Source: Halosimplex pelagicum (GTDB taxonomy: Archaea; Halobacteriota; Halobacteria; Halobacteriales; Haloarculaceae). From it: a stretch of DNA of 64,000 bases. The position numbers and the translations under genes are program-made. The notes under the pieces are model-generated. The model had not been told where the DNA came from, searched no databases, and saw only the letters and a list, made by a program, of their open reading frames with translations. Shown one piece after another: positions 1 to 64,000 of the stretch (the first letter of the stretch is position 1; every line of letters starts with the position of its first letter). The stretch lies in the NCBI RefSeq assembly GCF_013415905.1, contig NZ_CP058909.1:2852001-2916000 (forward strand), in the 5' to 3' direction.

Positions 1-287
1 GACGAGAGCCGGATCGAATAACCCGGCGCGGGCCGGCGTGGTACGCCGCCCGAACCCGGTTCGGACGGGCGTTCGAGCGCGCGCGAGCGGCCCCGGTGCG
101 CGGCTCGGACGACCGAACGGGGCCGAGAGCGGTGCGACCCGAACACGTCAGGCGTCGATGGGGGGCTCGACAGGGGCCGTCCGGGGGGTTTGCGTCGAAT
201 CGTTAACGGTTTCGGGCGCGTGAGCGGCCACGCGCGGGACGATACAGAAATCTTCAAAGGGCGTCCGGTAGGAGGTTCGAGACAACG
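1..287. other. Gene-free stretch upstream of nuoJ1
   Basis: I see no credible gene here; the one short open frame is arginine-rich and lacks the acidic bias of haloarchaeal proteins. The last part (about 240-287) holds an AT-richer patch and a strong Shine-Dalgarno GGAGGT at 271-276, 11 bases before the nuoJ1 ATG. It probably carries the promoter for the J1-N half of complex I. If the operon was split by inversion, one breakpoint lies in or left of this stretch. No nuoI-like sequence is recognisable in it. Confidence 0.55.
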
Positions 288-557
288 ATGGCATTGCTCG
301 AGTCAATCGCGTTTGCGCTGTTCGCCATAGTCACACTGGGGAGCAGCCTGGGCGTCGTGTTAGTGCGCGACGTCTGGCACTCGGCGCTGATGCTCGGCGT
401 CTCGCTGCTGTCGGTGGCAGTGTACTACGTCATGCTCCGCGCCGAGTTCATCGCCGCGATGCAGGTACTGGTGTACGTCGGTGGGGTGCTCATCCTCATC
501 ACGTTCGCCATCATGCTCACGGAGAAAGACACCCAGCCCGACGAGGTGGCGACATGA
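288..557 (+). CDS. nuoJ1: NADH-quinone oxidoreductase-type subunit J, N-terminal half
   Basis: This 89-residue hydrophobic protein matches the first half of NuoJ: about three membrane helices, with the conserved stretch MQVLVYVGGVLILITF near residues 58-73 corresponding to the NuoJ TM3 region. NuoJ belongs to the membrane arm of complex I, where TM3 takes part in coupling quinone reduction to ion pumping. Haloarchaea normally carry NuoJ as two adjacent genes, and the next gene supplies the rest. The start has a GGAGGT ribosome site. The stop overlaps the nuoJ2 start (ATGA), so the two are translationally coupled. It is the first gene of J1-J2-K-L-M-N; nuoA-I lies about 50 kb away on the other strand. 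Confidence 0.9.
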   Translation: MALLESIAFALFAIVTLGSSLGVVLVRDVWHSALMLGVSLLSVAVYYVMLRAEFIAAMQVLVYVGGVLILITFAIMLTEKDTQPDEVAT

Positions 558-958
558 CCTCCCGTCCGCGGCTGGCGACCGACGTGAACTACGTCAACGG
601 GCTGGCCGCGCTGGCCCTGTTCGCCGTCATGGCGTACGTGTTCTTCACCGCGGAGCTGGGACAGCCCACCGGCTTCGCCGACGGCAGCATCGTCGCGAGC
701 ATCGGCTACGCGATGTTCAACATGGTCGACCAGGCCGCGATCCCCGCGGAGAGCTTCCTGGTCGCCTTCATCATCATCGCCCTGGTCCTCGACGCGGCGC
801 TGGACGGGGCCGTGATGCTCGCCCGCCGCGAGGACGACGAGAGCGTCGTCACCGCGCTCACCGACGGCGGCCGTCGGATCCCTGGCCGGACGGGCGACGA
901 CGACCGCACCGACGAGGCGACCGGCGACCGGGCGACGACCGACGGAGGTGACGACTGA
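554..958 (+). CDS. nuoJ2: NADH-quinone oxidoreductase-type subunit J, C-terminal half
   Basis: The 134-residue product carries two clear membrane helices (about residues 16-34 and 66-88), followed by a highly charged acidic tail rich in Asp, Arg and Thr. It completes the split NuoJ of haloarchaeal complex I. The ATG overlaps the nuoJ1 stop by four bases, and its own stop overlaps the nuoK ATG, as expected for membrane subunits made in fixed ratio. The tail beyond residue 90 has no obvious counterpart in bacterial NuoJ and is probably cytoplasmic. Identification rests on position between nuoJ1 and nuoK and on hydrophobicity; little sequence is conserved in this half. Confidence 0.85.
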   Translation: MTSRPRLATDVNYVNGLAALALFAVMAYVFFTAELGQPTGFADGSIVASIGYAMFNMVDQAAIPAESFLVAFIIIALVLDAALDGAVMLARREDDESVVTALTDGGRRIPGRTGDDDRTDEATGDRATTDGGDD

Positions 959-1263
959 TGGCGATCGCGACCCAGTACTACCTCCTGCTGTCGGCGGCGG
1001 TGTTCTGCATCGGCGTCTACGGCGTCCTGACGCGGCGCAACGCGCTGATATTCCTGATGTCCGTCGAGCTGATGCTCAACGCGGCGAACATCAACTTCGT
1101 CGCGTTCTCGTTCCACTACGGGAACCTCACGGGGCAGGTGTTCTCGCTGTTCGTGATGGCGCTGGCGGCCGCCGAGGTGGCGGTCGGTATCGGCATCATC
1201 CTCGTACTGTATCGCAACTTCGAGGGCGTCGACGTGACCAAAGCGGCTACGATGAGGTGGTAA
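958..1263 (+). CDS. nuoK: Complex I subunit K (MnhC/MrpC-like)
   Basis: At 101 residues this is the normal NuoK length with three membrane helices. The core near residues 27-50 (NALIFLMSVELMLNAANINF) holds the two membrane glutamates of the proton path: Glu in SVELMLN on helix II and Glu in AAEVAVG on helix III. NuoK sits between NuoJ and the antiporter-like subunits in the membrane arm. The start overlaps the nuoJ2 stop; nuoL begins two bases after its stop. Everything seen is typical of the family. Confidence 0.94.
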   Translation: MAIATQYYLLLSAAVFCIGVYGVLTRRNALIFLMSVELMLNAANINFVAFSFHYGNLTGQVFSLFVMALAAAEVAVGIGIILVLYRNFEGVDVTKAATMRW

Positions 1264-1264
1264 G

Positions 1265-3370
1265 ATGGCAGGTGCATTCGACTTCGTTCCCGCGATCGCA
1301 GCGCTCCCGTTCCTGGCGTTCGTCGTCTCCCTGTTCGCCGGGCAGTACATGCCGAAGCGCGGCGCCGAGGCCGGTATCCTCGCGACCGCCGGCTCGCTCG
1401 TCCTCTCGGTCTGGACGGCGCTGACCGTCGCCGGGGTCACCGGCACGGCGACGTACTACAACGAGAACCTCTACACGTGGGTCGCCGGCGTCGCCGACGG
1501 CGCGCTCACGTTGCGGTTCGGTATCCTGGTCGACCCGCTGACGGCGCTGATGCTCGTCATCGTCTCGCTCATCGCCCTGCTGGTCCACGTCTTCTCGCTG
1601 GGCTACATGAACGACGAGGGCGAGACCGGCCTCCCGCGGTACTACGCCGGACTCGGCCTGTTCACGGCGAGCATGCTCGCCTTCGTCTTCTCGAACAACA
1701 TCCTGATGGCGTTCATGTTCTTCGAGCTGGTCGGGCTCTGTTCGTATCTCCTGATCGGCTTCTGGTTCCGCGAGGACGGCCCGCCGTCGGCCGCGAAGAA
1801 GGCGTTCCTGGTCACCCGCTTCGGTGACTACTTCTTCCTCGTCGGCGTGGTCGGCATCTTCGCCACGTTCGGCACGGGCCTGTTCGCGCCCGTCACCGAG
1901 GGCGGCACCGTGGTCGCCGAGAGCTTCCCGCAGATCGCCGAACAGGCCATCGAGGAGGGCGCCAGCGGGATCTACACCGCCGGCTACGGCGCCCAGACCT
2001 GGATGACCATCCTCGGGCTGCTCGTGCTCGGCGGCGTCGTCGGCAAGTCCGCGCAGTTCCCGCTGCACACGTGGCTGCCCGACGCGATGGAGGGCCCGAC
2101 GCCGGTCTCCGCGCTCATCCACGCGGCGACGATGGTCGCGGCCGGCGTCTATCTGGTCGCCCGGATGTACGGCTTCTACCTGCTCTCGCCGACGGCGCTC
2201 GCGATCATCGCGCTGATCGGCGGGTTCACCGCCCTGTTCGCGGCGACGATGGGCGTCGTCAAGCAGGAACTCAAGCAGGTGCTCGCGTACTCGACCATCA
2301 GCCAGTACGGCTACATGATGCTCGCGCTGGGGTCCGGTGGGTACGTCGCCGCGGTCTTCCACCTGACCACCCACGCGATCTTCAAGGCGCTGCTGTTCCT
2401 CGGCGCCGGGTCGGTCATCATCGCGATGCACCACAACGAGAACATGTGGGACATGGGCGGGCTCAAAGAGAAGATGCCCGTCACCTACTGGACGTTCCTC
2501 TCGGGCTCGCTCGCGCTGGCGGGCATCGTGCCCTTCGCGGGCTTCTGGTCGAAAGACGAGGTGCTCTACGAGGCGCTCATCCACGGGTTCGGCAGCGATG
2601 GGATGCTCGGGCCGATGTATCTCCTCGCGTACGCGATGGGGCTGCTGGCCGTGTTCTTCACGGGCTTCTACACCTTCCGGATGGTCTACCTGACCTTCCA
2701 CGGGGACGCCCGCTCGGACACGGCGCGTGACCCCGAGCCGGTGCGCTGGAACGTAAAGGGGCCGCTGGCCGTGCTCGGCATCGGCGCCGCGACGGCCGGG
2801 CTCATCAACATGAAGCCGATCGCGGTCCTGACCGACACGCACATCGACTTCCTCCACAAGTGGGTCCACGGCCCCGACGAGGGCGGCTGGCCGGCCGCGC
2901 TGTCGACGGACCTGGCCACCTACGAGACGCTGCTGCACGACGTGGCCCACGTCACGGCGAGCTACCCGCTCGGCGGCGAGGTGCCGACGCTGCTCGCCTC
3001 GGCGGCCGTCTCGCTGGGGCTGGCGATCGCGGGCGTGCTCTTCGCGCGCAGTCTCTACGGCGTCGACGAGCCGACGGAGCACACGGACAAGTTGGGAGGT
3101 GCGAAGACGCTGCTCATGCACAACTACTACCAGGACGAGTATCAGGTGTGGCTGGCACAGGGCGTGACGGTCCCGATCGCGCGGGCCGCGGACAAGTTCG
3201 ACCAGGGCGTCGTCGACGGCGTCGTCAACGGCGTCAGTAGCGTGAGCCTCTTCACCGGCTCGCGCTTCCGACGCATCCAGTCGGGCGTCGTCTCGAACTA
3301 CGCGGCGCTGATGACGCTGTCGCTCGCGCTGTTGCTGGTCGTCTTCGTCGTGCTCGGAGGTGGTGCCTGA
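1265..3370 (+). CDS. nuoL: Complex I subunit L, antiporter-like proton channel
   Basis: A 701-residue integral membrane protein of the Mrp/complex I antiporter-like family. Signature features are the lysine helix (GKSAQFPLHTWLPDAMEGPT, about residues 259-278), followed by SALIHAATMVAAGVYL, and the KQELKQVLAYSTISQ motif. The key TM5 glutamate lies in MFFELVGLCSYLL (about residues 150-162). Beyond the core there is a C-terminal extension containing a long amphipathic segment and a final membrane helix, as in NuoL that clamps NuoM and NuoN. It lies between nuoK (2 bases upstream) and nuoM (1-base overlap), with Shine-Dalgarno GGAGGT just before nuoM. Confidence 0.96.
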   Translation: MAGAFDFVPAIAALPFLAFVVSLFAGQYMPKRGAEAGILATAGSLVLSVWTALTVAGVTGTATYYNENLYTWVAGVADGALTLRFGILVDPLTALMLVIVSLIALLVHVFSLGYMNDEGETGLPRYYAGLGLFTASMLAFVFSNNILMAFMFFELVGLCSYLLIGFWFREDGPPSAAKKAFLVTRFGDYFFLVGVVGIFATFGTGLFAPVTEGGTVVAESFPQIAEQAIEEGASGIYTAGYGAQTWMTILGLLVLGGVVGKSAQFPLHTWLPDAMEGPTPVSALIHAATMVAAGVYLVARMYGFYLLSPTALAIIALIGGFTALFAATMGVVKQELKQVLAYSTISQYGYMMLALGSGGYVAAVFHLTTHAIFKALLFLGAGSVIIAMHHNENMWDMGGLKEKMPVTYWTFLSGSLALAGIVPFAGFWSKDEVLYEALIHGFGSDGMLGPMYLLAYAMGLLAVFFTGFYTFRMVYLTFHGDARSDTARDPEPVRWNVKGPLAVLGIGAATAGLINMKPIAVLTDTHIDFLHKWVHGPDEGGWPAALSTDLATYETLLHDVAHVTASYPLGGEVPTLLASAAVSLGLAIAGVLFARSLYGVDEPTEHTDKLGGAKTLLMHNYYQDEYQVWLAQGVTVPIARAADKFDQGVVDGVVNGVSSVSLFTGSRFRRIQSGVVSNYAALMTLSLALLLVVFVVLGGGA

Positions 3371-4986
3371 TGCCCGTCGCCGGACCCGTCGAAGCGCTGC
3401 TGGGCGCCACGCTGCTGGGCGCGCTGGTCGTCTTCCTCGCGCCCGACGAGTGGGCGGGCAAGCTCGCCGTCGCGGTGAGTCTCGTCCCCGTCGGCATCTC
3501 GCTGTGGATGTACTCGGCGTTCGACGGCGTCGGCAACGCGCTGATGGCCGACGGCGACATCGCCTTCGAGTCGACGGTCGGCTGGCTGAGCCTCGGTCGC
3601 TACGACCTGGCCTGGCACGTCGGCCTCGACGGCATCAGCCTGCCGCTGCTCGTGCTGGCGACCGTGCTGACGACGCTCGCGCTCGTCAGCTCGTGGACGC
3701 CCATCGACGAGCGCCAGTCGCAGTTCTACGGACTGATGCTGCTGATGGAAGCGAGTCTCATCGGCGTGTTCACCGCGCTGGACTTCCTGCTGTGGCTGGT
3801 GTTCTGGGAGGCCGTGCTCGTCCCGATGTACTTCCTCATCGGCGTCTGGGGCGGCCCGCGCCGGAAGTACGCCGCCATCAAGTTCTTCGTCTACACGAAC
3901 GTGGCGACGCTGGTCATGTTCGTCGGCTTCATGGCGCTGGTGTTCGGGCTGGGCGACTCCATCTCGACGTTCGACATGCCCGCCATCGCGCAGGCGCTCC
4001 GCACCGAGGGCGCCCTCGGGAGCGTCGCCGGCATCGCGCCTGGGACGCTCCGGGTGGTCGCCTTCGCGCTGATGTTCGCCGGGTTCGCGGTGAAGGTGCC
4101 CGTCTTCCCCGTCCACACGTGGCTGCCGGACGCCCACGTCGAGGCGCCGACGCCGGTCTCCGTGATGCTGGCGGGCGTCCTCCTGAAGATGGGGACCTAC
4201 GCCCTGCTGCGGTTCAACTTCACGATGCTGCAGGACATCGCGCTGGACTACGCGGCGATCATCGTCGCCTTCGGCGTCCTCAGCATCATCTACGGCGCGA
4301 TGCTCGCGCTGGCACAGCAGGACCTCAAGCGCATCGTCGCCTACTCCTCCATCTCGTCGATGGGCTACGTCATCCTGGGTCTGGTCGCCTTTACCCCGCA
4401 CGGGTTCGGCGGCGCGACCTTCCAGATGGTCGCCCACGGCCTCATCTCGGGGCTGATGTTCATGACGGTCGGCGTCATCTACAACGAGACCCACACCCGG
4501 ATGGTGGGCGACATCTCCGGGATCGCAGACCGGATGCCCTGGACCGTCGGCATCCTCGTCGCGGCCGCCTTCGGCTACATGGGCCTGCCGCTGATGGCCG
4601 GCTTCGCCGCCGAGTACCTCATCTTCCAGGGCGCGTTCGCCTCGCCGTACATCCCCGCGGCGCCGCTGGTGACCGCCGCCGGCATGTTCGGCATCGTCAT
4701 CGTCGCCGGCTACCTGCTGTGGGCGATGCAGCGGACGCTGTTCGGCGAGTACAGCCTCGCGACCGACTACGACGTGTCGCGCGCGCCCGTTCACGACGTG
4801 GCGCCGCTTGTCGTGCTGCTGGCGCTGGTCATCGCTCTGGGCGTCGACCCGGGCCTGGTGTACCAGATGATCCAGGAGGCCGTCAACCCGATCCTCCCGC
4901 CGGACCCGGCCACCCTCGCGGTCCCGTACGGGGCGGTCGGTGACGCTGCGAGCGCCCTGTTCCAGGGAGGTGTCGCGCCGTGGTAG
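3370..4986 (+). CDS. nuoM: Complex I subunit M, antiporter-like proton channel
   Basis: The 538-residue product shows the NuoM signature: FWEAVLVPMYFLIGVWGG (TM5 glutamate), then KVPVFPVHTWLPDAHVEAPT with the channel lysine, and QQDLKRIVAYSSISSMG. About 13-14 membrane helices are expected. It is one of three antiporter-like proton channels in the membrane arm. The start overlaps the nuoL stop, and the stop codon overlaps the start of nuoN by seven bases, indicating tight coupling. Length and motifs are standard. Confidence 0.96.
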   Translation: MPVAGPVEALLGATLLGALVVFLAPDEWAGKLAVAVSLVPVGISLWMYSAFDGVGNALMADGDIAFESTVGWLSLGRYDLAWHVGLDGISLPLLVLATVLTTLALVSSWTPIDERQSQFYGLMLLMEASLIGVFTALDFLLWLVFWEAVLVPMYFLIGVWGGPRRKYAAIKFFVYTNVATLVMFVGFMALVFGLGDSISTFDMPAIAQALRTEGALGSVAGIAPGTLRVVAFALMFAGFAVKVPVFPVHTWLPDAHVEAPTPVSVMLAGVLLKMGTYALLRFNFTMLQDIALDYAAIIVAFGVLSIIYGAMLALAQQDLKRIVAYSSISSMGYVILGLVAFTPHGFGGATFQMVAHGLISGLMFMTVGVIYNETHTRMVGDISGIADRMPWTVGILVAAAFGYMGLPLMAGFAAEYLIFQGAFASPYIPAAPLVTAAGMFGIVIVAGYLLWAMQRTLFGEYSLATDYDVSRAPVHDVAPLVVLLALVIALGVDPGLVYQMIQEAVNPILPPDPATLAVPYGAVGDAASALFQGGVAPW

Positions 4987-6515
4987 TCGAGATAGCCGGC
5001 TTCACGATGGCCGACTGGGTCGCGCTCACGCCGGCGATCGCCCTCGGCGTCACCGCCATGCTGCTGTTCGTCGTGGACAGCATCGACCCCCAGCCGGGGA
5101 CGAGTTCCAACGCCGTCCTCGCGGGCGTGTCGACGGTCGGCGCGCTCGCGTCGTTCCTCGTCGCCGGGTACTTCCTCGTGCTCGGGGTCGGGCAACCGCG
5201 CGGGACGGGCGCGATCGACCTGTACGGCGGCGCGCTGATCGTCGACGGGATGAGCCTGTTCTTCGTCGTCATCGTCGGCAGCGTGACCGCGCTGGTGACG
5301 CTGGCCAGCTACGACTACCTGGCCGGCGAGGAGTACCAGGCCGAGTACTACGGCCTGGTCATCATGGCCGCGACGGGCATGTCGCTGATGGCCTCGGCCA
5401 ACAGCCTCGCGACGGTGTTCGTCAGCCTCGAACTCGCCAGCCTGCCGTCGTTCGCGCTGGTCGCGTTCCTCAAGAAGAATCGCGGCAGCGTCGAGGGCGG
5501 CCTGAAGTACTTCCTCGTCGGCGCGCTGTCGTCGTCCGTGCTCGCCTACGGGATCAGCCTCGTCTACGCCGCGACGGGGAGCCTCCAGCTCGACGCCGTC
5601 GCCGAGGCGCTGGCCGGCGGCTCCGCGATCCCGGCCGGGGTCCTCGGCGTCGGCGTCATCATGATGCTGCTCGGGTTCGCCTACAAGACCGCGAGCGTGC
5701 CGTTCCACTTCTGGGCGCCCGAGGCGTACGAGGGCGCGCCCGCGCCGGTGTCGGCGTTCCTCTCGTCGGCCTCGAAGGCCGCCGGGTTCGTCGTCGCCTT
5801 CCGCGTGTTCCTCACCGCGTTCCCCGAGGTCGGCGGGCTGGCCGGCGGCGACCCGATGGTCGACTGGGTCACCGCCGTCACCGTCCTCGCAGTCGTCACG
5901 ATGACCGTCGGGAACTTCGCCGCCGCCACCCAGGAGAAGGTCAAGCGGATGCTCGCCTACTCCTCGGTCGGCCACGCCGGCTACGTCCTCATCGGACTGG
6001 CCGCGCTCACGCCCGGCGTCGACAACGGACTCGTCCTCGGCGCGAGCATGATGCACCTGCTCGTCTACGGGTTCATGAACACCGGCGCGTTCCTGTTCCT
6101 CGCGCTCACCGAGTACTGGGGCGTCGGCCGCACCTTCCAGGACTTCAACGGCCTCTCGAAGCAGGCGCCGCTGGCGTGTGCCGCGATGACCATCTTCCTG
6201 TTCAGTCTCGCCGGCCTGCCGGTCGGCGGCGGCTTCATCTCGAAGCTCTACCTGCTGCTGGGGACGGTCAACGGCGGCGCCTGGCTGCTGGCCGCCTCGC
6301 TCATCGTCAACAGCGCCCTGTCGCTGTACTACTACAGCCGGGTCGTCAAGGCGATGTGGATCGAGGAGCCCGACGGCGAGTTCGACCTGGGCGGCTACCC
6401 GAGTTCGCTGTACGCCGCCGTCGTCATCGCCGCGTTCGTCACGTTCGCGCTGCTGCCCGCGTTCGGCCTCCTCTCGCCGAGCGCCTTCGACGCCGCGTCC
6501 GTCCTGTTCGGCTGA
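4980..6515 (+). CDS. nuoN: Complex I subunit N, antiporter-like proton channel
   Basis: This 511-residue protein has the NuoN hallmarks: the glutamate in FVSLELASLPSFAL (TM5), the lysine in YKTASVPFHFWAPEAYEGAP, and QEKVKRMLAYSSVGHAGY. The GTG start lies inside the end of nuoM and is preceded by GGAGGT, which supports it over the internal ATG nine codons on. It is the last gene of this complex I block; a T-rich run follows shortly after the stop, consistent with termination. No nuoE, F or G genes occur nearby, as is usual in Halobacteria, where the electron donor is not NADH through the classical module. Confidence 0.96.
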   Translation: MVVEIAGFTMADWVALTPAIALGVTAMLLFVVDSIDPQPGTSSNAVLAGVSTVGALASFLVAGYFLVLGVGQPRGTGAIDLYGGALIVDGMSLFFVVIVGSVTALVTLASYDYLAGEEYQAEYYGLVIMAATGMSLMASANSLATVFVSLELASLPSFALVAFLKKNRGSVEGGLKYFLVGALSSSVLAYGISLVYAATGSLQLDAVAEALAGGSAIPAGVLGVGVIMMLLGFAYKTASVPFHFWAPEAYEGAPAPVSAFLSSASKAAGFVVAFRVFLTAFPEVGGLAGGDPMVDWVTAVTVLAVVTMTVGNFAAATQEKVKRMLAYSSVGHAGYVLIGLAALTPGVDNGLVLGASMMHLLVYGFMNTGAFLFLALTEYWGVGRTFQDFNGLSKQAPLACAAMTIFLFSLAGLPVGGGFISKLYLLLGTVNGGAWLLAASLIVNSALSLYYYSRVVKAMWIEEPDGEFDLGGYPSSLYAAVVIAAFVTFALLPAFGLLSPSAFDAASVLFG

Positions 6516-6530
6516 CCCGGCGCCGACGCT

Positions 6531-6541
6531 CGGTTTTTCTT
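6531..6541 (+). terminator. T-rich terminator after nuoN
   Basis: A GC-rich stretch followed by CGGTTTTTCTT lies 16 bases after the nuoN stop. Archaeal RNA polymerase terminates at U-rich tracts, so this is the likely 3' end of the nuoJ1-N transcript. The next gene runs in the opposite direction and ends at 6603. Confidence 0.5.
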
Positions 6542-6602
6542 CGAACTCCGCACAGAATTCCCGCTAGCGTTCGGATCGTGTCGGTCCGGAACGGTCGCGG
6601 AC

Positions 6603-7238
6603 TCAGTCGGCGGTCACTTCGACCGCGTCGAAGTAGTGGGTCGCGTCGGACTCCCAGACGACGGCGACGCCCAGCGAGAGGTACAGCGCGTCGGGCGTCT
6701 CCGCGGGCTCCCAGTCGAAGGTGTACTCGCGCCACCCCTCGGAGAGGTGCAGCGGTTCGCGCAGGCCACCGTAGGGGGCGTCCGGGACCGCCGAGGAGTT
6801 GGCGCCGGGGTCGGGGAAGTCGCCCTCCTCGGTCGGCCGTTCGGGCCCGAGGGAGGCGACGACGTTCCGGAGGACGTTGAAGCTCTCCGACTCGCTCCAG
6901 GCCTCGAACGACACCGAGAACGTCGACGGGTCCTCGGGGGTCGGGAGTTCGGCGGTCACCCAGGCGACCCCGTCGTCGTGGTCGCCCTCGGTGACGACTT
7001 CGAGGCTCCACTCGCCCGCCGCGGCCTGCTCCTCCGAGAGCGAGATGTCCCACTCGAAGGCGTCCTGCGACTCCTCCGGGCCGATGTGACTGTGTCGGGT
7101 CCAGCGTTCGTCGCTCTCCTCGAACCCGTCGGCGAACAGCGGGTCGGTTCCCGGCGCGCCGGCACAGCCGGCGACGGCGGCACCGGTCAACAGCGCGCCG
7201 CTCCGAAGCACCGATCGACGTGAGAATCGGGTAGGCAC
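6603..7238 (-). CDS. Tat-dependent lipoprotein of unknown function
   Basis: The frame is open far upstream, but the credible start is GTG at 7238, giving 211 residues that begin with a twin-arginine signal (SRRSVLRSG), a hydrophobic stretch and a lipobox (AVAGC). The mature part starts with small polar residues, then FADGFEESDERW, and looks like an all-beta, carbohydrate-binding-module-like extracellular domain: Ser/Glu-rich, with tryptophans spread through it and phrases such as WSLEVVTEGDHDDG and WREYTFDWE. The family resemblance is inference. It should be exported folded and anchored outside the membrane. The upstream part of the long open frame is the antisense shadow of the peroxiredoxin gene and is not included. 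Confidence 0.75.
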   Translation of the reverse strand: MPTRFSRRSVLRSGALLTGAAVAGCAGAPGTDPLFADGFEESDERWTRHSHIGPEESQDAFEWDISLSEEQAAAGEWSLEVVTEGDHDDGVAWVTAELPTPEDPSTFSVSFEAWSESESFNVLRNVVASLGPERPTEEGDFPDPGANSSAVPDAPYGGLREPLHLSEGWREYTFDWEPAETPDALYLSLGVAVVWESDATHYFDAVEVTAD

Positions 7239-7288
7239 CCGGGTACCTATTCGAAGCGACGTGATAACGGTTGGGTGCGTCGCCGCCG

Positions 7289-7765
7289 TCAGGCCGATTC
7301 GACGGCGTCGAGGACGGCGTCGTAGTCGGGTTCGTTGGTGGGGTCGTCGGCGACCCAGTCGAACACTACAGTTCCCTCGTCGTCGATCACGAAGACGGCG
7401 CGGTTGGCGTTGCCGTACAGGCCGAGGTCGGGGATGTCCATGGAGAGGCCGTAGGCCTCGATGGTGTCGCCGTCCATGTCGCTGACCAAGTCGAACTCGA
7501 TGCCGTGCTCCTCGCGGAAGGCGCCCTGGGCGAACGGCGAGTCGGCGCTGACGCCGAACAGCGTCGCGCCCGCGTCCTCGAACTCGTCGAGTCGCTCCTG
7601 GAGGGCGACCATCTCGTTGGTACACGGCGGCGTGAACGCGCCGGGGAAGAAGGCGAGGACGACCGGCCCGTCGCCGAGGTGGTCGGCCAGGTCGAAGTCC
7701 TCGTGGTCGCTCGTGCCGAGCGTCGCGGTGAACGTGGGTGCGGATTCGCCTGTGGAAACCATCAC
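7289..7765 (-). CDS. Peroxiredoxin (AhpC/TSA, BCP/AhpE-like)
   Basis: A 158-residue thioredoxin-fold peroxidase that reduces hydrogen and organic peroxides. The active site is FFPGAFTPPCTNEM (about residues 40-53): the peroxidatic cysteine sits in the TPPC form of the PxxxTxxC motif. No second conserved cysteine is visible downstream, so it is probably a 1-Cys or externally resolved enzyme. The downstream segment GNANRAVFVIDDEGTVVFDWV matches the family core. Two adjacent ATGs allow a start at 7765 or 7762. It runs in the same direction as the lipoprotein gene, about 50 bases upstream of it. Confidence 0.9.
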   Translation of the reverse strand: MMVSTGESAPTFTATLGTSDHEDFDLADHLGDGPVVLAFFPGAFTPPCTNEMVALQERLDEFEDAGATLFGVSADSPFAQGAFREEHGIEFDLVSDMDGDTIEAYGLSMDIPDLGLYGNANRAVFVIDDEGTVVFDWVADDPTNEPDYDAVLDAVESA

Positions 7766-7903
7766 CCGGTGGTTGGAGCGCCCGCCGGTTAAATCACCGA
7801 CCGAACTGGTTTCCCGGTCGACGGCCGGGTCGGCCGTCCGCCCGTGAGAACTCCGCCGTCCACCCGTGGGTACTTAGTAGCGAGGCCGCGAGCGGACTGA
7901 CAG

Positions 7904-8851
7904 ATGCGACCGGTCGGGTATCTCTCGCTGGTCGGGGCGGCGGTCGCCGCGGTGGCGAGCCGGTTCGTGGCCGCTGCGGTCGAGGTCGACAGTGTCTGGG
8001 GCGTCTCGGCGGAGCGACTGGCCGTCACCGGGCTGCTCGCGGTCGCGGTCGTCCTCGCGACCTACGGCGCCTACCGCGTTGTCGGCGGCTGGCTCACCGA
8101 GCGGGCGGCGAGCAAGCGTCGCCGCCACGACCTGCGGAACGTCCTCCGGCTGGCCTTCGGGCTCGTCGGGGTCGTCGGACTGGCCGGCGTCGTCACCGAG
8201 CAGTGGCTCGGCGTCTTCTTCTCGCTGGGCGTCGTCGGGTTCGCCGTCACCTTCGCGCTGCAGCAGCCGCTGTTCTCGCTCATCGGCTGGGTGTACATCA
8301 TGGTCAACCGGCCCTATCAGGTGGGCGACCGCGTCGCCATCGACGACTCGAAGGGCGACGTGGTGGAGGTGAACTTCCTCGTGACGACGCTGTGGGAGAT
8401 AAACGGTGAGCTGGTCTCCTCGAACCAGCCGTCCGGGCGGACGATCACCGTCCCCAACTCCGTGGTGCTGTCCTCGCACGTCACGAACTTCACCCAGGAG
8501 GACTTCCCGTACGTCTGGAACGAGGTCGATATCGAGGTGGCCTACGAGACGGACCTGGCGTTCGCCCGGGAGACCATGATCCGGGTCGCGAACGACGTCG
8601 TCGGCGAGGAGATGGAGCGCAACGTCGAGCGCTACCGGAGACGCCTCGCGGAGACGCCGGTCGAACTCGAAGTGCAGTCCCGGCCGACGGTCAACGTCGA
8701 ACAGGAGACCTCGTGGGTCAAGTTGAAGGTCAGGTACGTCGTCCACCCGCGCCGGGGCCAGCGGACGAAGAACGAACTGTACGAGCGGATCCTCGCCGAG
8801 TTCAACGAGCATCCCGACCGCGTGAAGTTCCCGGTGAGCCGCAACCGGTGA
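7904..8851 (+). CDS. Small-conductance mechanosensitive channel family protein (MscS)
   Basis: The 315-residue protein has three N-terminal hydrophobic segments (about 5-25, 43-63, 82-102), then the MscS pore helix and beta domain: FFSLGVVGFAVTFALQQPLF and GWVYIMVNRPYQVGDRVAI (about residues 105-147). A mixed C-terminal domain follows, ending in Lys/Arg-rich sequence. MscS proteins open on membrane tension to release solutes on hypo-osmotic shock. A TATA-like box (TACTTAGTAG, about 7869-7878) lies near -30 from the ATG, which supports a leaderless transcript and this start. Confidence 0.9.
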   Translation: MRPVGYLSLVGAAVAAVASRFVAAAVEVDSVWGVSAERLAVTGLLAVAVVLATYGAYRVVGGWLTERAASKRRRHDLRNVLRLAFGLVGVVGLAGVVTEQWLGVFFSLGVVGFAVTFALQQPLFSLIGWVYIMVNRPYQVGDRVAIDDSKGDVVEVNFLVTTLWEINGELVSSNQPSGRTITVPNSVVLSSHVTNFTQEDFPYVWNEVDIEVAYETDLAFARETMIRVANDVVGEEMERNVERYRRRLAETPVELEVQSRPTVNVEQETSWVKLKVRYVVHPRRGQRTKNELYERILAEFNEHPDRVKFPVSRNR

Positions 8852-8920
8852 GGAGTCGGACGGCAGCCGGCGCGGTCACCGGACCGCAGTATTAGGTACG
8901 AGGCGGACACAGATCCGACC

Positions 8921-9511
8921 GTGCCGAACACGCCGCCCGACCACTGTCCGGACTGCGGGGGTCGCCTGGAGCCCGTCGACCCGCCGGCGGTCCAGCGCTG
9001 CGGCGACTGCGGCGAGTACGAGTTCTTCAACCCGATCCCGACCGCGCGCGTGGCGGTGCTCGACGGGACGAGTAGCGCGGACGAACCGAGCCGCGCGGAC
9101 GAGACGAGCGTCCTCCTCGCGAAGGTCGACGTGCCCGACCGGGACCTGTGGGGGACGCCCGGCGGGATGGTCGAAGCGGGCGAGGACCCCGACGTTGCGG
9201 GGGCACGGGAACTCGATGAGGAGACGACGCTGACCGTCGACCCCGACGACCTCGCGCTGTTCGACGCGCGGACGTTCGTCAAGTTCGAGGCGACGCACAA
9301 GACCTGCCTGTGCTACGCCGTCGATTACGCCGACGTGAGCGGGACGCCCCGGGCGGACGACGAGGTGGCCGCGGCGCGCTTCTGGACGCCCGCCGAACTC
9401 GCGGCGGCCGACGGGCACCGGCTGCTGACCAGCTGGCCGGAGTCGTACAAGCGTCTGGAGTGGTGGGTCGAGGAGGGGCGGGCGGCGCTCGACCGCGCGG
9501 GCGCCGAGTAG
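8921..9511 (+). CDS. Nudix hydrolase with N-terminal zinc ribbon
   Basis: A 196-residue protein. Residues 8-29 form a zinc ribbon (CPDCGG ... CGDCG) like that of NudC-type enzymes. The Nudix box follows at about residues 84-107: GGMVEAGEDPDVAGAREL then DEETTL, with the glutamates of REUXEE present and the usual Gly near the end replaced by Thr. Family members hydrolyse nucleoside diphosphates linked to another moiety; the substrate cannot be told. The GTG start is supported by a TATA-like GTATTAGGTA (about 8887-8896) near -30. Confidence 0.88.
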   Translation: MPNTPPDHCPDCGGRLEPVDPPAVQRCGDCGEYEFFNPIPTARVAVLDGTSSADEPSRADETSVLLAKVDVPDRDLWGTPGGMVEAGEDPDVAGARELDEETTLTVDPDDLALFDARTFVKFEATHKTCLCYAVDYADVSGTPRADDEVAAARFWTPAELAAADGHRLLTSWPESYKRLEWWVEEGRAALDRAGAE

Positions 9512-9535
9512 CCGTCGCGGCTCGCTACGGTAGTG

Positions 9536-10909
9536 CTACCGTTCGACGAGTTCCATCTCCATCGTCTGCCGGGGGTGCATCGTCAGCGACGGCATGAGTT
9601 CCAGCGGCGTCTCCCCCTGGAAGTCGAGTTCGTACTCGGAGACGACGGTGGCGACGATGAGCTTCGCCTCCAGCAGCGAGAGGTGCTTGCCGATGCAGTG
9701 GCGGGGGCCGCCGCCGAACGGGAAGAAGGCGAACCGCGGGCGGTCGTCCCGGCGGTCGGGACCGAACCGTTCGGGGTCGAACGATTCGGGGTCGTCCCAG
9801 TAGCGGGCCGAGCGGTGGACGCCCCACTGCGGGAGCATCAGCGTCGACCCCGCGTCCACGCGGTAGCCGCCGAGTTCGACCGGTTCGGTCGGCTCGCGGA
9901 AGATGGTGAACACCGGCGGGTACAGCCGCATCGCCTCGTCGATTACCCAGTCGAGGTACTCGAACTCCCGGACGTGGTCCATGCTCGGCCGTTCGTTCCC
10001 GACCACTTCGTCCACCTCTTCCTGCACGCGGCGTTCGGCCTCGGGGTGTTCCGAGAGCAGGAACCACGTGTAGGTGAGCGTCAGCGCGGTGGTGTCGTGG
10101 CCGGCGAGCAGCATCGTCATCATCTCGTCGCGGAGCATTTCCGCGGACTGCTCGCCCCGGTCCTGTGCACGGAGGAGCACGGACAGGAAGTCCATCGGCG
10201 GGTTCTCGTCCTCCGCGGGAGCGTCGAGCACCGTCGAGACGCCGCGAACCCCATCGTCCCCTCGGCGCGCGGCGACGACATCGTCGAGCACCGAATCGAG
10301 TTCGGCGACCGCCGATTCGAACTCCTCGTCGCCGGGCATCGGCACCCAGTCGGGCATCGCGAACCTGAGCGGATCGGGCTCGAAGCGCCGCCCCAGCGGG
10401 TCGAGCTGGTCCTGGACGGTCCGGACCCGGGAGTCGGAGAGTTCGACGCCCATCATCAGGTCGAGGATGACGTTCAGCGTCACGCGGGCCATCGCCCCCT
10501 CGGCGTCGACGGTCTGGCCCGACTCCCAGCCGTCGACCATCGACTCGGCGTGGCCGGTGACGCGGTCGGCCATCCCCATCAGTCGCGACATCCGGAACGC
10601 CGGATTCGCGAGTTCGCGCTGGCGTTCCCAGGTCTCGCCCTCGCTCAACAGCAACCCGTCCCCGAGCAGGTCGCCCAGCGCGTCGTTCTGGAAGTCGGGC
10701 TTGCGGTAGGCGTCGGCCTCGGAGACGAGGATCCGCTCGATATCCGTCGGGTCGGTGACCATGTACGTCTCCATCGGTCCCATGTCGAAGCGGGCCACGT
10801 CGTCGTAGGTCTCCTCAAGCGCGGAGATGAACGAGAACGGGTCCCGGGCGTAGCGCCGGCTGCTCCCGAACAGCGGCTCGCCCTTCGGGCCCGGCGGGGT
10901 ATCTGACAT
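9536..10909 (-). CDS. Cytochrome P450
   Basis: This 457-residue monooxygenase shows every P450 landmark: the I-helix oxygen-binding motif LLAGHDTTALT (about residues 274-284), the K-helix ExxR (EAMRLYPP), the PERF meander motif (FDPERFGPDR) and the heme loop FGGGPRHCIGKHLS with the thiolate cysteine (about 393-406). It resembles the CYP class widespread in haloarchaea that acts on fatty acid or isoprenoid substrates; the actual substrate and redox partner are unknown. It is transcribed away from the repeat region and the O-methyltransferase. No ferredoxin or ferredoxin reductase gene adjoins it. Confidence 0.95.
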   Translation of the reverse strand: MSDTPPGPKGEPLFGSSRRYARDPFSFISALEETYDDVARFDMGPMETYMVTDPTDIERILVSEADAYRKPDFQNDALGDLLGDGLLLSEGETWERQRELANPAFRMSRLMGMADRVTGHAESMVDGWESGQTVDAEGAMARVTLNVILDLMMGVELSDSRVRTVQDQLDPLGRRFEPDPLRFAMPDWVPMPGDEEFESAVAELDSVLDDVVAARRGDDGVRGVSTVLDAPAEDENPPMDFLSVLLRAQDRGEQSAEMLRDEMMTMLLAGHDTTALTLTYTWFLLSEHPEAERRVQEEVDEVVGNERPSMDHVREFEYLDWVIDEAMRLYPPVFTIFREPTEPVELGGYRVDAGSTLMLPQWGVHRSARYWDDPESFDPERFGPDRRDDRPRFAFFPFGGGPRHCIGKHLSLLEAKLIVATVVSEYELDFQGETPLELMPSLTMHPRQTMEMELVER

Positions 10910-10993
10910 GTCCGAGGTTACGGTCGGATCGGTATGAATCTCTCGACGGTCGAGCTACGAGATATCTCCCGAGAAGACATCGATCCGACGGCC

Positions 10994-11098
10994 CCAGCCA
11001 CCGCGAACCCAGCCACCGCGAACCCAGCCACCGCGAACCCAGCCACCGCGAACCCAGCCACCGCGAACCCAGCCACCGCGAACCCAGCCACCGCGAAC
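10994..11098. repeat. Seven perfect copies of a 15-base tandem repeat
   Basis: The unit CCAGCCACCGCGAAC is repeated seven times head to tail without a mismatch, 105 bases in all. As 15 is a multiple of three, all frames stay open (Pro-Ala-Thr-Ala-Asn on plus; Ala-Val-Ala-Gly-Phe on minus), which produces spurious ORFs. Perfect identity implies recent slippage expansion, so copy number probably varies between strains. A partial echo (CCCAGCCACCGATCC) occurs near 11468, just before the methyltransferase promoter. Confidence 0.95.
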
Positions 11099-11358
11099 AG
11101 CGTGAAAGCCCCCGCCGGCTCCGGTCGAGGGGTTCGCTGCGCTCCTCGGCCTCCGGCCTGCGGTGCTTGTTTCACCCGTCTTCCCGGAGCCGGCGGCCCC
11201 TTTCATTCCCGCCCGCACAGACTGTCCGGTCCAGCTACGCGGGCGGGAACGAAAGGGGCGACCCGTTCGGCGAACCCCGACGACGCAACCACTGGAGGGA
11301 GGAGCGACCGAAGCGCGCAGCGAGTCGCGGGAGCCGAACGGGTCGGGGCTTTCACGCT
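11099..11358. repeat. Nested palindromic element (possible MITE-like or structured element)
   Basis: Perfect 14-base terminal inverted repeats, AGCGTGAAAGCCCC (11099-11112) and GGGGCTTTCACGCT (11345-11358), bound 260 bases. Inside are two hairpins: CCGCCGGCTCCGG (11112-11124) pairs with 11184-11196, and CCCCTTTCATTCCCGCCCGC (11197-11216) pairs with 11239-11258 at 19 of 20 positions over a 22-base loop. No transposase is encoded. The architecture fits a non-autonomous element or a large structured extragenic repeat; it abuts the tandem repeat exactly. Confidence 0.75.
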
Positions 11359-11507
11359 GTCGGCACTACGAGCGGGTCCGCGGTGCTGTCGGTTGGTACC
11401 TCATGAGGGGTCCCGCCGGTCACGGGTTCGATTCGGCGCCGCCGATTACGCGTCCATCACCACCGACCCCAGCCACCGATCCCGGAACGTCTGGCCGCGG
11501 CGGGGAC

Positions 11508-11517
11508 GCTTTATCCG
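11508..11517 (+). promoter_or_regulatory. TATA box of the O-methyltransferase gene
   Basis: GCTTTATCCG lies 23-32 bases before the ATG at 11540, the expected place for an archaeal TATA box of a leaderless transcript. It is what decides the start codon inside a much longer open frame. Confidence 0.6.
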
Positions 11518-11539
11518 AGCGGCGGTCGAACCCCCGGCC

Positions 11540-12229
11540 ATGGCCGACTACGAGATATCCGAGTTCCTGGAGTCGTACGCGACCGCACTGGGGCCCGAAC
11601 CCGACGAGATCGTCGAGGAGATGGGCGAGCAGGCCCGCGAGGAGGGGTTCCCGTACGTGGGTCCGGCCGTCGGCGGGTGGCTGGCGATGCTGGCCCGGTT
11701 TTCCGACGCCGAACGGGTCTTCGAGTTCGGCTCGGGCTTCGGCTACTCGGCGTACTGGTTCGCTCGGGAACTGCCCGCCGACGGCGAGGTCGTCCTCACC
11801 GAGATCGACGAGGGCGAACTCGACCAGGCCCGCGAGTACCTCGACCGGGGCGGCCTCGCCGACCGGGCGGCGTTCGAACACGGCGACGCCATCGAGACCA
11901 TCGAGGCGTACGAGGGCCCGTTCGACGTGGTGCTGATCGACTGCCAGAAGGAACGCTACGCCGAGGCGTTCGAGGCCGTCCGCGGGAAGGTCGCACCGGG
12001 TGGGATCGTCGCCGCCGACAACGCCGTCGCCGGCGGCTCGATCGACGCCGGCGACCTGCGCGCGTACTTTGAGGACGGCGGCGCCGAGGGCGACGCGGAC
12101 CGCTCGGCGATGGACGGGATGACCGAGGGCATCGCGGACTACCTCGATGCGGTCGCCGCGGACGACGCCTTCGAGACGACGCTGTTGCCGCTCGGCGAGG
12201 GCGTGGCGGTCAGTCAACGCGAGCACTGA
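11540..12229 (+). CDS. SAM-dependent O-methyltransferase (class I, COMT-like)
   Basis: The 229-residue protein (start set by the TATA box) has a Rossmann methyltransferase core: motif I VFEFGSGFGYSAYWFA (about residues 57-72), the acidic end of strand 2 in VVLTEIDEGEL, and VVLIDCQKERYAEAFE (about 131-146), which resembles the metal-binding DxxK region of cation-dependent caffeoyl-CoA/catechol O-methyltransferases. Further on, APGGIVAADNAVAGG gives the second metal-ligand DN. So a divalent-metal-dependent O-methyltransferase is likely. Substrate unknown. The open frame continues far upstream through repeats, but that part is not protein-like. Confidence 0.88.
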   Translation: MADYEISEFLESYATALGPEPDEIVEEMGEQAREEGFPYVGPAVGGWLAMLARFSDAERVFEFGSGFGYSAYWFARELPADGEVVLTEIDEGELDQAREYLDRGGLADRAAFEHGDAIETIEAYEGPFDVVLIDCQKERYAEAFEAVRGKVAPGGIVAADNAVAGGSIDAGDLRAYFEDGGAEGDADRSAMDGMTEGIADYLDAVAADDAFETTLLPLGEGVAVSQREH

Positions 12230-12360
12230 CGGCGAGCCCGCAGCGGTGCGGCGCCGGGGTCGTCCGGCGTCGTCTCCCCGCCGAGTCTCGTTCGCGAAAA
12301 TCGGGGGGGACCGCTTATGTGGGTCGGGTCGAAACGCCTGCCCACCTCGCAGGGTCGCCA

Positions 12361-12960
12361 ATGAGTCTGAAGATAGATATCCGGAAACTCGGGTTGTTCA
12401 ACAAGATGGCCAAGGAGGGCGGGAACACGGTCGCGGACCACCTCAGCCAGATGACGGGGATGGAGACGGAGATGGAGATCACCAAGATCAACTTCATCGA
12501 CATCCCGGACATCAAGACCCACGTGGGCCACGCCGAGCAGATCGGCATCAGCATCGAGATGGTCGAGCCGCCCCACGGCCACATCCTCTTTCTGCTCGAA
12601 GCCGGGAGCGCGAAAGAGCTCTCCCACGGGATGATCGGCGACATGGGCGAGACGGACCCGAACGCGAGCGGGTTCACCGACATGGAGCGGTCGGCGATCC
12701 AGGAGATCGGCAACATCATGACCAGCGGGTTCATCGACGGCTGGGCGAACGTCCTCGACACGACCATCGACATCGGGCCGCCCTCGTTCATCTTCGGTCC
12801 CGGGTCCGGAATGGTCGACGACCTCGTCGGCGACCGCGAGAGCGACATGGCCCTGATGTTCGACTCGCACGTCCAGGCCCCCGACTCCAACGTTGACGTG
12901 AAGGTGTACACCTTCCCCCAACTCGACGAACTCGTCGAGCTGATGCAGCAGATCGAGGTC
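12361..12960 (+). CDS. cheC: CheC-family chemotaxis protein
   Basis: The product is about 200 residues from the ATG at 12361; the stop lies at 12961-12963. It has two CheC-type phosphatase helices: one around NKMAKEGGNTVADHLS (about 15-30) and one around AIQEIGNIMTSGFIDGWAN (about 113-131), each with the Glu and Asn of the (D/S)xxxExxN motif, so both active-site motifs look intact. CheC proteins dephosphorylate CheY-P and, in Halobacteria, link signalling to the archaellum switch. It stands alone here, away from other che genes, although a transducer gene lies 26 kb downstream. A TATA-like GCTTATGTGG lies at about 12311-12320. Confidence 0.9.
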
Positions 12961-13027
12961 TGAATCGCGTCTGGGGGCCGCGACGGACCACCGGCGTTAT
13001 GCCGGCCCGCTCCGAACCGGCGAGCGA

Positions 13028-13963
13028 ATGGTATCGGCGCTCGTGCGCGACGCCGCCCTGGTCCTGGTCGGCGTCGCCGGCCTGTGGGTCGGCGCGGGCC
13101 AGTTCGTCGCGGGCGCGAGCCGACTCGCGCGCCGGCTCGGCGTTTCGGGGCTCGTCATCGGGCTCACCGTCGTCTCGTTCGGGACCTCCGCGCCGGAGTT
13201 CGCCGTCACGGTCGACGCGGCGCTGACCGGCGAGGCCGACATCTCGGTCGGCAACGTCGTCGGGTCGAACGTCGTGAACCTGGGGTTCGTCCTCGGCGGG
13301 ACGGCGCTGGTCCGGCGGTTGCCCGTCGACGCCGACCTGGTGCGCCGCGACGGCGTCCTGATGGTCCTGACGGTTGGCGCCCTGCTGCTTATCCTCCGCG
13401 ACCTGACCGTCTCCCGGATCGAAGGCGCCCTGCTGGTTGCCGGGCTCGCCGGCTACGTGCTCCTGCTCGCCCGGAGCGACGGGGACGCGGCCGGCCCGGC
13501 CGTCGACCCGGACCCGTTCCGCCGGTCCGACGTGCTGCGACTCCTCGGCGGCCTCGGCGTGGTGGTCGTCGCCGCGCACGTCCTCGTGGTCGGGGCGGCG
13601 AGCACCGCGGCCGACTTCGGCGTCTCGGAGTGGGCCATCGGCGCGACGGTGGTGGCGCTGGGCACCTCGACCCCGGAGCTAGTCACCTCCGTCGCGGCCG
13701 CCTACCGCGGGGAGGCGGACCTGGCGGCCGGCAACGTCGTCGGCAGTTGCATCTTCAACGTACTCGGCGTACTCGGGGTGGCGGGCGTCCTCCAGCCCCT
13801 GACGGTCGGCCCGGCGGCGTTCACGGGGGCGCTCTGGCTGCTCGGTGTCTCCGTCGTCGCGACCGTCCTCCTGTGGTCTCGCCGCGTCCTCTCCCGGCCG
13901 GAGGGCGTCGTACTGGTCGCGCTGAACGCCGTCGACTGGGTCGCCGCGTTCCTCGGTCGGTGA
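13028..13963 (+). CDS. Sodium/calcium exchanger family membrane protein (CaCA)
   Basis: A 311-residue protein with about 10 membrane helices and the two inverted alpha repeats that define the cation/Ca2+ antiporter superfamily: SFGTSAPEFAVTVDAAL plus GNVVGSNVVNLGFVLG in the first half, and LGTSTPELVTSVAAAY plus GNVVGSCIFNVLGVLG in the second. The paired acidic residues (Glu in APE and TPE) coordinate the ions. It most resembles the YrbG/MaX1 type. The TATA-like GCGTTATGCC (about 12994-13003) is near -28, supporting a leaderless start. It converges with the next gene. Confidence 0.92.
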   Translation: MVSALVRDAALVLVGVAGLWVGAGQFVAGASRLARRLGVSGLVIGLTVVSFGTSAPEFAVTVDAALTGEADISVGNVVGSNVVNLGFVLGGTALVRRLPVDADLVRRDGVLMVLTVGALLLILRDLTVSRIEGALLVAGLAGYVLLLARSDGDAAGPAVDPDPFRRSDVLRLLGGLGVVVVAAHVLVVGAASTAADFGVSEWAIGATVVALGTSTPELVTSVAAAYRGEADLAAGNVVGSCIFNVLGVLGVAGVLQPLTVGPAAFTGALWLLGVSVVATVLLWSRRVLSRPEGVVLVALNAVDWVAAFLGR

Positions 13964-14021
13964 CCGTCGGTCCCGTCGCTGTCCCCGGTGTTCCCCGGGA
14001 TGGGGGCGGCCGTGGCCGGTC

Positions 14022-14915
14022 TCACCAGACCGGGACCAGTCGGAACCAGACGGTCGCCGCCAGCCCGGTCGCGAGGGCGAGACACGTCGCGTAGGTCGCG
14101 TACCCGAAGACGACGGCCGCGACGAGCCCGCCGTCGAGTCGCTCGTCGCGGCGGCGGCCGCGGAGCCAGGCGGCGGCGACCGTCGCCGCGACCGCCGGGA
14201 GGACGTACAGCGCGACCGAGGCCACGCCGGACCGAACCCAGGTGATCGGGCCGAGCGGGAAGCCGCCCGGGCCGAACGCCCGGCCGAGCTCCCAGAACAG
14301 CCGAGGGTAGCCGAACCCGAAGACGGTCCCCGCGGCGACGAACAGCCCCGACGCCTCGGCGTCGCGACCGACCACTCGCCGGACTGCCGCGACGTAGCCG
14401 CCCGTCCCGCCGCCCGGGCGACTCCACTGGTAGGCGCCGAAGCCGAGGACCGACCCCGCGAGCCCGCCGGCGGTCGCGAGCCCGGTGATCGGGTGGGCGG
14501 GTCGGCCGGCCGCGAGCGAGGTGATCGCGACCGCGAGCAGGACGGCGACGATCGCGCCCGCGAGCGTCGTCGCGCCCCGCTCGGTCCGCAGGGCGGGTCG
14601 CTCCACGACCGCTCGTCGCAGGACCCCGAGCCCCACGGACTGCGCGAGGAAGACGCCGGCCAGGAAGTACCACGGCTTGAACCGGACGTGGCGACAGGCG
14701 GCGAACGACTCCCGGCACAGCACCGTCTCGAAGGCGCCGAAGGTGAACAGCAACACCCCCAGCGTCGCCGCCAGCGCCGTCCGCGGGCGGCCGCTGGTCG
14801 ACACCGTCGCGAGGATACCACCGACGAACGCCCCGAGCACGAACGCGTGGACCTCCAGGGGCTGGCTGAACATCGTCGCGAACCAGTCGCCGACGCCCCG
14901 CGACTGCCCCGCCAT
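14022..14915 (-). CDS. Multi-pass membrane protein of unknown function
   Basis: About 297 residues from the ATG at 14915 (an upstream ATG at 14978 would add 21 polar residues that look like untranslated sequence). Around eight hydrophobic helices are visible, with conserved-looking loops such as CRESFAACRHVRFKPWYF, where two cysteines flank a basic segment, and FGFGYPRLFWELGRAFGPGG. I do not recognise the family. It converges with the exchanger gene and is divergent from the acyl-CoA dehydrogenase gene. Confidence 0.72.
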   Translation of the reverse strand: MAGQSRGVGDWFATMFSQPLEVHAFVLGAFVGGILATVSTSGRPRTALAATLGVLLFTFGAFETVLCRESFAACRHVRFKPWYFLAGVFLAQSVGLGVLRRAVVERPALRTERGATTLAGAIVAVLLAVAITSLAAGRPAHPITGLATAGGLAGSVLGFGAYQWSRPGGGTGGYVAAVRRVVGRDAEASGLFVAAGTVFGFGYPRLFWELGRAFGPGGFPLGPITWVRSGVASVALYVLPAVAATVAAAWLRGRRRDERLDGGLVAAVVFGYATYATCLALATGLAATVWFRLVPVW

Positions 14916-15104
14916 CGCGACTTCGACCGGCCGTATCCCCCGACGACTACCGACGACGGGACCGAACGACGGAATCACGCCCGCTCGTTGTGGTCCCTCG
15001 GCAAAAGTCCCCGGGGGACGCGGGCCCGCGGTCCGACCGAGAAACTCTCAACTCGTTTCTCCTCGTGCCACTGGGTATATGGGTTCGCGGTCCGTGACGC
15101 GGGT

Positions 15105-16259
15105 ATGGAACTGCTTGACGAACGGCCGGTCCCCGAGGAGGCACGCGACGTGAAACAGCAGGCCCGGGAGTTCGCGGCCGAGCACATCGCACCGAACGCT
15201 CAGGAGTACTTCGAGTCGGGCGAGTACCCGACGGAGGTGCTGGAGGCGGGGATGGACGCCGGGCTGGTCGCCCAGGACATCGGCGAGGAGTACGGCGGGA
15301 AGGGCTTCTCGCTGGAGCAGGTGCTCGCCATCGCGGAGGAGTTCTACCGCGCCGACGCGGGCATCGCGCTGACTCTGCAGCTGGCGAGTTTCGGCGCCGA
15401 GATCCTCGAAGAGCACGGCGACGACGAGCTGAAGGAGGAGTTCCTCCGCCCGGTCGCCGAGAACGAGCAGATCACTGGCCTCGCCGTCTCCGAGCCCGAG
15501 ACGGGCAGCGACCTCGCGGGGATGGCCACGACGGCCGAGAAGGACGGCGACGAGTACGTCCTGAACGGCGAGAAGTACTGGATCGGCAACGGCGTCGAGG
15601 CCGACTGGGTGACGGTGTACGCCAAGACCGGCGACGACGAGGACAACCGCTACGGCAACTACTCGCTGTTCGTCGTCCCGACCGACACTGAGGGGTACAA
15701 CGCCGAACACATCCCGGAGAAGATGGCCTTCCGGGCGTCGAAGCAGGCCCACCTCACCTTGGAGGACTGCCGCGTGCCCGAGGAGTACCTGATCGGCGTC
15801 GAGGGCGCGGGCTTCTACATGCTCGCCGACTTCTTCAACCACGGTCGCGTGATCGTCGGCGGCCACGGCATCGGCATGGCGGCGGCGGCCATCGAGGAGG
15901 CCTGGGAGTTCGTCCACGACCGGGAGGCCTTCGGTCGCTCGGTCGACGAGTTCCAGGCCGTCCAGCACAAGCTCGCGGACATGCGGACGGAGTTCGAGGC
16001 CGCACGCGCGCTGACCTGGCGGGCGGCCGACCAGGTCGCCGGGAGCGACGACGCCGGCTTCTGGGCGGCGATGGCGAAGCTCAAGGCGACGGAGACGGCC
16101 AACGACTGCGCCCAGAAGGCGATGCAGCTCCACGGCGGCCGGTCCGTGCTCACCGAACGCCGGGTGGCCCGCGTGTACCGCGACGTGCGCGTGCCCGTCA
16201 TCTACGAGGGGGCCAACGACATCCAGCGTAACCTCGTGTACAACCAGGCGCCGAAGTAG
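15105..16259 (+). CDS. Acyl-CoA dehydrogenase
   Basis: A 384-residue FAD flavoenzyme catalysing alpha,beta-dehydrogenation of acyl-CoA thioesters, passing electrons to ETF. Visible family signatures are ITGLAVSEPETGSDLAGM (flavin/substrate loop, about residues 122-139), YVLNGEKYWIGNG, FGRSVDEFQAVQHKLADM and the C-terminal QLHGGRSVLTERRVARVYRDVR and IYEGANDIQRN; the Glu in YEGAND is at the position of the catalytic base of medium- and short-chain enzymes. A TATA-like GGTATATGGG (15074-15083) sits near -28 from the ATG. The longer upstream open frame is rejected as the antisense of the preceding gene. Chain-length specificity cannot be read off. Confidence 0.95.
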   Translation: MELLDERPVPEEARDVKQQAREFAAEHIAPNAQEYFESGEYPTEVLEAGMDAGLVAQDIGEEYGGKGFSLEQVLAIAEEFYRADAGIALTLQLASFGAEILEEHGDDELKEEFLRPVAENEQITGLAVSEPETGSDLAGMATTAEKDGDEYVLNGEKYWIGNGVEADWVTVYAKTGDDEDNRYGNYSLFVVPTDTEGYNAEHIPEKMAFRASKQAHLTLEDCRVPEEYLIGVEGAGFYMLADFFNHGRVIVGGHGIGMAAAAIEEAWEFVHDREAFGRSVDEFQAVQHKLADMRTEFEAARALTWRAADQVAGSDDAGFWAAMAKLKATETANDCAQKAMQLHGGRSVLTERRVARVYRDVRVPVIYEGANDIQRNLVYNQAPK

Positions 16260-16285
16260 CGGGGCGGACCGCGGCCAGACGGCGG

Positions 16286-17320
16286 TCAGGCCGTCGGGAT
16301 GCCGACCGACACCGTGGCGCCGCCCTCGCGGTTCTCGACGGACAGGTCGCCGCCGTAGCGCTCGGCGACCGTTTTGACGACCCACAGACCCAGCCCGCTC
16401 CCGTGTTCGAGCTGGCTGATCTCGCGTTGCTCGGTGAGCACCGCGACTTCCTCGGCGGGGACGCCGGGGCCGCGGTCGGTCACGTGGACCCTGGCGAGGT
16501 CGCCGTCGGTCTCGGCCGAGACGCGGACGTACGGATCGTCGTCGCTGCCGTGTTCCACGGCGTTCTCGACGAGGTGGTCGAACGCGGTGACGAGTTGGTC
16601 GTCGCCGCGGACCGCGAGGCCGTCGGGCACCTCGACCGCGAACTCGCCGTCGGGGTGGCGGTCGCGGTAGGGGGCGAGCACGTCCTCGACCAGGGCGGCG
16701 AGGTCGACCGTGTCGGCCGGTCGGTCGCCGTTGAGCGCCGTCTGGATCGCGGCGAGCTCGCCGTCCACGTCGGCGAGTTCCGACGCCGTGGCGCGGATGG
16801 TTTCGGCGGCGGCCCGCTGGTCGTCGTCGTCCAGTTCCTCGGCGAGCGCGGCGGCGTGGCCGGTGAGGATCTGGGTCCGGTTGCGGAGGTTGTGCCGGGT
16901 GAGTCGGTTGACGACGGCGAGGGTCCGACGCTGGCGGGCGAGTTCCTCCGCGCGGATGCGGCGCACGTCGTTGTACCCGATGAGCAGGTGCGCGACGGAG
17001 CTCACGCCGAGCACGTCGACGACGACGTAGGCCGGGATCGAGACGCCGGGCGCCAGCCGAGCCAGCGCGAGGATCACGCCCAGCAGCGCGACCCCGAGGA
17101 GGTTCCAGCCGGCGATCCGGGCCGTGTGGACGGTGGCCACGTCGCTGCGGTAGAGGTACCCGGCCCCGGCGACGATGGCGAGACCCAGCACCGCCCCGAG
17201 TGCGACCAGGGCGAGGGCGATCCCGCCGCCGTCCGCCCCGGCGGCGCTCGACACCGCCCCGACGAGCAGCGCCACACCGGTCAGCGCGACGCTCCCGACC
17301 GCGAGAGTCCGTCTGATCAT
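16286..17320 (-). CDS. Membrane-bound sensor histidine kinase
   Basis: From the ATG at 17320 the protein has 344 residues. The first ~125 form four membrane helices. Then come a short linker, the phospho-acceptor box TRHNLRNRTQILTGH and a HATPase domain with N box LVENAVEHGSDD, G1 TDRGPGVPAEE and G2 HGSGLGLWVVK. This is the common haloarchaeal kinase type with an RHNLRN H-box. There is no PAS or periplasmic domain, so the signal is probably sensed in the membrane. No response regulator gene is adjacent. Confidence 0.88.
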   Translation of the reverse strand: MIRRTLAVGSVALTGVALLVGAVSSAAGADGGGIALALVALGAVLGLAIVAGAGYLYRSDVATVHTARIAGWNLLGVALLGVILALARLAPGVSIPAYVVVDVLGVSSVAHLLIGYNDVRRIRAEELARQRRTLAVVNRLTRHNLRNRTQILTGHAAALAEELDDDDQRAAAETIRATASELADVDGELAAIQTALNGDRPADTVDLAALVEDVLAPYRDRHPDGEFAVEVPDGLAVRGDDQLVTAFDHLVENAVEHGSDDDPYVRVSAETDGDLARVHVTDRGPGVPAEEVAVLTEQREISQLEHGSGLGLWVVKTVAERYGGDLSVENREGGATVSVGIPTA

Positions 17321-17570
17321 ACCCGCCGGTTGGTCGACCGCCACAAAAGCCTGGCCGCCCGAGAATCGACGCTGAAAGCGCCACCGAATGACGGAATATC
17401 GATATATCGGCACGATTCGGATATAGAGAACGGAGTTCTCGCCCGAGCGGCCCGAGAGCAGATATGCGAAGGAGACGCGATGTGCATGCTGTTGTCACCC
17501 CCGGCCGAGTTCAGGCGCGAGACGGCCCGTACCCAACCTTCACGATTATTAAGCGGTGACGGAGTGAAAA

Positions 17571-17580
17571 CGCTTTAGTC
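17571..17580 (+). promoter_or_regulatory. Candidate TATA box of porAB
   Basis: Two AT-rich boxes precede porA: GATTATTAAG (17544-17553) and CGCTTTAGTC (17571-17580). The second would put the transcript start near 17600 and leave a leader of about 36 bases; the first, near 17575. The choice cannot be made by eye. Confidence 0.4.
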
Positions 17581-17635
17581 GGGTCCAGTCCTCGTTTCGT
17601 TCACGGCACCCGAATCGGGGCCGATCGATGTATCC

Positions 17636-19537
17636 ATGACAGATCAGGAACTAATATGGCGGATTGCGGGTGGTTCCGGCGACGGTATCGACAGCAACAG
17701 TCGATACTTCGCCAAGGCCCTCATGCGCTCGGGGCTCGACGTATTCACACACCGACACTACCCGTCCCGGATTCGGGGCGGCCACACGTACGTGGAGGTA
17801 CGGGCTACCCCCGACGGGGCGGCCTCGCGCGGGGACGGGTACAACTTCCTCCTCGCGCTCGGTGACAGTTTCGCGCGGAACCCCTCGGAAGAGGCCTACT
17901 ACGGCAACGAGGAACTGAAACCGCTCTCGGAGAACCTCGACGACCTCCGCGAGGGCGGCATCATCGTCTACGACTCGGGGCTCATCGACGACGAGCAGGT
18001 CGCGGAGATCAATCTGGAGGAGCGCGCCGAGGAGAACGGCTGGCACGTCTACCCGGTCGATCTGCGCGGCATCGCGAAGGAACACGGCCGCGAGATCATG
18101 CGCAACAACGCCGGGATCGGCGTCACCGCTGCGCTGCTCGACATGGACACCTCCGAGTACGAGGGGATCATGGACGAGATGTGGAACGACGACATCCTCG
18201 AAGCCAACCTCGCGGTCATCCAGGACGGCTACGAGCGGGCCCAGGAGTTCGACCAGACCCACGACCTGGAGATGCCCGACCACGACGACCCCGACGAGGA
18301 CCAGGCGCTCGTCTCCGGCTCGGACGCCATCGCCTACGGGGCGCTCGACGCCGGCTGCCGGTTCATCGCCGGCTACCCCATGACCCCGTGGACGGACGTG
18401 TTCACGATCATGTCCCAGAACCTGCCGAAGTTCGGCGGGATCTCCGAGCAGGTCGAGGACGAGATCGCCGCCGCGTCGCTGGCCCTGGGCGCCAGCCACG
18501 CCGGCGTCAAGTCGATGTCCGGTTCGTCCGGTGGCGGCTTCGCGCTGATGAGCGAACCGCTCGGGCTCGCGGAGATGTCCGAGACGCCGGTCGTGCTCGT
18601 CGAGGCGATGCGCGCCGGCCCCTCGACCGGGATGCCGACCAAGCCCGAGCAGGCCGACCTCGAACACGTCCTCTACACGAGCCAGGGCGACTCCAGCCGC
18701 GTCGTGCTCGCGCCGGGCGACCAGCAGGAGTGTTACGAGCAGATCCGCACCGCATTCGAGCTGGCCTACGACTACCAGATCCCGTCGATCCTCGTCTACG
18801 ACCAGAAGCTCCAGGGCGAGCTGCGAAACGTCGACGCGAGCTTCTTCGACCGCGAGGCCGACGGCGACCCCGGCTCGGTCGTCACCGAGGAGGAGATCGC
18901 CGAGGCCGCCGAGCACCACGCGGGCAAGTTCAAGCGCTTCCAGTACGACGCCGACGGCGGCAAGGAGGGCGTCAGCCCCCGTTCGGTGCCCGGCCAGAAG
19001 GGCGGGCGCTTCCTCGCGACCGGCAACGAGCACAACGAGGCCGGCCACATCAGCGAGGACCCGACCAACCGCGTCCTGCAGATGGACCGCCGCCTGGGCA
19101 AGCTCGAGAGCATCCGCGAGGAGCTCGACGAGAAGGGCAACCAGACCCACCACGGTCCCGACGAAGCCGAGTACGGGATCATGTGCTGGGGGAGCCACCA
19201 GGGCACCGTCTTCGAGGCGGTCGACCGGCTCAACGACGCCGGCCACTCGGTCAAGGCCATCGGCGTCAGCGACATGATGCCCTACCCCGAGGCGGAGGTC
19301 AGCGAGTTCCTCGAATCGGTCGAGGAGTGTCTCGTCGTCGAGATGAACGCGACCGCGCAGTTCCGCGGGCTCACCCAGAAGGAACTCGGTCGCTTCGGGC
19401 CGAAGCTCTCCAGCCTGCTGAAGTACAACGGCAACCCGTTCGAACCGGCCGAGATCGTCGAGGGCTTCGAGTCCAGCATCGACGGCGAGGAGCTGGCCGT
19501 GAACAACATGAAGTACGTCCCAGCGGCAGGTGACTAA
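17636..19537 (+). CDS. porA: Pyruvate (2-oxoacid):ferredoxin oxidoreductase alpha subunit
   Basis: The 633-residue subunit has an N-terminal gamma-type domain (about 1-190, IAGGSGDGIDS at 8-18 and HYPSRIRGGHTYVEVR) fused to the alpha domain (CRFIAGYPMTPWTDVF, HAGVKSMSGSSGGGFALMSE, EAMRAGPSTGMPTKPEQADL). With PorB it forms the two-subunit haloarchaeal enzyme that converts a 2-oxoacid plus CoA to acyl-CoA, CO2 and reduced ferredoxin without lipoamide. Lengths of about 630 and 312 residues fit the haloarchaeal pyruvate enzyme better than the 2-oxoglutarate paralogue, whose subunits are shorter; that assignment is from memory of the family. porB follows four bases after the stop. Confidence 0.88.
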   Translation: MTDQELIWRIAGGSGDGIDSNSRYFAKALMRSGLDVFTHRHYPSRIRGGHTYVEVRATPDGAASRGDGYNFLLALGDSFARNPSEEAYYGNEELKPLSENLDDLREGGIIVYDSGLIDDEQVAEINLEERAEENGWHVYPVDLRGIAKEHGREIMRNNAGIGVTAALLDMDTSEYEGIMDEMWNDDILEANLAVIQDGYERAQEFDQTHDLEMPDHDDPDEDQALVSGSDAIAYGALDAGCRFIAGYPMTPWTDVFTIMSQNLPKFGGISEQVEDEIAAASLALGASHAGVKSMSGSSGGGFALMSEPLGLAEMSETPVVLVEAMRAGPSTGMPTKPEQADLEHVLYTSQGDSSRVVLAPGDQQECYEQIRTAFELAYDYQIPSILVYDQKLQGELRNVDASFFDREADGDPGSVVTEEEIAEAAEHHAGKFKRFQYDADGGKEGVSPRSVPGQKGGRFLATGNEHNEAGHISEDPTNRVLQMDRRLGKLESIREELDEKGNQTHHGPDEAEYGIMCWGSHQGTVFEAVDRLNDAGHSVKAIGVSDMMPYPEAEVSEFLESVEECLVVEMNATAQFRGLTQKELGRFGPKLSSLLKYNGNPFEPAEIVEGFESSIDGEELAVNNMKYVPAAGD

Positions 19538-19540
19538 CCA

Positions 19541-20479
19541 ATGAGTGCATTCAGCGCGATCGGCGATCCGGAGGAAGCGGAGGAAGACGAGTTCACACCC
19601 GGGATCGAGCCCCAGCCGACGTGGTGTCCGGGCTGTGGCGACTTCGCGGTGAACAACGCCCTGAAGAAGGCGATGGCCAAGCTCGGGAAGAACCCCGACG
19701 AGGTGCTGCTGTGTACGGGGATCGGCTGTTCGGGCAAGCTGAACAGCTACTTCGAGAGCTACGGCTTCCACACCATCCACGGGCGCTCGCTGCCCGTGGC
19801 GCGGGCGGCCAAGCTCGCCAACCCCGGCGTCGAGGTCGTCGCGGCCGGCGGCGACGGCGACGGCTACGGCATCGGCGGGAACCACTTCATGCACACCGCC
19901 CGCGAGAACCACGACATGACCTACATCGTGTTCAACAACGAGATCTTCGGCCTCACCAAGGGCCAGACCTCGCCGACGAGCCCGAAGGGTCACAAGTCCA
20001 AGACCCAGCCCAGCGGGTCGGCCAAGGACCCGGTCCGGCCGCTCTCGCTGTCGCTGGCCTCCGGGGCCTCCTACGTCGCCCGCACGGCGGCGGTCAACCC
20101 CAACCAGGCCGCCGAGATCATCGCGGAGGCGGTCGAACACGACGGGTTCGCCCACATCGACTTCCTCACGCAGTGTCCGACCTGGAACAAGGACGCCCGC
20201 CAGTACGTCCCCTACACGGACGTGCAGGACTCCGACGACTACGACTTCGACGTGACGAACCGTCAGGAGGCCGGCGAGATGATGTACGAGGTCGAGTCGA
20301 AGCTCTACGAGGGCGAGGTGCTCACCGGTCGCTTCTACCGCGACGAGGAGCGCCCCTCCTACGGCCAGGAGAAGCGCTCGACCGGCGAGATGCCCGAGGA
20401 GCCCCTCGCCGAGCGCTACTACGACGACGACGCCGAGTGGGAGCGCTGCGCCGAGCAACTCATCGACAAACACACCTGA
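19541..20479 (+). CDS. porB: Pyruvate (2-oxoacid):ferredoxin oxidoreductase beta subunit
   Basis: A 312-residue thiamine-diphosphate-binding subunit. The cluster-ligand motif WCPGCGDF (about 27-34) and CTGIGCSGK (about 59-67) supply three cysteines of a [4Fe-4S] centre, and a further one lies in FLTQCPTWN. The ThDP/Mg site GGDGDGYGIGGN ends with the required Asn. KGQTSPTSPKG follows, as in all family members. It is translationally linked to porA, with an AGGTGA site in the intervening bases. Downstream there is only a short gap before an Lrp regulator. Confidence 0.9.
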   Translation: MSAFSAIGDPEEAEEDEFTPGIEPQPTWCPGCGDFAVNNALKKAMAKLGKNPDEVLLCTGIGCSGKLNSYFESYGFHTIHGRSLPVARAAKLANPGVEVVAAGGDGDGYGIGGNHFMHTARENHDMTYIVFNNEIFGLTKGQTSPTSPKGHKSKTQPSGSAKDPVRPLSLSLASGASYVARTAAVNPNQAAEIIAEAVEHDGFAHIDFLTQCPTWNKDARQYVPYTDVQDSDDYDFDVTNRQEAGEMMYEVESKLYEGEVLTGRFYRDEERPSYGQEKRSTGEMPEEPLAERYYDDDAEWERCAEQLIDKHT

Positions 20480-20624
20480 TCGGCACCGGGACCGCGTACG
20501 CGGCCCCTACCGAGCGGACGGCCGGGTAATCGGTCGCTACGGCCCCGGGACGGCCAGTTCGTCCCGTTCGCGACGCGTTTGTGGTTTCGGAAGATATTTT
20601 TCGCGCGGTGGCAAATTATGGTGT

Positions 20625-21053
20625 ATGAGCGCCGAATCGACGGAGGAACGCATCCTCTCCGTGCTGGAGGAGGACGCCCAGGCCTCCTACGCCGAGATCG
20701 CGGACCGGGTCGAGGTGTCCAAGCCGACCGTCCGCAAGTACATCCAGCGTCTGGAGGACGAGGAGGTCATCGTCGGCTACTCCGCCGACGTGGACCCGAA
20801 GAAGCTCCCCGGCCAGTCGATCGCCCTGGTCGGCATGGACGTGGACAGCGGCCGCTACGTCGAGGCCGTCCGCGAGTTGAAGGACATCCCCGAGATCGAG
20901 AAGTTGTACACCTCCAGCGGCGACCACATGCTGATGGCCGAGGTGCGCGCCCCCGACGGCGACGCCGTCGGCGACGTGATCGAGTCGACGATCAAGGACA
21001 TCGAGGGCGTCACGGCCGCCCATCCCTCCTTCCTGCAGGAACGGCTGAAGTGA
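20625..21053 (+). CDS. Lrp/AsnC family transcriptional regulator
   Basis: A 142-residue regulator with an N-terminal winged helix (ERILSVLEEDAQASYAEIADRVEVSKPTVRKYIQRLED split over residues 8-46) and a C-terminal RAM ligand-binding domain. Haloarchaeal Lrp proteins respond to amino acids or redox/nutritional state. It follows porB by 145 bases and has its own TATA-like GATATTTTT (about 20591-20599) near -30, so it is a separate leaderless unit. Control of porAB is a guess based on position only. Confidence 0.9.
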   Translation: MSAESTEERILSVLEEDAQASYAEIADRVEVSKPTVRKYIQRLEDEEVIVGYSADVDPKKLPGQSIALVGMDVDSGRYVEAVRELKDIPEIEKLYTSSGDHMLMAEVRAPDGDAVGDVIESTIKDIEGVTAAHPSFLQERLK

Positions 21054-21159
21054 CGGCTGACGGGGTGGACGACCCGGATCCGACCGCCTGCCTCGCGGTG
21101 GTTTCGGCGGGTGAAACCAGTGTGATAGATTTTTACGCGCCGTCCCCCGAGGAGACGGT

Positions 21160-22743
21160 ATGACCGCCCGCCTGGTGCTGGGGACCGGATCGCTGGCGGG
21201 GTCGCTCGTCACGGAGTTGCGCGAGCGGCGCGGCCGGCTGACGGTGCTGGCCGACGACGAGAACGCGGTCCGGACGCTCCGCGAGGAGGGCGTCGTCGCC
21301 GAGGTGGGCGACCCGACTGACGAGGCCGCGCTCCGGGAGTGCCGGCGGCCGGACACGGTCGCCGTGGCGACGGCGGACGCCGCGACGAACGTGGCGGCCG
21401 CGGAGGCCGTCGCCTCGGTCTACCCCGACGCGTTCGTGCTGGCGTACGCGCCCGCCGAGGCCACCGACGACCAGCGGGCGGCGCTGGCGGCGGCGGCGGA
21501 CGACCTAGTCGACGCGCGAGCCGCCGCGACCGACTGGCTCGACGAACGGATCGGCGACGACGGCCTCCGGACGCGGAAGTTGACGGCGACGCTCCGCGAC
21601 GTGGAGGGGCGGCTCGCGATCGTCACGCACGACAACCCCGACCCGGACGCCATCGCCAGCGCGGTCGCGCTGGCGCGGATCGCGGCGGCGACCGGGGTCG
21701 AGGCCGACGTGTGTTACTTCGGGAACATCACCCACCAGGAGAACCGCGCGTTCGTCAACCTGCTGGAGTTCGACCTGCGGCGACTCGACCCGGGGGCGGA
21801 CCTGTCGGAGTACGGCGGCGTCGCGCTGGTCGACCACTCGCGGCCGGGCGTCAACGACGGGCTGGCAGAGGACACGCCGGTCGACATCGTGATCGACCAC
21901 CACCCGCCGCGGTACCCCGTCGAGGCGCGGTTCGTCGACCTGCGCAGCGAGGTGGGCGCGACGAGCACGCTGCTGGTCGACTACCTGCGCAAGCTCGACA
22001 TCACGCCCAGCCGGGAGGTGGCGACGGGGCTGCTGTTCGGGATCCGGGTCGACACCGACGAGTACACGCGCGAGGTGAGCGTCGCGGACTTCGAGGCGAC
22101 GGCCTACCTCGTCCCGCACGCCGACGCGGGGACGCTCGACCGCATCGAGTCGCCGAGCATGAGCGCGGACACGCTGGACACCATCGCGCGAGCGATCAGC
22201 GACCGTCGGCGCCACGGGTCGGCGCTGCTGTCGGGCGTGGGCGAGCTGTCGGACCGCGACGCGCTCGCGCAGGCGGCCGACCGCCTGCTCGACCTGGAGG
22301 ACGTGACGACGACGCTCGTCTACGGCATCAGCGACGGGACCATCTACGTCTCGGCGCGGGCTCGCGGGACGGACCTGGACCTGGGCGAGACGCTCCGGGA
22401 CGCCTTCGGCCAGATCGGTAGCGCCGGCGGCCACGCCGACATGGCGGGCGCGCAGATCTCGCTGGGGCTGCTGGACGCCATCGACGCCGACGACGAGTCG
22501 CTGTCGGAGATCCTCTCGGCGATCGTCACCGACCGCTTCCTCGACGCCATGGGCTCGCGGAGCCACCGGGTGCTGACGGGCGTCTACCCCGACGACTACC
22601 ACGGCACCGGTCCGGGCGAGCCGCTGTCGCTCGACCGCATCGCCGGCGCCGCGGCCCGGGGCGACCGGCCCGGGGACCCCGACGACGGCGGCGACGGCGA
22701 CCCGGACGACGGGAACGCGACCGACGAGGGGACGGACCGGTGA
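21160..22743 (+). CDS. TrkA-N/DHH-DHHA1 phosphoesterase
   Basis: The 527-residue protein joins an N-terminal Rossmann TrkA-N (RCK-N) domain (VLGTGSLAGSLVTEL, residues 6-20) to a DHH phosphoesterase (VTHDNPDPDAIASAVAL, ALVDHSRPG, VIDHHPPR) and a DHHA1 domain with GGHADMAGAQ. The metal-binding DHH motif is intact. Such fusions are common in Halobacteria and are thought to be cyclic-dinucleotide or nano-RNA phosphodiesterases; the true substrate is unknown. The last ~35 residues are an acidic Gly/Asp-rich tail. TATA-like GATTTTTACG lies near -28. A CBS/ParB-like gene follows in the same direction. Confidence 0.9.
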   Translation: MTARLVLGTGSLAGSLVTELRERRGRLTVLADDENAVRTLREEGVVAEVGDPTDEAALRECRRPDTVAVATADAATNVAAAEAVASVYPDAFVLAYAPAEATDDQRAALAAAADDLVDARAAATDWLDERIGDDGLRTRKLTATLRDVEGRLAIVTHDNPDPDAIASAVALARIAAATGVEADVCYFGNITHQENRAFVNLLEFDLRRLDPGADLSEYGGVALVDHSRPGVNDGLAEDTPVDIVIDHHPPRYPVEARFVDLRSEVGATSTLLVDYLRKLDITPSREVATGLLFGIRVDTDEYTREVSVADFEATAYLVPHADAGTLDRIESPSMSADTLDTIARAISDRRRHGSALLSGVGELSDRDALAQAADRLLDLEDVTTTLVYGISDGTIYVSARARGTDLDLGETLRDAFGQIGSAGGHADMAGAQISLGLLDAIDADDESLSEILSAIVTDRFLDAMGSRSHRVLTGVYPDDYHGTGPGEPLSLDRIAGAAARGDRPGDPDDGGDGDPDDGNATDEGTDR

Positions 22744-22843
22744 CGACGACCGGCGCCGAGGGCGAGTCGAGCCGACGGCTGGCGGCGTCGACCCCGGGTC
22801 GGAGCCGGTGTGTTTTTGGGCGACGGACGCCGACTCCCGTGCA

Positions 22844-23635
22844 ATGGTCGAGGAGGGAGCGCTGACGGTGAAAGCCTACATGACTCGCGAGGTCGAAACC
22901 GTGTCGCCGGACGACACGGTGGGTGACGTGGCCGACCGCATCGCCGGGAGCACGGAACACAGCGGGTTCCCGGTCACCGACGGTCGCCACGTCGAGGGGT
23001 TCGTCAGCGCCCGGGACCTGCTGCAACAGCCGGACCACGAGCCCATCTTCAAGGTGATGAGCGACGACCTGCTGGTCGCGCACCCGGAGATGGACATCGA
23101 CGACGCCGCCCGCGTCATCCTCCGGTCGGGCATCCAGAAGCTCCCCGTCGTCGACGACGCGGGCAACCTCGTCGGCATCATCTCCAACGCGGACGTGATC
23201 CGCTCGCAGATCGAGCGCGCGACCCCGGGGAAGGTGGACAATCTGATGCAGACCCTGGAGAACATCCACGGCGTCGCCGTCTCCCAGGACCGCCGCGAGG
23301 TCTCCCTCGCCGAGCTGACGCCGACCCAGGCGAAAGTGTACGCCGACGAACTGGAGGGCCGCCGGTACGAACTCGACCGCGGACTGGCCGAGCCGCTCGT
23401 CGTCATCGACAACGACGGCGACCTGCTGCTGGCCGACGGCCACCACCGCGTCAAGGCCGCCGCCCGCCTCGACATCGCGGAGATGGACGCCTACGTCATC
23501 GTCCTCTCCGAACGCGTGGACCTCGGGATGGCCAAGACCGCCGAGAAGGAGGACCTGTACTCCATCGACGACATCGCGGTCGTCGACTACGCCCATCACC
23601 CGCTGGTCCAGAAGACCAAGCGACTGCAGGACTGA
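22844..23635 (+). CDS. CBS-domain protein with C-terminal ParB-like domain
   Basis: Starting at the ATG at 22844 (a GTG further upstream is possible but unlikely), the 263-residue protein has two CBS domains (about 9-60 and 70-125), which usually bind adenosine ligands, then a ParB/Srx-like nucleotide-binding domain: LAEPLVVIDNDGDLLLADGHH with RVKAA. The DGHHR motif matches the GxxRxxA-like box of ParB-type proteins. It is probably a metabolite-sensing protein; no segregation role is implied as no parA neighbour exists. It lies downstream of the DHH gene. Confidence 0.85.
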   Translation: MVEEGALTVKAYMTREVETVSPDDTVGDVADRIAGSTEHSGFPVTDGRHVEGFVSARDLLQQPDHEPIFKVMSDDLLVAHPEMDIDDAARVILRSGIQKLPVVDDAGNLVGIISNADVIRSQIERATPGKVDNLMQTLENIHGVAVSQDRREVSLAELTPTQAKVYADELEGRRYELDRGLAEPLVVIDNDGDLLLADGHHRVKAAARLDIAEMDAYVIVLSERVDLGMAKTAEKEDLYSIDDIAVVDYAHHPLVQKTKRLQD

Positions 23636-23665
23636 CCTTCGACGACGGTTTCGCCGCTTCCCGGC

Positions 23666-24625
23666 TCACTCCCGTTCGTACTCCGCCACGTTCGTCTCCC
23701 CGTCGAGCCACAGGTGGAGCGCGTCGCCGTCGAGTCGCACGTCGACCCGGACGCGGACGGGGTCCTCGGATTCGAGGTCGGCGCGACCGATCCCGCAGAA
23801 CGGGAGGGTGACGTAGGGGCGCCGACGGATCTCCTCGTCGTGGTCGTGGTGGAAGGCGACGACGGCGGGGTGGTCGACGACGCAGGCGCCCGTGGGCATC
23901 TCGAAAGAGAGTCCGCACTGTCGGCAGTCGAACGTCGCGAGAACCGCACCGTCGGGCAGGTCGGGTTCGATCTGGGTGGCCATCGTCGGGTCTTCAGCGG
24001 GGAGCGTCGCTTCGATGGGGCCCCAGCAGTTGGGACAGACGCCCGCGCGTGCCCGCTGTACCTCCTGTCGCGTCTCGATCGTCATGATCTCGACGAGCTC
24101 GTCGGGCGAGTGAGCGGCGGCGACGGTCGGCGGGAGGATCGTCGCGGCGAACCGGTGGTGGTCGGGACAGCGCAGGCGGAAGTACTGGTCCTCGTAGATG
24201 CCTTCGAGCGCGCGCTCGCAGTCCGGATACGGGCACTCGTAGCTCGTCGCGCCGCGGACCTCCTCGCTCGTGTCGCTGTATCGTCCGGACTCGACGGCGC
24301 CGACGATCTCCAGGCCGGCGTTGAGCAGGTAGTACTCCTCGCCGTCCTTCGCGACCAGCGGACCGCGGAGTTTCTCCAGGTGATAGGTGAAGTTGCCCGC
24401 GTCCTCGACGCCGACCGCTCGCCGGAGTTCCGCGAAGCTCATCCCCGACCACTGCCAGTTCGAGTACCGCTCGGCGGCGAGTTCCCGGAGGATCGACAGC
24501 CGCGTCTCGTCGGCCAGCAACTCGAACACCGCGGTCGGCTCGACGGCACCGCCGGCCGCCCCGTCCGTCGCCCCACCCGCTTCACCCGGACCGTCCGCGC
24601 GCCCGGAGCCGCTTCCCTCGGCCAT
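23666..24625 (-). CDS. ArsR-type HTH regulator with zinc-ribbon domains
   Basis: The start at 24625 gives 319 residues. After a disordered Gly/Ala-rich leader, a winged helix begins at about residue 30 (VFELLADETRLSILREL ... FTYHLEKLRG). The rest holds cysteine clusters: CPYPDCERAL and LRCPDHHRF, then CPNCWGP and FDCRQCGLSF, which look like two zinc-binding knuckles. This architecture is a frequent haloarchaeal regulator type without a characterised role. It is divergent from the ABC exporter operon that begins at 24734, which it could control. Confidence 0.85.
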   Translation of the reverse strand: MAEGSGSGRADGPGEAGGATDGAAGGAVEPTAVFELLADETRLSILRELAAERYSNWQWSGMSFAELRRAVGVEDAGNFTYHLEKLRGPLVAKDGEEYYLLNAGLEIVGAVESGRYSDTSEEVRGATSYECPYPDCERALEGIYEDQYFRLRCPDHHRFAATILPPTVAAAHSPDELVEIMTIETRQEVQRARAGVCPNCWGPIEATLPAEDPTMATQIEPDLPDGAVLATFDCRQCGLSFEMPTGACVVDHPAVVAFHHDHDEEIRRRPYVTLPFCGIGRADLESEDPVRVRVDVRLDGDALHLWLDGETNVAEYERE

Positions 24626-24699
24626 ACGCCTCGTTCCCCGGCCGCCGGAAAAACGGTTACGTCCTGTCGGATCCCAAACTGAACGGCCGTGCAGGAAAT

Positions 24700-24708
24700 G
24701 GTTATGGG
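24700..24708 (+). promoter_or_regulatory. TATA box of the ABC exporter operon
   Basis: GGTTATGGG lies 26-34 bases before the ATG at 24734, in the short divergent gap shared with the HTH regulator. It supports a leaderless ABC transcript. Confidence 0.55.
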
Positions 24709-24733
24709 CTGACACCGACTACGCGCTATCACG

Positions 24734-25879
24734 ATGACGACGGCACCTGAACGGGTCTCCGACGATCGCGAGGGGGGCGCCGAGCGCGACGACGCGTCGA
24801 CCGACGCCGACCCTGCCCTCTCGGTTCGCGGGCTCTCCAAGACGTTCGGCGGCGGCGACGAGGCGGTCCGGGCGGTCGACGGCGTGAGCCTCGACGTGGA
24901 GCCGGGCACGGTCGTGGGCGTCCTCGGGCCGAACGGCGCCGGAAAGACGACGCTCATCAAGTCGATACTGGGGCTCGTGGTCGCCGACGAGGGCGACGTG
25001 CGCGTGGCCGGCGTCGACGTGTACGACGACCCGCGGCCGGCCTACGCCCGCGTCGGCGCGATGCTCGAAGGCGCCCGCAACGTCTACTGGCGGCTCACCG
25101 TCCGGGAGAACCTGGAGTACTTCGCGGCCATCGGCGGCGAGTCGCCGCCCGCGGTCCGCGACCGCCACGACGCCCTGCTCGAACAGCTCTCGCTGACCGA
25201 GAAGGCCGACACGCCCGTCAACGACCTCTCGCGGGGGCAGAAACAGAAGGTCTCGCTGGCCTGCGCGCTTGCGCGGGACGTCGAGGTGGCCTTCCTCGAC
25301 GAGCCGACGCTCGGGCTGGACGTGGAGTCGTCGGTCGACCTCCGGCGGGAGATCCGCCGACTCGCCGACCAGGAGGACATGACGATCGTCCTCTCCAGTC
25401 ACGACATGGACGTGGTCCAGGAGGTCTGCGACCGCGTCGTCATCATGAACGAGGGCGAGGTCATCGCCGACGACGCCGTCGCGGACCTCATCGAGCTGTT
25501 CCGCACGTTCGCCTACCGGGTGGTCGTCGGCCGTGCCGAGGTCGCCGCCGGGGCCGGCGCGACCCCTCGCGAAGGGACAGTCGCCGAAGTCCTCGACGAC
25601 GACACCCGCGAGCGACTCCGCGAGACCTACGGGGTCGAGACCTTCGAGTCCCGGGGCGACCGGACGGCCTTCGAGGTGTCGCTGGGCGACCCGGAACGGT
25701 TCTACGACCTCATGGACGCGCTGCGGGCCGCGGGCCTGACCGTCCACGCGGTCGAGTCCGTCGACCCCGACCTGGAGGAGGTCTTCCTCGAACTCACCGG
25801 CGGCGACGGGTCGTCCCCCACGAGCGCCGCCGACCGGCCGGACCGGGCGGTCAGCGCAGAGGGGGGTGACCGGCCGTGA
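24734..25879 (+). CDS. ABC-2 type exporter, ATP-binding protein
   Basis: A 381-residue ATPase. Walker A is GPNGAGKTTLIKS (about 60-72), the signature loop LSRGQKQKVSLA, Walker B VAFLDEPTLGLD, and the switch histidine is in LSSHDMD. An extra C-terminal domain (about 255-360) like that of DrrA/NatA-type subunits follows, then an acidic tail. It pairs with the permease whose GTG overlaps its stop. The exported substrate is unknown. Confidence 0.92.
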   Translation: MTTAPERVSDDREGGAERDDASTDADPALSVRGLSKTFGGGDEAVRAVDGVSLDVEPGTVVGVLGPNGAGKTTLIKSILGLVVADEGDVRVAGVDVYDDPRPAYARVGAMLEGARNVYWRLTVRENLEYFAAIGGESPPAVRDRHDALLEQLSLTEKADTPVNDLSRGQKQKVSLACALARDVEVAFLDEPTLGLDVESSVDLRREIRRLADQEDMTIVLSSHDMDVVQEVCDRVVIMNEGEVIADDAVADLIELFRTFAYRVVVGRAEVAAGAGATPREGTVAEVLDDDTRERLRETYGVETFESRGDRTAFEVSLGDPERFYDLMDALRAAGLTVHAVESVDPDLEEVFLELTGGDGSSPTSAADRPDRAVSAEGGDRP

Positions 25880-26727
25880 GTACCGGGAGGGCCGATTCGG
25901 GCGAGTCGGCCACCGGAGACCGTCGGGTGAGAGGCGGCGAACGGGAGCGCGCCACCGCGACACTGGGGACGCTGCTGTGGGCACAGCTGAAAAAGCGGCT
26001 GCTGCTCATGTACCGCTATCCGCTGAACACCCTGACGGGGCTGGCGATGAACTTCATCTTCTTCGGGATGGTCTTCTTCGGCGGCCGCGCGGTGGCGGGG
26101 CAGGCGCTGACCGACAGCCTCGGCGGCATCATCGTCGGCTACTTCCTCTGGAGCATGGCGCTGGGGGCGTTCTCCGGTGTGGCCCAGAGCGTCACCAAGG
26201 AGTCCGAGTGGGGGACGCTCGAACAGCTGTACATGTCCCCGTTCGGCTACGGCAAAGTGATGATCGCGGGCGTCGTCGTGGCCCTCTTCGAAACCCTCGC
26301 CTGGGGCGGTGCGACGCTGGCCTTCATGCTCGCGGTCACCGGCGAGTCGCTGTACCTGCCGGTCGTCACCGTCCTCGTCCTGACGGTGTTCGCCGTCGCG
26401 CCGGCCGTCGGCCTCGGCTTCTTCTTCGGCGGCCTCGCGCTGCTGTACAAGCGCGTCGAGAACATCTTCAACGTCATGCAGTTCGTCCTCATCGGGCTCA
26501 TCGCGGCACCCGGCGTCGGCGTGGTCTGGGTCCGCCTGCTCCCCATCTCCCAGGGGAGCTACCTGCTCACCCGGTCGATGCAGGAGGGGCTCCGCCTCTG
26601 GGAACTACCCCCGGCCGAACTCGGGCTGCTGGTCGGCGCGGCCGTCGTCTACTTCGCCCTGGGCTACGGCGCCTTCCAGTGGATGGGATCGCGGGCCCGC
26701 CGGCAGGGCCTGATGGGCCACTACTGA
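25876..26727 (+). CDS. ABC-2 type exporter, permease
   Basis: A 283-residue ABC2_membrane family protein with six hydrophobic helices after a cytoplasmic leader of about 35 residues. The family feature EWGTLEQLYMSPFGYGKVM lies in the first third. The GTG start overlaps the TGA of the ATPase gene (GTGA), so the two are coupled. Together they form a simple two-component exporter (one ATPase, one permease). Confidence 0.9.
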   Translation: MSTGRADSGESATGDRRVRGGERERATATLGTLLWAQLKKRLLLMYRYPLNTLTGLAMNFIFFGMVFFGGRAVAGQALTDSLGGIIVGYFLWSMALGAFSGVAQSVTKESEWGTLEQLYMSPFGYGKVMIAGVVVALFETLAWGGATLAFMLAVTGESLYLPVVTVLVLTVFAVAPAVGLGFFFGGLALLYKRVENIFNVMQFVLIGLIAAPGVGVVWVRLLPISQGSYLLTRSMQEGLRLWELPPAELGLLVGAAVVYFALGYGAFQWMGSRARRQGLMGHY

Positions 26728-27123
26728 GCGCCGCGGCGGGCCGCCAGCCGTCGCTTCGCTCCCGTCGCGGCGGTAATCGGAGATTACGGCCCGGAACGCG
26801 AGGGCGCTCGCCGCCGGCACGCTCCGCTGACTGCCGCCGTTCGGCGTCGCAGTCCGCAACCACGCCTGAGCAACCGGTACGGAACCGTACGCGTCCGCCC
26901 AGCGAACCGCAGGAACCGTTTTCACGGTAGCCGGGTCTTACCCGACAATGTCGCAGACTGCCGTCGCTGACCGGTCGCGTCCGTGCGAGCTCTCTCCTTC
27001 GACCGCAGCGACCCCCGACCGGCCCGCATCGACTCCGAACGTGACCTCCGTCTCGGTCAGGACGGCGGCCCTGCGTCGGAAGTACACCGGCGATACCGTC
27101 GGAGTAAGCCGGTCGTACGGGGG
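26728..27123. other. 396-base stretch with short palindromes and a doubtful small ORF
   Basis: The first half has GC-rich near-palindromes, including the haloarchaeal motif CCGTCGCTTCGCTCCCGTCGCGGCGG around 26748-26773 (described by position). The second half holds a 60-codon open frame (26948-27130) with ATG 22 bases after a GTTTTCAC box; its product is Ser/Thr/Arg-rich and lacks acidic bias. It overlaps the next gene's start by seven bases and could be a leader ORF, but nothing proves translation. Confidence 0.5.
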
Positions 27124-28107
27124 GTGCTGACTGTGGCCACCGCGGTCCCCGGGTCCGACGGCGGCGCCGACGAGTGCCTGCGAGCGGTCCGCGGCGTGAC
27201 CCTGCCCGACCGCGTCGCGGCGCTGGCCGACGGCTACGACCGCCACTTCGAGGAGCGCGACCGCTTCCTCTGGCGGTGGGTCTACGCCCTGCTCCCGTCG
27301 TTCACGCTCTCGACCGTCGACGAGGCCCACGCCGCGCACGTCCGCGAGCAGAAGACGCTCCTCACGATGTACGTGACGGTGCTCGACGACCTGGTCGAAC
27401 ACCGCGGCGACCGGGCGACCTTCCGGGAGGCACGCCGACTGGCCTGCGACACGGTCGCGCCCGACCCCGAGCGGGCGGCCGTCGACCCCGAGACGTTCGC
27501 GTTCGTCGAGCGCCTCTGGACCGAGTTCGAGGACGGACTGGCGGGGGCGCCGCGCCGCGCGGAGTTCGCCGACCACTTCGCCTACGACTTCCGCCAGACC
27601 GCCGACGCCATGGAGTACAGCGCGCTCGTCAGCGACACGCCGCACATGGCGAACCTGGCGGGGACGACCCGCTACGGCGCGCACAACATGGTGATGTTCC
27701 CTTACGCCGACGTGGACCTGATGTTCTCGCCGGCCTTCGACCGCCGCGACCTGGGCGCCCTCCGCGACACGCTCTGGGACCTCCAGGAGATGGCCCGCAT
27801 CGGCAACTGGCTCACGACCTGGGAACGGGAGGTGCTCGAAGACGACTTCTCTGCGGGCGTCGTCGTCGCCGCCGTCGAGGAGGGCGTCGTCTCCCCCGAG
27901 GAACTGGCCGCGAGCGAGGAGCCGGCCGCCGTCGTCGAGGCGATCCGCGAGAGCGGCCTGGAAGAGCGGTTCCGCCGGCGTTGGCAGCGGATCTACGACG
28001 GCGTGCGCTCCCGCGACGCCGACGCCGAGAGCGTCGACGTCGACGGCCTCGTCGCCGGTATGGAGACCGTCTTCGAGTACCACCTCGCCAGCAAGGGGCT
28101 GAAGTAG
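27124..28107 (+). CDS. Probable class I terpenoid-synthase-fold protein
   Basis: A 327-residue, mostly helical protein (GTG at 27124; GTG at 27133 is equally possible, no ATG nearby). Residues 87-92 read LDDLVE, an aspartate-rich metal motif; residues 228-236 read NWLTTWERE, which fits the NSE consensus (N/D)xxx(S/T)xxxE. The spacing of 140 residues is what class I terpene synthases show, and Arg183 lies 45 residues before the Asn, the place of the pyrophosphate-sensing Arg. The second Asp of the NDxxS form is replaced by Trp. The family is inferred from motifs; I did not recognise the protein by overall similarity. Catalysis of prenyl diphosphate cyclisation or hydrolysis is therefore a hypothesis. 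Confidence 0.6.
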   Translation: MLTVATAVPGSDGGADECLRAVRGVTLPDRVAALADGYDRHFEERDRFLWRWVYALLPSFTLSTVDEAHAAHVREQKTLLTMYVTVLDDLVEHRGDRATFREARRLACDTVAPDPERAAVDPETFAFVERLWTEFEDGLAGAPRRAEFADHFAYDFRQTADAMEYSALVSDTPHMANLAGTTRYGAHNMVMFPYADVDLMFSPAFDRRDLGALRDTLWDLQEMARIGNWLTTWEREVLEDDFSAGVVVAAVEEGVVSPEELAASEEPAAVVEAIRESGLEERFRRRWQRIYDGVRSRDADAESVDVDGLVAGMETVFEYHLASKGLK

Positions 28108-28200
28108 CGGCGGTCCGCGGTCCCGCGTTCTCCGGGCGGGTACGTTCAGTACAGCCACCGCGAGCAGCCGCCCGAAACCCACGACGGATCGGAAGTTAAC

Positions 28201-28210
28201 GCATATATCC
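28201..28210 (+). promoter_or_regulatory. TATA box of tfs
   Basis: GCATATATCC lies 25-34 bases before the tfs ATG at 28235, a near-ideal archaeal TATA element for a leaderless transcript. Confidence 0.65.
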
Positions 28211-28234
28211 GACGGTCGTGTTCCCCCACCCACT

Positions 28235-28552
28235 ATGCGATTCTGTGACGAGTGTGGCTCGATGATGCACACGGAGGGCGACACGTGGGTGTGTCGCTCC
28301 TGTGAGAACGAGGAGCCGCGGGACTCGCAAGCGGAAGCGGCGATGGAGACCCGGGACGGACAGCGGGACGACGGGGCGCCCGCCGTGGCCGACGCGACTC
28401 AGGACTCCGCCGAGACGATGCAGGAGCCCTGTCCGGCCGAGGACTGCGACAGCGACCGGGCCTACTACGAGATGCTACCGAAGCCGGGCGGCTCCTACGA
28501 GGTCCGGCTGTTCACCTGCGTCGACTGTGGCCACAAGTGGCGCGAGTCCTGA
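28235..28552 (+). CDS. tfs: Transcription elongation factor S (TFS/RPB9-TFIIS-like)
   Basis: At 105 residues it has an N-terminal zinc ribbon (CDECGSMM ... CRSCEN, residues 4-24) and a C-terminal TFIIS-type ribbon (CPAEDCDSD ... FTCVDCGHKWRES). TFS binds RNA polymerase and stimulates transcript cleavage in backtracked complexes. In the usual catalytic hairpin the tip carries Asp-Glu; here the corresponding place reads MLPKPGGSYEVR, without the classic RSADEP, so cleavage activity may be altered or this may be the RPB9-like paralogue type. The linker is acidic and low-complexity, typical of Halobacteria. Confidence 0.88.
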   Translation: MRFCDECGSMMHTEGDTWVCRSCENEEPRDSQAEAAMETRDGQRDDGAPAVADATQDSAETMQEPCPAEDCDSDRAYYEMLPKPGGSYEVRLFTCVDCGHKWRES

Positions 28553-28642
28553 CGGCGCGTCTCGCGAACCCCGCAGATCGAACCGACCACACCGACCGCC
28601 CTCGCCCGAACCCTTATGCGCGCTCCGGCAATATTTGCGAGC

Positions 28643-30343
28643 ATGTTCGACGACGACGACCTCGCCGCGATCCGCGAGGGCCGCGAGGAGTGGGAGGACG
28701 AGAGCCTCGATCCCGTCCTCGACGGCTACGGCGAACGGTCGGAGCGGTTCGCCACCGTCTCCAACCACGAGGTCGACCGCCTCTACACGCCCGAGGACGT
28801 GGCGGACCTGGACTACGACGAGGACCTGGGCTTTCCGGGGGAGCCGCCCTACACCCGCGGCGTCTACCCGACGATGTACCGCGGGCGGACGTGGACGATG
28901 CGGCAGTTCGCCGGCTTCGGGACGCCGAGCGAGACCAACGAGCGCTTCCACTACCTCATCGACGAGGGCCAGACCGGCCTCTCGACGGCGTTCGACATGC
29001 CGTCGCTGATGGGCCTGGACAGCGACGACCCGATGAGCGACGGCGAGGTGGGCCGAGAGGGCGTCGCCGTCGACACGCTGCGGGACATGGAGATCATCTT
29101 CGACGGCATCGACGTGAGCGAGGTCTCCACTTCCTTCACCATCAACCCGAGCGCGCCCGTGATCTACGCGATGTACGTCGCCATCGCCGACCAGCAGGGG
29201 GTCCCCCGCGAGGAGATCCGGGGCACCCTCCAGAACGACATGCTCAAGGAATTCATCGCCCAGAAGGAGTGGGTCGTGCCGCCCCGTCCCTCGCTGGATA
29301 TCGTCGTCGACACCGTCGAGTTTGCCGTCGAGCAGACCCCGAAGTTCAAACCGATCTCGGTCTCGGGCTATCACATCCGCGAGGCCGGGTCGACGGCGGT
29401 CCAGGAACTCGCCTTCACGCTGGCGGATGGGCTGGCCTACGTCGAGGCCTGCGAGGAGCGCGGTATGGACGTGGACGAGTTCGCCCCCCAACTCTCCTTT
29501 TTCTTCAACTCCCACAACTCGATCTTCGAGGAGGTCGCGAAGTTCCGGGCCGGCCGGCGGATCTGGGCGAACCTGATGGCGGAGTGGTACGGCGCCGAGG
29601 CCGACGCGAGCCGGGCGATGAAGTTCCACACCCAGACGGCCGGCCAGTCGCTGACGGCCCAGCAGCCGCTGAACAACGTCGTCCGCGTCACGATCCAGGC
29701 GCTCGCCGGGGTGCTGGGCGGCACCCAGAGCCTCCACACCAACAGTTTCGACGAGGCGCTGGCGCTGCCCAGCGAGGACGCGGTGCGGGTCGCGCTGCGC
29801 ACCCAGCAGATCATCGCCGAGGAGTCCGGCGCCGCCGACATCGTCGACCCGCTGGGCGGCAGTTTCGCCGTCGAGGCGCTGACCGACGAGGTCGAGGCCG
29901 AGGCGATGGAGTACATCCGGGAGATCCGCGAGATGGGCGACGGATCGATGCGCGAGGGGGTCCTGACGGGCATCGACGAGGGGTACTTCCACCGGGAGAT
30001 ACAGGACTCGGCCTACGAGTACCAGGAGCGCGTCGAGGACGGCGAGGAGGTCGTCGTCGGCGTCAACGCCTACACCGTCGCGGAGGACACCGAACCGGAG
30101 ACGCTGCGGGTCGACGAGGCGGTCCAGGAACGGCAGCGCGACCGGCTCGCCGAAGTGAAAGCCGACCGCGACGACGAAGCGGTCGAGGACGCGCTCGCGG
30201 CGCTGGACGACGCCATCGAGAACGACGAGAACGTGATGCCCGCTATCGTCGACGCGGTCGAGGTCTACGCGACGATGGGCGAGATCATGGACCGCTTCGA
30301 GACCTACCACGGAAGCTACCGGGAGTCGATCGGCGTCGCCTGA
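28643..30343 (+). CDS. Methylmalonyl-CoA mutase, large (catalytic) subunit
   Basis: The enzyme interconverts methylmalonyl-CoA and succinyl-CoA with adenosylcobalamin. The 566-residue product has the substrate-barrel signatures TRGVYPTMYRGRTWTMRQFA, GTPSETNERFHYLI, GLSTAFDMPSLMGLDSDDP and LLxA-like AQQPLNNVVRVT. The cobalamin-binding domain (DxHxxG) is absent, as in archaeal mutases where it is a separate small subunit; none lies next to this gene. The ATG at 28643 is chosen over 28616 because a TATA-like CCTTATGCG lies near -28 from it and overlaps the upstream ATG. Together with acyl-CoA dehydrogenase it suggests propionyl-CoA/odd-chain metabolism. Confidence 0.93.
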   Translation: MFDDDDLAAIREGREEWEDESLDPVLDGYGERSERFATVSNHEVDRLYTPEDVADLDYDEDLGFPGEPPYTRGVYPTMYRGRTWTMRQFAGFGTPSETNERFHYLIDEGQTGLSTAFDMPSLMGLDSDDPMSDGEVGREGVAVDTLRDMEIIFDGIDVSEVSTSFTINPSAPVIYAMYVAIADQQGVPREEIRGTLQNDMLKEFIAQKEWVVPPRPSLDIVVDTVEFAVEQTPKFKPISVSGYHIREAGSTAVQELAFTLADGLAYVEACEERGMDVDEFAPQLSFFFNSHNSIFEEVAKFRAGRRIWANLMAEWYGAEADASRAMKFHTQTAGQSLTAQQPLNNVVRVTIQALAGVLGGTQSLHTNSFDEALALPSEDAVRVALRTQQIIAEESGAADIVDPLGGSFAVEALTDEVEAEAMEYIREIREMGDGSMREGVLTGIDEGYFHREIQDSAYEYQERVEDGEEVVVGVNAYTVAEDTEPETLRVDEAVQERQRDRLAEVKADRDDEAVEDALAALDDAIENDENVMPAIVDAVEVYATMGEIMDRFETYHGSYRESIGVA

Positions 30344-30379
30344 CCGGGAGCGCCTGCGGACGGTCCGGGAAACCGCCCC

Positions 30380-31237
30380 TCAGAGCACGTCCTTGTTCAC
30401 GAACAGCAGATAGCCGACGACGGGGACGACGACCAGCCAGACGGCCAGCGCGGCGACGGCGTACCACTCGGAGACGGCGAGGTAGTCGACCTCGGCCGCC
30501 TGCGGGTTGGTGATCAGCGGGTGGAACTGGTCGCCGTTGAACAGCACGTTCACCAGTTTCACGTAGGCGTTCAGCGGGTCCAGCCGGCCGAGGTAGAAGT
30601 ACCACTCGGGGTACGGTCGGATACCCAGTTCGCCGTCGGGGCGGGTGAGGTAGAGGCCGCCCCACTGCATGACGGGCCACAGGCCGCGGAAGAGCACGTA
30701 GGTGGAGATGATCCCGGTCGTCACCTGCGTCTCGGAGTCGAGCACCGCCGAGAGCGCGAGGCCGACGCCGACGAACAGCAGGCCGAACGCCAGCGTCGCG
30801 ACGACGAACAGGAGGAAGGCGACGGCGTCGGGCTCGCGGAGGATCCCGAAGCCGACGGCGCCGACGACGAGGAGGCCGACCGCCGTCGCGGCCGAGAGCA
30901 GCAGCGACCGGCTGCAGTACTTCCCCAGGTAGGCGTCGAACCGGGAGTTCGGGAGCCCGAGCAGGAACCGGACCGACCCGCTCTCGCGTTCCTGGATGAT
31001 CGCGCCGTAGCTGCCGAGCATCGCGATGAAGGGGAGGATCACCGAGAGGAGGCTCCCGACGAGCAGCATGACGGTGTCGAACGTCGGCGCCTGGCCGCCC
31101 GGCGAGGAGACGTGCGCCAGGGCGACGAGGATGGCGATGCCGGCGGTGAACGCGAACATCGTCGCGGCGACGCCCTGGCCCAGCCGCGACCGGCGCACGC
31201 CCAGCAGGTCGTCGCTCATGACGGTTCGCCAGCTCAT
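30380..31237 (-). CDS. ABC-2 type transporter permease (NosY-like)
   Basis: The 285-residue protein has six hydrophobic helices and starts with a cytoplasmic leader ending in RRSRLGQGVAATMFAF. Phrases such as IIQERESGSVRFLLGLPNSR mark the permease family of exporters that is linked to NosY and gliding-type GldF proteins. Its ATG overlaps the stop of the ATP-binding gene by four bases. It is convergent with the mutase gene. Confidence 0.88.
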   Translation of the reverse strand: MSWRTVMSDDLLGVRRSRLGQGVAATMFAFTAGIAILVALAHVSSPGGQAPTFDTVMLLVGSLLSVILPFIAMLGSYGAIIQERESGSVRFLLGLPNSRFDAYLGKYCSRSLLLSAATAVGLLVVGAVGFGILREPDAVAFLLFVVATLAFGLLFVGVGLALSAVLDSETQVTTGIISTYVLFRGLWPVMQWGGLYLTRPDGELGIRPYPEWYFYLGRLDPLNAYVKLVNVLFNGDQFHPLITNPQAAEVDYLAVSEWYAVAALAVWLVVVPVVGYLLFVNKDVL

Positions 31238-32202
31238 GCCTCTCCCTCCGCGGGCGCCTCGGCGCCGTCCCGGGTTCCGTCCCGCCGTCCCTCCCGCGGA
31301 CCGAGCGTCGCCACCTCGAAGATCTCCTCCAGCGAGGGGTCGTCGGTCGTGAAGTCCGCGAAGCCGACGCCGGCTCGCTCTACCGCGTTGAGCGCCCGGA
31401 GTTTCGCGTCGCCGCCCCGGGCCGAGACGAGGACCTGGTTGTCGGTCGCCTCGACCTCCTCGACGCCGTCGATCCCGCGGAGGTCGGCGAGCAGCGACTC
31501 GGGGGCCGCCCGCTCGACGGTGACGGTGACGGTCGCGGCGTCCAGTTGCGCCCGGAGGTCGGTGACGCTGCCCTCGGTGACCATCTTCCCGTCTTTGAGG
31601 ATGCCGACGCGGTCACAGACGGCCTCGACCTGGTCGATGAGGTGACTGGAGAAGAAGACGGTCGCGCCCCGCCTGTTCTCCTCGCGGATCACGTCGCGCA
31701 GCTCGCGAGTGCCGTTGGGGTCCAGTCCCGTCGAGGGCTCGTCGAGCACGAGCAGGTCGGGGTCGCCGACCAGCGCCATGCCGATGGCCATGCGCTGGCG
31801 CATCCCCTTGGAGAAGCCGCCGGCCTTGCGGTCGGCGGCCTCGGGGATGCCGACGCGTTCGAGGATCGCGTCGGGGTCGTCGTCGGCCCCCTTCGCGCGA
31901 ATGGCCCGCTCGACGTGTTCGCGCGCGGTTATCCGCTCGTAGACGCCGTAGCCTTCCAGCAGGGCGCCGGTGCGCTGGCGGATCGCCTTGCTCTCGGCCT
32001 GGGCGTCGTGGCCGAACACGCGGGCCGACCCGGCGGAGGGCTGGGTGAACCCCAGCAGGATGTTGATCGTCGTCGACTTCCCGGCGCCGTTCGGGCCGAG
32101 AAAGCCGAATATCTCGCCCTCCGGGACCGAGAAGGACAGGTCGTCGAGGGCGGTCACGTCACTGAATCGCTTGGTCAGGTTCGATATCTCGATGGCGGAC
32201 AT
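31234..32202 (-). CDS. ABC-2 type transporter ATP-binding protein
   Basis: A 322-residue ATPase with Walker A FGLLGPNGAGKST-type sequence (here FLGPNGAGKSTTINI, about 34-48), signature FSKGMRQRMAIG, Walker B LLVLDEPSTGLDPNG and FSSHLIDQVE. A C-terminal accessory domain (about 220-300) and an acidic tail follow. It forms an operon with the downstream permease, a second ABC-2 exporter in this window distinct from that at 24.7 kb. Substrate unknown. Confidence 0.92.
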   Translation of the reverse strand: MSAIEISNLTKRFSDVTALDDLSFSVPEGEIFGFLGPNGAGKSTTINILLGFTQPSAGSARVFGHDAQAESKAIRQRTGALLEGYGVYERITAREHVERAIRAKGADDDPDAILERVGIPEAADRKAGGFSKGMRQRMAIGMALVGDPDLLVLDEPSTGLDPNGTRELRDVIREENRRGATVFFSSHLIDQVEAVCDRVGILKDGKMVTEGSVTDLRAQLDAATVTVTVERAAPESLLADLRGIDGVEEVEATDNQVLVSARGGDAKLRALNAVERAGVGFADFTTDDPSLEEIFEVATLGPREGRRDGTRDGAEAPAEGEA

Positions 32203-32438
32203 GGGTGGAGGGTGGACGGCGGGAACCGCGTCCTACCGGTGGCTCCGCCGGGCGACTGATAAACGTACCGCCAGGCCCCGTCGCTCACGCCCGCGGCGGA
32301 TCGGCGCGGTCTCGATCCGCCCCCGACGATCGCGCGGCGAGATCTCTGCCGATACGCCGTCATTCAGCCGATACGAACCTTTCTCACGGAGGAAATTTCG
32401 ACGGCAGACCGACGGTCCGAACGGCGTTCGGCTGTCAC

Positions 32439-32450
32439 TTTTTATAATTA
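32439..32450 (+). promoter_or_regulatory. TATA box of the amino acid/urea import operon
   Basis: TTTTTATAATTA is the most AT-rich block in the region and lies about 40-50 bases before the binding-protein ATG at 32490. It gives a short leader of perhaps 15-20 bases, which contains GGAGGT at 32468-32473. Confidence 0.65.
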
Positions 32451-32489
32451 TGCACAACTATTATGAGGGAGGTCATCCCCTGATAGAGC

Positions 32490-33866
32490 ATGTCACACGA
32501 TGACAGTACAGTGTCGCGGCGTGGGTTGATGAAACGAGCGGGCGCGGCGAGTGCCGTCGGGCTGGCGGGTCTGGCCGGGTGTACCGAAGGCGGCGACGGT
32601 GGCGGTGGCGGTGGCGGCGACGGTGGTGACGGCACCGACTACCCGTCGCTCGGGAACTTCCCGATCGACGGCGACACCGCGACGTTCGGGTTCAACGTCC
32701 CCACGTCGGGGCCGTACTCCTCGGAGGGCGAGGACGAACTGCGGGCCTACGAACTGGCCGTCGAACACCTCAACAACGGCGGCGGCTGGGTCGACGAGTG
32801 GGACGACCTGTCGGGCGACGGCGTGCTGGGCTACGAGATCGACTACGTGGAGGGCGACACGAACACGGACGCCTCGACGGCCGAACAGTCGGCCTCCCGG
32901 ATGATCGACCGCGACGGCGTCATCATGTTCGCTGGCGGCTCCTCCTCGGCGGTCGCGATCGCCCAGCAGGGCCTGGCCCAGCGCGAGAAGGTGATGTTCA
33001 CCTGCTGTCTCACCCACTCGAACGACACGACCGGCGGGGACTGCGTCCGCTACAGTTTCCGGGAGATGTTCAACGCCTACATGACCGGCCAGGCGCTGAC
33101 CCCCGTGGTCACCGAGGAGTACGGCGACGACCTGGACTTCTACCAGCTGTACGCCGACTACTCGTGGGGCCAGACCGTCCAGGAGTCGATGAAGATGTTC
33201 TTCGAGGACGCCGGCTGGAACCAGGTCGAGAGCGTCGCGACGCCGCTGGACACCAGCGACTTCTCGTCGTACCTCTCGGAGGCCCAGAGCTCGGGCGCCG
33301 ACGTGCTGTTCCTCGACCACTACGGGCTGGACGGCGCGAACTCCCTGACCGACGCCATCGACGCCGGCATCGACGAGGACATGGAGATCGTGATGCCGCT
33401 GTACAACCGCCCGATGGCCGAGGCCGCCAGCGGGGCCATCGACGGCATCTACGGCACCATCGCCTGGGACTCCCAGATCGACAACGAGCCCTCCAACAGT
33501 TTCACCGAGTTCTTCGGCGAGGCGTACGACGGGCGGCTCCCCTCCGGACCGGCCCAGTTGGCCTACTCCGGGACGCTCCAGTACGCCGCGGCCGTCGAGC
33601 GCGCCGGCACCTTCTACCCGCCGGAGGTCATCCGGCAGCTGGAGGGCTACGAGTACAGCAACATCGGCATGGGCGAGGAGACGATGCGCGCCTGCGACCA
33701 CCAGGCCCAGCGCGCCATCCCCGTCGTCCGCGGCCTCCCCGAGTCCGAACAGGGCGACGGCAGTTTCTTCGAGATCGTCGACATCACCTCGCGCGACGAC
33801 GTGGGCTACGGCTGCGACGAAGGCCCGGCCGCGGAGTGCGAACTCGGCGACTACGGCGACGAGTGA
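32490..33866 (+). CDS. ABC importer substrate-binding lipoprotein (branched-chain amino acid/urea type)
   Basis: The 458-residue protein starts with a Tat lipoprotein signal: SRRGLMKRAGAASAVGLAGLAGC with the lipobox cysteine near residue 31 (motif longer than shown elsewhere; key parts are the twin Arg and LAGC). A Gly/Asp spacer follows, then a Peripl_BP_6-type domain (FGFNVPTSGPYSSEGEDELR, about 69-88). Its closest look is to UrtA/LivJ and AmiC-type receptors. Several cysteines (TCCLTHSNDTTGGDC) may form disulphides outside the cell. It heads the importer operon with two permeases and two ATPases downstream. Ligand not determinable by eye. Confidence 0.9.
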   Translation: MSHDDSTVSRRGLMKRAGAASAVGLAGLAGCTEGGDGGGGGGGDGGDGTDYPSLGNFPIDGDTATFGFNVPTSGPYSSEGEDELRAYELAVEHLNNGGGWVDEWDDLSGDGVLGYEIDYVEGDTNTDASTAEQSASRMIDRDGVIMFAGGSSSAVAIAQQGLAQREKVMFTCCLTHSNDTTGGDCVRYSFREMFNAYMTGQALTPVVTEEYGDDLDFYQLYADYSWGQTVQESMKMFFEDAGWNQVESVATPLDTSDFSSYLSEAQSSGADVLFLDHYGLDGANSLTDAIDAGIDEDMEIVMPLYNRPMAEAASGAIDGIYGTIAWDSQIDNEPSNSFTEFFGEAYDGRLPSGPAQLAYSGTLQYAAAVERAGTFYPPEVIRQLEGYEYSNIGMGEETMRACDHQAQRAIPVVRGLPESEQGDGSFFEIVDITSRDDVGYGCDEGPAAECELGDYGDE

Positions 33867-33890
33867 CCGCCCGCGCGACTAGGCCCTACA

Positions 33891-33900
33891 GTTATGTACA
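33891..33900 (+). promoter_or_regulatory. Possible internal TATA box
   Basis: GTTATGTACA lies 25-34 bases before an ATG at 33925 that opens a 35-codon ORF. It may start a second transcript covering the permease and ATPase genes. Confidence 0.4.
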
Positions 33901-33924
33901 TGATTCCCGCATCCGCAACACAGA

Positions 33925-34032
33925 ATGAGTGACAATCACACCCAAAACATCGACCGGCCCCGCCGCCGGGCGCCGACCGAAGCGGAACGGCACCCCGGTC
34001 GGCGAGTACCAACCGAGGTGACCGCCGCGTGA
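33925..34032 (+). CDS. 35-residue micro-ORF coupled to livH
   Basis: This short frame encodes a basic peptide (starts MSDNHTQNID, then Arg/Pro-rich). Two facts argue that it may be real: a TATA-like box near -28 from its ATG, and its TGA overlaps the GTG of livH (GTGA), the same coupling used by every other gene pair in the operon. It could be a leader peptide, or a device to bring ribosomes to the GTG start. The basic composition is unusual for a haloarchaeal protein, so a coding role stays uncertain. Confidence 0.4.
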   Translation: MSDNHTQNIDRPRRRAPTEAERHPGRRVPTEVTAA

Positions 34033-35018
34033 GCCTCGTCGGCGAGCTGATCGTCTTGCTCGTCAACGGCCTCCAGACGGGGGCCATCTACGTCCTGCTG
34101 GCGATCGGGCTGTCGATCATCCTCGGGACGCTCAAGTTCGTCAACTTCGCCCACGGGGCGCTGTTCGTCGTCGGCGCCTACGCCGGCCTGCTGATCACCC
34201 AGGAGATATCGATATCGAACGGGAAGCTCGCCGAGTGGGGCTACCCCACGCTGGGACTGGAGTGGGGCTTTTTCGCCGCGCTCGTCATCGTCCCCCTGTT
34301 CGTGTTCGTCGTCGGGCTCGCGATGGAGCGGTTCGTCGCGCGGCCGTTCTACGACCGCCCCGACACCGACCAGATCCTCGTCACCTTCGGGCTCGCGATC
34401 GTCGTCCAGGAGGTCATCCACGCGCTGATCGGCCCCCGGACCTACGGCTACGAGGTCCCCACCTCCGCCTTCGGCCTCCTGCCGATGACGGGCCCGATCG
34501 GCGTCCCGCTGTCGGACGTGACGATCAACGTCTGGCGGCTCTGGGTCATCGCGATCACGGCCGCGCTCGTCATCACCGTCTACGCCATCGTCGAGTACAC
34601 CGACTTCGGGCTGGTCGTCAAGGCCGGGACCCGGGACCCCGAGATGGTCCGGCTGCTCGGCATCAAGATCACCCGCCCGTACCTCGTGATGTTCGGCATC
34701 GGCGCCGCGCTCGCGGGGATCGCCGGCGTCGTCGGCGGCCCGCTGCAGAACATCAACCCCGAGATCGGGATGACGATCCTCGTCCCGGCGTTCCTGACCG
34801 TCGTCATCGGCGGCGTCGGCTCGATCCGAGGGGCGGTCCTCGGTGGGACGCTCATCGGGATGGTCCAGGTGACGCTCATCTCGCTCGGGAGCGTCGGGGT
34901 CGGCGGGTTCACCGTCAACTTCAGCCCCTGGTCCCAGGTGGGCATCTACGTGCTCGCCGTGATCGTCCTGCTGACGCGGCCACAGGGACTGCTCGGCTCC
35001 GAGGAGGTGACGACATGA
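34029..35018 (+). CDS. livH: Branched-chain amino acid/urea-type ABC permease 1
   Basis: A 329-residue permease of the LivH/UrtB family with eight or so membrane helices. The family segment FVNFAHGALFVVGAYAGLL lies at about residues 38-56, and the cytoplasmic EAA-like loop around RLLGIKITRPYLVMFGIGAALAG. The C-terminus reads VIGGVGSIRGAVLGG and TRPQGLLG, both typical. Start GTG overlaps the micro-ORF stop; stop overlaps the ATG of livM. Confidence 0.93.
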   Translation: MSLVGELIVLLVNGLQTGAIYVLLAIGLSIILGTLKFVNFAHGALFVVGAYAGLLITQEISISNGKLAEWGYPTLGLEWGFFAALVIVPLFVFVVGLAMERFVARPFYDRPDTDQILVTFGLAIVVQEVIHALIGPRTYGYEVPTSAFGLLPMTGPIGVPLSDVTINVWRLWVIAITAALVITVYAIVEYTDFGLVVKAGTRDPEMVRLLGIKITRPYLVMFGIGAALAGIAGVVGGPLQNINPEIGMTILVPAFLTVVIGGVGSIRGAVLGGTLIGMVQVTLISLGSVGVGGFTVNFSPWSQVGIYVLAVIVLLTRPQGLLGSEEVTT

Positions 35019-36135
35019 GCGACGAGGTCAAGTCCGCCGAGACGGGCGAGCCCGCCGAGGTCGACCGCTCGCCGTCGCCGTACGACCGGTGGCTCGCCGT
35101 CCGCGAGCGCGAGGTGACCGTCGCCGCCCTCACGTTCCTCGGCGTCTTCCTCGCGCCGTTCGTCCTCGTCGCCCTCCCCGAGATGCTCGGGATCCCGACC
35201 CAGTACGTCTGGTACCGGAGCCTGGTCACCCTGGCGCTCATCTGGGGCATCTTCGCCATCGGGTACGACCTCCTGCTGGGTTTCACGGGTCTGCTATCCT
35301 TCGGCCACGCGATGTTCTGGGGCGTGGCCGCCTACGCGGCGGGCATCTTCAGCGCCAACGTCACCGGCAGCCCCATCGCGATGATCCTCGTCGGCACGAC
35401 CGTCTCGGTGTTGCTCGCGTGGGTCATCGGCTGGATCTCCCTGCGCCGGGGCGGCATCTACTTCGCCATCCTCACGCTGGCGTTCGGGCAGATGATCTAC
35501 TACATCTTCCTGTCGCCGCTCGGCTGGCTGACCGGCGGGGAGAACGGGTTCAACGAGGTCGCCGTCGACCCGCTGCTGGGCTTCCTGCCGCTGGGCGCGG
35601 AGGTCGCCGTCGTCCCCGATATCCTCGTCGAGACGTGGATGTACGTCTTCGTCGGTCTCGCGGCCGTCCTGGCCGTCGTCGTCGCCAACCGGGTCCTCAA
35701 CTCCCCGTACGGGATCGTCCTGCGGGCGGTCCGCGAGAACGAACAGCGCGCCGAGTTCGTCGGCCTGAACGTCTGGCGCTACAAGCTCATGGCGTTCGTC
35801 ATCTCGGGCGCCTTCGCCGGCGTGGCCGGGAGCCTCTACGTCATCCAGCGCTCGTTCGTCCCCATCGAGAACACCCTCAACTGGACCGTCAGCGGCGAGA
35901 TCGTCATCATGACCGTGCTGGGCGGCGTCGGATCGCTGTTCGGTCCGATACTCGGCGCCGGCCTGTACATGTACGTCGCCAACATCGTCAGCGGGATGCC
36001 GGGGATCGGCCACTTCTGGCACATGATCCTCGGGCTCGTGTTCGTCTTCGTCGTCGTCCTCCTGCCCGACGGCATCTGGGGCGGCATCACATGGCTCCGC
36101 GAGCGCGTCGGCGACGCGCTGGGAGGTGACGAGCG

Positions 36136-36139
<4 letters not shown>
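35015..36139 (+). CDS. livM: Branched-chain amino acid/urea-type ABC permease 2
   Basis: The 374-residue LivM/UrtC-type permease begins with an acidic cytoplasmic leader of about 40 residues, then about nine helices. Characteristic stretches are YDLLLGFTGLLSFGHAMFWG, LRRGGIYFAILTLAFGQM, VGLNVWRYKLMAFVISGAFAGVAG and MTVLGGVGSLFGPILGA. The ATG sits eight bases after a GAGGAGGTGA ribosome site and overlaps the livH stop. It forms the heterodimeric pore with LivH. Confidence 0.93.
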
Positions 36140-36893
<754 letters not shown>

Positions 36894-36897
<4 letters not shown>

Positions 36898-37637
36898 GCC
36901 TGCTCGAACTCGACGGCGTCGAGAGCTACTACGGCCAGTCCCACATCCTCCGGGACGTGTCGATGCGCGTCGAGGAGGGCGAGATCTGCGCGCTGCTGGG
37001 CCGCAACGGCGCCGGCAAGACGACCACGCTGCGCAGCATCGCCGGCGCGCGCCCGCCGGAGGTCCGCGAGGGGCGGATCACGTACAAGGACCGCGAGATC
37101 ACCGACATGGAGACCGAGGACATCTCGGTGCTGGGCATCTCGCACGTCCCCGAGGAGCGCCGTGTCTTCGGCAACCTCACCGTCGAGGAGAACCTCCACC
37201 TCGCCGACGTGGTGCAGAACCGCTCGAACACTGTCGGCCGCGACCTGCAGTTCGAACACGAGGGCCAGTCCATCGAGCAGATCCTCGACGACTTCCCCCG
37301 GCTGGCCGAACGGCAGAACCAGCTCGCGGGCACGCTCTCCGGGGGCGAACAGCAGATGCTCGCCATCGCGCGGGCGCTCAAGCAGAGCACCGACCTGCTC
37401 ATGCTCGACGAGCCCTACGAGGGGCTGGCCCCGCAGATCATCGAGACCGTCGAGGGCGCCATCGAGCGGATCCGCGAGGAGGGGACGACCGTCCTGCTGG
37501 TCGAGCAGAACGCCGTCGCGGCGATGAAGATCGCCGACCGGTGTTACATCGTCGACCAGGGCGGCGTCGTCTTCGAGGGCACCGCCGACGAACTGCGCGA
37601 GGACGACGAGACGCGCGAGCGGTACCTGGGGGTCTAA
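36894..37637 (+). CDS. livF: Branched-chain amino acid/urea-type ABC ATPase 2
   Basis: The 247-residue LivF-type ATPase shows Walker A LLGRNGAGKTTTLRSI (about 33-48), ISHVPEERRVFGNLTVEENL, signature LSGGEQQMLAIARAL, Walker B LLMLDEPYEGLAPQ and LVEQNAVAAMKI with the LivF-type Gln-Asn in place of the switch His-Asp. GTG start with GGAGGT upstream, overlapping the livG stop. The thioredoxin-like gene starts two bases after its stop. Confidence 0.94.
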
Positions 37638-37639
37638 CG

Positions 37640-38371
37640 ATGGCAGGAGCACCCGACGAGACGGCGGACGGATCGACGGACGCGCCCGCGATGGACGAGT
37701 CGACCGTCGACGCCTACATCGACCGGCTCGTCGCCGAGGGCGTTCTCGACCACGACGAATCGAGCGACGAGATCGCGACGACCGAGGACTTCGAGCACCG
37801 CCGGCACGTCTACCTCGACACGTACCTGGATCTGAGCGAGGCGGAGTTCCACGAGTCGGTCGCCGACGCGTTCGACCTCTCCTCGGCCGAGGCGGCCGCC
37901 GACCGCGTCGACGAGCTGGGGATCAGCCGCGAGGAGTTCGCGACCTACCTCGCGCTGTCGGCCCACCTCGACGGCTACGGCGTCGGCGAGCGCACCGAGA
38001 TGGCCGGCATCGTCGCCGAAGTCGGGCCGAAGTCGCCGGTCCCCGGGGCGCTCGACGAGCTCGACGACGGCGACTGGGCGGCGTTCGTCGCCGAGCACGA
38101 CCGCGCGGTCGTCACCGTCTGGAAGCGCCGCTGCGAGCCCTGCGAGGCGATGAAAGGCGATATCGACGGAATACTCGCGGCGCTTCCCGACGACGCCGCC
38201 GTCGCCGGGCTGGACGGCGAGCGCTGTCCGGACTTTTGCCGCGAGAACGAGGTCAACGCCGCGCCCGCGGTCGCCTTCTTCGAAGACGGCGACCTGCTGG
38301 CGGCCGAGACGGGGCGACAGCGCCCGGACTCGGTCGGCGAGCGCGCCGCGGCGCTGTACGGCGATAGCTGA
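37640..38371 (+). CDS. Thioredoxin-like protein with N-terminal helical domain
   Basis: A 243-residue protein. Residues 15-130 form an acidic helical domain of unknown type (YIDRLVAEGVLDHDESSDE, YLDLSEAEFHESVADAF). Residues 145-240 form a thioredoxin domain with active site WKRRCEPCEAMKGD, i.e. CEPC where thioredoxin has CGPC, and the cis-proline region NAAPAVAFFEDGD. It lies two bases after livF and so is in the importer operon; the redox link to transport is unexplained. It could act on cysteines of the binding protein or be a general reductase. Confidence 0.85.
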   Translation: MAGAPDETADGSTDAPAMDESTVDAYIDRLVAEGVLDHDESSDEIATTEDFEHRRHVYLDTYLDLSEAEFHESVADAFDLSSAEAAADRVDELGISREEFATYLALSAHLDGYGVGERTEMAGIVAEVGPKSPVPGALDELDDGDWAAFVAEHDRAVVTVWKRRCEPCEAMKGDIDGILAALPDDAAVAGLDGERCPDFCRENEVNAAPAVAFFEDGDLLAAETGRQRPDSVGERAAALYGDS

Positions 38372-38429
38372 GCGGTCGTCTCTCGGACTTCCCAGTGATT
38401 TCGGCGAAAAGTACGACCCAGCGGCGGCC

Positions 38430-40394
38430 TCAGCGACGGTCCGTGTCGTGGAGCCGGTCGACGCTGTCGACGAGTTCTCGGACCGAGCGGGTCTGGGAGT
38501 CGGTCGTCTCGACGATGCGGCGGGCCGCGGCCTCGGCGTCTTCGGCGTGGCTGCGGGCCTCCTCGATGGTGGTCGTGACGCCTTCGATGGCGTCGGCCTG
38601 GCTGTCGTTGGCGTCGGCGACCTCCTCGATGCCGTCGGCGGTCTCGTCGACCGCGTCGGCGATGTCGTCCAGCGCGTCGAGCGCTTCGGCGATCCCTTGC
38701 TCGGCTTCCCGGATCTGGGCGCTCGACGCCCGGACGCTGTCGACGGTCTCGTTGGCCTGCGACTGGACCTCCGTGACGGTGCGGGAGATCTCGTCGGCGT
38801 ACTCGCTCGTCTCCGAGGCGAGCGTCTTCACCTCGTCGGCGACGACGGCGAAGCCTTCGCCGGACTCGCCGGCGCGAGCCGCCTCGATGTTGGCGTTCAG
38901 CGCGAGCATGTTCGTCTGCTCGGCCACGTCGGCGATGATCTCGATGACCTCGTTGACCTCGTCCATCCGGTCCTCCAGCTCGGTGACGTTGTCGACGAGG
39001 TCGTCGCTGGTGTCGGTGAGTTCGCTCGTGACGGTCTTGGCCGTCTCGCCGGCCCGCTCGCCCGCCTCGACGGAGTCGCGGGCGCGGTCCGCGGCCGCCG
39101 CCACCTGGTTGGAGGTGGCCGCGATCTCCTCCATCGTCGCGCTGACGTTCTGGACGTCCTCGGCCGCCTCCGCGAGGATACGGTTCTGCTCGGTGACGGC
39201 CGACTCGATCTCGTCGGCCGCGGCGGCCGACTCGTCGGTGGCGGCCGCCAGGTTCCCGGCGTTGTCGTCGACCCGCTCGATCAGGTCCGCGAGCGTGCTC
39301 GCCATCTCGTTGAGCTCGTCGACGACGTTCAGCAGCGACGCGTCGACGTGGCCCTCGGCGTTGTCGAACGACGCGCGGGCGTCCAGATCACCCGTCTGGA
39401 TGGCCCGCATCGTCGCCTCCAGCTCGCCCACCAGGTCGGAGGTGCGCTCGTGGCGGAGCACGTCGGCGGTGCGGTCCTGGACCATCTCGACGACCGCGAT
39501 CAGCTCGCCGTCCTCGTAGATCGGCGCCGCGGAGAAGGAGATGTGGACCTCCTCGCCGTGCTGGTCCTGCATCACGCTCGTGTCGCGATAGAGGGTAAAG
39601 GAGGCGTCCTCGACCCTCGGTACGTCGTAGACCTCGTCGGTCCGCTCGGGCGCGTCTATCACCTTGTCGGCGAGCGTCTTCCCCCGTCGACCGTCCGGGT
39701 AGAAGGCCATGCTCGCCATCTCCATGGCCTGGGCCTCCGCCTCGGGGACGCCGGTCAACCGCTCGAGCTGGGCGTTCCACGTCAGGATCTCCCCCTCGGC
39801 GTCGAGGACGAACAGCGGCGTCCCGACGTGGTGGAGCACGTCGTGGTAGTCCAGCGAGTCCGCGCCGGGCGCGGGGCTCGGATCCGACCCCGACTCGGTC
39901 GCGTCGGCGCCGTCCGCCCCGTCCGCCGCTCGCCGCTCGTAGGCCCCGGCGCCGGCGGCGAACACGTCGGTCGCCCGGTCGAGGCCGTCGCGCAGTTCCT
40001 CGCGGGCCTCGTCGACGGCGGTCGCCGCGTCCCCGTCGAGGTCCGCGCGGAGCCGGTCGAAGACGGCGTCGACGAGGGCGTCGGTCACGACGCGCTGGCT
40101 CTCGCCGAACGACCGCGCGTCGACACCGGCGGCGCGATACTCGCCGACGAGCTCGTCGACGGCGTCGCCCTCCACCTCGAAGAGGTCGCGGACGTGACGG
40201 TCGCCGACCGCGGCGGGTTCGGTCCCGCCGTACACCTCGTCGAGGGCGTCGAGGTCGGGGTCGTATCGCCGTGCGAGCGAGTCGCCGGTTTCGAGCGTCG
40301 ACCCGCCGTCCGGTTCGGCCCGCGGTTCGCCGCTCCCGCCGCCGACCCGGTCCCGGAGACGACGGAGTATCGACTCCTGTGAGCGCTCGGTCAT
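38430..40394 (-). CDS. Soluble methyl-accepting chemotaxis transducer (Htr)
   Basis: The 654-residue protein has no membrane helix. Residues 40-155 form an N-terminal helical sensor that resembles the globin-coupled/protoglobin-like region of soluble haloarchaeal transducers (DLDALDEVYGG, LVDAVFDRL); that resemblance is weak. A PAS domain (DVLHHVGTPLFVLDAEGEIL, about 190-310), a short HAMP-like segment and the signalling coiled coil follow, with the invariant hairpin tip EQTNMLALNANIEAARAGE. Glu/Gln-rich methylation helices flank the tip. It should signal to CheA/CheW from the cytosol. It is divergent from the first acs-like gene. Confidence 0.92.
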   Translation of the reverse strand: MTERSQESILRRLRDRVGGGSGEPRAEPDGGSTLETGDSLARRYDPDLDALDEVYGGTEPAAVGDRHVRDLFEVEGDAVDELVGEYRAAGVDARSFGESQRVVTDALVDAVFDRLRADLDGDAATAVDEAREELRDGLDRATDVFAAGAGAYERRAADGADGADATESGSDPSPAPGADSLDYHDVLHHVGTPLFVLDAEGEILTWNAQLERLTGVPEAEAQAMEMASMAFYPDGRRGKTLADKVIDAPERTDEVYDVPRVEDASFTLYRDTSVMQDQHGEEVHISFSAAPIYEDGELIAVVEMVQDRTADVLRHERTSDLVGELEATMRAIQTGDLDARASFDNAEGHVDASLLNVVDELNEMASTLADLIERVDDNAGNLAAATDESAAAADEIESAVTEQNRILAEAAEDVQNVSATMEEIAATSNQVAAAADRARDSVEAGERAGETAKTVTSELTDTSDDLVDNVTELEDRMDEVNEVIEIIADVAEQTNMLALNANIEAARAGESGEGFAVVADEVKTLASETSEYADEISRTVTEVQSQANETVDSVRASSAQIREAEQGIAEALDALDDIADAVDETADGIEEVADANDSQADAIEGVTTTIEEARSHAEDAEAAARRIVETTDSQTRSVRELVDSVDRLHDTDRR

Positions 40395-40711
40395 CCGTCC
40401 GTGCCAACGACGATTTCCTACATAAACATACGGTATAAATTATCGATTCGAATAACGGAATACGGCTCTTTTCGGCCATCTGAGCGGGAATATACGGTCT
40501 TCGGTGCGGTCACGAAAACACGGGGGACGGCGAGGGGCAGGCGTGGAGATCCCCGCGACTCGCGGCGGACGGGCCGGGACGAAAGCGGACCGTCGAGGCG
40601 TGACCGGCCCGGGGGCTCGCACCGGCCGAGCGCCGGCGGCGAGGCCGAGAACGGGTGGTCCGGTGAGAGCGCACGGATCATTTATGTCGTTGCCCGCGCC
40701 AGTCACACGGG
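40395..40711. promoter_or_regulatory. 317-base divergent promoter region of the transducer and the acs-like gene
   Basis: No gene is visible. Next to the transducer, an AT-rich block around 40423-40447 contains, on the minus strand, AATTTATACC, fitting a TATA box near -40 from its ATG. On the plus side CATTTATGTC (40679-40688) lies near -28 from the acs-like ATG at 40712. The middle is GC-rich. Confidence 0.6.
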
Positions 40712-42628
40712 ATGGACGACGAGTCGGTCGTCGAGACCAACCCGCGCGACCGGGACGGGGTCGACCCGTCTGCGGCGTTCGCCGAGCAGGCCAACGTCTC
40801 CGCGGCGGACGCGGCGGCGTTCGAGGGCGAGTGGCCCGACTGCTGGGGCCGGGCGGGCGAGATGCTGGAGTGGCTCGACCCCCCGGAGGCGACGTTCGAG
40901 TCGGCGGGCGACGGCGGACGGTGGTTCCCGGGCGGGCAGTTGAACGCCTCGGTCGACTGCGTCGACCGCCACCTCGACGACCGCAAGACGCAGGCGGCGA
41001 TCAAGTGGATCGGCAAGCGTGGCGAGCGCCGGACGTACACCTACCTGGACCTCTACCACGAGGTCAACGAGTTCGCCGCCGGCCTCCGGTCGCTGGGCAT
41101 CGGCGAGGGCGACGTGGTGACGCTGTACATGCCGGCGATCCCCGAGTTGCCGATCGCGATGCTGGCCTGCGCCCGCATCGGCGCGCCGCACAACGTCGTG
41201 TTCGCCGGCTTCTCCGCGGCGGCGCTGGCCGAGCGCATGGAGCGGGCCGACTCCGAGTACCTGGTCACCTGCGACGGCTACTACCGGCGGGGCAACGCGA
41301 TCCACCAGAAGAACAAGGCCGACAACGCCTGCCTGTCGGTCCCCCACGAGGTGACCGAGACCGTGGTCGTCGAGCGACTGGACGACGAGAGCGTCCAGCT
41401 GGGCGAGGGGGACCGCGCCTACGACGACCTGCTGGCCGCCCACCGCGGCGCCGAAGTCGACCCCGTCGCCCGGGCCGCCAACGACCCGCTCTTTCTCATC
41501 TACACCTCGGGGACGACCGGCGAGCCGACCGAAGTCCGGCACACGACGGGCGGCTATCTCGCCCACGCGACGTGGACGAGCCACGCCGTGCTCGACCTCA
41601 AACCCGAGGACACCTACTGGTGTTCGGCCGACATCGGGTGGATCACCGGCCACACGTATCTGGTGTACGGCCCGCTCTCGCTGGGGACGACGACGATGCT
41701 CTACGAGGGGACGCCCGACCACCCCGAGAAGGACCGCGTGTGGGAGCTCATCGAGCGCAACGCCGTCGACGTGTTCTACACGGCGCCGACGGCCATCCGC
41801 GCGTTCATGAAGTGGGGCGCCGAGCACCCCGACTCGCACGACCTGTCGAGCCTGCGCCTGCTCGGCTCGGTCGGCGAACCGCTCAACCCCAGCGCCTGGT
41901 GGTGGTACTACGAGCACGTCGGCGGCGGAGAGTGTCCCATCGTCGACACGTGGTGGCAGACCGAGACCGGGGCCATCCTGCTGTCGACCCTGCCTGGCGT
42001 CGACCGGATGAAACCCGGCTCCACCGGGCCGCCGCTGCCGGGCATCGACGTGGCGGTGGTCGGCCCCGACGGCGAGGAGACGACGGCGGCGGAGGGCGGA
42101 CGCCTCGCCGTCACGAGGCCCTGGCCGGGCATGCCCCTGAGCCTGGACGGGGACGAGCGCGCCGACGAGTGGCGCTACGTCACCGAGGACATCGCTCGCA
42201 TCGACGAGGACGGCTACGTCACCGTCCTCGGCCGCATCGACGACACCGTCACCGTCGGCAACCACCGCCTCGGGACGACCGAACTCGAACGCGCCATCGC
42301 CGACGTGGCCGGCGTCGCCGAGGCGGCCATCGTCGACGTGCGCGACGGGAGCGACAACTCCATCTTCGCGTTCGTCAGCACCGACGACCGCCACGAGGCC
42401 GAACGGGACCTGCGCGAGCGCATCACCGACAACGTCGAGCGCTCGATCGGGACCTTCGCCGTCCCCGAGACGTTCGTGTTCACCCCCGAACTCCCGAAGA
42501 CCCGCTCGGGCAAACTGATGCGTCGCCTGCTCAAGGATATCGCCGACGACGACGAACTCGGCGACACCAGCGCGCTCCGCAACCCCGAGATCGTCGGCGA
42601 GATCCGCTCCGCGCTCGACCGCGAGTGA
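40712..42628 (+). CDS. AMP-forming acyl/acetyl-CoA synthetase paralogue
   Basis: The 638-residue protein belongs to the ANL superfamily and is close to acetyl-CoA synthetase: ARIGAPHNVVFAGFSAAAL, EDTYWCSADIGWITGHTY, GAEHPDSHDLSSLRLLGSVGEP, DTWWQTETGAILL and C-terminal LPKTRSGKLMRRLL with the catalytic lysine. Two core motifs deviate. The phosphate loop reads TSGTTGEPTEVRHTTGG, where relatives have TGKPKGV or TGQPKG, so its lysine is lost. The hinge reads GRIDDTVTVGNHRLG where GRxDDVxNVSGHRLG is usual. It may use another acid or be impaired. TATA-like box near -28. Confidence 0.88.
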   Translation: MDDESVVETNPRDRDGVDPSAAFAEQANVSAADAAAFEGEWPDCWGRAGEMLEWLDPPEATFESAGDGGRWFPGGQLNASVDCVDRHLDDRKTQAAIKWIGKRGERRTYTYLDLYHEVNEFAAGLRSLGIGEGDVVTLYMPAIPELPIAMLACARIGAPHNVVFAGFSAAALAERMERADSEYLVTCDGYYRRGNAIHQKNKADNACLSVPHEVTETVVVERLDDESVQLGEGDRAYDDLLAAHRGAEVDPVARAANDPLFLIYTSGTTGEPTEVRHTTGGYLAHATWTSHAVLDLKPEDTYWCSADIGWITGHTYLVYGPLSLGTTTMLYEGTPDHPEKDRVWELIERNAVDVFYTAPTAIRAFMKWGAEHPDSHDLSSLRLLGSVGEPLNPSAWWWYYEHVGGGECPIVDTWWQTETGAILLSTLPGVDRMKPGSTGPPLPGIDVAVVGPDGEETTAAEGGRLAVTRPWPGMPLSLDGDERADEWRYVTEDIARIDEDGYVTVLGRIDDTVTVGNHRLGTTELERAIADVAGVAEAAIVDVRDGSDNSIFAFVSTDDRHEAERDLRERITDNVERSIGTFAVPETFVFTPELPKTRSGKLMRRLLKDIADDDELGDTSALRNPEIVGEIRSALDRE

Positions 42629-42757
42629 GCGCCCCGCCGATCCCCGTCTGTTTCGCTCTCCGAACGCTCGGCGAAACCGTTTTCGACCCCTCGAACGCCG
42701 ATCTGTGGCAGCCGCTCACTGAATCGGCCCTCTCTCCGCCACGCTGGCGAACCTTTA

Positions 42758-42783
42758 TTTCGCAAGCGACCGTCTTCGCGAAA
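42758..42783. promoter_or_regulatory. Inverted repeat overlapping the regulator's promoter
   Basis: TTTCGC (42758-42763) and GCGAAA (42778-42783) are separated by 14 bases, directly downstream of the TATA-like ACCTTTATTT (42751-42760) and just before the ATG at 42792. The position suits an operator, possibly autoregulatory; six-base arms alone are weak evidence. Confidence 0.3.
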
Positions 42784-42791
42784 CGGTTGTT

Positions 42792-45128
42792 ATGGGACAG
42801 CGTACCAGGGACCCCGACGACGCCGCCGAACCGCTGACGGCCGCGGCCTACGAGCGGCTGCGGCGGGCGGCGACGACCTACCGGGAGTCGGTCGTCGTCC
42901 GTCTCTGCGGCGAGGTCGGCCTCAGCCCGGCGGAAGTGGCGCGGGTCCGCCCCGACGACTTCCGGACGGTGTCGACGCGCGCGGGGACCCACCACCTGCT
43001 GACGGTCGTCGACGACGAGGGCGACGCCGTCAGGGACGCCCACGTCCCGGCGGACGTGCGGTCGGCCGTCGAGCGGTACGCGAACGAGCGGGGGATCGGC
43101 GGCGACGAGCGGGTCGTCGCCGTGACGCCCCGCCGGATCCAGATGGTCGTCGGGGAGGTCGGCGAGCGGGCGGCCGAGCGCAGTGGCGACGACCGGTTGC
43201 GGACCGTCTCCTCGACCGACCTCCGGGGGTACTACGCTCGGCGGCTCGTCCACGAGGCGGGCCTCGACCCGCGGGTCGTCCTCGCGATCGGTCCCTGGGA
43301 CGGGCTGGACGCGCTCTGTCGGCACCTCGACCCGGTGGGTATCGACGCCGTCCTCGGTTCGCTCGAACGGGCGGGGCTGGGCGGCCCGACGGCCGAGTGG
43401 ACGCCGGAGGACCTCGGGCGCGCGCTCGCGAGCGCCGACCTCCCCGTCGTCGTCACCGACGCAGACGGCGCCGTCGCCTTCGCAAACGACGGCCTCGCGG
43501 CGCTGACCGAGCGGTCGGGCGGCGACCTGGTCGGCGAACCCGCGGCCGCGCTCTATCACGACGGCGCTCGTCCGCCCGCCGAGACGAGCGACCCGACGCG
43601 AGTTCGGCTGGCCGGCCCGGACGGCGACCCGGTACCGGTCGTCCGGGTCGCGGCGCCGCTGAACGGCGACCCAGCGCGGCGAGGCCGCCGAATCGCCGTC
43701 TTCGTCGAGCGCGAGGCGAGCGCCGAGCGCGCCGGTGAACCGGCCGACCGCGCGGACGCGAACGGCCGACGCCCGGACCCGGACGGTCCACGCCCGGACC
43801 CGGACGGTCCACGCCCGGACCCGGACGGCCCGAACGTGTCTGTGGGCTCGAACGGGCGCGGCGACCTCGCCGTGGACGACGGCGCGGACGGGTCCGCTCC
43901 CGCGGACGCCGACGGGACCGACGCACCGGCCGGTGCGTCGGTCCCCGCCCGCGTGGCGGACACGATCGGGGCGCTCGGGGCGGTCGCGGAGGTGCTCGCG
44001 GCGGCCTCGAAGCGGACGGAGGTCGCCTCGCGGGTCTGCGACCGGCTGGCCGCGACCGACGGCTACGAGTTCGCGTGGGTCGGCTCGGCGACGGGCGACC
44101 GGGGCGTCGTCTCGGCGGCCTGGACCGGGATCGACGAGGCGACCGCCGAGGCGCTGGCCGAGACCGCCACCGACGACGTGGACGTCCACGGCGTCGCCGC
44201 CGACCAGCCGGGCGAGGTCCGCACGCTCCCGACCGGCGAGCGCGAGGCGCCGCTTCGCCCCATCGAGACGGACGGCGACGGGCCGGGCGTCGACGCCGTC
44301 GCCGTCGTCCCGATCACCTACGGCGACACGACCCACGGTCTGCTCGCGCTGGGAGCGACCGGTGACGACGCCTTCGGGAGCGACGAGCGCGAGCTGCTGG
44401 CCAGCGTCGGCTGGCAGATCGGCCAGGCGATCACCGACATCAAGCGGCGGAATCTCCTGCTGGCCGACAGCGTCACGGAGCTGGAGTTCCGCGTCGAGAG
44501 CGAGCGCGCCTTTTTCGTCGCGGCTAGCGGGGCTCTGGACGCGGCGTTCGAACTCCAGGGGCTCGTCCCCGGCGAGGGCGGGAGCCTGCTGTACTTCGTG
44601 ACGATGCGCGGCGCCTCGCCCGAGGACGTCGTCGACTTCGCGGCCGACGCCGACGGCATCGAGAACGCCCGGCTGATCCGCGACTACGGCGAGCGCTACC
44701 TCGTCGAGTTCGTCGTCGCCGGCGAGGAGCCCGCGACGACGCTGACGGAACTGGGCGGCCACGTCACCGAGTTCACCGTCGAGGACGGCGCTCAGCGCGT
44801 CACCGCCGAGTTCACCACCGAGACGGACGTTCGGACCGTCTTCAACGGCTTCCAGTCGGCCTTCTCCGAGTCGGCGCTGTTCTCGAAACACGAGGTCGAG
44901 CGACCCGTCCAGACGACCGACGGCTTCCGCCGCTCGCTGGAGGACGATTTGACCGACAAACAGCAGTCGGTCCTGCGGGCGGCCTACCTCGCCGGCTACT
45001 TCGAGTGGCCCCGCGGGTCGACCGCCGAGGAACTCGCCGACTCCATCGGCGTCTCCTCGCCCACGCTCCACAACCACCTCCGGAAGGCCCAGCAGAAACT
45101 GCTCACCGCATTCTTCGACGACGAGTGA
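42792..45128 (+). CDS. Bat-type regulator with N-terminal tyrosine-recombinase-like domain
   Basis: A 778-residue protein in five parts. Residues 15-185 look like a degenerate tyrosine recombinase catalytic fold (YRESVVVRLCGEVGLSPAEV near TGLRxSEl; TDLRGYYARRLVHEAGLD near HDLRHTFATHL; GPWDGLDAL near the LGH box), with the first Arg, both His and the Tyr nucleophile all replaced. Residues 205-315 form a PAS-like domain. Then comes a Pro/Asp linker with three 21-base repeats (43770-43832), a GAF domain (about 385-560) and the Bat region. An HTH_10 (DKQQSVLRAAYLAGYFEWPR, then SIGVSSPTLHNHLRKAQ) forms the C-terminus. It lies between two acs genes on the same strand and is likely their regulator. 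Confidence 0.85.
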   Translation: MGQRTRDPDDAAEPLTAAAYERLRRAATTYRESVVVRLCGEVGLSPAEVARVRPDDFRTVSTRAGTHHLLTVVDDEGDAVRDAHVPADVRSAVERYANERGIGGDERVVAVTPRRIQMVVGEVGERAAERSGDDRLRTVSSTDLRGYYARRLVHEAGLDPRVVLAIGPWDGLDALCRHLDPVGIDAVLGSLERAGLGGPTAEWTPEDLGRALASADLPVVVTDADGAVAFANDGLAALTERSGGDLVGEPAAALYHDGARPPAETSDPTRVRLAGPDGDPVPVVRVAAPLNGDPARRGRRIAVFVEREASAERAGEPADRADANGRRPDPDGPRPDPDGPRPDPDGPNVSVGSNGRGDLAVDDGADGSAPADADGTDAPAGASVPARVADTIGALGAVAEVLAAASKRTEVASRVCDRLAATDGYEFAWVGSATGDRGVVSAAWTGIDEATAEALAETATDDVDVHGVAADQPGEVRTLPTGEREAPLRPIETDGDGPGVDAVAVVPITYGDTTHGLLALGATGDDAFGSDERELLASVGWQIGQAITDIKRRNLLLADSVTELEFRVESERAFFVAASGALDAAFELQGLVPGEGGSLLYFVTMRGASPEDVVDFAADADGIENARLIRDYGERYLVEFVVAGEEPATTLTELGGHVTEFTVEDGAQRVTAEFTTETDVRTVFNGFQSAFSESALFSKHEVERPVQTTDGFRRSLEDDLTDKQQSVLRAAYLAGYFEWPRGSTAEELADSIGVSSPTLHNHLRKAQQKLLTAFFDDE
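43770..43832. repeat. Three 21-base tandem repeats inside the Bat-type gene
   Basis: The unit starts CGCCCGGACCCGGACGG and is repeated three times (the third with two changes), encoding Arg-Pro-Asp-Pro-Asp-Gly-Pro in the inter-domain linker. Length is a multiple of three, so the frame is kept. Copy number may vary between strains. Confidence 0.85.
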
Positions 45129-45223
45129 CAGGTCGGTTGTCCGGTACCGGCCGCAGATACCGCGGCCGCCTCCGGCGGTCAGCGCCGCCCGTGACAGGTG
45201 TCAACATAGATAGTTAGACGGTT

Positions 45224-45233
45224 CGCTTAAGAG
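45224..45233 (+). promoter_or_regulatory. TATA box of acs
   Basis: CGCTTAAGAG sits about 28-37 bases before an upstream ATG (45261) and about 85 bases before the acs ATG. It predicts a transcript start near 45255 and a leader that contains a short uORF. Confidence 0.55.
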
Positions 45234-45260
45234 TCTCCTGGGTGATATCGAGGACGAACC

Positions 45261-45314
45261 ATGTCACGGAGTGACTGCCACCGGTCGCGACGGGTCACAG
45301 GGAGGGCTCGATAA
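45261..45314 (+). CDS. 17-codon upstream ORF in the acs leader
   Basis: ATG at 45261 opens a 17-residue basic peptide (MSRSDCHRSRRVTGRAR), ending two bases before the acs ATG. The predicted transcript start is only a few bases upstream of this ATG, so ribosomes may initiate here in leaderless mode. The acs ribosome site (GGAGG, 45301-45305) lies inside the uORF, so its translation could gate acs translation. The evidence is purely positional. Confidence 0.4.
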   Translation: MSRSDCHRSRRVTGRAR

Positions 45315-45316
45315 CC

Positions 45317-47320
45317 ATGTCCGACGACGGCTCCCCACTCGAATCGCGGCTGACCGAACAGGAGTACTTCCGGCCGCCGACCGACTTCGTCGGCCAGGCC
45401 AACGTCAGCGACCCCGAGATCTACGACCGCTTCGACGAGAACTACCCCGACGCCTTCGAGGAGTACGCCGAACTCCTCGACTGGGACGAACACTGGGACG
45501 AGGTGCTCGACGACTCGAACCCGCCGTTCTACGAGTGGTTCACGGGCGGCCAGCTCAACGCCTCCTACAACTGCATCGACCGCCATCTGGAGGAGCGCAA
45601 GAACCAGGCGGCGTTCATCTGGGAGGGCACCGACAGCGAGGAGCGCGAGACGATCACCTACCAGGACCTCTACAACCGCGTCAACGCGGCCGCCGCGTCG
45701 CTGCGGGACGTGGGCGTCGAGGAGGACGACGTGGTCACCTGCCACCTCCCGATGCTGCCCGCGCTGCCGGTGACGATGCTGGCCTGTGCCCGCATCGGCG
45801 TGCCCCACTCGGAGGTGTTCGCCGGCTTCTCCGCGCAGGCGCTCGCGGACCGCATCGACGACGCCGATTCGGACGTGGTCGTCACCTGCGACGGCTACTA
45901 CCGCCGCGGCGAGTTCCTCAACCACAAGGAGAAGTGCGACGAGGCGCTCGAACTCGCCGAGTCCGACGTAGACAGCGTCGTCCTCTGGACCCGCCACGAC
46001 GAACTCCACGAGGATGTCGAGATCGACAGCGACGACCCGTACGTGCTGGCCGACGACCTGCTGGCCGAGAACGAACGGGCCCGCGTCGACCCCGTCTCCC
46101 GCGACGCCGAGGACCCCCTGTTCCTCATGTACACCTCCGGGACGACGGGCCAGCCCAAGGGCTGCCAGCACCGCACCGGCGGCTACATGTCCTACGTCAC
46201 CGCAACCAGCAAGTACGTCCTCGACATCGAACCCGAGGACACCTACTGGTGTGCCGCCGACATCGGGTGGATCACGGGCCACTCCTACATCGTCTACGGG
46301 CCCCTCTCGCTGGGGACCACGAGCGTGATGTACGAGGACACCCCGGACCACCCCCACAAGGGCCGCATCTGGGAGATCGCCGAACGCTACGACGTGGACA
46401 TCTTCCACACCTCGCCGACCGCCGTCCGGATGTTCATGAAGTGGGGCGCCGAGCACGTCGACGAGTACGACTTCGACTTCCGGCACATGACCACCGTCGG
46501 CGAGCCCATCCAGCCCGAGGCGTGGCTGTGGTACTACAAGCACATCGGCGACGAGGACGCCGTCATCGTCGACACGTGGTGGCAGACCGAGACCGGCGGC
46601 CACCTCATCACGAACCTCCCCGCACTGAAGGACATGAAGCCCGGCTCCGCGGGTCTGCCGGCGCCGGGCATCCAGCCCGCCCTCTACGACGACACCGGCG
46701 AACCCATGGAGCCCGCCAGCGGCAAGGCGGGGAACCTCGTCATCGAGAAACCCTGGCCCGGGATGTTACAGACCGTCTACGGCAACGACGAGCGGTTCAT
46801 CGAGGAGTACTGGCAGGACTTCTCCGACACCGACAGTTCGGACCCCGACGACTGGGTGTACAAGGCCGGCGACGGCGCCGTTCACGAGGACGACGGCTAC
46901 TTCCGCGTGCTGGGTCGGCTCGACGACGTGATGAACGTCGCCGGGCATCGCCTCGGCACGATGGAACTCGAATCCGCCGTCTCCGAGGTGCAGGACGTGG
47001 CGGAGGCCGCCGTCGCCGCACGCGATCACGACGAGAAGGGCGAGGTGCCCGACGTGTACGTCGTCGTCCGCGAGGGCGTCTCCGCCAGCAACGAGGAGGT
47101 CCGCGACCGCATCATCGAGGCCGTCGAGGACGAGATCGGCAAGTTCGCCCGGCCCGACCGCGTCGTCTTCGTCGAAGACCTTCCGAAGACCCGCTCGGGC
47201 AAGATCATGCGCCGCCTGCTGGAGAACATCTCCAACGGCGACGAACTCGGGAACACCACCACGCTGCGGGACCCGTCAGTCCCCGAGGACATCCGCGACC
47301 AGGTCCACGGCGACGACTAA
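45317..47320 (+). CDS. acs: Acetyl-CoA synthetase (AMP-forming)
   Basis: This 667-residue enzyme activates acetate to acetyl-CoA through acetyl-AMP. All ANL motifs are regular: phosphate loop TSGTTGQPKGCQHRTGGY, DTYWCAADIGWITGHSY, DTWWQTETGGHLI, hinge LGRLDDVMNVAGHRLGTMELE and the C-terminal PKTRSGKIMRRLL with the catalytic lysine. The tryptophan of WWQTETG that limits the acyl pocket to acetate is present. It is the regular partner of the deviant paralogue 2.7 kb upstream; the Bat-type regulator lies between them. A strong hairpin follows the stop. Confidence 0.95.
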   Translation: MSDDGSPLESRLTEQEYFRPPTDFVGQANVSDPEIYDRFDENYPDAFEEYAELLDWDEHWDEVLDDSNPPFYEWFTGGQLNASYNCIDRHLEERKNQAAFIWEGTDSEERETITYQDLYNRVNAAAASLRDVGVEEDDVVTCHLPMLPALPVTMLACARIGVPHSEVFAGFSAQALADRIDDADSDVVVTCDGYYRRGEFLNHKEKCDEALELAESDVDSVVLWTRHDELHEDVEIDSDDPYVLADDLLAENERARVDPVSRDAEDPLFLMYTSGTTGQPKGCQHRTGGYMSYVTATSKYVLDIEPEDTYWCAADIGWITGHSYIVYGPLSLGTTSVMYEDTPDHPHKGRIWEIAERYDVDIFHTSPTAVRMFMKWGAEHVDEYDFDFRHMTTVGEPIQPEAWLWYYKHIGDEDAVIVDTWWQTETGGHLITNLPALKDMKPGSAGLPAPGIQPALYDDTGEPMEPASGKAGNLVIEKPWPGMLQTVYGNDERFIEEYWQDFSDTDSSDPDDWVYKAGDGAVHEDDGYFRVLGRLDDVMNVAGHRLGTMELESAVSEVQDVAEAAVAARDHDEKGEVPDVYVVVREGVSASNEEVRDRIIEAVEDEIGKFARPDRVVFVEDLPKTRSGKIMRRLLENISNGDELGNTTTLRDPSVPEDIRDQVHGDD

Positions 47321-47327
47321 AACCCAC

Positions 47328-47390
47328 TTTTTTCGGCGGAGAGCTCCTCGCGGCGCTTCGCGCCGCTGCGGGGATCCTCCGCCGAAAAAA
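47328..47390. terminator. Long U-flanked hairpin after acs
   Basis: TTTTTTCGGCGGA (47328-47340) pairs perfectly with TCCGCCGAAAAAA (47378-47390), and the inside holds a second stem GCGGCG/CGCCGC over a TTCG-type loop. With runs of T at one end on each strand it would work as a bidirectional terminator. It begins seven bases after the acs stop. Confidence 0.65.
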
Positions 47391-47607
47391 CTTGGGGAAA
47401 CAGAGCCGGACGCAGCGGTCGCTTCGCTCCCTCGCGTCCGGTGAACCGGCGCTTCGCGCCGGATGCTCAGTGCAGAAGATGAATTTAGCAAACCGCAGTT
47501 GTTTCTTTCAGTCCTTTCCGCGAATCTCCGGTTTCGTAGAAGGTGAACCAATCGAAGCATTCTGCTCAACCACCAGGATTTTTGTTGGAAGAATTTGAAA
47601 TGAGTCT
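47391..47607. other. Hairpin pair and AT-rich gap before a lipoprotein gene
   Basis: Two more hairpins follow the terminator: CCGGACGC (47406-47413) with GCGTCCGG (47434-47441), enclosing the haloarchaeal motif GGTCGCTTCGCTCCCTC, and CCGGCGC-TTC-GCGCCGG (47446-47462). From about 47465 the sequence turns abruptly AT-rich, unlike the rest of the window, and contains no further gene before 47608. Confidence 0.65.
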
Positions 47608-48060
47608 GTGAAGAAACAGCTGTCACTCGCGCTTTGCCTGTTCTTATTGGCCGGTTGCAGCAGTATCGGAGGTGAAACGCCTCCTACACCTACTTCGGAA
47701 AGTAACGAACCCTGGGAGTATGGGATAGCAATTGAGAACGGGTACGAAACTCAAGAGTTTACCGTGACGTTGACGACGAAAAGTGGCCGGTCCATTGTGA
47801 ACGAAACCCACCGAATCGCCTCAGGCGCACAGTGGAAAGTAACGACGTTAACGGAATCAAAACACAGCGGTCAGAAGTACTTGCTCGCCATTTCGGCAAC
47901 AGACGAAGGGAACCTTGTGGAAAAGGAGATCAGTGCCACCCCTCAGGAAAAAGTTTCCTACACATCGGGAGCCACGTTGTACAAGTTCGGTCCGAGTGGG
48001 ACTGGGGTGTACAACTGCGGTGGCAACGCGACATGTTATCTGCAGTTCAACGATCAGTGA
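47608..48060 (+). CDS. Sec-type lipoprotein of unknown function on an AT-rich island
   Basis: A 150-residue protein (GTG start) with a Sec lipoprotein signal: KK, a hydrophobic core, then the lipobox LLAGC at residues 13-17. It is followed by a Thr/Ser/Pro spacer and a beta-rich domain with a C-terminal disulphide candidate (CGGNATC). Base composition and codon use (many A/T third positions) and the moderately low acidity differ from all neighbours. Most lipoproteins of this organism use Tat signals. Together this points to recent acquisition. I do not recognise the domain. Confidence 0.7.
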   Translation: MKKQLSLALCLFLLAGCSSIGGETPPTPTSESNEPWEYGIAIENGYETQEFTVTLTTKSGRSIVNETHRIASGAQWKVTTLTESKHSGQKYLLAISATDEGNLVEKEISATPQEKVSYTSGATLYKFGPSGTGVYNCGGNATCYLQFNDQ

Positions 48061-48201
48061 GCGCGATATTTATCCCCGACAGCGTAGACCGATTCCTGTA
48101 GCGCGTGTAAGACTTTTCTGCAGATCTTGAGTGACTACCCGCTCAGTATGCACATCGAACCGAACGATCGCTTCCGGTCGGATCAGCGCGAACGGGCGTT
48201 G

Positions 48202-48420
48202 TTACCGACCCAGATACGTGTTCTCCGAGTCGACCGTGTTGGGCAGTCGCTCGGTCGAGGAACCGAACGTCGCCGCCGCGTCGTGGGCGTCGAACGGGTC
48301 CATGGGCGCCGGCTCGTCGCCGCACGAATCGCTCTCCGCGTCGGCTTCGATCTCGGGTTCCTCGAAGGTGGTCTCGGCTGTCGGTGCGTCTCGGGTCTCG
48401 GGGGTCGCGTGTGTGCTCAT
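48202..48420 (-). CDS. Small acidic protein of unknown function
   Basis: A 72-residue product starting MSTHATPETRD, strongly acidic (EEPEIEADAESDSCGDE) and ending in FGSSTERLPNTVDSENTYLG with a final Arg. The acidic bias is typical of translated haloarchaeal frames, unlike the overlapping plus-strand frame, which is Ser/Val/basic. On the minus strand an AT-rich TATA-like CTTTTATTATG lies around 48543-48556, roughly 120 bases upstream of the ATG. No domain recognised. Confidence 0.55.
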   Translation of the reverse strand: MSTHATPETRDAPTAETTFEEPEIEADAESDSCGDEPAPMDPFDAHDAAATFGSSTERLPNTVDSENTYLGR

Positions 48421-48597
48421 CTGCTGTGTGATGTCGTGTGCGGTCGGCGAACTGAACGACGCTGTCGGGGGAGAAAATCAGCGTACAGCTACGGCGAGCG
48501 TCGTCCGTGACATCGGTCTACCTGCTCCGAAGCGCCCATACATAATAAAAGTTCATGTTTGATTCGGCGACCACCGGCCGTCGGTGAGGTCGCGGTC

Positions 48598-49128
48598 TCA
48601 GTCGTCGGTGACGGGCGCCTCCATCCGGCTGATCGTCAGCGAGATCCGGTTCCCGGTGTCGTTGGTGGTGTGGACCTCTCCGGCCACGACGAGGCCCGCC
48701 TGGGCGGTCGGGCCGATGGCGACGGGGTCGCCGACTTCGATCGAGGGCATGGCCGTCTGGAACTCCACCCACGCCCGGCAGTCCGACGGGTGGTTCACGT
48801 TCGTGAAGGAGACGCTCTCGACGGTCGCGTCGACGCGCTCGAAGTCGTGGGCGACCGTCACCGACTCGCGCTCGGTGTCCGGGTCCCGGTCCAGCACTTG
48901 GAACGCCTTCTCCGTCGGTTCGTACCCGCCGGTGGGGCCCGCGACGCCCTCGACCAGGCCAAGCGACTCCAGCTGGGGCATCTTGTTCCTGATCGTCCCG
49001 GGCGTCCGGTCCATCCGCTCGGCGAGGACACTCGAGTTCACCGGTGAATCGCGCTGTTGATACTCGTTGACCAGCACCGTCAGCGTCCGCCGCTGGGTCT
49101 CGTACAGGTCGAGGGAGTCTGCACTCAT
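48598..49128 (-). CDS. Winged-helix transcriptional regulator with C-terminal sensor-like domain
   Basis: The 176-residue protein has a winged helix at about residues 10-70 (LTVLVNEYQQRDSPVNSSVLAERM, RTPGTIRNKMPQLESLGLVEG, split here by motif) of the MarR/Rrf2-like kind. The C-terminal domain (75-176) is beta-rich, with DCRAWVEFQT and PVAIGPTAQAGLVVAGEV, and has no recognised family. It is divergent from the membrane protein gene at 49444 and may control it. Confidence 0.8.
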   Translation of the reverse strand: MSADSLDLYETQRRTLTVLVNEYQQRDSPVNSSVLAERMDRTPGTIRNKMPQLESLGLVEGVAGPTGGYEPTEKAFQVLDRDPDTERESVTVAHDFERVDATVESVSFTNVNHPSDCRAWVEFQTAMPSIEVGDPVAIGPTAQAGLVVAGEVHTTNDTGNRISLTISRMEAPVTDD

Positions 49129-49443
49129 CTACTACCGTGTTCGGTTCGAGGCCCTATCGATATTTGGGTCGGTGCCGCATTTGCGTTCGCGGGCCGAAAT
49201 CGCCCTCTGCGGAGCCACTCACCGGCCGGCGTTCGAGATATCAACAGGGAGAATCGGAAACGAAGTTCGAAACCACCGGTTCGAGCGCCCCTCGTTGGAC
49301 ACTCCCAATCGACGCATGCGATCGATTCTGCTCGGGCTCGTTCGCGGAGCGGTTCTCTCAGGCGGCGGTATCCAGAGTATCGGATCTGAAAACGCTGAAC
49401 GGTCGGTGGCGATTAAGCCGGGCGCGCGCGACGCGTCCGGTGG
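49129..49443. promoter_or_regulatory. 315-base divergent gap between HTH regulator and membrane protein
   Basis: No gene seen. A GCGATTAAGCC box (49408-49418) lies near -30 from the ATG at 49444, consistent with a leaderless start. The middle (about 49150-49330) is less GC-rich than average. No inverted repeat stood out as an operator for the HTH regulator. Confidence 0.5.
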
Positions 49444-49860
49444 ATGACGCACACGAGACGACTACTGCGACGAACCGGACTTGCGGTGATCGGGGGGACC
49501 GTGGCGGGGGCGACCGTCGCCGGGACGGCGCTGGGGGCGCCGGTGATCCAGTCGGAGTCGCCGGACTTCTTCCTCGCCACGAGCGAGATCGCGCAGGTGC
49601 TGCTCTCGATCGGTGCCGTGAGCTTCGCGGTGCTCGCGGCGCGGCTGTACGGGGGCGAGATCGGGAAGGCGATATACACGGTGAGCGGCGGCGTGATCCT
49701 GTTCAGCACCTGGCAGCTGTTGAACGGTGCCTCCCAGCTCGCGCAGATCCAGGGACCGCCGCCTCGCTTCGGCAGCACCGTCAACCTCGTCGTGACGATC
49801 CTGCTGCTCGCGGGGTTCTACATGCTCTACGAGACCATCAGCAGCGCGACCACCACCTGA
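49444..49860 (+). CDS. Small membrane protein of unknown function
   Basis: A 138-residue protein with about four hydrophobic segments: one N-terminal (LAVIGGTVAGATVAGTALGA, which follows RR and could be a Tat-like signal, though no cleavage lipobox is visible), then at about 48-67, 74-92 and 110-130. It is followed after one base by a second unknown gene. I do not recognise it. Confidence 0.7.
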   Translation: MTHTRRLLRRTGLAVIGGTVAGATVAGTALGAPVIQSESPDFFLATSEIAQVLLSIGAVSFAVLAARLYGGEIGKAIYTVSGGVILFSTWQLLNGASQLAQIQGPPPRFGSTVNLVVTILLLAGFYMLYETISSATTT

Positions 49861-49861
49861 G

Positions 49862-50680
49862 ATGAGCTACGAACACCTCGCGGGACGGCTTATCGAGACC
49901 CAGCGGTCGATGCTCGGCCCCTCGGCGGTCGACGTCGCCCGGTCGACCGGCGGCATCGCCGTCGACGACGACGGCACCGTCACCGGGATCGAGGGCGACC
50001 GGCGGGCGGTCGTCGACGCCTTGGCGCGGCGGTACGTGGAGATGCTGGGCGACGCCGCCGAGTCGCGACTCCGTTCGGCCGCGCGAGAGTTCGAGGGCGA
50101 ACTCGTCCTGCCGCCCACGCTCGGCGGCCCGGAATCGGACGGACGAGCGGCCTCGGACCCGCCCGCCGACGACACAGCGACCTCGGACCCGTCCGCGGCC
50201 GACACGGCGCCTTCGGGGAGCGCCACCGGCGCGGTTTCCGACGGCGGGACCGTCACCGCCGGGTCGCCACCGTCCGGTGACGAGTTCGCCGACGCCGTGG
50301 ACCGAACCGCCGGCGCCGAACCGGGGACGGAGCCCCAGGGCGGCGCAGCGGGCGGCTCCGTGCCCGAACCGGTCACGGTCGAGTACACCGTCGCGAGCGA
50401 CCTCCCCACCGGGGCCGCCGACGCCGGCCTCGATTCGGTGTACCTGCTACCTGAGTCCGGCGACGGCTGGCAGACGCCGGTCAGCGTCGAAACCGCCGTG
50501 ACGGACCTCGTCTCGGAGGCGACGACCGTACGCGACGCGGCCATCGACGATGTCGTCGACGCCGTCGATCCGGTGCGTCTCGTCGCGACCCTCGACGGCC
50601 GAGACGGGGAGACGGTGTCGTTCGTCCACGACGGCGTCACCGTCACCTTCCACCGGAGCGGGTCGCTGGCCGTTCACTGA
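49862..50680 (+). CDS. Two-domain acidic protein of unknown function
   Basis: The 272-residue product has an N-terminal domain (1-80, HLAGRLIETQRSMLG, VDALARRYVEMLGDAAESR) that appears helical with a beta turn. A low-complexity Asp/Ser/Gly/Pro linker (85-170) follows, then a beta-rich C-terminal domain (172-272). It starts one base after the stop of the membrane protein gene, so the pair is an operon. The function cannot be inferred. Confidence 0.7.
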   Translation: MSYEHLAGRLIETQRSMLGPSAVDVARSTGGIAVDDDGTVTGIEGDRRAVVDALARRYVEMLGDAAESRLRSAAREFEGELVLPPTLGGPESDGRAASDPPADDTATSDPSAADTAPSGSATGAVSDGGTVTAGSPPSGDEFADAVDRTAGAEPGTEPQGGAAGGSVPEPVTVEYTVASDLPTGAADAGLDSVYLLPESGDGWQTPVSVETAVTDLVSEATTVRDAAIDDVVDAVDPVRLVATLDGRDGETVSFVHDGVTVTFHRSGSLAVH

Positions 50681-50767
50681 ACCGTTCGCCGGACCAGCCG
50701 GTCGGTCCGTAGAGTATCGATCACTCCGAGAACCGCGCTCGCACGGACGACAAAACGGGAAATCCGG

Positions 50768-50844
50768 CTACTGATAGTCGACTTCGCCGTCGCCTTCGCC
50801 GATCCACGCGCCGCGGTCCGGTTCGCGCGATTCGAGCGGATCGA
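50768..50844 (-). pseudogene. Duplicated 3' end of nuoI
   Basis: About 77 bases repeat the 3' end of nuoI (50992-51068) in the same orientation, with roughly four mismatches. They encode the same ending, DPLESREPDRGAWIGEGDGE then VDYQ and a stop (TAG instead of TAA). The upstream part of the gene is missing, so this is a remnant. It lies between nuoI and the point where nuoJ1 would be expected. Confidence 0.85.
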
Positions 50845-50991
50845 CGGCCACCACCTTTTTCTCGTCGGGTTTCCTCGGTCGCTTCACTCCCTCCGGGAAC
50901 CGCTCCTCGAAAAACGTGGGCGAAAAAGCCGCATCTCGTTTCACTCGATGCGGAGGAAACGCCTCGGCGCTACGGCCGAGGTGTATGCTAG
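50845..50991. other. Hairpin-bearing spacer between the two nuoI ends
   Basis: This 147-base spacer carries two hairpins: CCGCATC (50929-50935) with GATGCGG (50947-50953), and CCTCGGC (50962-50968) with GCCGAGG (50975-50981), plus the motif GGTCGCTTCACTCCCTCC that also occurs near 47420. It may be a terminator region or a small repeat element. No gene. Confidence 0.5.
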
Positions 50992-51453
50992 TTACTGATA
51001 GTCGACTTCGCCGTCGCCCTCGCCGATCCACGCGCCGCGGTCGGGTTCGCGCGATTCGAGCGGGTCGATGTCCTTGTACCAGGGAACGTTCTTGAGCTGT
51101 TCCTTGTCGAGGACGAACTCGTCTTTGGTGTCGGCGGTCCACTCGAAGTTCTGGGTCAGCAGGATGGCGTCGACGGGGCAGACCTCCTCACAGAGCCGGC
51201 AGTAGATGCACTGGCCGATGTGGAGGTTGTACTGCTCGCCGTTGCGCTGGTCGTCGGTGACGATCTGGATGGTGTCGTTCGGGCAGACGTTTTCGCACTG
51301 GCGACACCAGATGCAGCGCTCCTGGCTGAACTTGTGGACGCCGCGGAAGCGCGGACTCACTTCCGGCGCGGTCTCGGGGTACTCGACGGTGAACGTCTCG
51401 CCGTCGAGCGCGTGTTTCATCGTCGTTGCCATCGACTTGAGGATGCCTATCAT
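50992..51453 (-). CDS. nuoI: Complex I subunit I, 2x[4Fe-4S] ferredoxin-like
   Basis: A 153-residue iron-sulphur subunit with two CxxCxxCxxxCP clusters, CIWCRQCENVCP (about 47-58) and CIYCRLCEEVCP (about 82-93), which form centres N6a and N6b carrying electrons towards NuoB. The acidic C-terminal tail is the segment duplicated downstream. It is the last gene of the nuoA-B-CD-H-I unit. In most haloarchaea nuoJ follows directly; here nuoJ1 is about 50 kb away on the other strand. Confidence 0.96.
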   Translation of the reverse strand: MIGILKSMATTMKHALDGETFTVEYPETAPEVSPRFRGVHKFSQERCIWCRQCENVCPNDTIQIVTDDQRNGEQYNLHIGQCIYCRLCEEVCPVDAILLTQNFEWTADTKDEFVLDKEQLKNVPWYKDIDPLESREPDRGAWIGEGDGEVDYQ

Positions 51454-51487
51454 TGGGAGTCACCTCCGCGCGTCGTCGGTGTCGGGG

Positions 51488-52552
51488 TCATGCGACCACC
51501 CCGACGATGACGGCGGTCAGGACCAGGTTGGCGAACGAGAGGACGAGCATGCCCTTCCAGCCGACCTGGATCAGCTGGTCGATACGCAGCCGGGGGATCG
51601 CCGACCGGGCCCACTGCGTGAACAGGTAGACGGCGATCATCTTCGCGAAGAACCAGACGACGCCCGGGAGCACCGGCCCCGAGGCGCCGCCGAGGAAGAT
51701 CGTCGCGATGATCGCACCGCCGAGGAAGATGTGGATGAACTCGCCGAGGTAGATGAGCACGAAGTACACCGACGAGTACTCCGTCTGGTAGCCGGCGACG
51801 ATCTCCGTCGGCGCCTCCGGGATGTCGAACGGGTTGCGCCCGACCTCCGCCAGGTTCGCGACCAGGAAGAGGACGAACGCGAAGGGGTTGACGAAGGCGT
51901 ACCACGACGGGATCGGGACGCCGCCGAGGTTCACCAGCGTCTGGCGCTGCATCTCGACGATGGTCGACATCTGCAGCGAGCCGGCGAAGATGACCACCGA
52001 CGCGCCCGTCAGCACCAGCGGGATCTCGTAGGCGAGGTTCTGCGCGACCGCGCGCAGCCCGCCGAGGAACGAGAACTTGTTGTTCGACGCGTAGCCGGCC
52101 ATCAGCAGGCCCGCCGACGCGATCGACGCGACCGCGAACACGTAGGCCAGCCCCGTCTCGGGGTCGGCCAGCTGCAGGTTGTTGCCGAACGGGATGACCG
52201 CGAAGCCCAGCAGCGCGGAACTGGCGATGATCAGCGGCGCCAGGTCCCACGCCGGGCGGTCGACGCCTTCGGGAACGATGAGTTCCTTCGAGAGCAGGCG
52301 CACGGCGTCCGCGGGGATGATCAACAGGCCGTAGGGGCCGTGACGGTTGACCGCGATGCGGTCGGTGAACGCGGCGGTGATCTTCCGCTTGCCCCAGATG
52401 CCGAGCACGGCGGTCATCGACAGCAGGACCGTCGCGATGACGCCGGCTGCGGCGATGCTCGTCACGACGATGACCCACGTCTCGTTGATGTCGAGCCCGA
52501 GCAGGTCGGCGATGATCTTCGGGAACGGCGTCGCGGACTGCAGCGGCGCCAT
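51488..52552 (-). CDS. nuoH: Complex I subunit H
   Basis: A 354-residue membrane subunit with about eight helices, forming most of the quinone chamber. Family segments visible are TAAFTDRIAVNRHGPYGLLIIPADAVR (split: NRHGPYG near 70-76), ASNNKFSFLGGLRAVAQNLAYE (core KFSFLGGLRA), the acidic loop NPFDIPEAPTEIVAGYQTEY and FLGGASGP. Note a phenylalanine where the bacterial YSSVYF segment is also found. Its stop is 35 bases before the nuoI ATG; its start touches the nuoCD stop. Confidence 0.95.
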   Translation of the reverse strand: MAPLQSATPFPKIIADLLGLDINETWVIVVTSIAAAGVIATVLLSMTAVLGIWGKRKITAAFTDRIAVNRHGPYGLLIIPADAVRLLSKELIVPEGVDRPAWDLAPLIIASSALLGFAVIPFGNNLQLADPETGLAYVFAVASIASAGLLMAGYASNNKFSFLGGLRAVAQNLAYEIPLVLTGASVVIFAGSLQMSTIVEMQRQTLVNLGGVPIPSWYAFVNPFAFVLFLVANLAEVGRNPFDIPEAPTEIVAGYQTEYSSVYFVLIYLGEFIHIFLGGAIIATIFLGGASGPVLPGVVWFFAKMIAVYLFTQWARSAIPRLRIDQLIQVGWKGMLVLSFANLVLTAVIVGVVA

Positions 52553-54240
52553 TACCGGTCGACCTCCCCGAGGACGATGTCGAGGCTGCCGAGCGAGGCG
52601 ATCATGTCCGGGATGTACTCACCCTCGGACATGACCGGCAGCGTCTGGAGGTTCGAGAAGCACGGGCTCCGGATCTTGAAGCGCGCGGGCTTGTCCGTGC
52701 CGTCCGAGCGCATGTAGATGCCGAGTTCGCCCTTGGCGCCCTCGACCGCGCGGTAGATCTCCGTGTCGGGGTCCGGGCGCAGCGTGCGCGGGACGTTCGA
52801 CTGGATCTCCCGCTCGTCTTCGGGCCAGTCCTCCAGCAGGTCGACGCACTGCTCGATGATGCGGGCGGACTGCTCGACCTCGCGCATCCGACAGAGCAGG
52901 CGCGCGAAGTTGTCGCAGCCGTCCTCGGTCACCACGTCCCAGTCGAGCTCGGGGTAGTAGCCGTAGGGGTCGTCCCGCCGCAGGTCGTAGTCGATGCCCG
53001 ACCCGCGGGCGACCGGCCCCGTCGCACCGTAGGACTTGGCCTCCTCCGGCGGCAGGACGCCCGTGTCGACCGTCCGCATCTGGAGGATCTCGTTGGAGGT
53101 GATCATGTCGTGGTACTCGCCGAGGCGCTCGGGGAGCTCGTCGAGGAAGTCCCGGATCTTCTCGAAGAACTCCTCGCGGGGCTCGGGCAGGTCCCACGCC
53201 ACGCCGCCCAGCCGCAGGTAGTTGAACATCAGCCGCTGACCGGTCAGGTCCTCGAGGATGTCCTGGACGACCTCGCGGTCGCGGATGGCGTACATGAAGA
53301 TGGCGGTGAAGTCGCCGTAGATGTCCAGCGCGAACGTCGCCAGCGCGAGCATGTGACTCGCGATCCGGCACAGCTCCGCCGACATCGTCCGGACGACCTG
53401 CGCGTACTCGGGCACTTCGATGTCCGCCATGTCCTCGGCCGCGCGGGCGTAGGCCCACTCGTTGAGGATGCCCGCCGAGATGTAGTCCCACCGGTCGGGG
53501 TAGGGCATGATCTGGTGGCGGTAGGTGCCCTGCTGGCACATCTGCTCCTCGCAGCGGTGGAGGTAGCCGATGTCCGGGTCTAGGTCGGCGACCTGCTCGC
53601 CGTCGAGCACCGTCTCGATGTGGAGGACGCCGTGGGTCGCCGGGTGGTGGGGACCGATGTTGAGGAACATCGTGTCCGTGTCGTCCTCGCCGCGGTGGTC
53701 CTCCTGGAGCGGGTTCGCGTGCTCGCGCAGCGTGACGACCTGGGGCTCCTCGCCGCTGAAGTCCTGGCTGAGCGGATGGCCCTGCCAGGTCTCGGGCAGG
53801 AGGATCCGACGCATGTCCGGGTGGCCCTCGTAGTCGATGCCGACCAGATCGTAGGCCTCGCGCTCGTGCCAGTCGGCGGTGCGGTAGACCGGCTCGGCGG
53901 TCTGACTGACCGGGTCGTCCTTCGGCGTCGGGACGACGACCGACACCTCCTGGGTGGGGTCGTCGTACTTCTTGAGGTGGTAGATAGACTCGTAGCGGTC
54001 GTCGTACTCCTGTGCGGTGACGCACGAACAGTGGTCGAACCCCGCCTCGTTACGCAGCGCGAACAGGGCGTCCTGGACCTCGTCCGGGCGGACGACGAAC
54101 CCCTCGGCGTTGACGTGACTCTCGCGGCCGACGACGGTGTCGCCGAGCAGGTCGGCGAGCGCGTCGTAGTCGACTTCGCCCTCGGAGACGCCGACCTGCT
54201 CCGGCGTCGCGAGCGGGTCGTCGGGCTCTTCCAGGCTCAT
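52552..54240 (-). CDS. nuoCD: Complex I fused subunit C/D
   Basis: The 562-residue protein joins NuoC (about 20-170; [21 protein letters not shown] contains the NuoC signature) to NuoD (about 190-562), the 49-kDa subunit: [16 protein letters not shown], with the quinone-binding His and, later, [24 protein letters not shown] and [13 protein letters not shown]. The fusion is normal for haloarchaea. NuoD lines the quinone pocket together with NuoB. It lies between nuoB and nuoH with 1-4-base overlaps. Confidence 0.96.
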
Positions 54241-54935
54241 GGCGAGTCACTCCAGTTGTAGCGCATGACGAGGTCCTCCTCGTCGATGTCGTCGGCGAGC
54301 TTGTCGACCAGTTCGTCCTGTTCGAGGTCGCCGAACTGCTCCAGTTCGTAGGGCTTGACCGTCACCGGGGCGGACTCGCCGTTGGCGATTCGCTCCTGAA
54401 GCTTGGCGACGCCGTAGACGAGCGCCTCGGGACGCGGGGGACAGCCCGGGACGTGGATGTCGACCGGGATGACCTCCTCGGCGCCCTTGATGACGTTGTA
54501 GCCCTCCTGGAACGGGCCGCCGGAGATGGTACACGACCCCATCGAGACGACGAACTTCGGCTCGGGCATCTGGTCGTAGACGCGCTTCATCCGCGGGGCG
54601 AACTTCGAGACGATGGTCCCCGGGACGATGATCACGTCGGCCTGTCGCGGCGAGGCGCGCGGGACGCCGGCGCCGAAGCGGTCGAGGTCGTGTTTGACCG
54701 CGTAGGTGTGCATCATCTCGATGCTGCAGCAGGCGATCCCGAACTGCAGCATGAACATCGACGAGCCCCGCACCCAGTTCATGAACTTGTCGAACTTCGT
54801 GAGGATGAACGGGGTCGAACCGAACGCCTCCCGGAGCGTCGAGTTGAACCGGTCGTCCGCGCCCTCACCCAGCCGCGCCTCCTGGGTCGATTGCATCTCT
54901 GTACCGTCGGCCGTTGGTGTGTGGTCGCTGCTCAT
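54237..54935 (-). CDS. nuoB: Complex I subunit B, N2 cluster protein
   Basis: The start at 54935 gives 232 residues. The N2 [4Fe-4S] ligands are seen in [10 protein letters not shown] (adjacent cysteines), [10 protein letters not shown] and [12 protein letters not shown]. An N-terminal acidic/polar leader of about 50 residues precedes the core and a C-terminal acidic extension of about 45 follows. The ATG is two bases after the nuoA stop; the frame is open for 16 more codons inside nuoA, which are not used here. Stop overlaps nuoCD start. Confidence 0.95.
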
Positions 54936-54937
54936 GG

Positions 54938-55345
54938 TTACTGTTCGACCCGCTGTGCTTGCGCGCGCGGGCTGCGGATCCACTTGACGGCGCCGTTACG
55001 CCACGCCCAGCCGAGCCCGATGACGAGGATACCGATGAAGACGAGCATCGGGACCAGCGCCTCGGCGAGCCCGACGTTGGCGACCGCGTCGCGGTAGATG
55101 ACCGTCCACGGGAAGATGAGGACGGTCTCGATGTCGAAGACGACGAACAACAGCGCGACCATGTAGTACTGAATGTTGAACTTGATGCGCGTGTCGCCCG
55201 TCGGGACCTCGCCGCTCTCGTAGACGGCGCGTTTCCCCTGTTCCGGCACGCTCGGCCGCAGCAGCGACGACACCACCATCATACTGATGGGGATGGCGAG
55301 CGCGACGACGGCGAGCGCCCCGATGGCTATCCATGGGTTACTCAT
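54938..55345 (-). CDS. nuoA: Complex I subunit A
   Basis: A 135-residue membrane subunit with three helices. The conserved loop and second helix read YESGEVPTGDTRIKFNIQYY and ALLFVVFDIETVLIFPW, the classical NuoA pattern (the loop has Ser where many have Cys). A TATA-like CCCTTATATGG on the minus strand (55378-55388) gives a short leader of about 10-15 bases. First gene of the nuoA-B-CD-H-I transcript. Confidence 0.95.
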   Translation of the reverse strand: MSNPWIAIGALAVVALAIPISMMVVSSLLRPSVPEQGKRAVYESGEVPTGDTRIKFNIQYYMVALLFVVFDIETVLIFPWTVIYRDAVANVGLAEALVPMLVFIGILVIGLGWAWRNGAVKWIRSPRAQAQRVEQ

Positions 55346-55377
55346 GACTCTCTATCGTTCGACGGTTTGGTGTGGTG

Positions 55378-55388
55378 CCATATAAGGG
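55378..55388 (-). promoter_or_regulatory. TATA box of nuoABCDHI
   Basis: Read on the minus strand, CCCTTATATGG lies 33-43 bases before the nuoA ATG at 55345. This is presumably the ancestral promoter of the whole complex I operon, now serving only the A-I half. Confidence 0.6.
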
Positions 55389-55518
55389 TTGATTGTTGTC
55401 CTCGGGCGGTTTCGAGCCGCGATTCCCCGAAACACGTTCGGCCGACGGTACGGCCGACCTACCGACCATCTGGCCGACAACTTCTTGCGTCCTCGGTCGG
55501 TCCTCCCGGGTCCGAGCC

Positions 55519-56319
55519 ATGGGCCCAGAGGCAGACCCCTTCCGGAGCGCCGAATCGTACTACGCCGACTACCGACCCCGCTACGGCGACCGACCGATCG
55601 ACCACCTCGTCGACCGGTTCGGCCTCGGCGAGTCCTCGCGCGCGCTCGACCTGGGCTGTGGCGCCGGCCAGATCGCCGTCCCCCTCGCCGCCCGCGTCGG
55701 CCGCGTCGTCGGGATGGACCCCAACGAAGCGATGCTCGACGGCGCGCGCGAACAGGCCCGTCGGGCGGGCGTCGAGAACGTCGAGTGGGTCCGCGGCTCG
55801 GACGCCGACCTGCGAGGCGACCTCGGCGACGACCTCGCTCCCGTCGATCTGACGACGATGGGCCGCGCCTTCCACTGGATGGACCGCGGGCCGACGCTCG
55901 ACCGCATCCGCGAACTCGCTCGCCCGGGCGGCGGCGTCGCGATATTCGGCGACACCGAGTGGCTCACGAAGGGCGAGCGGGCGTGGCAGGACGAGGTGTA
56001 CGCCCTCGCCGCCGACTACCTCGACGACCTGCCCGAGCGGACCGGCCCGCGAACCGAGCCGTACGAGAACCCCTACGACGAGATGCTCGCCGACCACGGG
56101 TTCGCGGACGTGGAAGTAGCGACCTTCGAGCGGACCCGAGAGTGGACCGCCGACGAGGTGTTCGGCTACGTCTTCTCCCTATCCTTCTGCTCGCCCGCGA
56201 CGTTCGGTGACGGGAGAGACGACTTCGAATCGGAGCTGCGCGCGCGGCTGGCGGAACGGGGCGGCCCCTTCGAGCAGGACGACGAAGTGCGGGTGATATC
56301 CGGGCGTAAACCGGACTGA
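55519..56319 (+). CDS. Class I SAM-dependent methyltransferase
   Basis: The ATG at 55519 gives 266 residues. Motif I is ALDLGCGAGQIAVPLA (about 37-52), strand 2 ends in VVGMDPNEAMLDGA, and the later motif AFHWMDRGPTLDRIRELARPGG is typical of the UbiE/SmtA-like Methyltransf_11 or 25 family. Substrate unknown. Its position next to nuoA (divergent) is suggestive of quinone methylation (UbiE/MenG type), but the same look is seen in many unrelated members. Confidence 0.85.
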   Translation: MGPEADPFRSAESYYADYRPRYGDRPIDHLVDRFGLGESSRALDLGCGAGQIAVPLAARVGRVVGMDPNEAMLDGAREQARRAGVENVEWVRGSDADLRGDLGDDLAPVDLTTMGRAFHWMDRGPTLDRIRELARPGGGVAIFGDTEWLTKGERAWQDEVYALAADYLDDLPERTGPRTEPYENPYDEMLADHGFADVEVATFERTREWTADEVFGYVFSLSFCSPATFGDGRDDFESELRARLAERGGPFEQDDEVRVISGRKPD

Positions 56320-56356
56320 CCGGCCGGCCGCGCACCGGTCAGTCACAGGGGCGGCG

Positions 56357-57010
56357 CTACTCCTCGTCCCAGTACTCGTCTTTGAACCCGGGGGTCCCCA
56401 TCTCGTGCAGGTCCCGCGAGACTTCGCCGACCTCCTCCTGCAGCCCCTCGTGATAGTCGACGAGGCGTTCGCGGATCTCGGGGTGCTGCCGGGAGAGGAT
56501 CTGAGCCGCCGTGAGTGCGGCGTTGAACGACTTGCCGGCGTCGACGGCCGTGATGGGCGCGCCCTGGGGCATCCCGATGACCGAGTCGACGGACTTCTCC
56601 TGGACGGGGACGCCGACGACGGGCAGCGGGTAGGCGATGGAGGCGGTCATGTTCGGCAGATCGGCGGATTTGCCGCCCGCGCCGGCGACGATCACGTCGA
56701 TCCCGCGCGCCTCCGCGGTCTCGGCGTAGGCGTACATCAGGTCGGGCGTCCGGTGGGCGGAGACGACGAACGTCTCGAAGGTGAAGCGGCTGTCGGGGGC
56801 GTCCCCGTAGTCGGTCTGCTCGGCGAAGCCGAGTTCGTCGGCCAGGGCGGCCGTCGCGCCCGGCCGTTTGCCCTGCCCGCCGGCCATCGTCGGGAGGTCG
56901 GAATCGGAGCCCATCACGATGCCCACGTCGGGCGTCGCCTCGGTCGGCAGGTCCATCTCGGCCTGGTCGCGCAGCTGGTCGATTATCGACTGGACGGAGT
57001 CGGCGGTCAT
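56357..57010 (-). CDS. purE: 5-(carboxyamino)imidazole ribonucleotide mutase
   Basis: The ATG at 57010 gives 217 residues. PurE moves the carboxyl of N5-CAIR to make CAIR in purine synthesis. The active-site phrase VGIVMGSDSDLPTM (about 28-41), VVSAHRTPDLMYAYA and GAGGKSADLPNMTAS are clear, as is PLPVVGVPV. Between the first two there are about 20 extra residues (around GQGKRPG and FAEQTDYGDAPDS) compared with bacterial PurE. PurK, its partner, is 1.6 kb away on the same strand with a histidine kinase gene inserted between. Confidence 0.93.
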   Translation of the reverse strand: MTADSVQSIIDQLRDQAEMDLPTEATPDVGIVMGSDSDLPTMAGGQGKRPGATAALADELGFAEQTDYGDAPDSRFTFETFVVSAHRTPDLMYAYAETAEARGIDVIVAGAGGKSADLPNMTASIAYPLPVVGVPVQEKSVDSVIGMPQGAPITAVDAGKSFNAALTAAQILSRQHPEIRERLVDYHEGLQEEVGEVSRDLHEMGTPGFKDEYWDEE

Positions 57011-57144
57011 GGGCGAGTGTCCGCGGCGCGGGGCCGTAAGCGTGTGCGATCCGGACCGGGGACGGGAGCGGGGACGACGCTGACAGGGGATACCACAGTG
57101 TTCAGGTATGGCTTTCTTTCGACTGAACGGTCGATATTCGGGGA

Positions 57145-58614
57145 ATGGTGCCGCCACTGGAGGACGGCGGGTATCTCTCGCCGGAGGCCGAGCTCGACGC
57201 GCTGGTGACGGCGTTCCCGGACGTGGGGTTCATCCTCGATTCCGACGGGAAGTACGTGCAGGTGCTGTCCAGCCCGGACTCCGAGGAGTTGCTCTACGAC
57301 GACCCCGAGGCGCTGCTGGGCGAGCGGATCGAAGATGCGTTCGACGACCGGAAGGCCGAGCGGATCATGTCCAACGTCGAGCGGGCGCTGGAGACGGGGG
57401 AGGTTCGGACCTTCGAGTACGCGCTCGACGTGGGCGACGGCGAGCGGTGGTTCGAGGGGCGGGTCGCGCCGGTCGGCGGCGAGGCGTACGACCACGTCGT
57501 CTACGTCGCGCGCGACGTCACCGCTCGCAGGCGGCGCGAGCGCGAGCTCGCGCGCCAGCGGGGGTACATGCAGGCGATGCTGGACTCGCTGGACGACCTG
57601 TTCTACGCGCTCGACCGCGACGGGAACCTCGTCGACTGGAACCGCACCGTCGAGACCGTCACCGGCTACGAGGGCGAGGAACTCGCGGGCTGCGGCGTCA
57701 CGGAGCTGTTCGAGGGCGACGCGACCGAGCGGCTGGCGACGTTCGTCGCCGAGGTGTTCGAGCAGGGGTCGGCCCGCCGGGTCACGGAGGTCCAGCCCAG
57801 GAGCGGCGGGCCCATCCCCTACGAGTTCGTCGCCGCGCTGTTCGACGACCCCGACGGCGAGGACCTGGTGGTCGGGGTCGGCCGGGACGTGAGCGAGCGC
57901 CGCGAGCGCGAGGAGCAGGTCCGCGTGTTCGGCCGCGTCCTCCGGCACAACATGCGCAACAAGATGACCGTCGTCGACGGCACCGCCGAGTTCCTGGAGC
58001 GGCGCGACCCCGCCGGCGTGGGCGGCGACGCCGCCGCGGCGGAACGCATCCGGTCGGCCGCGCGCGACCTGATGCAGCTCACGGAGAAGGCCCACGACGC
58101 GACCGAGGTCCTCCTGCGGGAGCACCGCCGCGGCGCGGTCGACGTGGACGCGGTCGTCGCGGGCGTCGTCGAGGAGTTCGGCGTGCGCGCGGGCGAGACG
58201 ACCGTCTCGTACGACGGCGACGACGACGCGACCGCCCGGGCCATCCCGGCCATCGAGCAGGCCGTCGAGGAACTGGTCGAGAACGCGGTCCAGCACGGCG
58301 GTGAGAGCTCGGGGGCGTCGAGCGTCCGGGTCGCGGTCGACGCGGACGGTGACACGGTGACCGTGCTGGTGAGCGACGACGGGCCGGGGCTGCCCGACCA
58401 CGAGGCCAACATCGTCACCGAGCGCCGCGAGATATCGCCGGTCTTCCACGCCAGCGGGATGGGGCTGTGGCTGGTCCGCTGGATCGTCAGGCGCTCGCGC
58501 GGCGAGGTCGACATCGTTGAGCGGGGCCCCGACGGGACGACGATCGAGATAGCACTCCCCCGGACCGACCGGGACGCCGGCGACGGCGGTCCGACCGGGC
58601 AGTCGTCCCCGTGA
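57145..58614 (+). CDS. PAS-domain sensor histidine kinase
   Basis: A 489-residue soluble kinase with two PAS domains (about 16-125 and 140-250), the H-box VLRHNMRNKMTVVDG (about 265-279), and a HATPase domain with N box LVENAVQHGG, G1 SDDGPGLPDHE and G2 SGMGLWLVRW. No membrane helix. It sits on the plus strand between purE and purK, both of which are on the minus strand, so a transcriptional link is unlikely. No response regulator adjacent. Confidence 0.92.
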   Translation: MVPPLEDGGYLSPEAELDALVTAFPDVGFILDSDGKYVQVLSSPDSEELLYDDPEALLGERIEDAFDDRKAERIMSNVERALETGEVRTFEYALDVGDGERWFEGRVAPVGGEAYDHVVYVARDVTARRRRERELARQRGYMQAMLDSLDDLFYALDRDGNLVDWNRTVETVTGYEGEELAGCGVTELFEGDATERLATFVAEVFEQGSARRVTEVQPRSGGPIPYEFVAALFDDPDGEDLVVGVGRDVSERREREEQVRVFGRVLRHNMRNKMTVVDGTAEFLERRDPAGVGGDAAAAERIRSAARDLMQLTEKAHDATEVLLREHRRGAVDVDAVVAGVVEEFGVRAGETTVSYDGDDDATARAIPAIEQAVEELVENAVQHGGESSGASSVRVAVDADGDTVTVLVSDDGPGLPDHEANIVTERREISPVFHASGMGLWLVRWIVRRSRGEVDIVERGPDGTTIEIALPRTDRDAGDGGPTGQSSP

Positions 58615-58630
58615 CCGCCTCGCCGAGGGC

Positions 58631-59848
58631 TCAGTCCCGGAACGTCAGTCCGTCGCGCAACTCCCGCACGTCGGCCAGCAGCCGGTCCGTCCGATCGCCG
58701 GACTCGCCGACGAGGGTGACGTGACCCATCTTCCGCAGCCGATACACCTCGCGTTTCCCGTACCAGTGGAGGTGCGCGCGCGGCCGCTCGAAGACGGCGT
58801 CTTCGCCCGACAGCGTCGCCGCCTGCCGCTCGTCCACGTCACCGAGGACGTTGGCGGAGACCGTCGGCGCGCGCCGTCCGGTGTCGCCCAGGGGTCGCCC
58901 CGTCACGGCGCGGACGTGCTGTTCGAACTGCGAGGTGTGACAGCCCTCGATGGTCCAGTGGCCGGAGTTGTGCGGTCGCGGCGCGATCTCGTTCAGGAGG
59001 ATCTCGCCGTCGGGCCCCTGGAACAGTTCGATGCCGTAGACGCCGCGGCCCTCCATCACGTCGAGGACGTCGAGCGCGACTCCGCGGGCGCGCTCGCGAA
59101 CGTCCTCGTCGGCCTCGGGCGGCGAGCGCGTCTCCCGCAGGATCTCCTCGCGGTGGATCGTCTCGGTGACCGGGAACGTGTCGCGCTCGGGCTCGTCGCC
59201 CTCGCCCCACCGCTCGCTGCCGAGACAGCCCATCACGGCCAGTTCGCGCTCGAAGTCGACCATCTCCTCGACCATCGCGACGCCCGAGGGGTCGGTCTGG
59301 CTCCCGCCCTGCGCGGCGTCGACGATCTCGGCGAAGGCCTCGTCCACGTCCTCGGGCGACTCGACGGGGACGTTCCCGCGGCCGTCGTAGCCGCCCTTCC
59401 GCGCTTTGAGCATCGCGGGATAGCCCAGGTCGTCGAGCGCCGCCCGGAGTTCCCCGGCGGAGTTCACCTCGCGAAACTCCGGGACGGGGACGCCCGCGTC
59501 GGCGAGGCGCCGCTTCTGGACGAGCTTGTCCTCGATGATCCGCAGCGTCTCGGGGTCTGGGTGGACGGGCGTCCCCGTCTCCTCGGACACCCGCTCCAGC
59601 AGGTCGGGGTCGGCGAGTTCGATCTCGAACGTGAGGAAGTCGGCCCGCTCGGCGAGTTCGCGGACGGTCCCGGGGTCGTCGAAGTCGCCGACGACCTGGT
59701 CGCGGGCGACGGGCGCGGCCGGCGCGTCCGGGGTCGGGTCGCTGACGACGACTTCGACGCCGAGCGGCGCCGCGGCCTCCGCGAGCATCCGGCCGAGCTG
59801 GCCGCCGCCGACGACGCCGAGCGTCGGCCCGGGCGAGGTGAGTGTCAT
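58631..59848 (-). CDS. purK: 5-(carboxyamino)imidazole ribonucleotide synthase
   Basis: The ATG at 59848 gives 405 residues. PurK is an ATP-grasp enzyme making N5-CAIR from AIR, bicarbonate and ATP. Family marks are LGVVGGGQLGRMLAEAAAPLG (GGGQLGRM), FLTFEIELAD (where others have TxExE), EDKLVQKRRLADAGVPVP, MLKARKGGYDGRGN, and the C-terminal NEIAPRPHNSGHWTIEGC. It has a TATA-like ACGCTTATTCC (59874-59884) near -30. The upstream part of the open frame lies antisense in the next gene and is not used. Confidence 0.94.
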   Translation of the reverse strand: MTLTSPGPTLGVVGGGQLGRMLAEAAAPLGVEVVVSDPTPDAPAAPVARDQVVGDFDDPGTVRELAERADFLTFEIELADPDLLERVSEETGTPVHPDPETLRIIEDKLVQKRRLADAGVPVPEFREVNSAGELRAALDDLGYPAMLKARKGGYDGRGNVPVESPEDVDEAFAEIVDAAQGGSQTDPSGVAMVEEMVDFERELAVMGCLGSERWGEGDEPERDTFPVTETIHREEILRETRSPPEADEDVRERARGVALDVLDVMEGRGVYGIELFQGPDGEILLNEIAPRPHNSGHWTIEGCHTSQFEQHVRAVTGRPLGDTGRRAPTVSANVLGDVDERQAATLSGEDAVFERPRAHLHWYGKREVYRLRKMGHVTLVGESGDRTDRLLADVRELRDGLTFRD

Positions 59849-59901
59849 TGCGACGGGGTTACCCACCGGACGGAATAAGCGTGTCTCTCTGGGGTCGGCG
59901 C

Positions 59902-61542
59902 TCAGCCCCCGGCGGTGGCGTTGGCCACGTCTTCGCGGACGAAGAACTGCGTCCGCGTGTCCCGGTCGCGCAGCAGGTGGGTCCGCCGCTCGTAGCCCGA
60001 CAGCGCCGCCGGGCGAGTCGACACGTCGCCGGCCCGCGCGACGATCAGCAGCGGCCGCTCCCGGTCGACCGTTCGAGCCAGCTCCTCGGCCGAGTCGACG
60101 CAGTCCGCCGTCGCCCCGGCGCGTTCGAAGTACCACGGGAGCGGGAGCACCTGCTGCCACGGGGCGCAGGCGGGCCGGCGGGGACCGGTCGCACCGGGCG
60201 CGTCCACGAAGTAGTCGCCGTACAGCACAACGTCCGTTCCCGCGTGGTCGGCCGCGGTGTCGCCGAGATCGCGCATCACCGGCTGGACGCCGGGCGCCGG
60301 CTGGGCGTACTGGACGAGCGGGTTGTCCTCGCGGTGGTCGGTCAGGTAGACGCTCCCGGCGCCCGCGGCGGCGACCTGCGCGGTGACGAGGAGGACGACC
60401 AGCGCCGCCAGCCCCGCGCTCACGCGATCGCCGTCGGCGAGCGCGTCCCGCCCCCAGCGGACGAACAGTCCGAGCCCCACGGCCGCGGGGATCGCCAGCG
60501 GGACGACCGCGTGGATCGTCGCCCAGGGCGCCTTGATGTCCGTCGCGATCGGATAGCCCAGCACCGAGACGGCTCCCCAGTAGAAGGCGATCGAGACCAG
60601 GTCCGAGGGGCCGTCAGGCCGATAGCGGTCGGCGACGAAGCCGACGACCGCGAGGACGCAGACGGCGAGCCCACCGGCCCGGAGCGTCGCGAGGTAGTGG
60701 CCGAGATAGGGGAGATACGCGTGGTCCTGATGGGGGCTGCCGACCCACGTTCCCCACAGCGCCTCGGCGGAGCCGACCGTCGCCTCGCGGACGAGTGCCG
60801 GCAGGAGAGCGGGGTCGGAAAGCGCCGCGCTGAGTCCCGGTCCGACCGCGGTCTCGCCGCGCGGCGCGTAGAAGGCGGCGACGACCGCGAGGAAGCCGAG
60901 GACGCCGAACAGGAGCGCGTCGACGTGGCGCCGACCGATCCGCGCGGCGCGTCGGCCGTGAGTGCGAGCGACCGCCGTCCACTCCGCGCCGCGGTCGGCG
61001 GCGCGGAACAGCCGGTGGTCGAGCAGGAGGACGGCCCCGCCGACCCAGCACAGCACGTACAGCAGGGCGTTCGCCTTGACGGTGAACCCCAGTGCGGTGA
61101 AGCCGACGCCCGCGTAGAAGTACCGGCGGCGGCCGGTGTCGGCCGTCCGGGCGAACAGGGCGAAGGCGGTGACCATGAACGCCGCGACCAGCGGGTCGCC
61201 GCGCACGAACCGCGAGTAGTAGAGGACGACGGCGACGACCGCTCGCATCGCGAAGTCGGTCGGTCCGAGGACGCCGAAGACGACCTCGTTGACGTGCTGG
61301 AGGAACGGCCCGTGGATTATCGGGCGGTACCTGAAGTTCCCGCTCGCGGCGTAGTCGAGGACCCAGTAGGCGACGCGACCCTCGTCGAAGTGGGCGGTCC
61401 GGGCGCCCAGCCGGTAGAACCGCGCCGCGAACGCGGCGACGACGACCGCGACGACGGCGAGCGTGACGCCGTCGACCCCCCAGCGCTCGCGCAGTCGCGT
61501 CGCCGCGGCGCGCAGTCGGTCTCCCCCGTCGGTGGCTGTCAT
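59902..61542 (-). CDS. Agl23-type GT-C membrane glycosyltransferase-like protein, internally shortened
   Basis: A 546-residue protein with about 11 helices and the GT-C hallmark at residues 51-56 (HFDEGR), where Asp-Glu is the usual metal site. RPIIHGPFLQHVNEVVFGVLGP and KANALLYVL fit the family annotated as flippase-associated Agl23 in archaeal glycan clusters (TIGR03663-like). Between GPTDFAMRAVVAVV and LYYSRFVRGDP about 30-35 residues, one or two helices, seem to be missing in comparison with relatives. It stands alone; no other agl or S-layer glycosylation gene is close. Confidence 0.75.
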   Translation of the reverse strand: MTATDGGDRLRAAATRLRERWGVDGVTLAVVAVVVAAFAARFYRLGARTAHFDEGRVAYWVLDYAASGNFRYRPIIHGPFLQHVNEVVFGVLGPTDFAMRAVVAVVLYYSRFVRGDPLVAAFMVTAFALFARTADTGRRRYFYAGVGFTALGFTVKANALLYVLCWVGGAVLLLDHRLFRAADRGAEWTAVARTHGRRAARIGRRHVDALLFGVLGFLAVVAAFYAPRGETAVGPGLSAALSDPALLPALVREATVGSAEALWGTWVGSPHQDHAYLPYLGHYLATLRAGGLAVCVLAVVGFVADRYRPDGPSDLVSIAFYWGAVSVLGYPIATDIKAPWATIHAVVPLAIPAAVGLGLFVRWGRDALADGDRVSAGLAALVVLLVTAQVAAAGAGSVYLTDHREDNPLVQYAQPAPGVQPVMRDLGDTAADHAGTDVVLYGDYFVDAPGATGPRRPACAPWQQVLPLPWYFERAGATADCVDSAEELARTVDRERPLLIVARAGDVSTRPAALSGYERRTHLLRDRDTRTQFFVREDVANATAGG

Positions 61543-61724
61543 TACCGTGACTCACATTCGGCGGGGAAAGAGCGGTACCGGTCGGAAAAGTAACCGTTTG
61601 AGCCACCGAAAGCGATCCGGTTCCGCGGCGCTCGGGGAGTGCCGCGGCGCGTCGCGGGGCTCGCCGATGTTCGAGTCGGGGCCGGTTCGGTAGTTCTTTT
61701 AGGCGCGCTGGCTTCGCCTCGCGT

Positions 61725-62135
61725 ATGGTACGGCTCGGTCTGGTGGTCGCCCAGTTCGACAAGGAGGGCTCGGTCATCGACGGGATGGAGGCCGCGGCGC
61801 GCGAGGCCGCCAGCGAGCGCGACGCCGAGATCGTCGCGACCGTCGAGGTGCCCGGCTCCTACGACACGCCGCTGGCCGCCGACCGACTGGCCCGCCGCGA
61901 CGATATCGACGCCGTGGCCGTCCTCGGCGCCATCGTCGAAGGCGACACCGACCACGACGAGGTCATCGCCGACGCCGCCGCCCAGGGGCTCACCGACGTG
62001 AGCTTAGAGCGGGACACCCCGGTCGCGTTCGGGGTCATCGGCCCCGGCATGAGCGCGGCCGAGGCGAAGGCCCGGACCGACTACGGTGCGACCGTCGTCG
62101 ACAGCGCCGTCGACCTCGTCGAAGCACTGCCCTGA
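61725..62135 (+). CDS. ribH: 6,7-dimethyl-8-ribityllumazine synthase
   Basis: A 136-residue archaeal-type lumazine synthase, which condenses the pyrimidinedione with dihydroxybutanone phosphate in riboflavin synthesis. Visible marks are VEVPGSYDTPLAADRLAR (about 46-63), AVAVLGAIVEGDTDHDEV with the catalytic His, TPVAFGVIGPGMSAAEA. TATA-like TTCTTTTAGG (about 61692-61701) lies near -28 from the ATG. It is followed after 31 bases by an aminotransferase gene. Confidence 0.94.
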   Translation: MVRLGLVVAQFDKEGSVIDGMEAAAREAASERDAEIVATVEVPGSYDTPLAADRLARRDDIDAVAVLGAIVEGDTDHDEVIADAAAQGLTDVSLERDTPVAFGVIGPGMSAAEAKARTDYGATVVDSAVDLVEALP

Positions 62136-62166
62136 CACCACATCGCGGACGACTACATACACAACC

Positions 62167-63318
62167 ATGGACTTCGCAGCACGCGTCGACAGGATCGAAC
62201 CGAGCGCGACCGTCGCGATCAGCAACAAGGCCTCCGAACTGGAGGCCGAGGGCGTCGATGTCGTCGACCTCTCGGTCGGCGACATCGTCGACTTCGACAC
62301 CCCCGAGAACGTCAAGGAGGCCGCCACCGAGGCCATGGACGCCGGCCACACCGGCTACACCCCCTCCAACGGCATCCCCGCACTCAAAGACGCCATCGTC
62401 GACAAACTCCACGGCGACGGCCTCTCCCAGTACGGCACCGAAAATATCGTCGTCACGCCGGGCGGCAAGCAGGGCCTGTTCGAGGTCTTCCAGACGCTCA
62501 TCGACGACGGCGACGAGGTCGCGCTGGTCGACCCCGCGTGGGTCTCCTACGAGGCGATGGTGAAGCTCTCGGACGGCTCGCTCAACCGCGTCGACACCGC
62601 CCAGTACGACTTCCAGCTCGAACCCGCGCTCGACGACCTCGCCGAGGCCGTCTCCGACGACACGGAGATCCTCGTCGTCAACTCGCCGGGCAACCCCCAC
62701 GGCGCCGTCTACTCCGACGAGGCGCTGGAGGGCGTCCGCGACATCGCCGTCGAGCACGACGTGACCGTGATCTCCGACGAGATCTACAAGGAGATCACCT
62801 ACGACGGCGTCGAGGCCACCAGCATCGGCACGCTGGAGGGGATGGAAGACCGCACCATCACGCTCAACGGCTTCTCGAAGGCCTACGCGATGACGGGCTG
62901 GCGGCTGGGCTACTACGCCGCGCCCGAGTCGGTCGTCGACCAGGCCGGCAAGATCCACGGTCACTCGGTGACCTGCGCCGTCAACTTCGTCCAGCACGCC
63001 GGCGTCGAGGCGCTGGAGAACACCGACGAGGCCGTCGAGGAGATGCGTTCGGCCTTCGAGGACCGCCGGGACATGCTCGTCGACCTGTTCGCCGAGCACG
63101 GCAAGGACGTGCCCACGCCCGACGGCGCGTTCTACCTCATGCTGCCCGTCGCCGACGACGACGTGGCCTGGGCCGAGGAGGCCATCGAGACCGCCCACGT
63201 CGCCACCGTCCCGGGCAGCGCGTTCGGCACGCCCGGCTGGGTCCGCCTGGCCTACGCCAACAGCGAGGACCGCCTCCGCGAGGGCGTCGAACGCCTCGCC
63301 GAACACGACCTGCTGTAG
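62167..63318 (+). CDS. Class I/II PLP-dependent aminotransferase
   Basis: A 383-residue fold-type I aminotransferase, probably aspartate/aromatic type. Landmarks: LSVGDIVDFDTPENVKEA, GHTGYTPSNGIPALKDAI, VVNSPGNPHGAVY (Asn contacting PLP), ISDEIYKEITYDG (the pyridine-binding Asp) and the Schiff-base lysine in NGFSKAYAMTGWRLGY, plus a substrate Arg in PGWVRLAYAN. The start was taken at 62167; the frame extends upstream only as an antisense-like run. It may be cotranscribed with ribH. Confidence 0.92.
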   Translation: MDFAARVDRIEPSATVAISNKASELEAEGVDVVDLSVGDIVDFDTPENVKEAATEAMDAGHTGYTPSNGIPALKDAIVDKLHGDGLSQYGTENIVVTPGGKQGLFEVFQTLIDDGDEVALVDPAWVSYEAMVKLSDGSLNRVDTAQYDFQLEPALDDLAEAVSDDTEILVVNSPGNPHGAVYSDEALEGVRDIAVEHDVTVISDEIYKEITYDGVEATSIGTLEGMEDRTITLNGFSKAYAMTGWRLGYYAAPESVVDQAGKIHGHSVTCAVNFVQHAGVEALENTDEAVEEMRSAFEDRRDMLVDLFAEHGKDVPTPDGAFYLMLPVADDDVAWAEEAIETAHVATVPGSAFGTPGWVRLAYANSEDRLREGVERLAEHDLL

Positions 63319-63465
63319 AGCCGGTCCGCCCGATTCGACGCTGTTTTTCGATTTTCGCCCGCGGAGACGGGTCCGTCTCGACGCGAGGGTCGTGGCGCGA
63401 CGGACGGCCGGCGCTGGCCGAGCCGTAGTCGCGGGCGAAGTTCCGAAATTCGGCGGCGGTCTCGG

Positions 63466-63960
63466 TCAAACGAGACCCACGTTGGTGTGTCGCTTGTAGA
63501 CGTAGTAGCCGAAGTACGGGATCGCGAAGACCACCGTGATCCCGGTGAACAGGGCGCCGAGGAAGTGGTTGACGGGGTTGGGACGCCAGTCGCTGTTGAG
63601 ACGGACGTAGGTGGCGTCCTTGTAGAGTCCGATGGCGAACAGCGGAACGCCCGCGAACCCGACGAACATGAGCCCGGGACCGATGACGCTCCCGGCGACG
63701 CCGAGAACGCCGATCCCGACGCCGATGAGCGCGAGGTACCACCAGGCCTCGGAGCCGACCCAGTCGACGACGTACTGGTGGCGCTTGTAGAGGTAGTGCC
63801 AGACGACGAGCCCGCTGAGGAAGAACCCGCCGAGCGCGTACAGCCCCTGGCTGGGTTCCCACTCGAGGTCCTGCGATGCGACCTTCCTGGCGTCGAAGTA
63901 GAGGAACAGCGGGACCGTGATCGCCGACGCGAGCCCGAACAGTAGCGCGAGTAGCCACAT
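63466..63960 (-). CDS. Small multi-pass membrane protein of unknown function
   Basis: A 164-residue protein with about five hydrophobic segments (1-20, 41-60, 71-91, 96-113, 130-150) and repeated YKRH motifs (HYLYKRHQYVVD; YYVYKRHTNVG), suggesting a duplicated unit. YFDARKVASQD lies after helix 1. I do not recognise a family with certainty. It may extend no further: the ATG is the first in frame and only 40 bases of the window remain. Confidence 0.72.
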   Translation of the reverse strand: MWLLALLFGLASAITVPLFLYFDARKVASQDLEWEPSQGLYALGGFFLSGLVVWHYLYKRHQYVVDWVGSEAWWYLALIGVGIGVLGVAGSVIGPGLMFVGFAGVPLFAIGLYKDATYVRLNSDWRPNPVNHFLGALFTGITVVFAIPYFGYYVYKRHTNVGLV

Positions 63961-64000
63961 CGTGGCGACGCCACCGATCAGCGCGGCGACCCCGCCCCCG

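Follow-up and report, generated by a model that had tools for sequence, protein, structure and literature searches.

In the main text of Badel, Da Cunha and Oberto (2021, PMC8371274) the family fam30-04 is described with the domains Phage_integrase, BAT and HTH_10, in some members also GAF_2, and is counted among the archaeal tyrosine recombinases. The fusion proteins analyzed here are very probably the same proteins. All three domains were found with Pfam in 9 of 10 sampled full-length fusions, and in the protein of our window by profile and fold. As far as that main text goes, the domain architecture of the fusion is already known; catalytic loss, acs linkage, promoter sites and a regulatory role were not found in the passages considered here. 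New is the inverted repeat in the fusion gene's own promoter. The GAF-BAT-HTH_10 half and the size are also shared with the haloarchaeal regulators of the bacterio-opsin-activator type (Bat/HTH_10), of which the window genome contains many paralogues. In comparison to these the fusion adds an N-terminal recombinase fold, an acs cassette and dyads in its own promoter. Plasmid copies are publicly annotated as "bacterio-opsin activator domain-containing protein". Standalone haloarchaeal "site-specific integrases" of about 200 aa are homologous to the entire N-terminal domain (hhalign E = 6e-47) and have upstream dyads of the same span; unlike the fusion they possess intact catalytic residues, lack sensor and HTH domains and are located on plasmids and viral contigs. 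A further parallel are the Crypton-derived eukaryotic regulators (DUF3504 proteins, Gcr1, Cbf2), which in the portion of Kojima and Jurka (2011, PMC3212892) considered here are presented as domesticated tyrosine recombinases that lost their catalytic residues. They go back to independent eukaryotic events from transposons, and the same portion describes no conserved dyads in their own promoters.

The window, a stretch of 64,000 bp of the Halosimplex pelagicum genome (NZ_CP058909.1, positions 2,852,001 to 2,916,000), contains such a fusion gene on one strand with two acs genes, at a distance of 164 bp from the upstream and 189 bp from the downstream copy. The original prediction had placed a regulator between two acs genes, and NCBIfam identifies both flanking genes as acetate--CoA ligases. 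From sequence and predicted structure we propose that a domesticated dead recombinase would hold a Bat-type acetate regulator at the promoter of its own gene, that the HTH_10 end would drive acs2, and that the fusion arose by one ancient joining of a catalytic-domain-only tyrosine recombinase and a PAS/GAF-BAT-HTH_10 regulator. We assign this explanation as a whole a probability of roughly 60%. It builds on the observed fold, single clade, catalytic loss, purifying selection, cassette and two promoter elements. The features of the locus are:

40712..42628, + strand: acs1, first AMP-forming acetate--CoA ligase of the cassette, upstream of the fusion gene (above the NCBIfam NF001208 cutoff; conserved position)
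42650..42677 (genome 2894651-2894676), no strand: distal dyad GTTTCG-N16-CGAAAC, 22 bp past the acs1 stop codon (motif search)
42754..42757, + strand: TTTA of the fusion gene's probable TATA box (GCGAACCTTTATT), read from the sequence
42757..42784 (genome 2894758-2894783), no strand: proximal dyad ATTTCG-N16-CGAAAC, beginning at the TATA box and ending shortly ahead of the start codon (motif search)
42792..45128, + strand: fusion gene, 778 aa, dead recombinase domain-PAS-linker-GAF-BAT-HTH_10 (ORF, Pfam, model)
42825..43379, + strand: tyrosine-recombinase catalytic-domain fold, residues 12-196 (profile, model, alignment of catalytic positions)
43128..43184, + strand: helix before box II, residues 113-131, probable base-reading helix (conservation, model, general Cre/Xer knowledge)
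43404..43709, + strand: PAS-like domain, residues 205-306 (weak in Pfam, visible in the model)
43974..44441, + strand: GAF domain, residues 395-550 (Pfam, model)
44466..44933, + strand: BAT domain (PF15915), residues 559-714 (Pfam)
44949..45104, + strand: HTH_10 DNA-binding domain, residues 720-771 (Pfam; near-constant within the genus)
45210..45229, + strand: acs2 promoter element ATAGTTAG with TATA region (ATAGTTAGACGGTTCGCTTA) (motif search)
45317..47320, + strand: acs2, second AMP-forming acetate--CoA ligase of the cassette, downstream of the fusion gene (above the NCBIfam cutoffs of TIGR02188 and NF001208; synteny)

The ORF begins with ATG. Pfam agrees with the GAF-Bat half and the HTH_10 at the opposite end that had been read from the letters (GAF_2 1.5e-10, BAT 4.3e-43, HTH_10 7e-21), the PAS match being weak; PF15915 (147.2 bits, cutoff 25.8) and PF04967 (74.2 bits, cutoff 23.1) exceed their curated cutoffs. 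In the full-length model (pLDDT 75.9) the recombinase fold is followed by the PAS-like domain, a disordered linker (residues 309-384), GAF, BAT and the HTH end. The PAS-like domain is missing from shorter fusions. The linker evolves fastest of all protein parts (dN/dS 0.54-1.1); at 43750-43830 it contains the peptide RPDPDGP three times.

When searched alone, the N-terminal 190 residues of the window protein gave no match in Pfam and XerA_Arch with E = 0.031 in NCBIfam. The domain is below detection as a single sequence, so the original prediction, which had recognized a recombinase layout in the N-terminal ~185 residues, caught what a single-sequence search misses. A profile of 26 fusion domains matched archaeal Xer structures along the entire domain (E = 1.5e-17 and 1.7e-9); taken individually, 22 of these domains matched Phage_integrase (E ≤ 0.1). 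An AlphaFold2 model of the domain from 66 sequences reached a pLDDT of 93.9 and a pTM of 0.86. Its best 50 matches in the PDB were tyrosine recombinases only (TM up to 0.69), including Cre and derivatives, XerA, XerH, IntI4, Tn1549 and other integrases; among viral matches the named ones were nearly all integrases or tyrosine recombinases. The profile comparison thus returned integrase matches and the predicted fold is that of a recombinase; neither an unrelated fold nor a search without integrase match, the outcomes named beforehand as speaking against the prediction, was observed. Residues 12-196 are a tyrosine-recombinase catalytic domain, Xer-like by profile and Cre/Xer-like by fold model. 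XerA/Cre-type recombinases share this fold, but have an N-terminal core-binding domain and the full catalytic residues, neither of which is found in the window protein.

The catalytic positions of the window protein are largely replaced: box I Arg by S45, the hairpin Lys by A79, box II His by T142 and the nucleophilic Tyr by H178. The claim that R145 (box II Arg) is the sole remainder has to be corrected in one point. Four positions are replaced and R145 is kept as stated, but W169 of box III is kept as well, leaving two of six; Trp is the ordinary residue there and occurs in 36 of 36 intact relatives. The window protein does not carry the R-K-H-R-H/W-Y set of active tyrosine recombinases. A hairpin Lys was found in one of 102 distinct fusions, the box II His in two and the nucleophilic Tyr in 46. 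Most fusions retain Arg I (86), Arg II (96) and Trp (94). All 36 standalone relatives have His, Arg II, Trp, Tyr and the hairpin Lys, and 35 of them Arg I. Judged by these alignments, catalytic loss appears as a trait of the entire fusion family and not of one decaying gene. Since Lys and His, the acid/base residues, are lost and the phosphate-contacting arginines often kept, the pattern would fit DNA binding without cutting. Consequently fam30-04, although counted among the archaeal recombinases, probably does not recombine DNA.

Relatives were collected by a profile search of genome contigs, which yielded 147 sequences of which 80 were kept; the window domain as single query gave no matches in these contigs, and an alignment query was required. 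The 102 distinct fusions are spread across Halobacteriales. Among 197 sampled genomes of the phylum, good matches were confined to this order, with two weak ones outside. In a quick tree of 87 domains a branch with an SH-aLRT of 99 separates the fusions from the other domains, and their neighbors are catalytically intact recombinases of ~200 aa, annotated as site-specific integrases on haloarchaeal plasmids, e.g. pNRC100. Relatives are also present on viral contigs; the fusion-type domain was not found on those searched. The dN/dS of the recombinase domain in close pairs is 0.19-0.28, similar to or lower than that of GAF and below that of the linker, pointing to purifying selection on the domain. 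Of all parts of the protein, HTH_10 is conserved best and hardly varies within the genus. This widespread archaeal case allows a direct comparison between intact relatives and the dead fusion, together with the probable DNA sites of each.

We then considered the genes next to the fusion. In all of 26 fusion loci an acs gene is located directly upstream on the same strand, and nearly always a second one downstream; no second copy was seen in L055, where the contig ends, and in L058. Among 77 named loci with a BAT part, acs was found upstream in 73 and downstream in 71 (≤1 kb, same strand), several of the acs-less exceptions being cut by contig ends. Of 92 loci with enough sequence behind the cassette, 73 have a DUF4212/ActP transporter gene downstream, as is annotated in Haloferax gibbonsii; it is absent from the window. 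The best acs2 homologue was without such a neighbor in 18 genomes that had been picked mostly for absence of the fusion. The acs7-first operon of H. volcanii (acs7-actP) is transcribed on acetate and not on glucose or casamino acids (PMC7746861), and by gene order acs7 occupies the acs2 position. On acetate, HFX_5129 and HFX_5131 of the H. mediterranei cluster are about threefold up (PMC11784441). The correspondence to both species rests on published gene order and sister Haloferax species; by its position between acs8 (HVO_A0158) and acs7 (HVO_A0156), HVO_A0157 is the presumed H. volcanii orthologue, and literature naming it was not found. The suggested connection to acetate gains support from the near-universal acs synteny, the frequent downstream actP and the acetate-specific induction of acs7-actP (PMC7746861). 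The fusion is a tangible candidate for the missing regulator of the acetate operon in haloarchaea, with two predicted operators. As a separate observation, a TTATC-N6-GATAA inverted repeat lies within the region 40395-40711 of the window, between a divergent chemotaxis-receptor gene (38430-40394, - strand) and acs1. It is conserved genus-wide and adjoins the start of the chemotaxis-receptor gene.

Motif discovery was carried out on intergenic DNA, as fixed upstream stretches of 300 bp had picked up coding ends. Two separate elements were obtained, one in the fusion promoter and one in front of acs2. The former is an inverted repeat TTTCG-N15/16-CGAAA, usually GTTTCG...CGAAAC. With ≤1 mismatch the N16 form has 72 sites in 54 of 95 promoters (shuffles 1.4) and the N15 form 41 sites in 30 promoters (shuffles 2.4); in acs1 and acs2 promoters the dyad stays at background level. 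A weight matrix detects at least one dyad in 90 of the 95 fusion promoters and two in 48. Dyads were discovered and counted on the same promoters, so that shuffles, the other cassette promoters and spacer shifts served as controls. The loci share descent, an effect that thinning at 60% domain identity reduces and does not remove: among the 37 loci below this identity the exact dyad is present in 27, the same arms at other spacings in 0-1, and no exact dyad was found in their acs1 or acs2 promoters. The two dyad centers in the window are 107 bp apart. The window genome contains six exact dyads in 5.2 Mb, two of them at the fusion promoter; elsewhere in the genomes exact dyads are few and near chance and do not outline a regulon, nor do we claim one. 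An identical dyad GTTTCGCGTAGTGATTGCCCGCGAAAT occurs away from fusion genes in two distant genomes (G029:C1:1510037-1510125 and G056:C1:619505-619531), in G029 with a second dyad at 62 bp. Helical phasing of paired dyads gave a Rayleigh peak near a period of 10-11 bp (p about 1e-3); we do not claim it, because the distances cluster around 97-107 bp and other periods score too.

With about half of the promoters flanked by two dyads, Tyr retained at the nucleophile position in 46 of 102 fusions and both Arg and Trp in most, part of the family might still act as a recombinase or nickase, for instance by inverting or cutting the DNA between the dyads. This is very improbable given the loss of Lys in 101 and of His in 100 of the 102 fusions, the His for Tyr and Ser for Arg I in the window protein, and a cassette gene order and orientation that are constant throughout. 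Even less credence is due to the idea that the dyads are RNA structures, either an acs1 terminator or a leader hairpin, instead of protein sites. The distal copy does lie just past the acs1 stop codon, with an RNA pairing of -13.5 kcal/mol, but folding is no better than in shuffles (z -0.9 and -1.4), in the predicted fold of the proximal copy the two arms do not pair with one another, the spacer and not the stem is the fixed feature, and the proximal dyad begins at the TATA box.

The second element, TT.g.AtA.tTAG, ends ~9 bp upstream of the acs2 TATA box. It was detected in 86 of 94 acs2 promoters of the cassette, in 2 of 102 acs1 promoters and in 0 of 103 fusion promoters. None of 18 acs2 homologues outside the cassette has it; these may be paralogues (like HVO_0894) and not orthologues, for which reason we regard the element as belonging to the cassette and not as evidence of loss elsewhere. 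Two more matches in the window genome precede a sugar-transferase-like and a pentapeptide-repeat-like gene; these two sites show no link to acetate, and the genome-wide matches outline no regulon.

Which domain reads which site can be approached through the standalone recombinases, which are without HTH_10. Upstream of 36 standalone genes, inverted repeats with a span of 25-30 bp were found in 23 cases versus 7.6 expected, several of them weak, and downstream in 10 versus 8.5 expected, which is not an enrichment. The start of many of these dyads falls 110-136 bp ahead of the gene, and at the start codon of some genes there is another full or half copy, a layout that resembles that of the fusions. 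Examples with a dyad at about -110 to -136 are L082, L088, L068, L072 and L039 (0-140 bp upstream of the standalone gene). Fusions and intact relatives both have an inverted repeat of constant span next to their genes, which we take as a putative site; a live standalone recombinase might use the promoter segment of its gene as a substrate or for autoregulation. The standalone homologue in the window genome carries CGTTTCACA-N12-TGTGAAACG, which contains TTTCA-N16-TGAAA and is similar to the dyad of the fusion. In Cre/Xer, bases are read by the helix that precedes box II. In 66 aligned fusions R114-R115-x-Q117-M118 of this helix is invariant and the dyad arms are nearly so, and the helix differs in standalone groups with other arms, e.g. 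GTCCG. From the dyads of the same span at genes lacking HTH_10 and from the invariant helix and arms we infer that the dyads are read by the recombinase domain and the acs2 element by HTH_10. The recruitment of the recombinase fold as a DNA-binding module, part of the original prediction, is thereby supported indirectly.

Alternatively, the recombinase fold might serve solely in oligomerisation or protein interaction, with HTH_10 reading both the dyads, for autoregulation, and the acs2 element. In other Bat-type regulators HTH_10 suffices for DNA binding, in the fusion protein it is the most conserved part, and tyrosine recombinases multimerise. We nevertheless consider this arrangement rather unlikely: dyad and acs2 element have no sequence in common, dyads of equal span and at matching positions precede the standalone genes in the absence of HTH_10, and the putative base-reading helix is invariant among the fusions.

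In the explanation that we prefer, the dead recombinase domain would, as a dimer, still bind the 27-28 bp dyads in the promoter of the regulator. Since the proximal dyad begins at the TATA box, binding would repress or tune the regulator's own gene. Where two dyads exist the domains may pair them, possibly into a loop. The HTH_10 end would bind the element beside the acs2 TATA box; GAF, together with PAS where present, may set the state of the protein in response to acetate or acyl-CoA status, and the switched regulator would turn on acs2 and the transporter genes behind it. Speaking against this explanation, about half of the promoters have one clear dyad only, dyads of suitable span number no more than 23 at the 36 standalone genes, several of them weak, and the genome-wide matches of dyad and acs2 element delimit no regulon. 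A more far-reaching version, which we put forward tentatively as a possibility on the less probable side, is that the dead recombinase kept both core-site recognition and two-site pairing and acts today as a DNA-looping regulator under sensor control, the two dyads around its promoter being operators derived from recombination or control sites of the ancestral recombinase.

In Haloferax denitrificans and in one metagenome genome (L133 7013-7675, L134 6977-7603) the fusion frame ends after ~210-220 aa, directly behind the recombinase domain, with acs2 still located downstream. These shortened frames could be due to a frameshift, an assembly error or a split gene.
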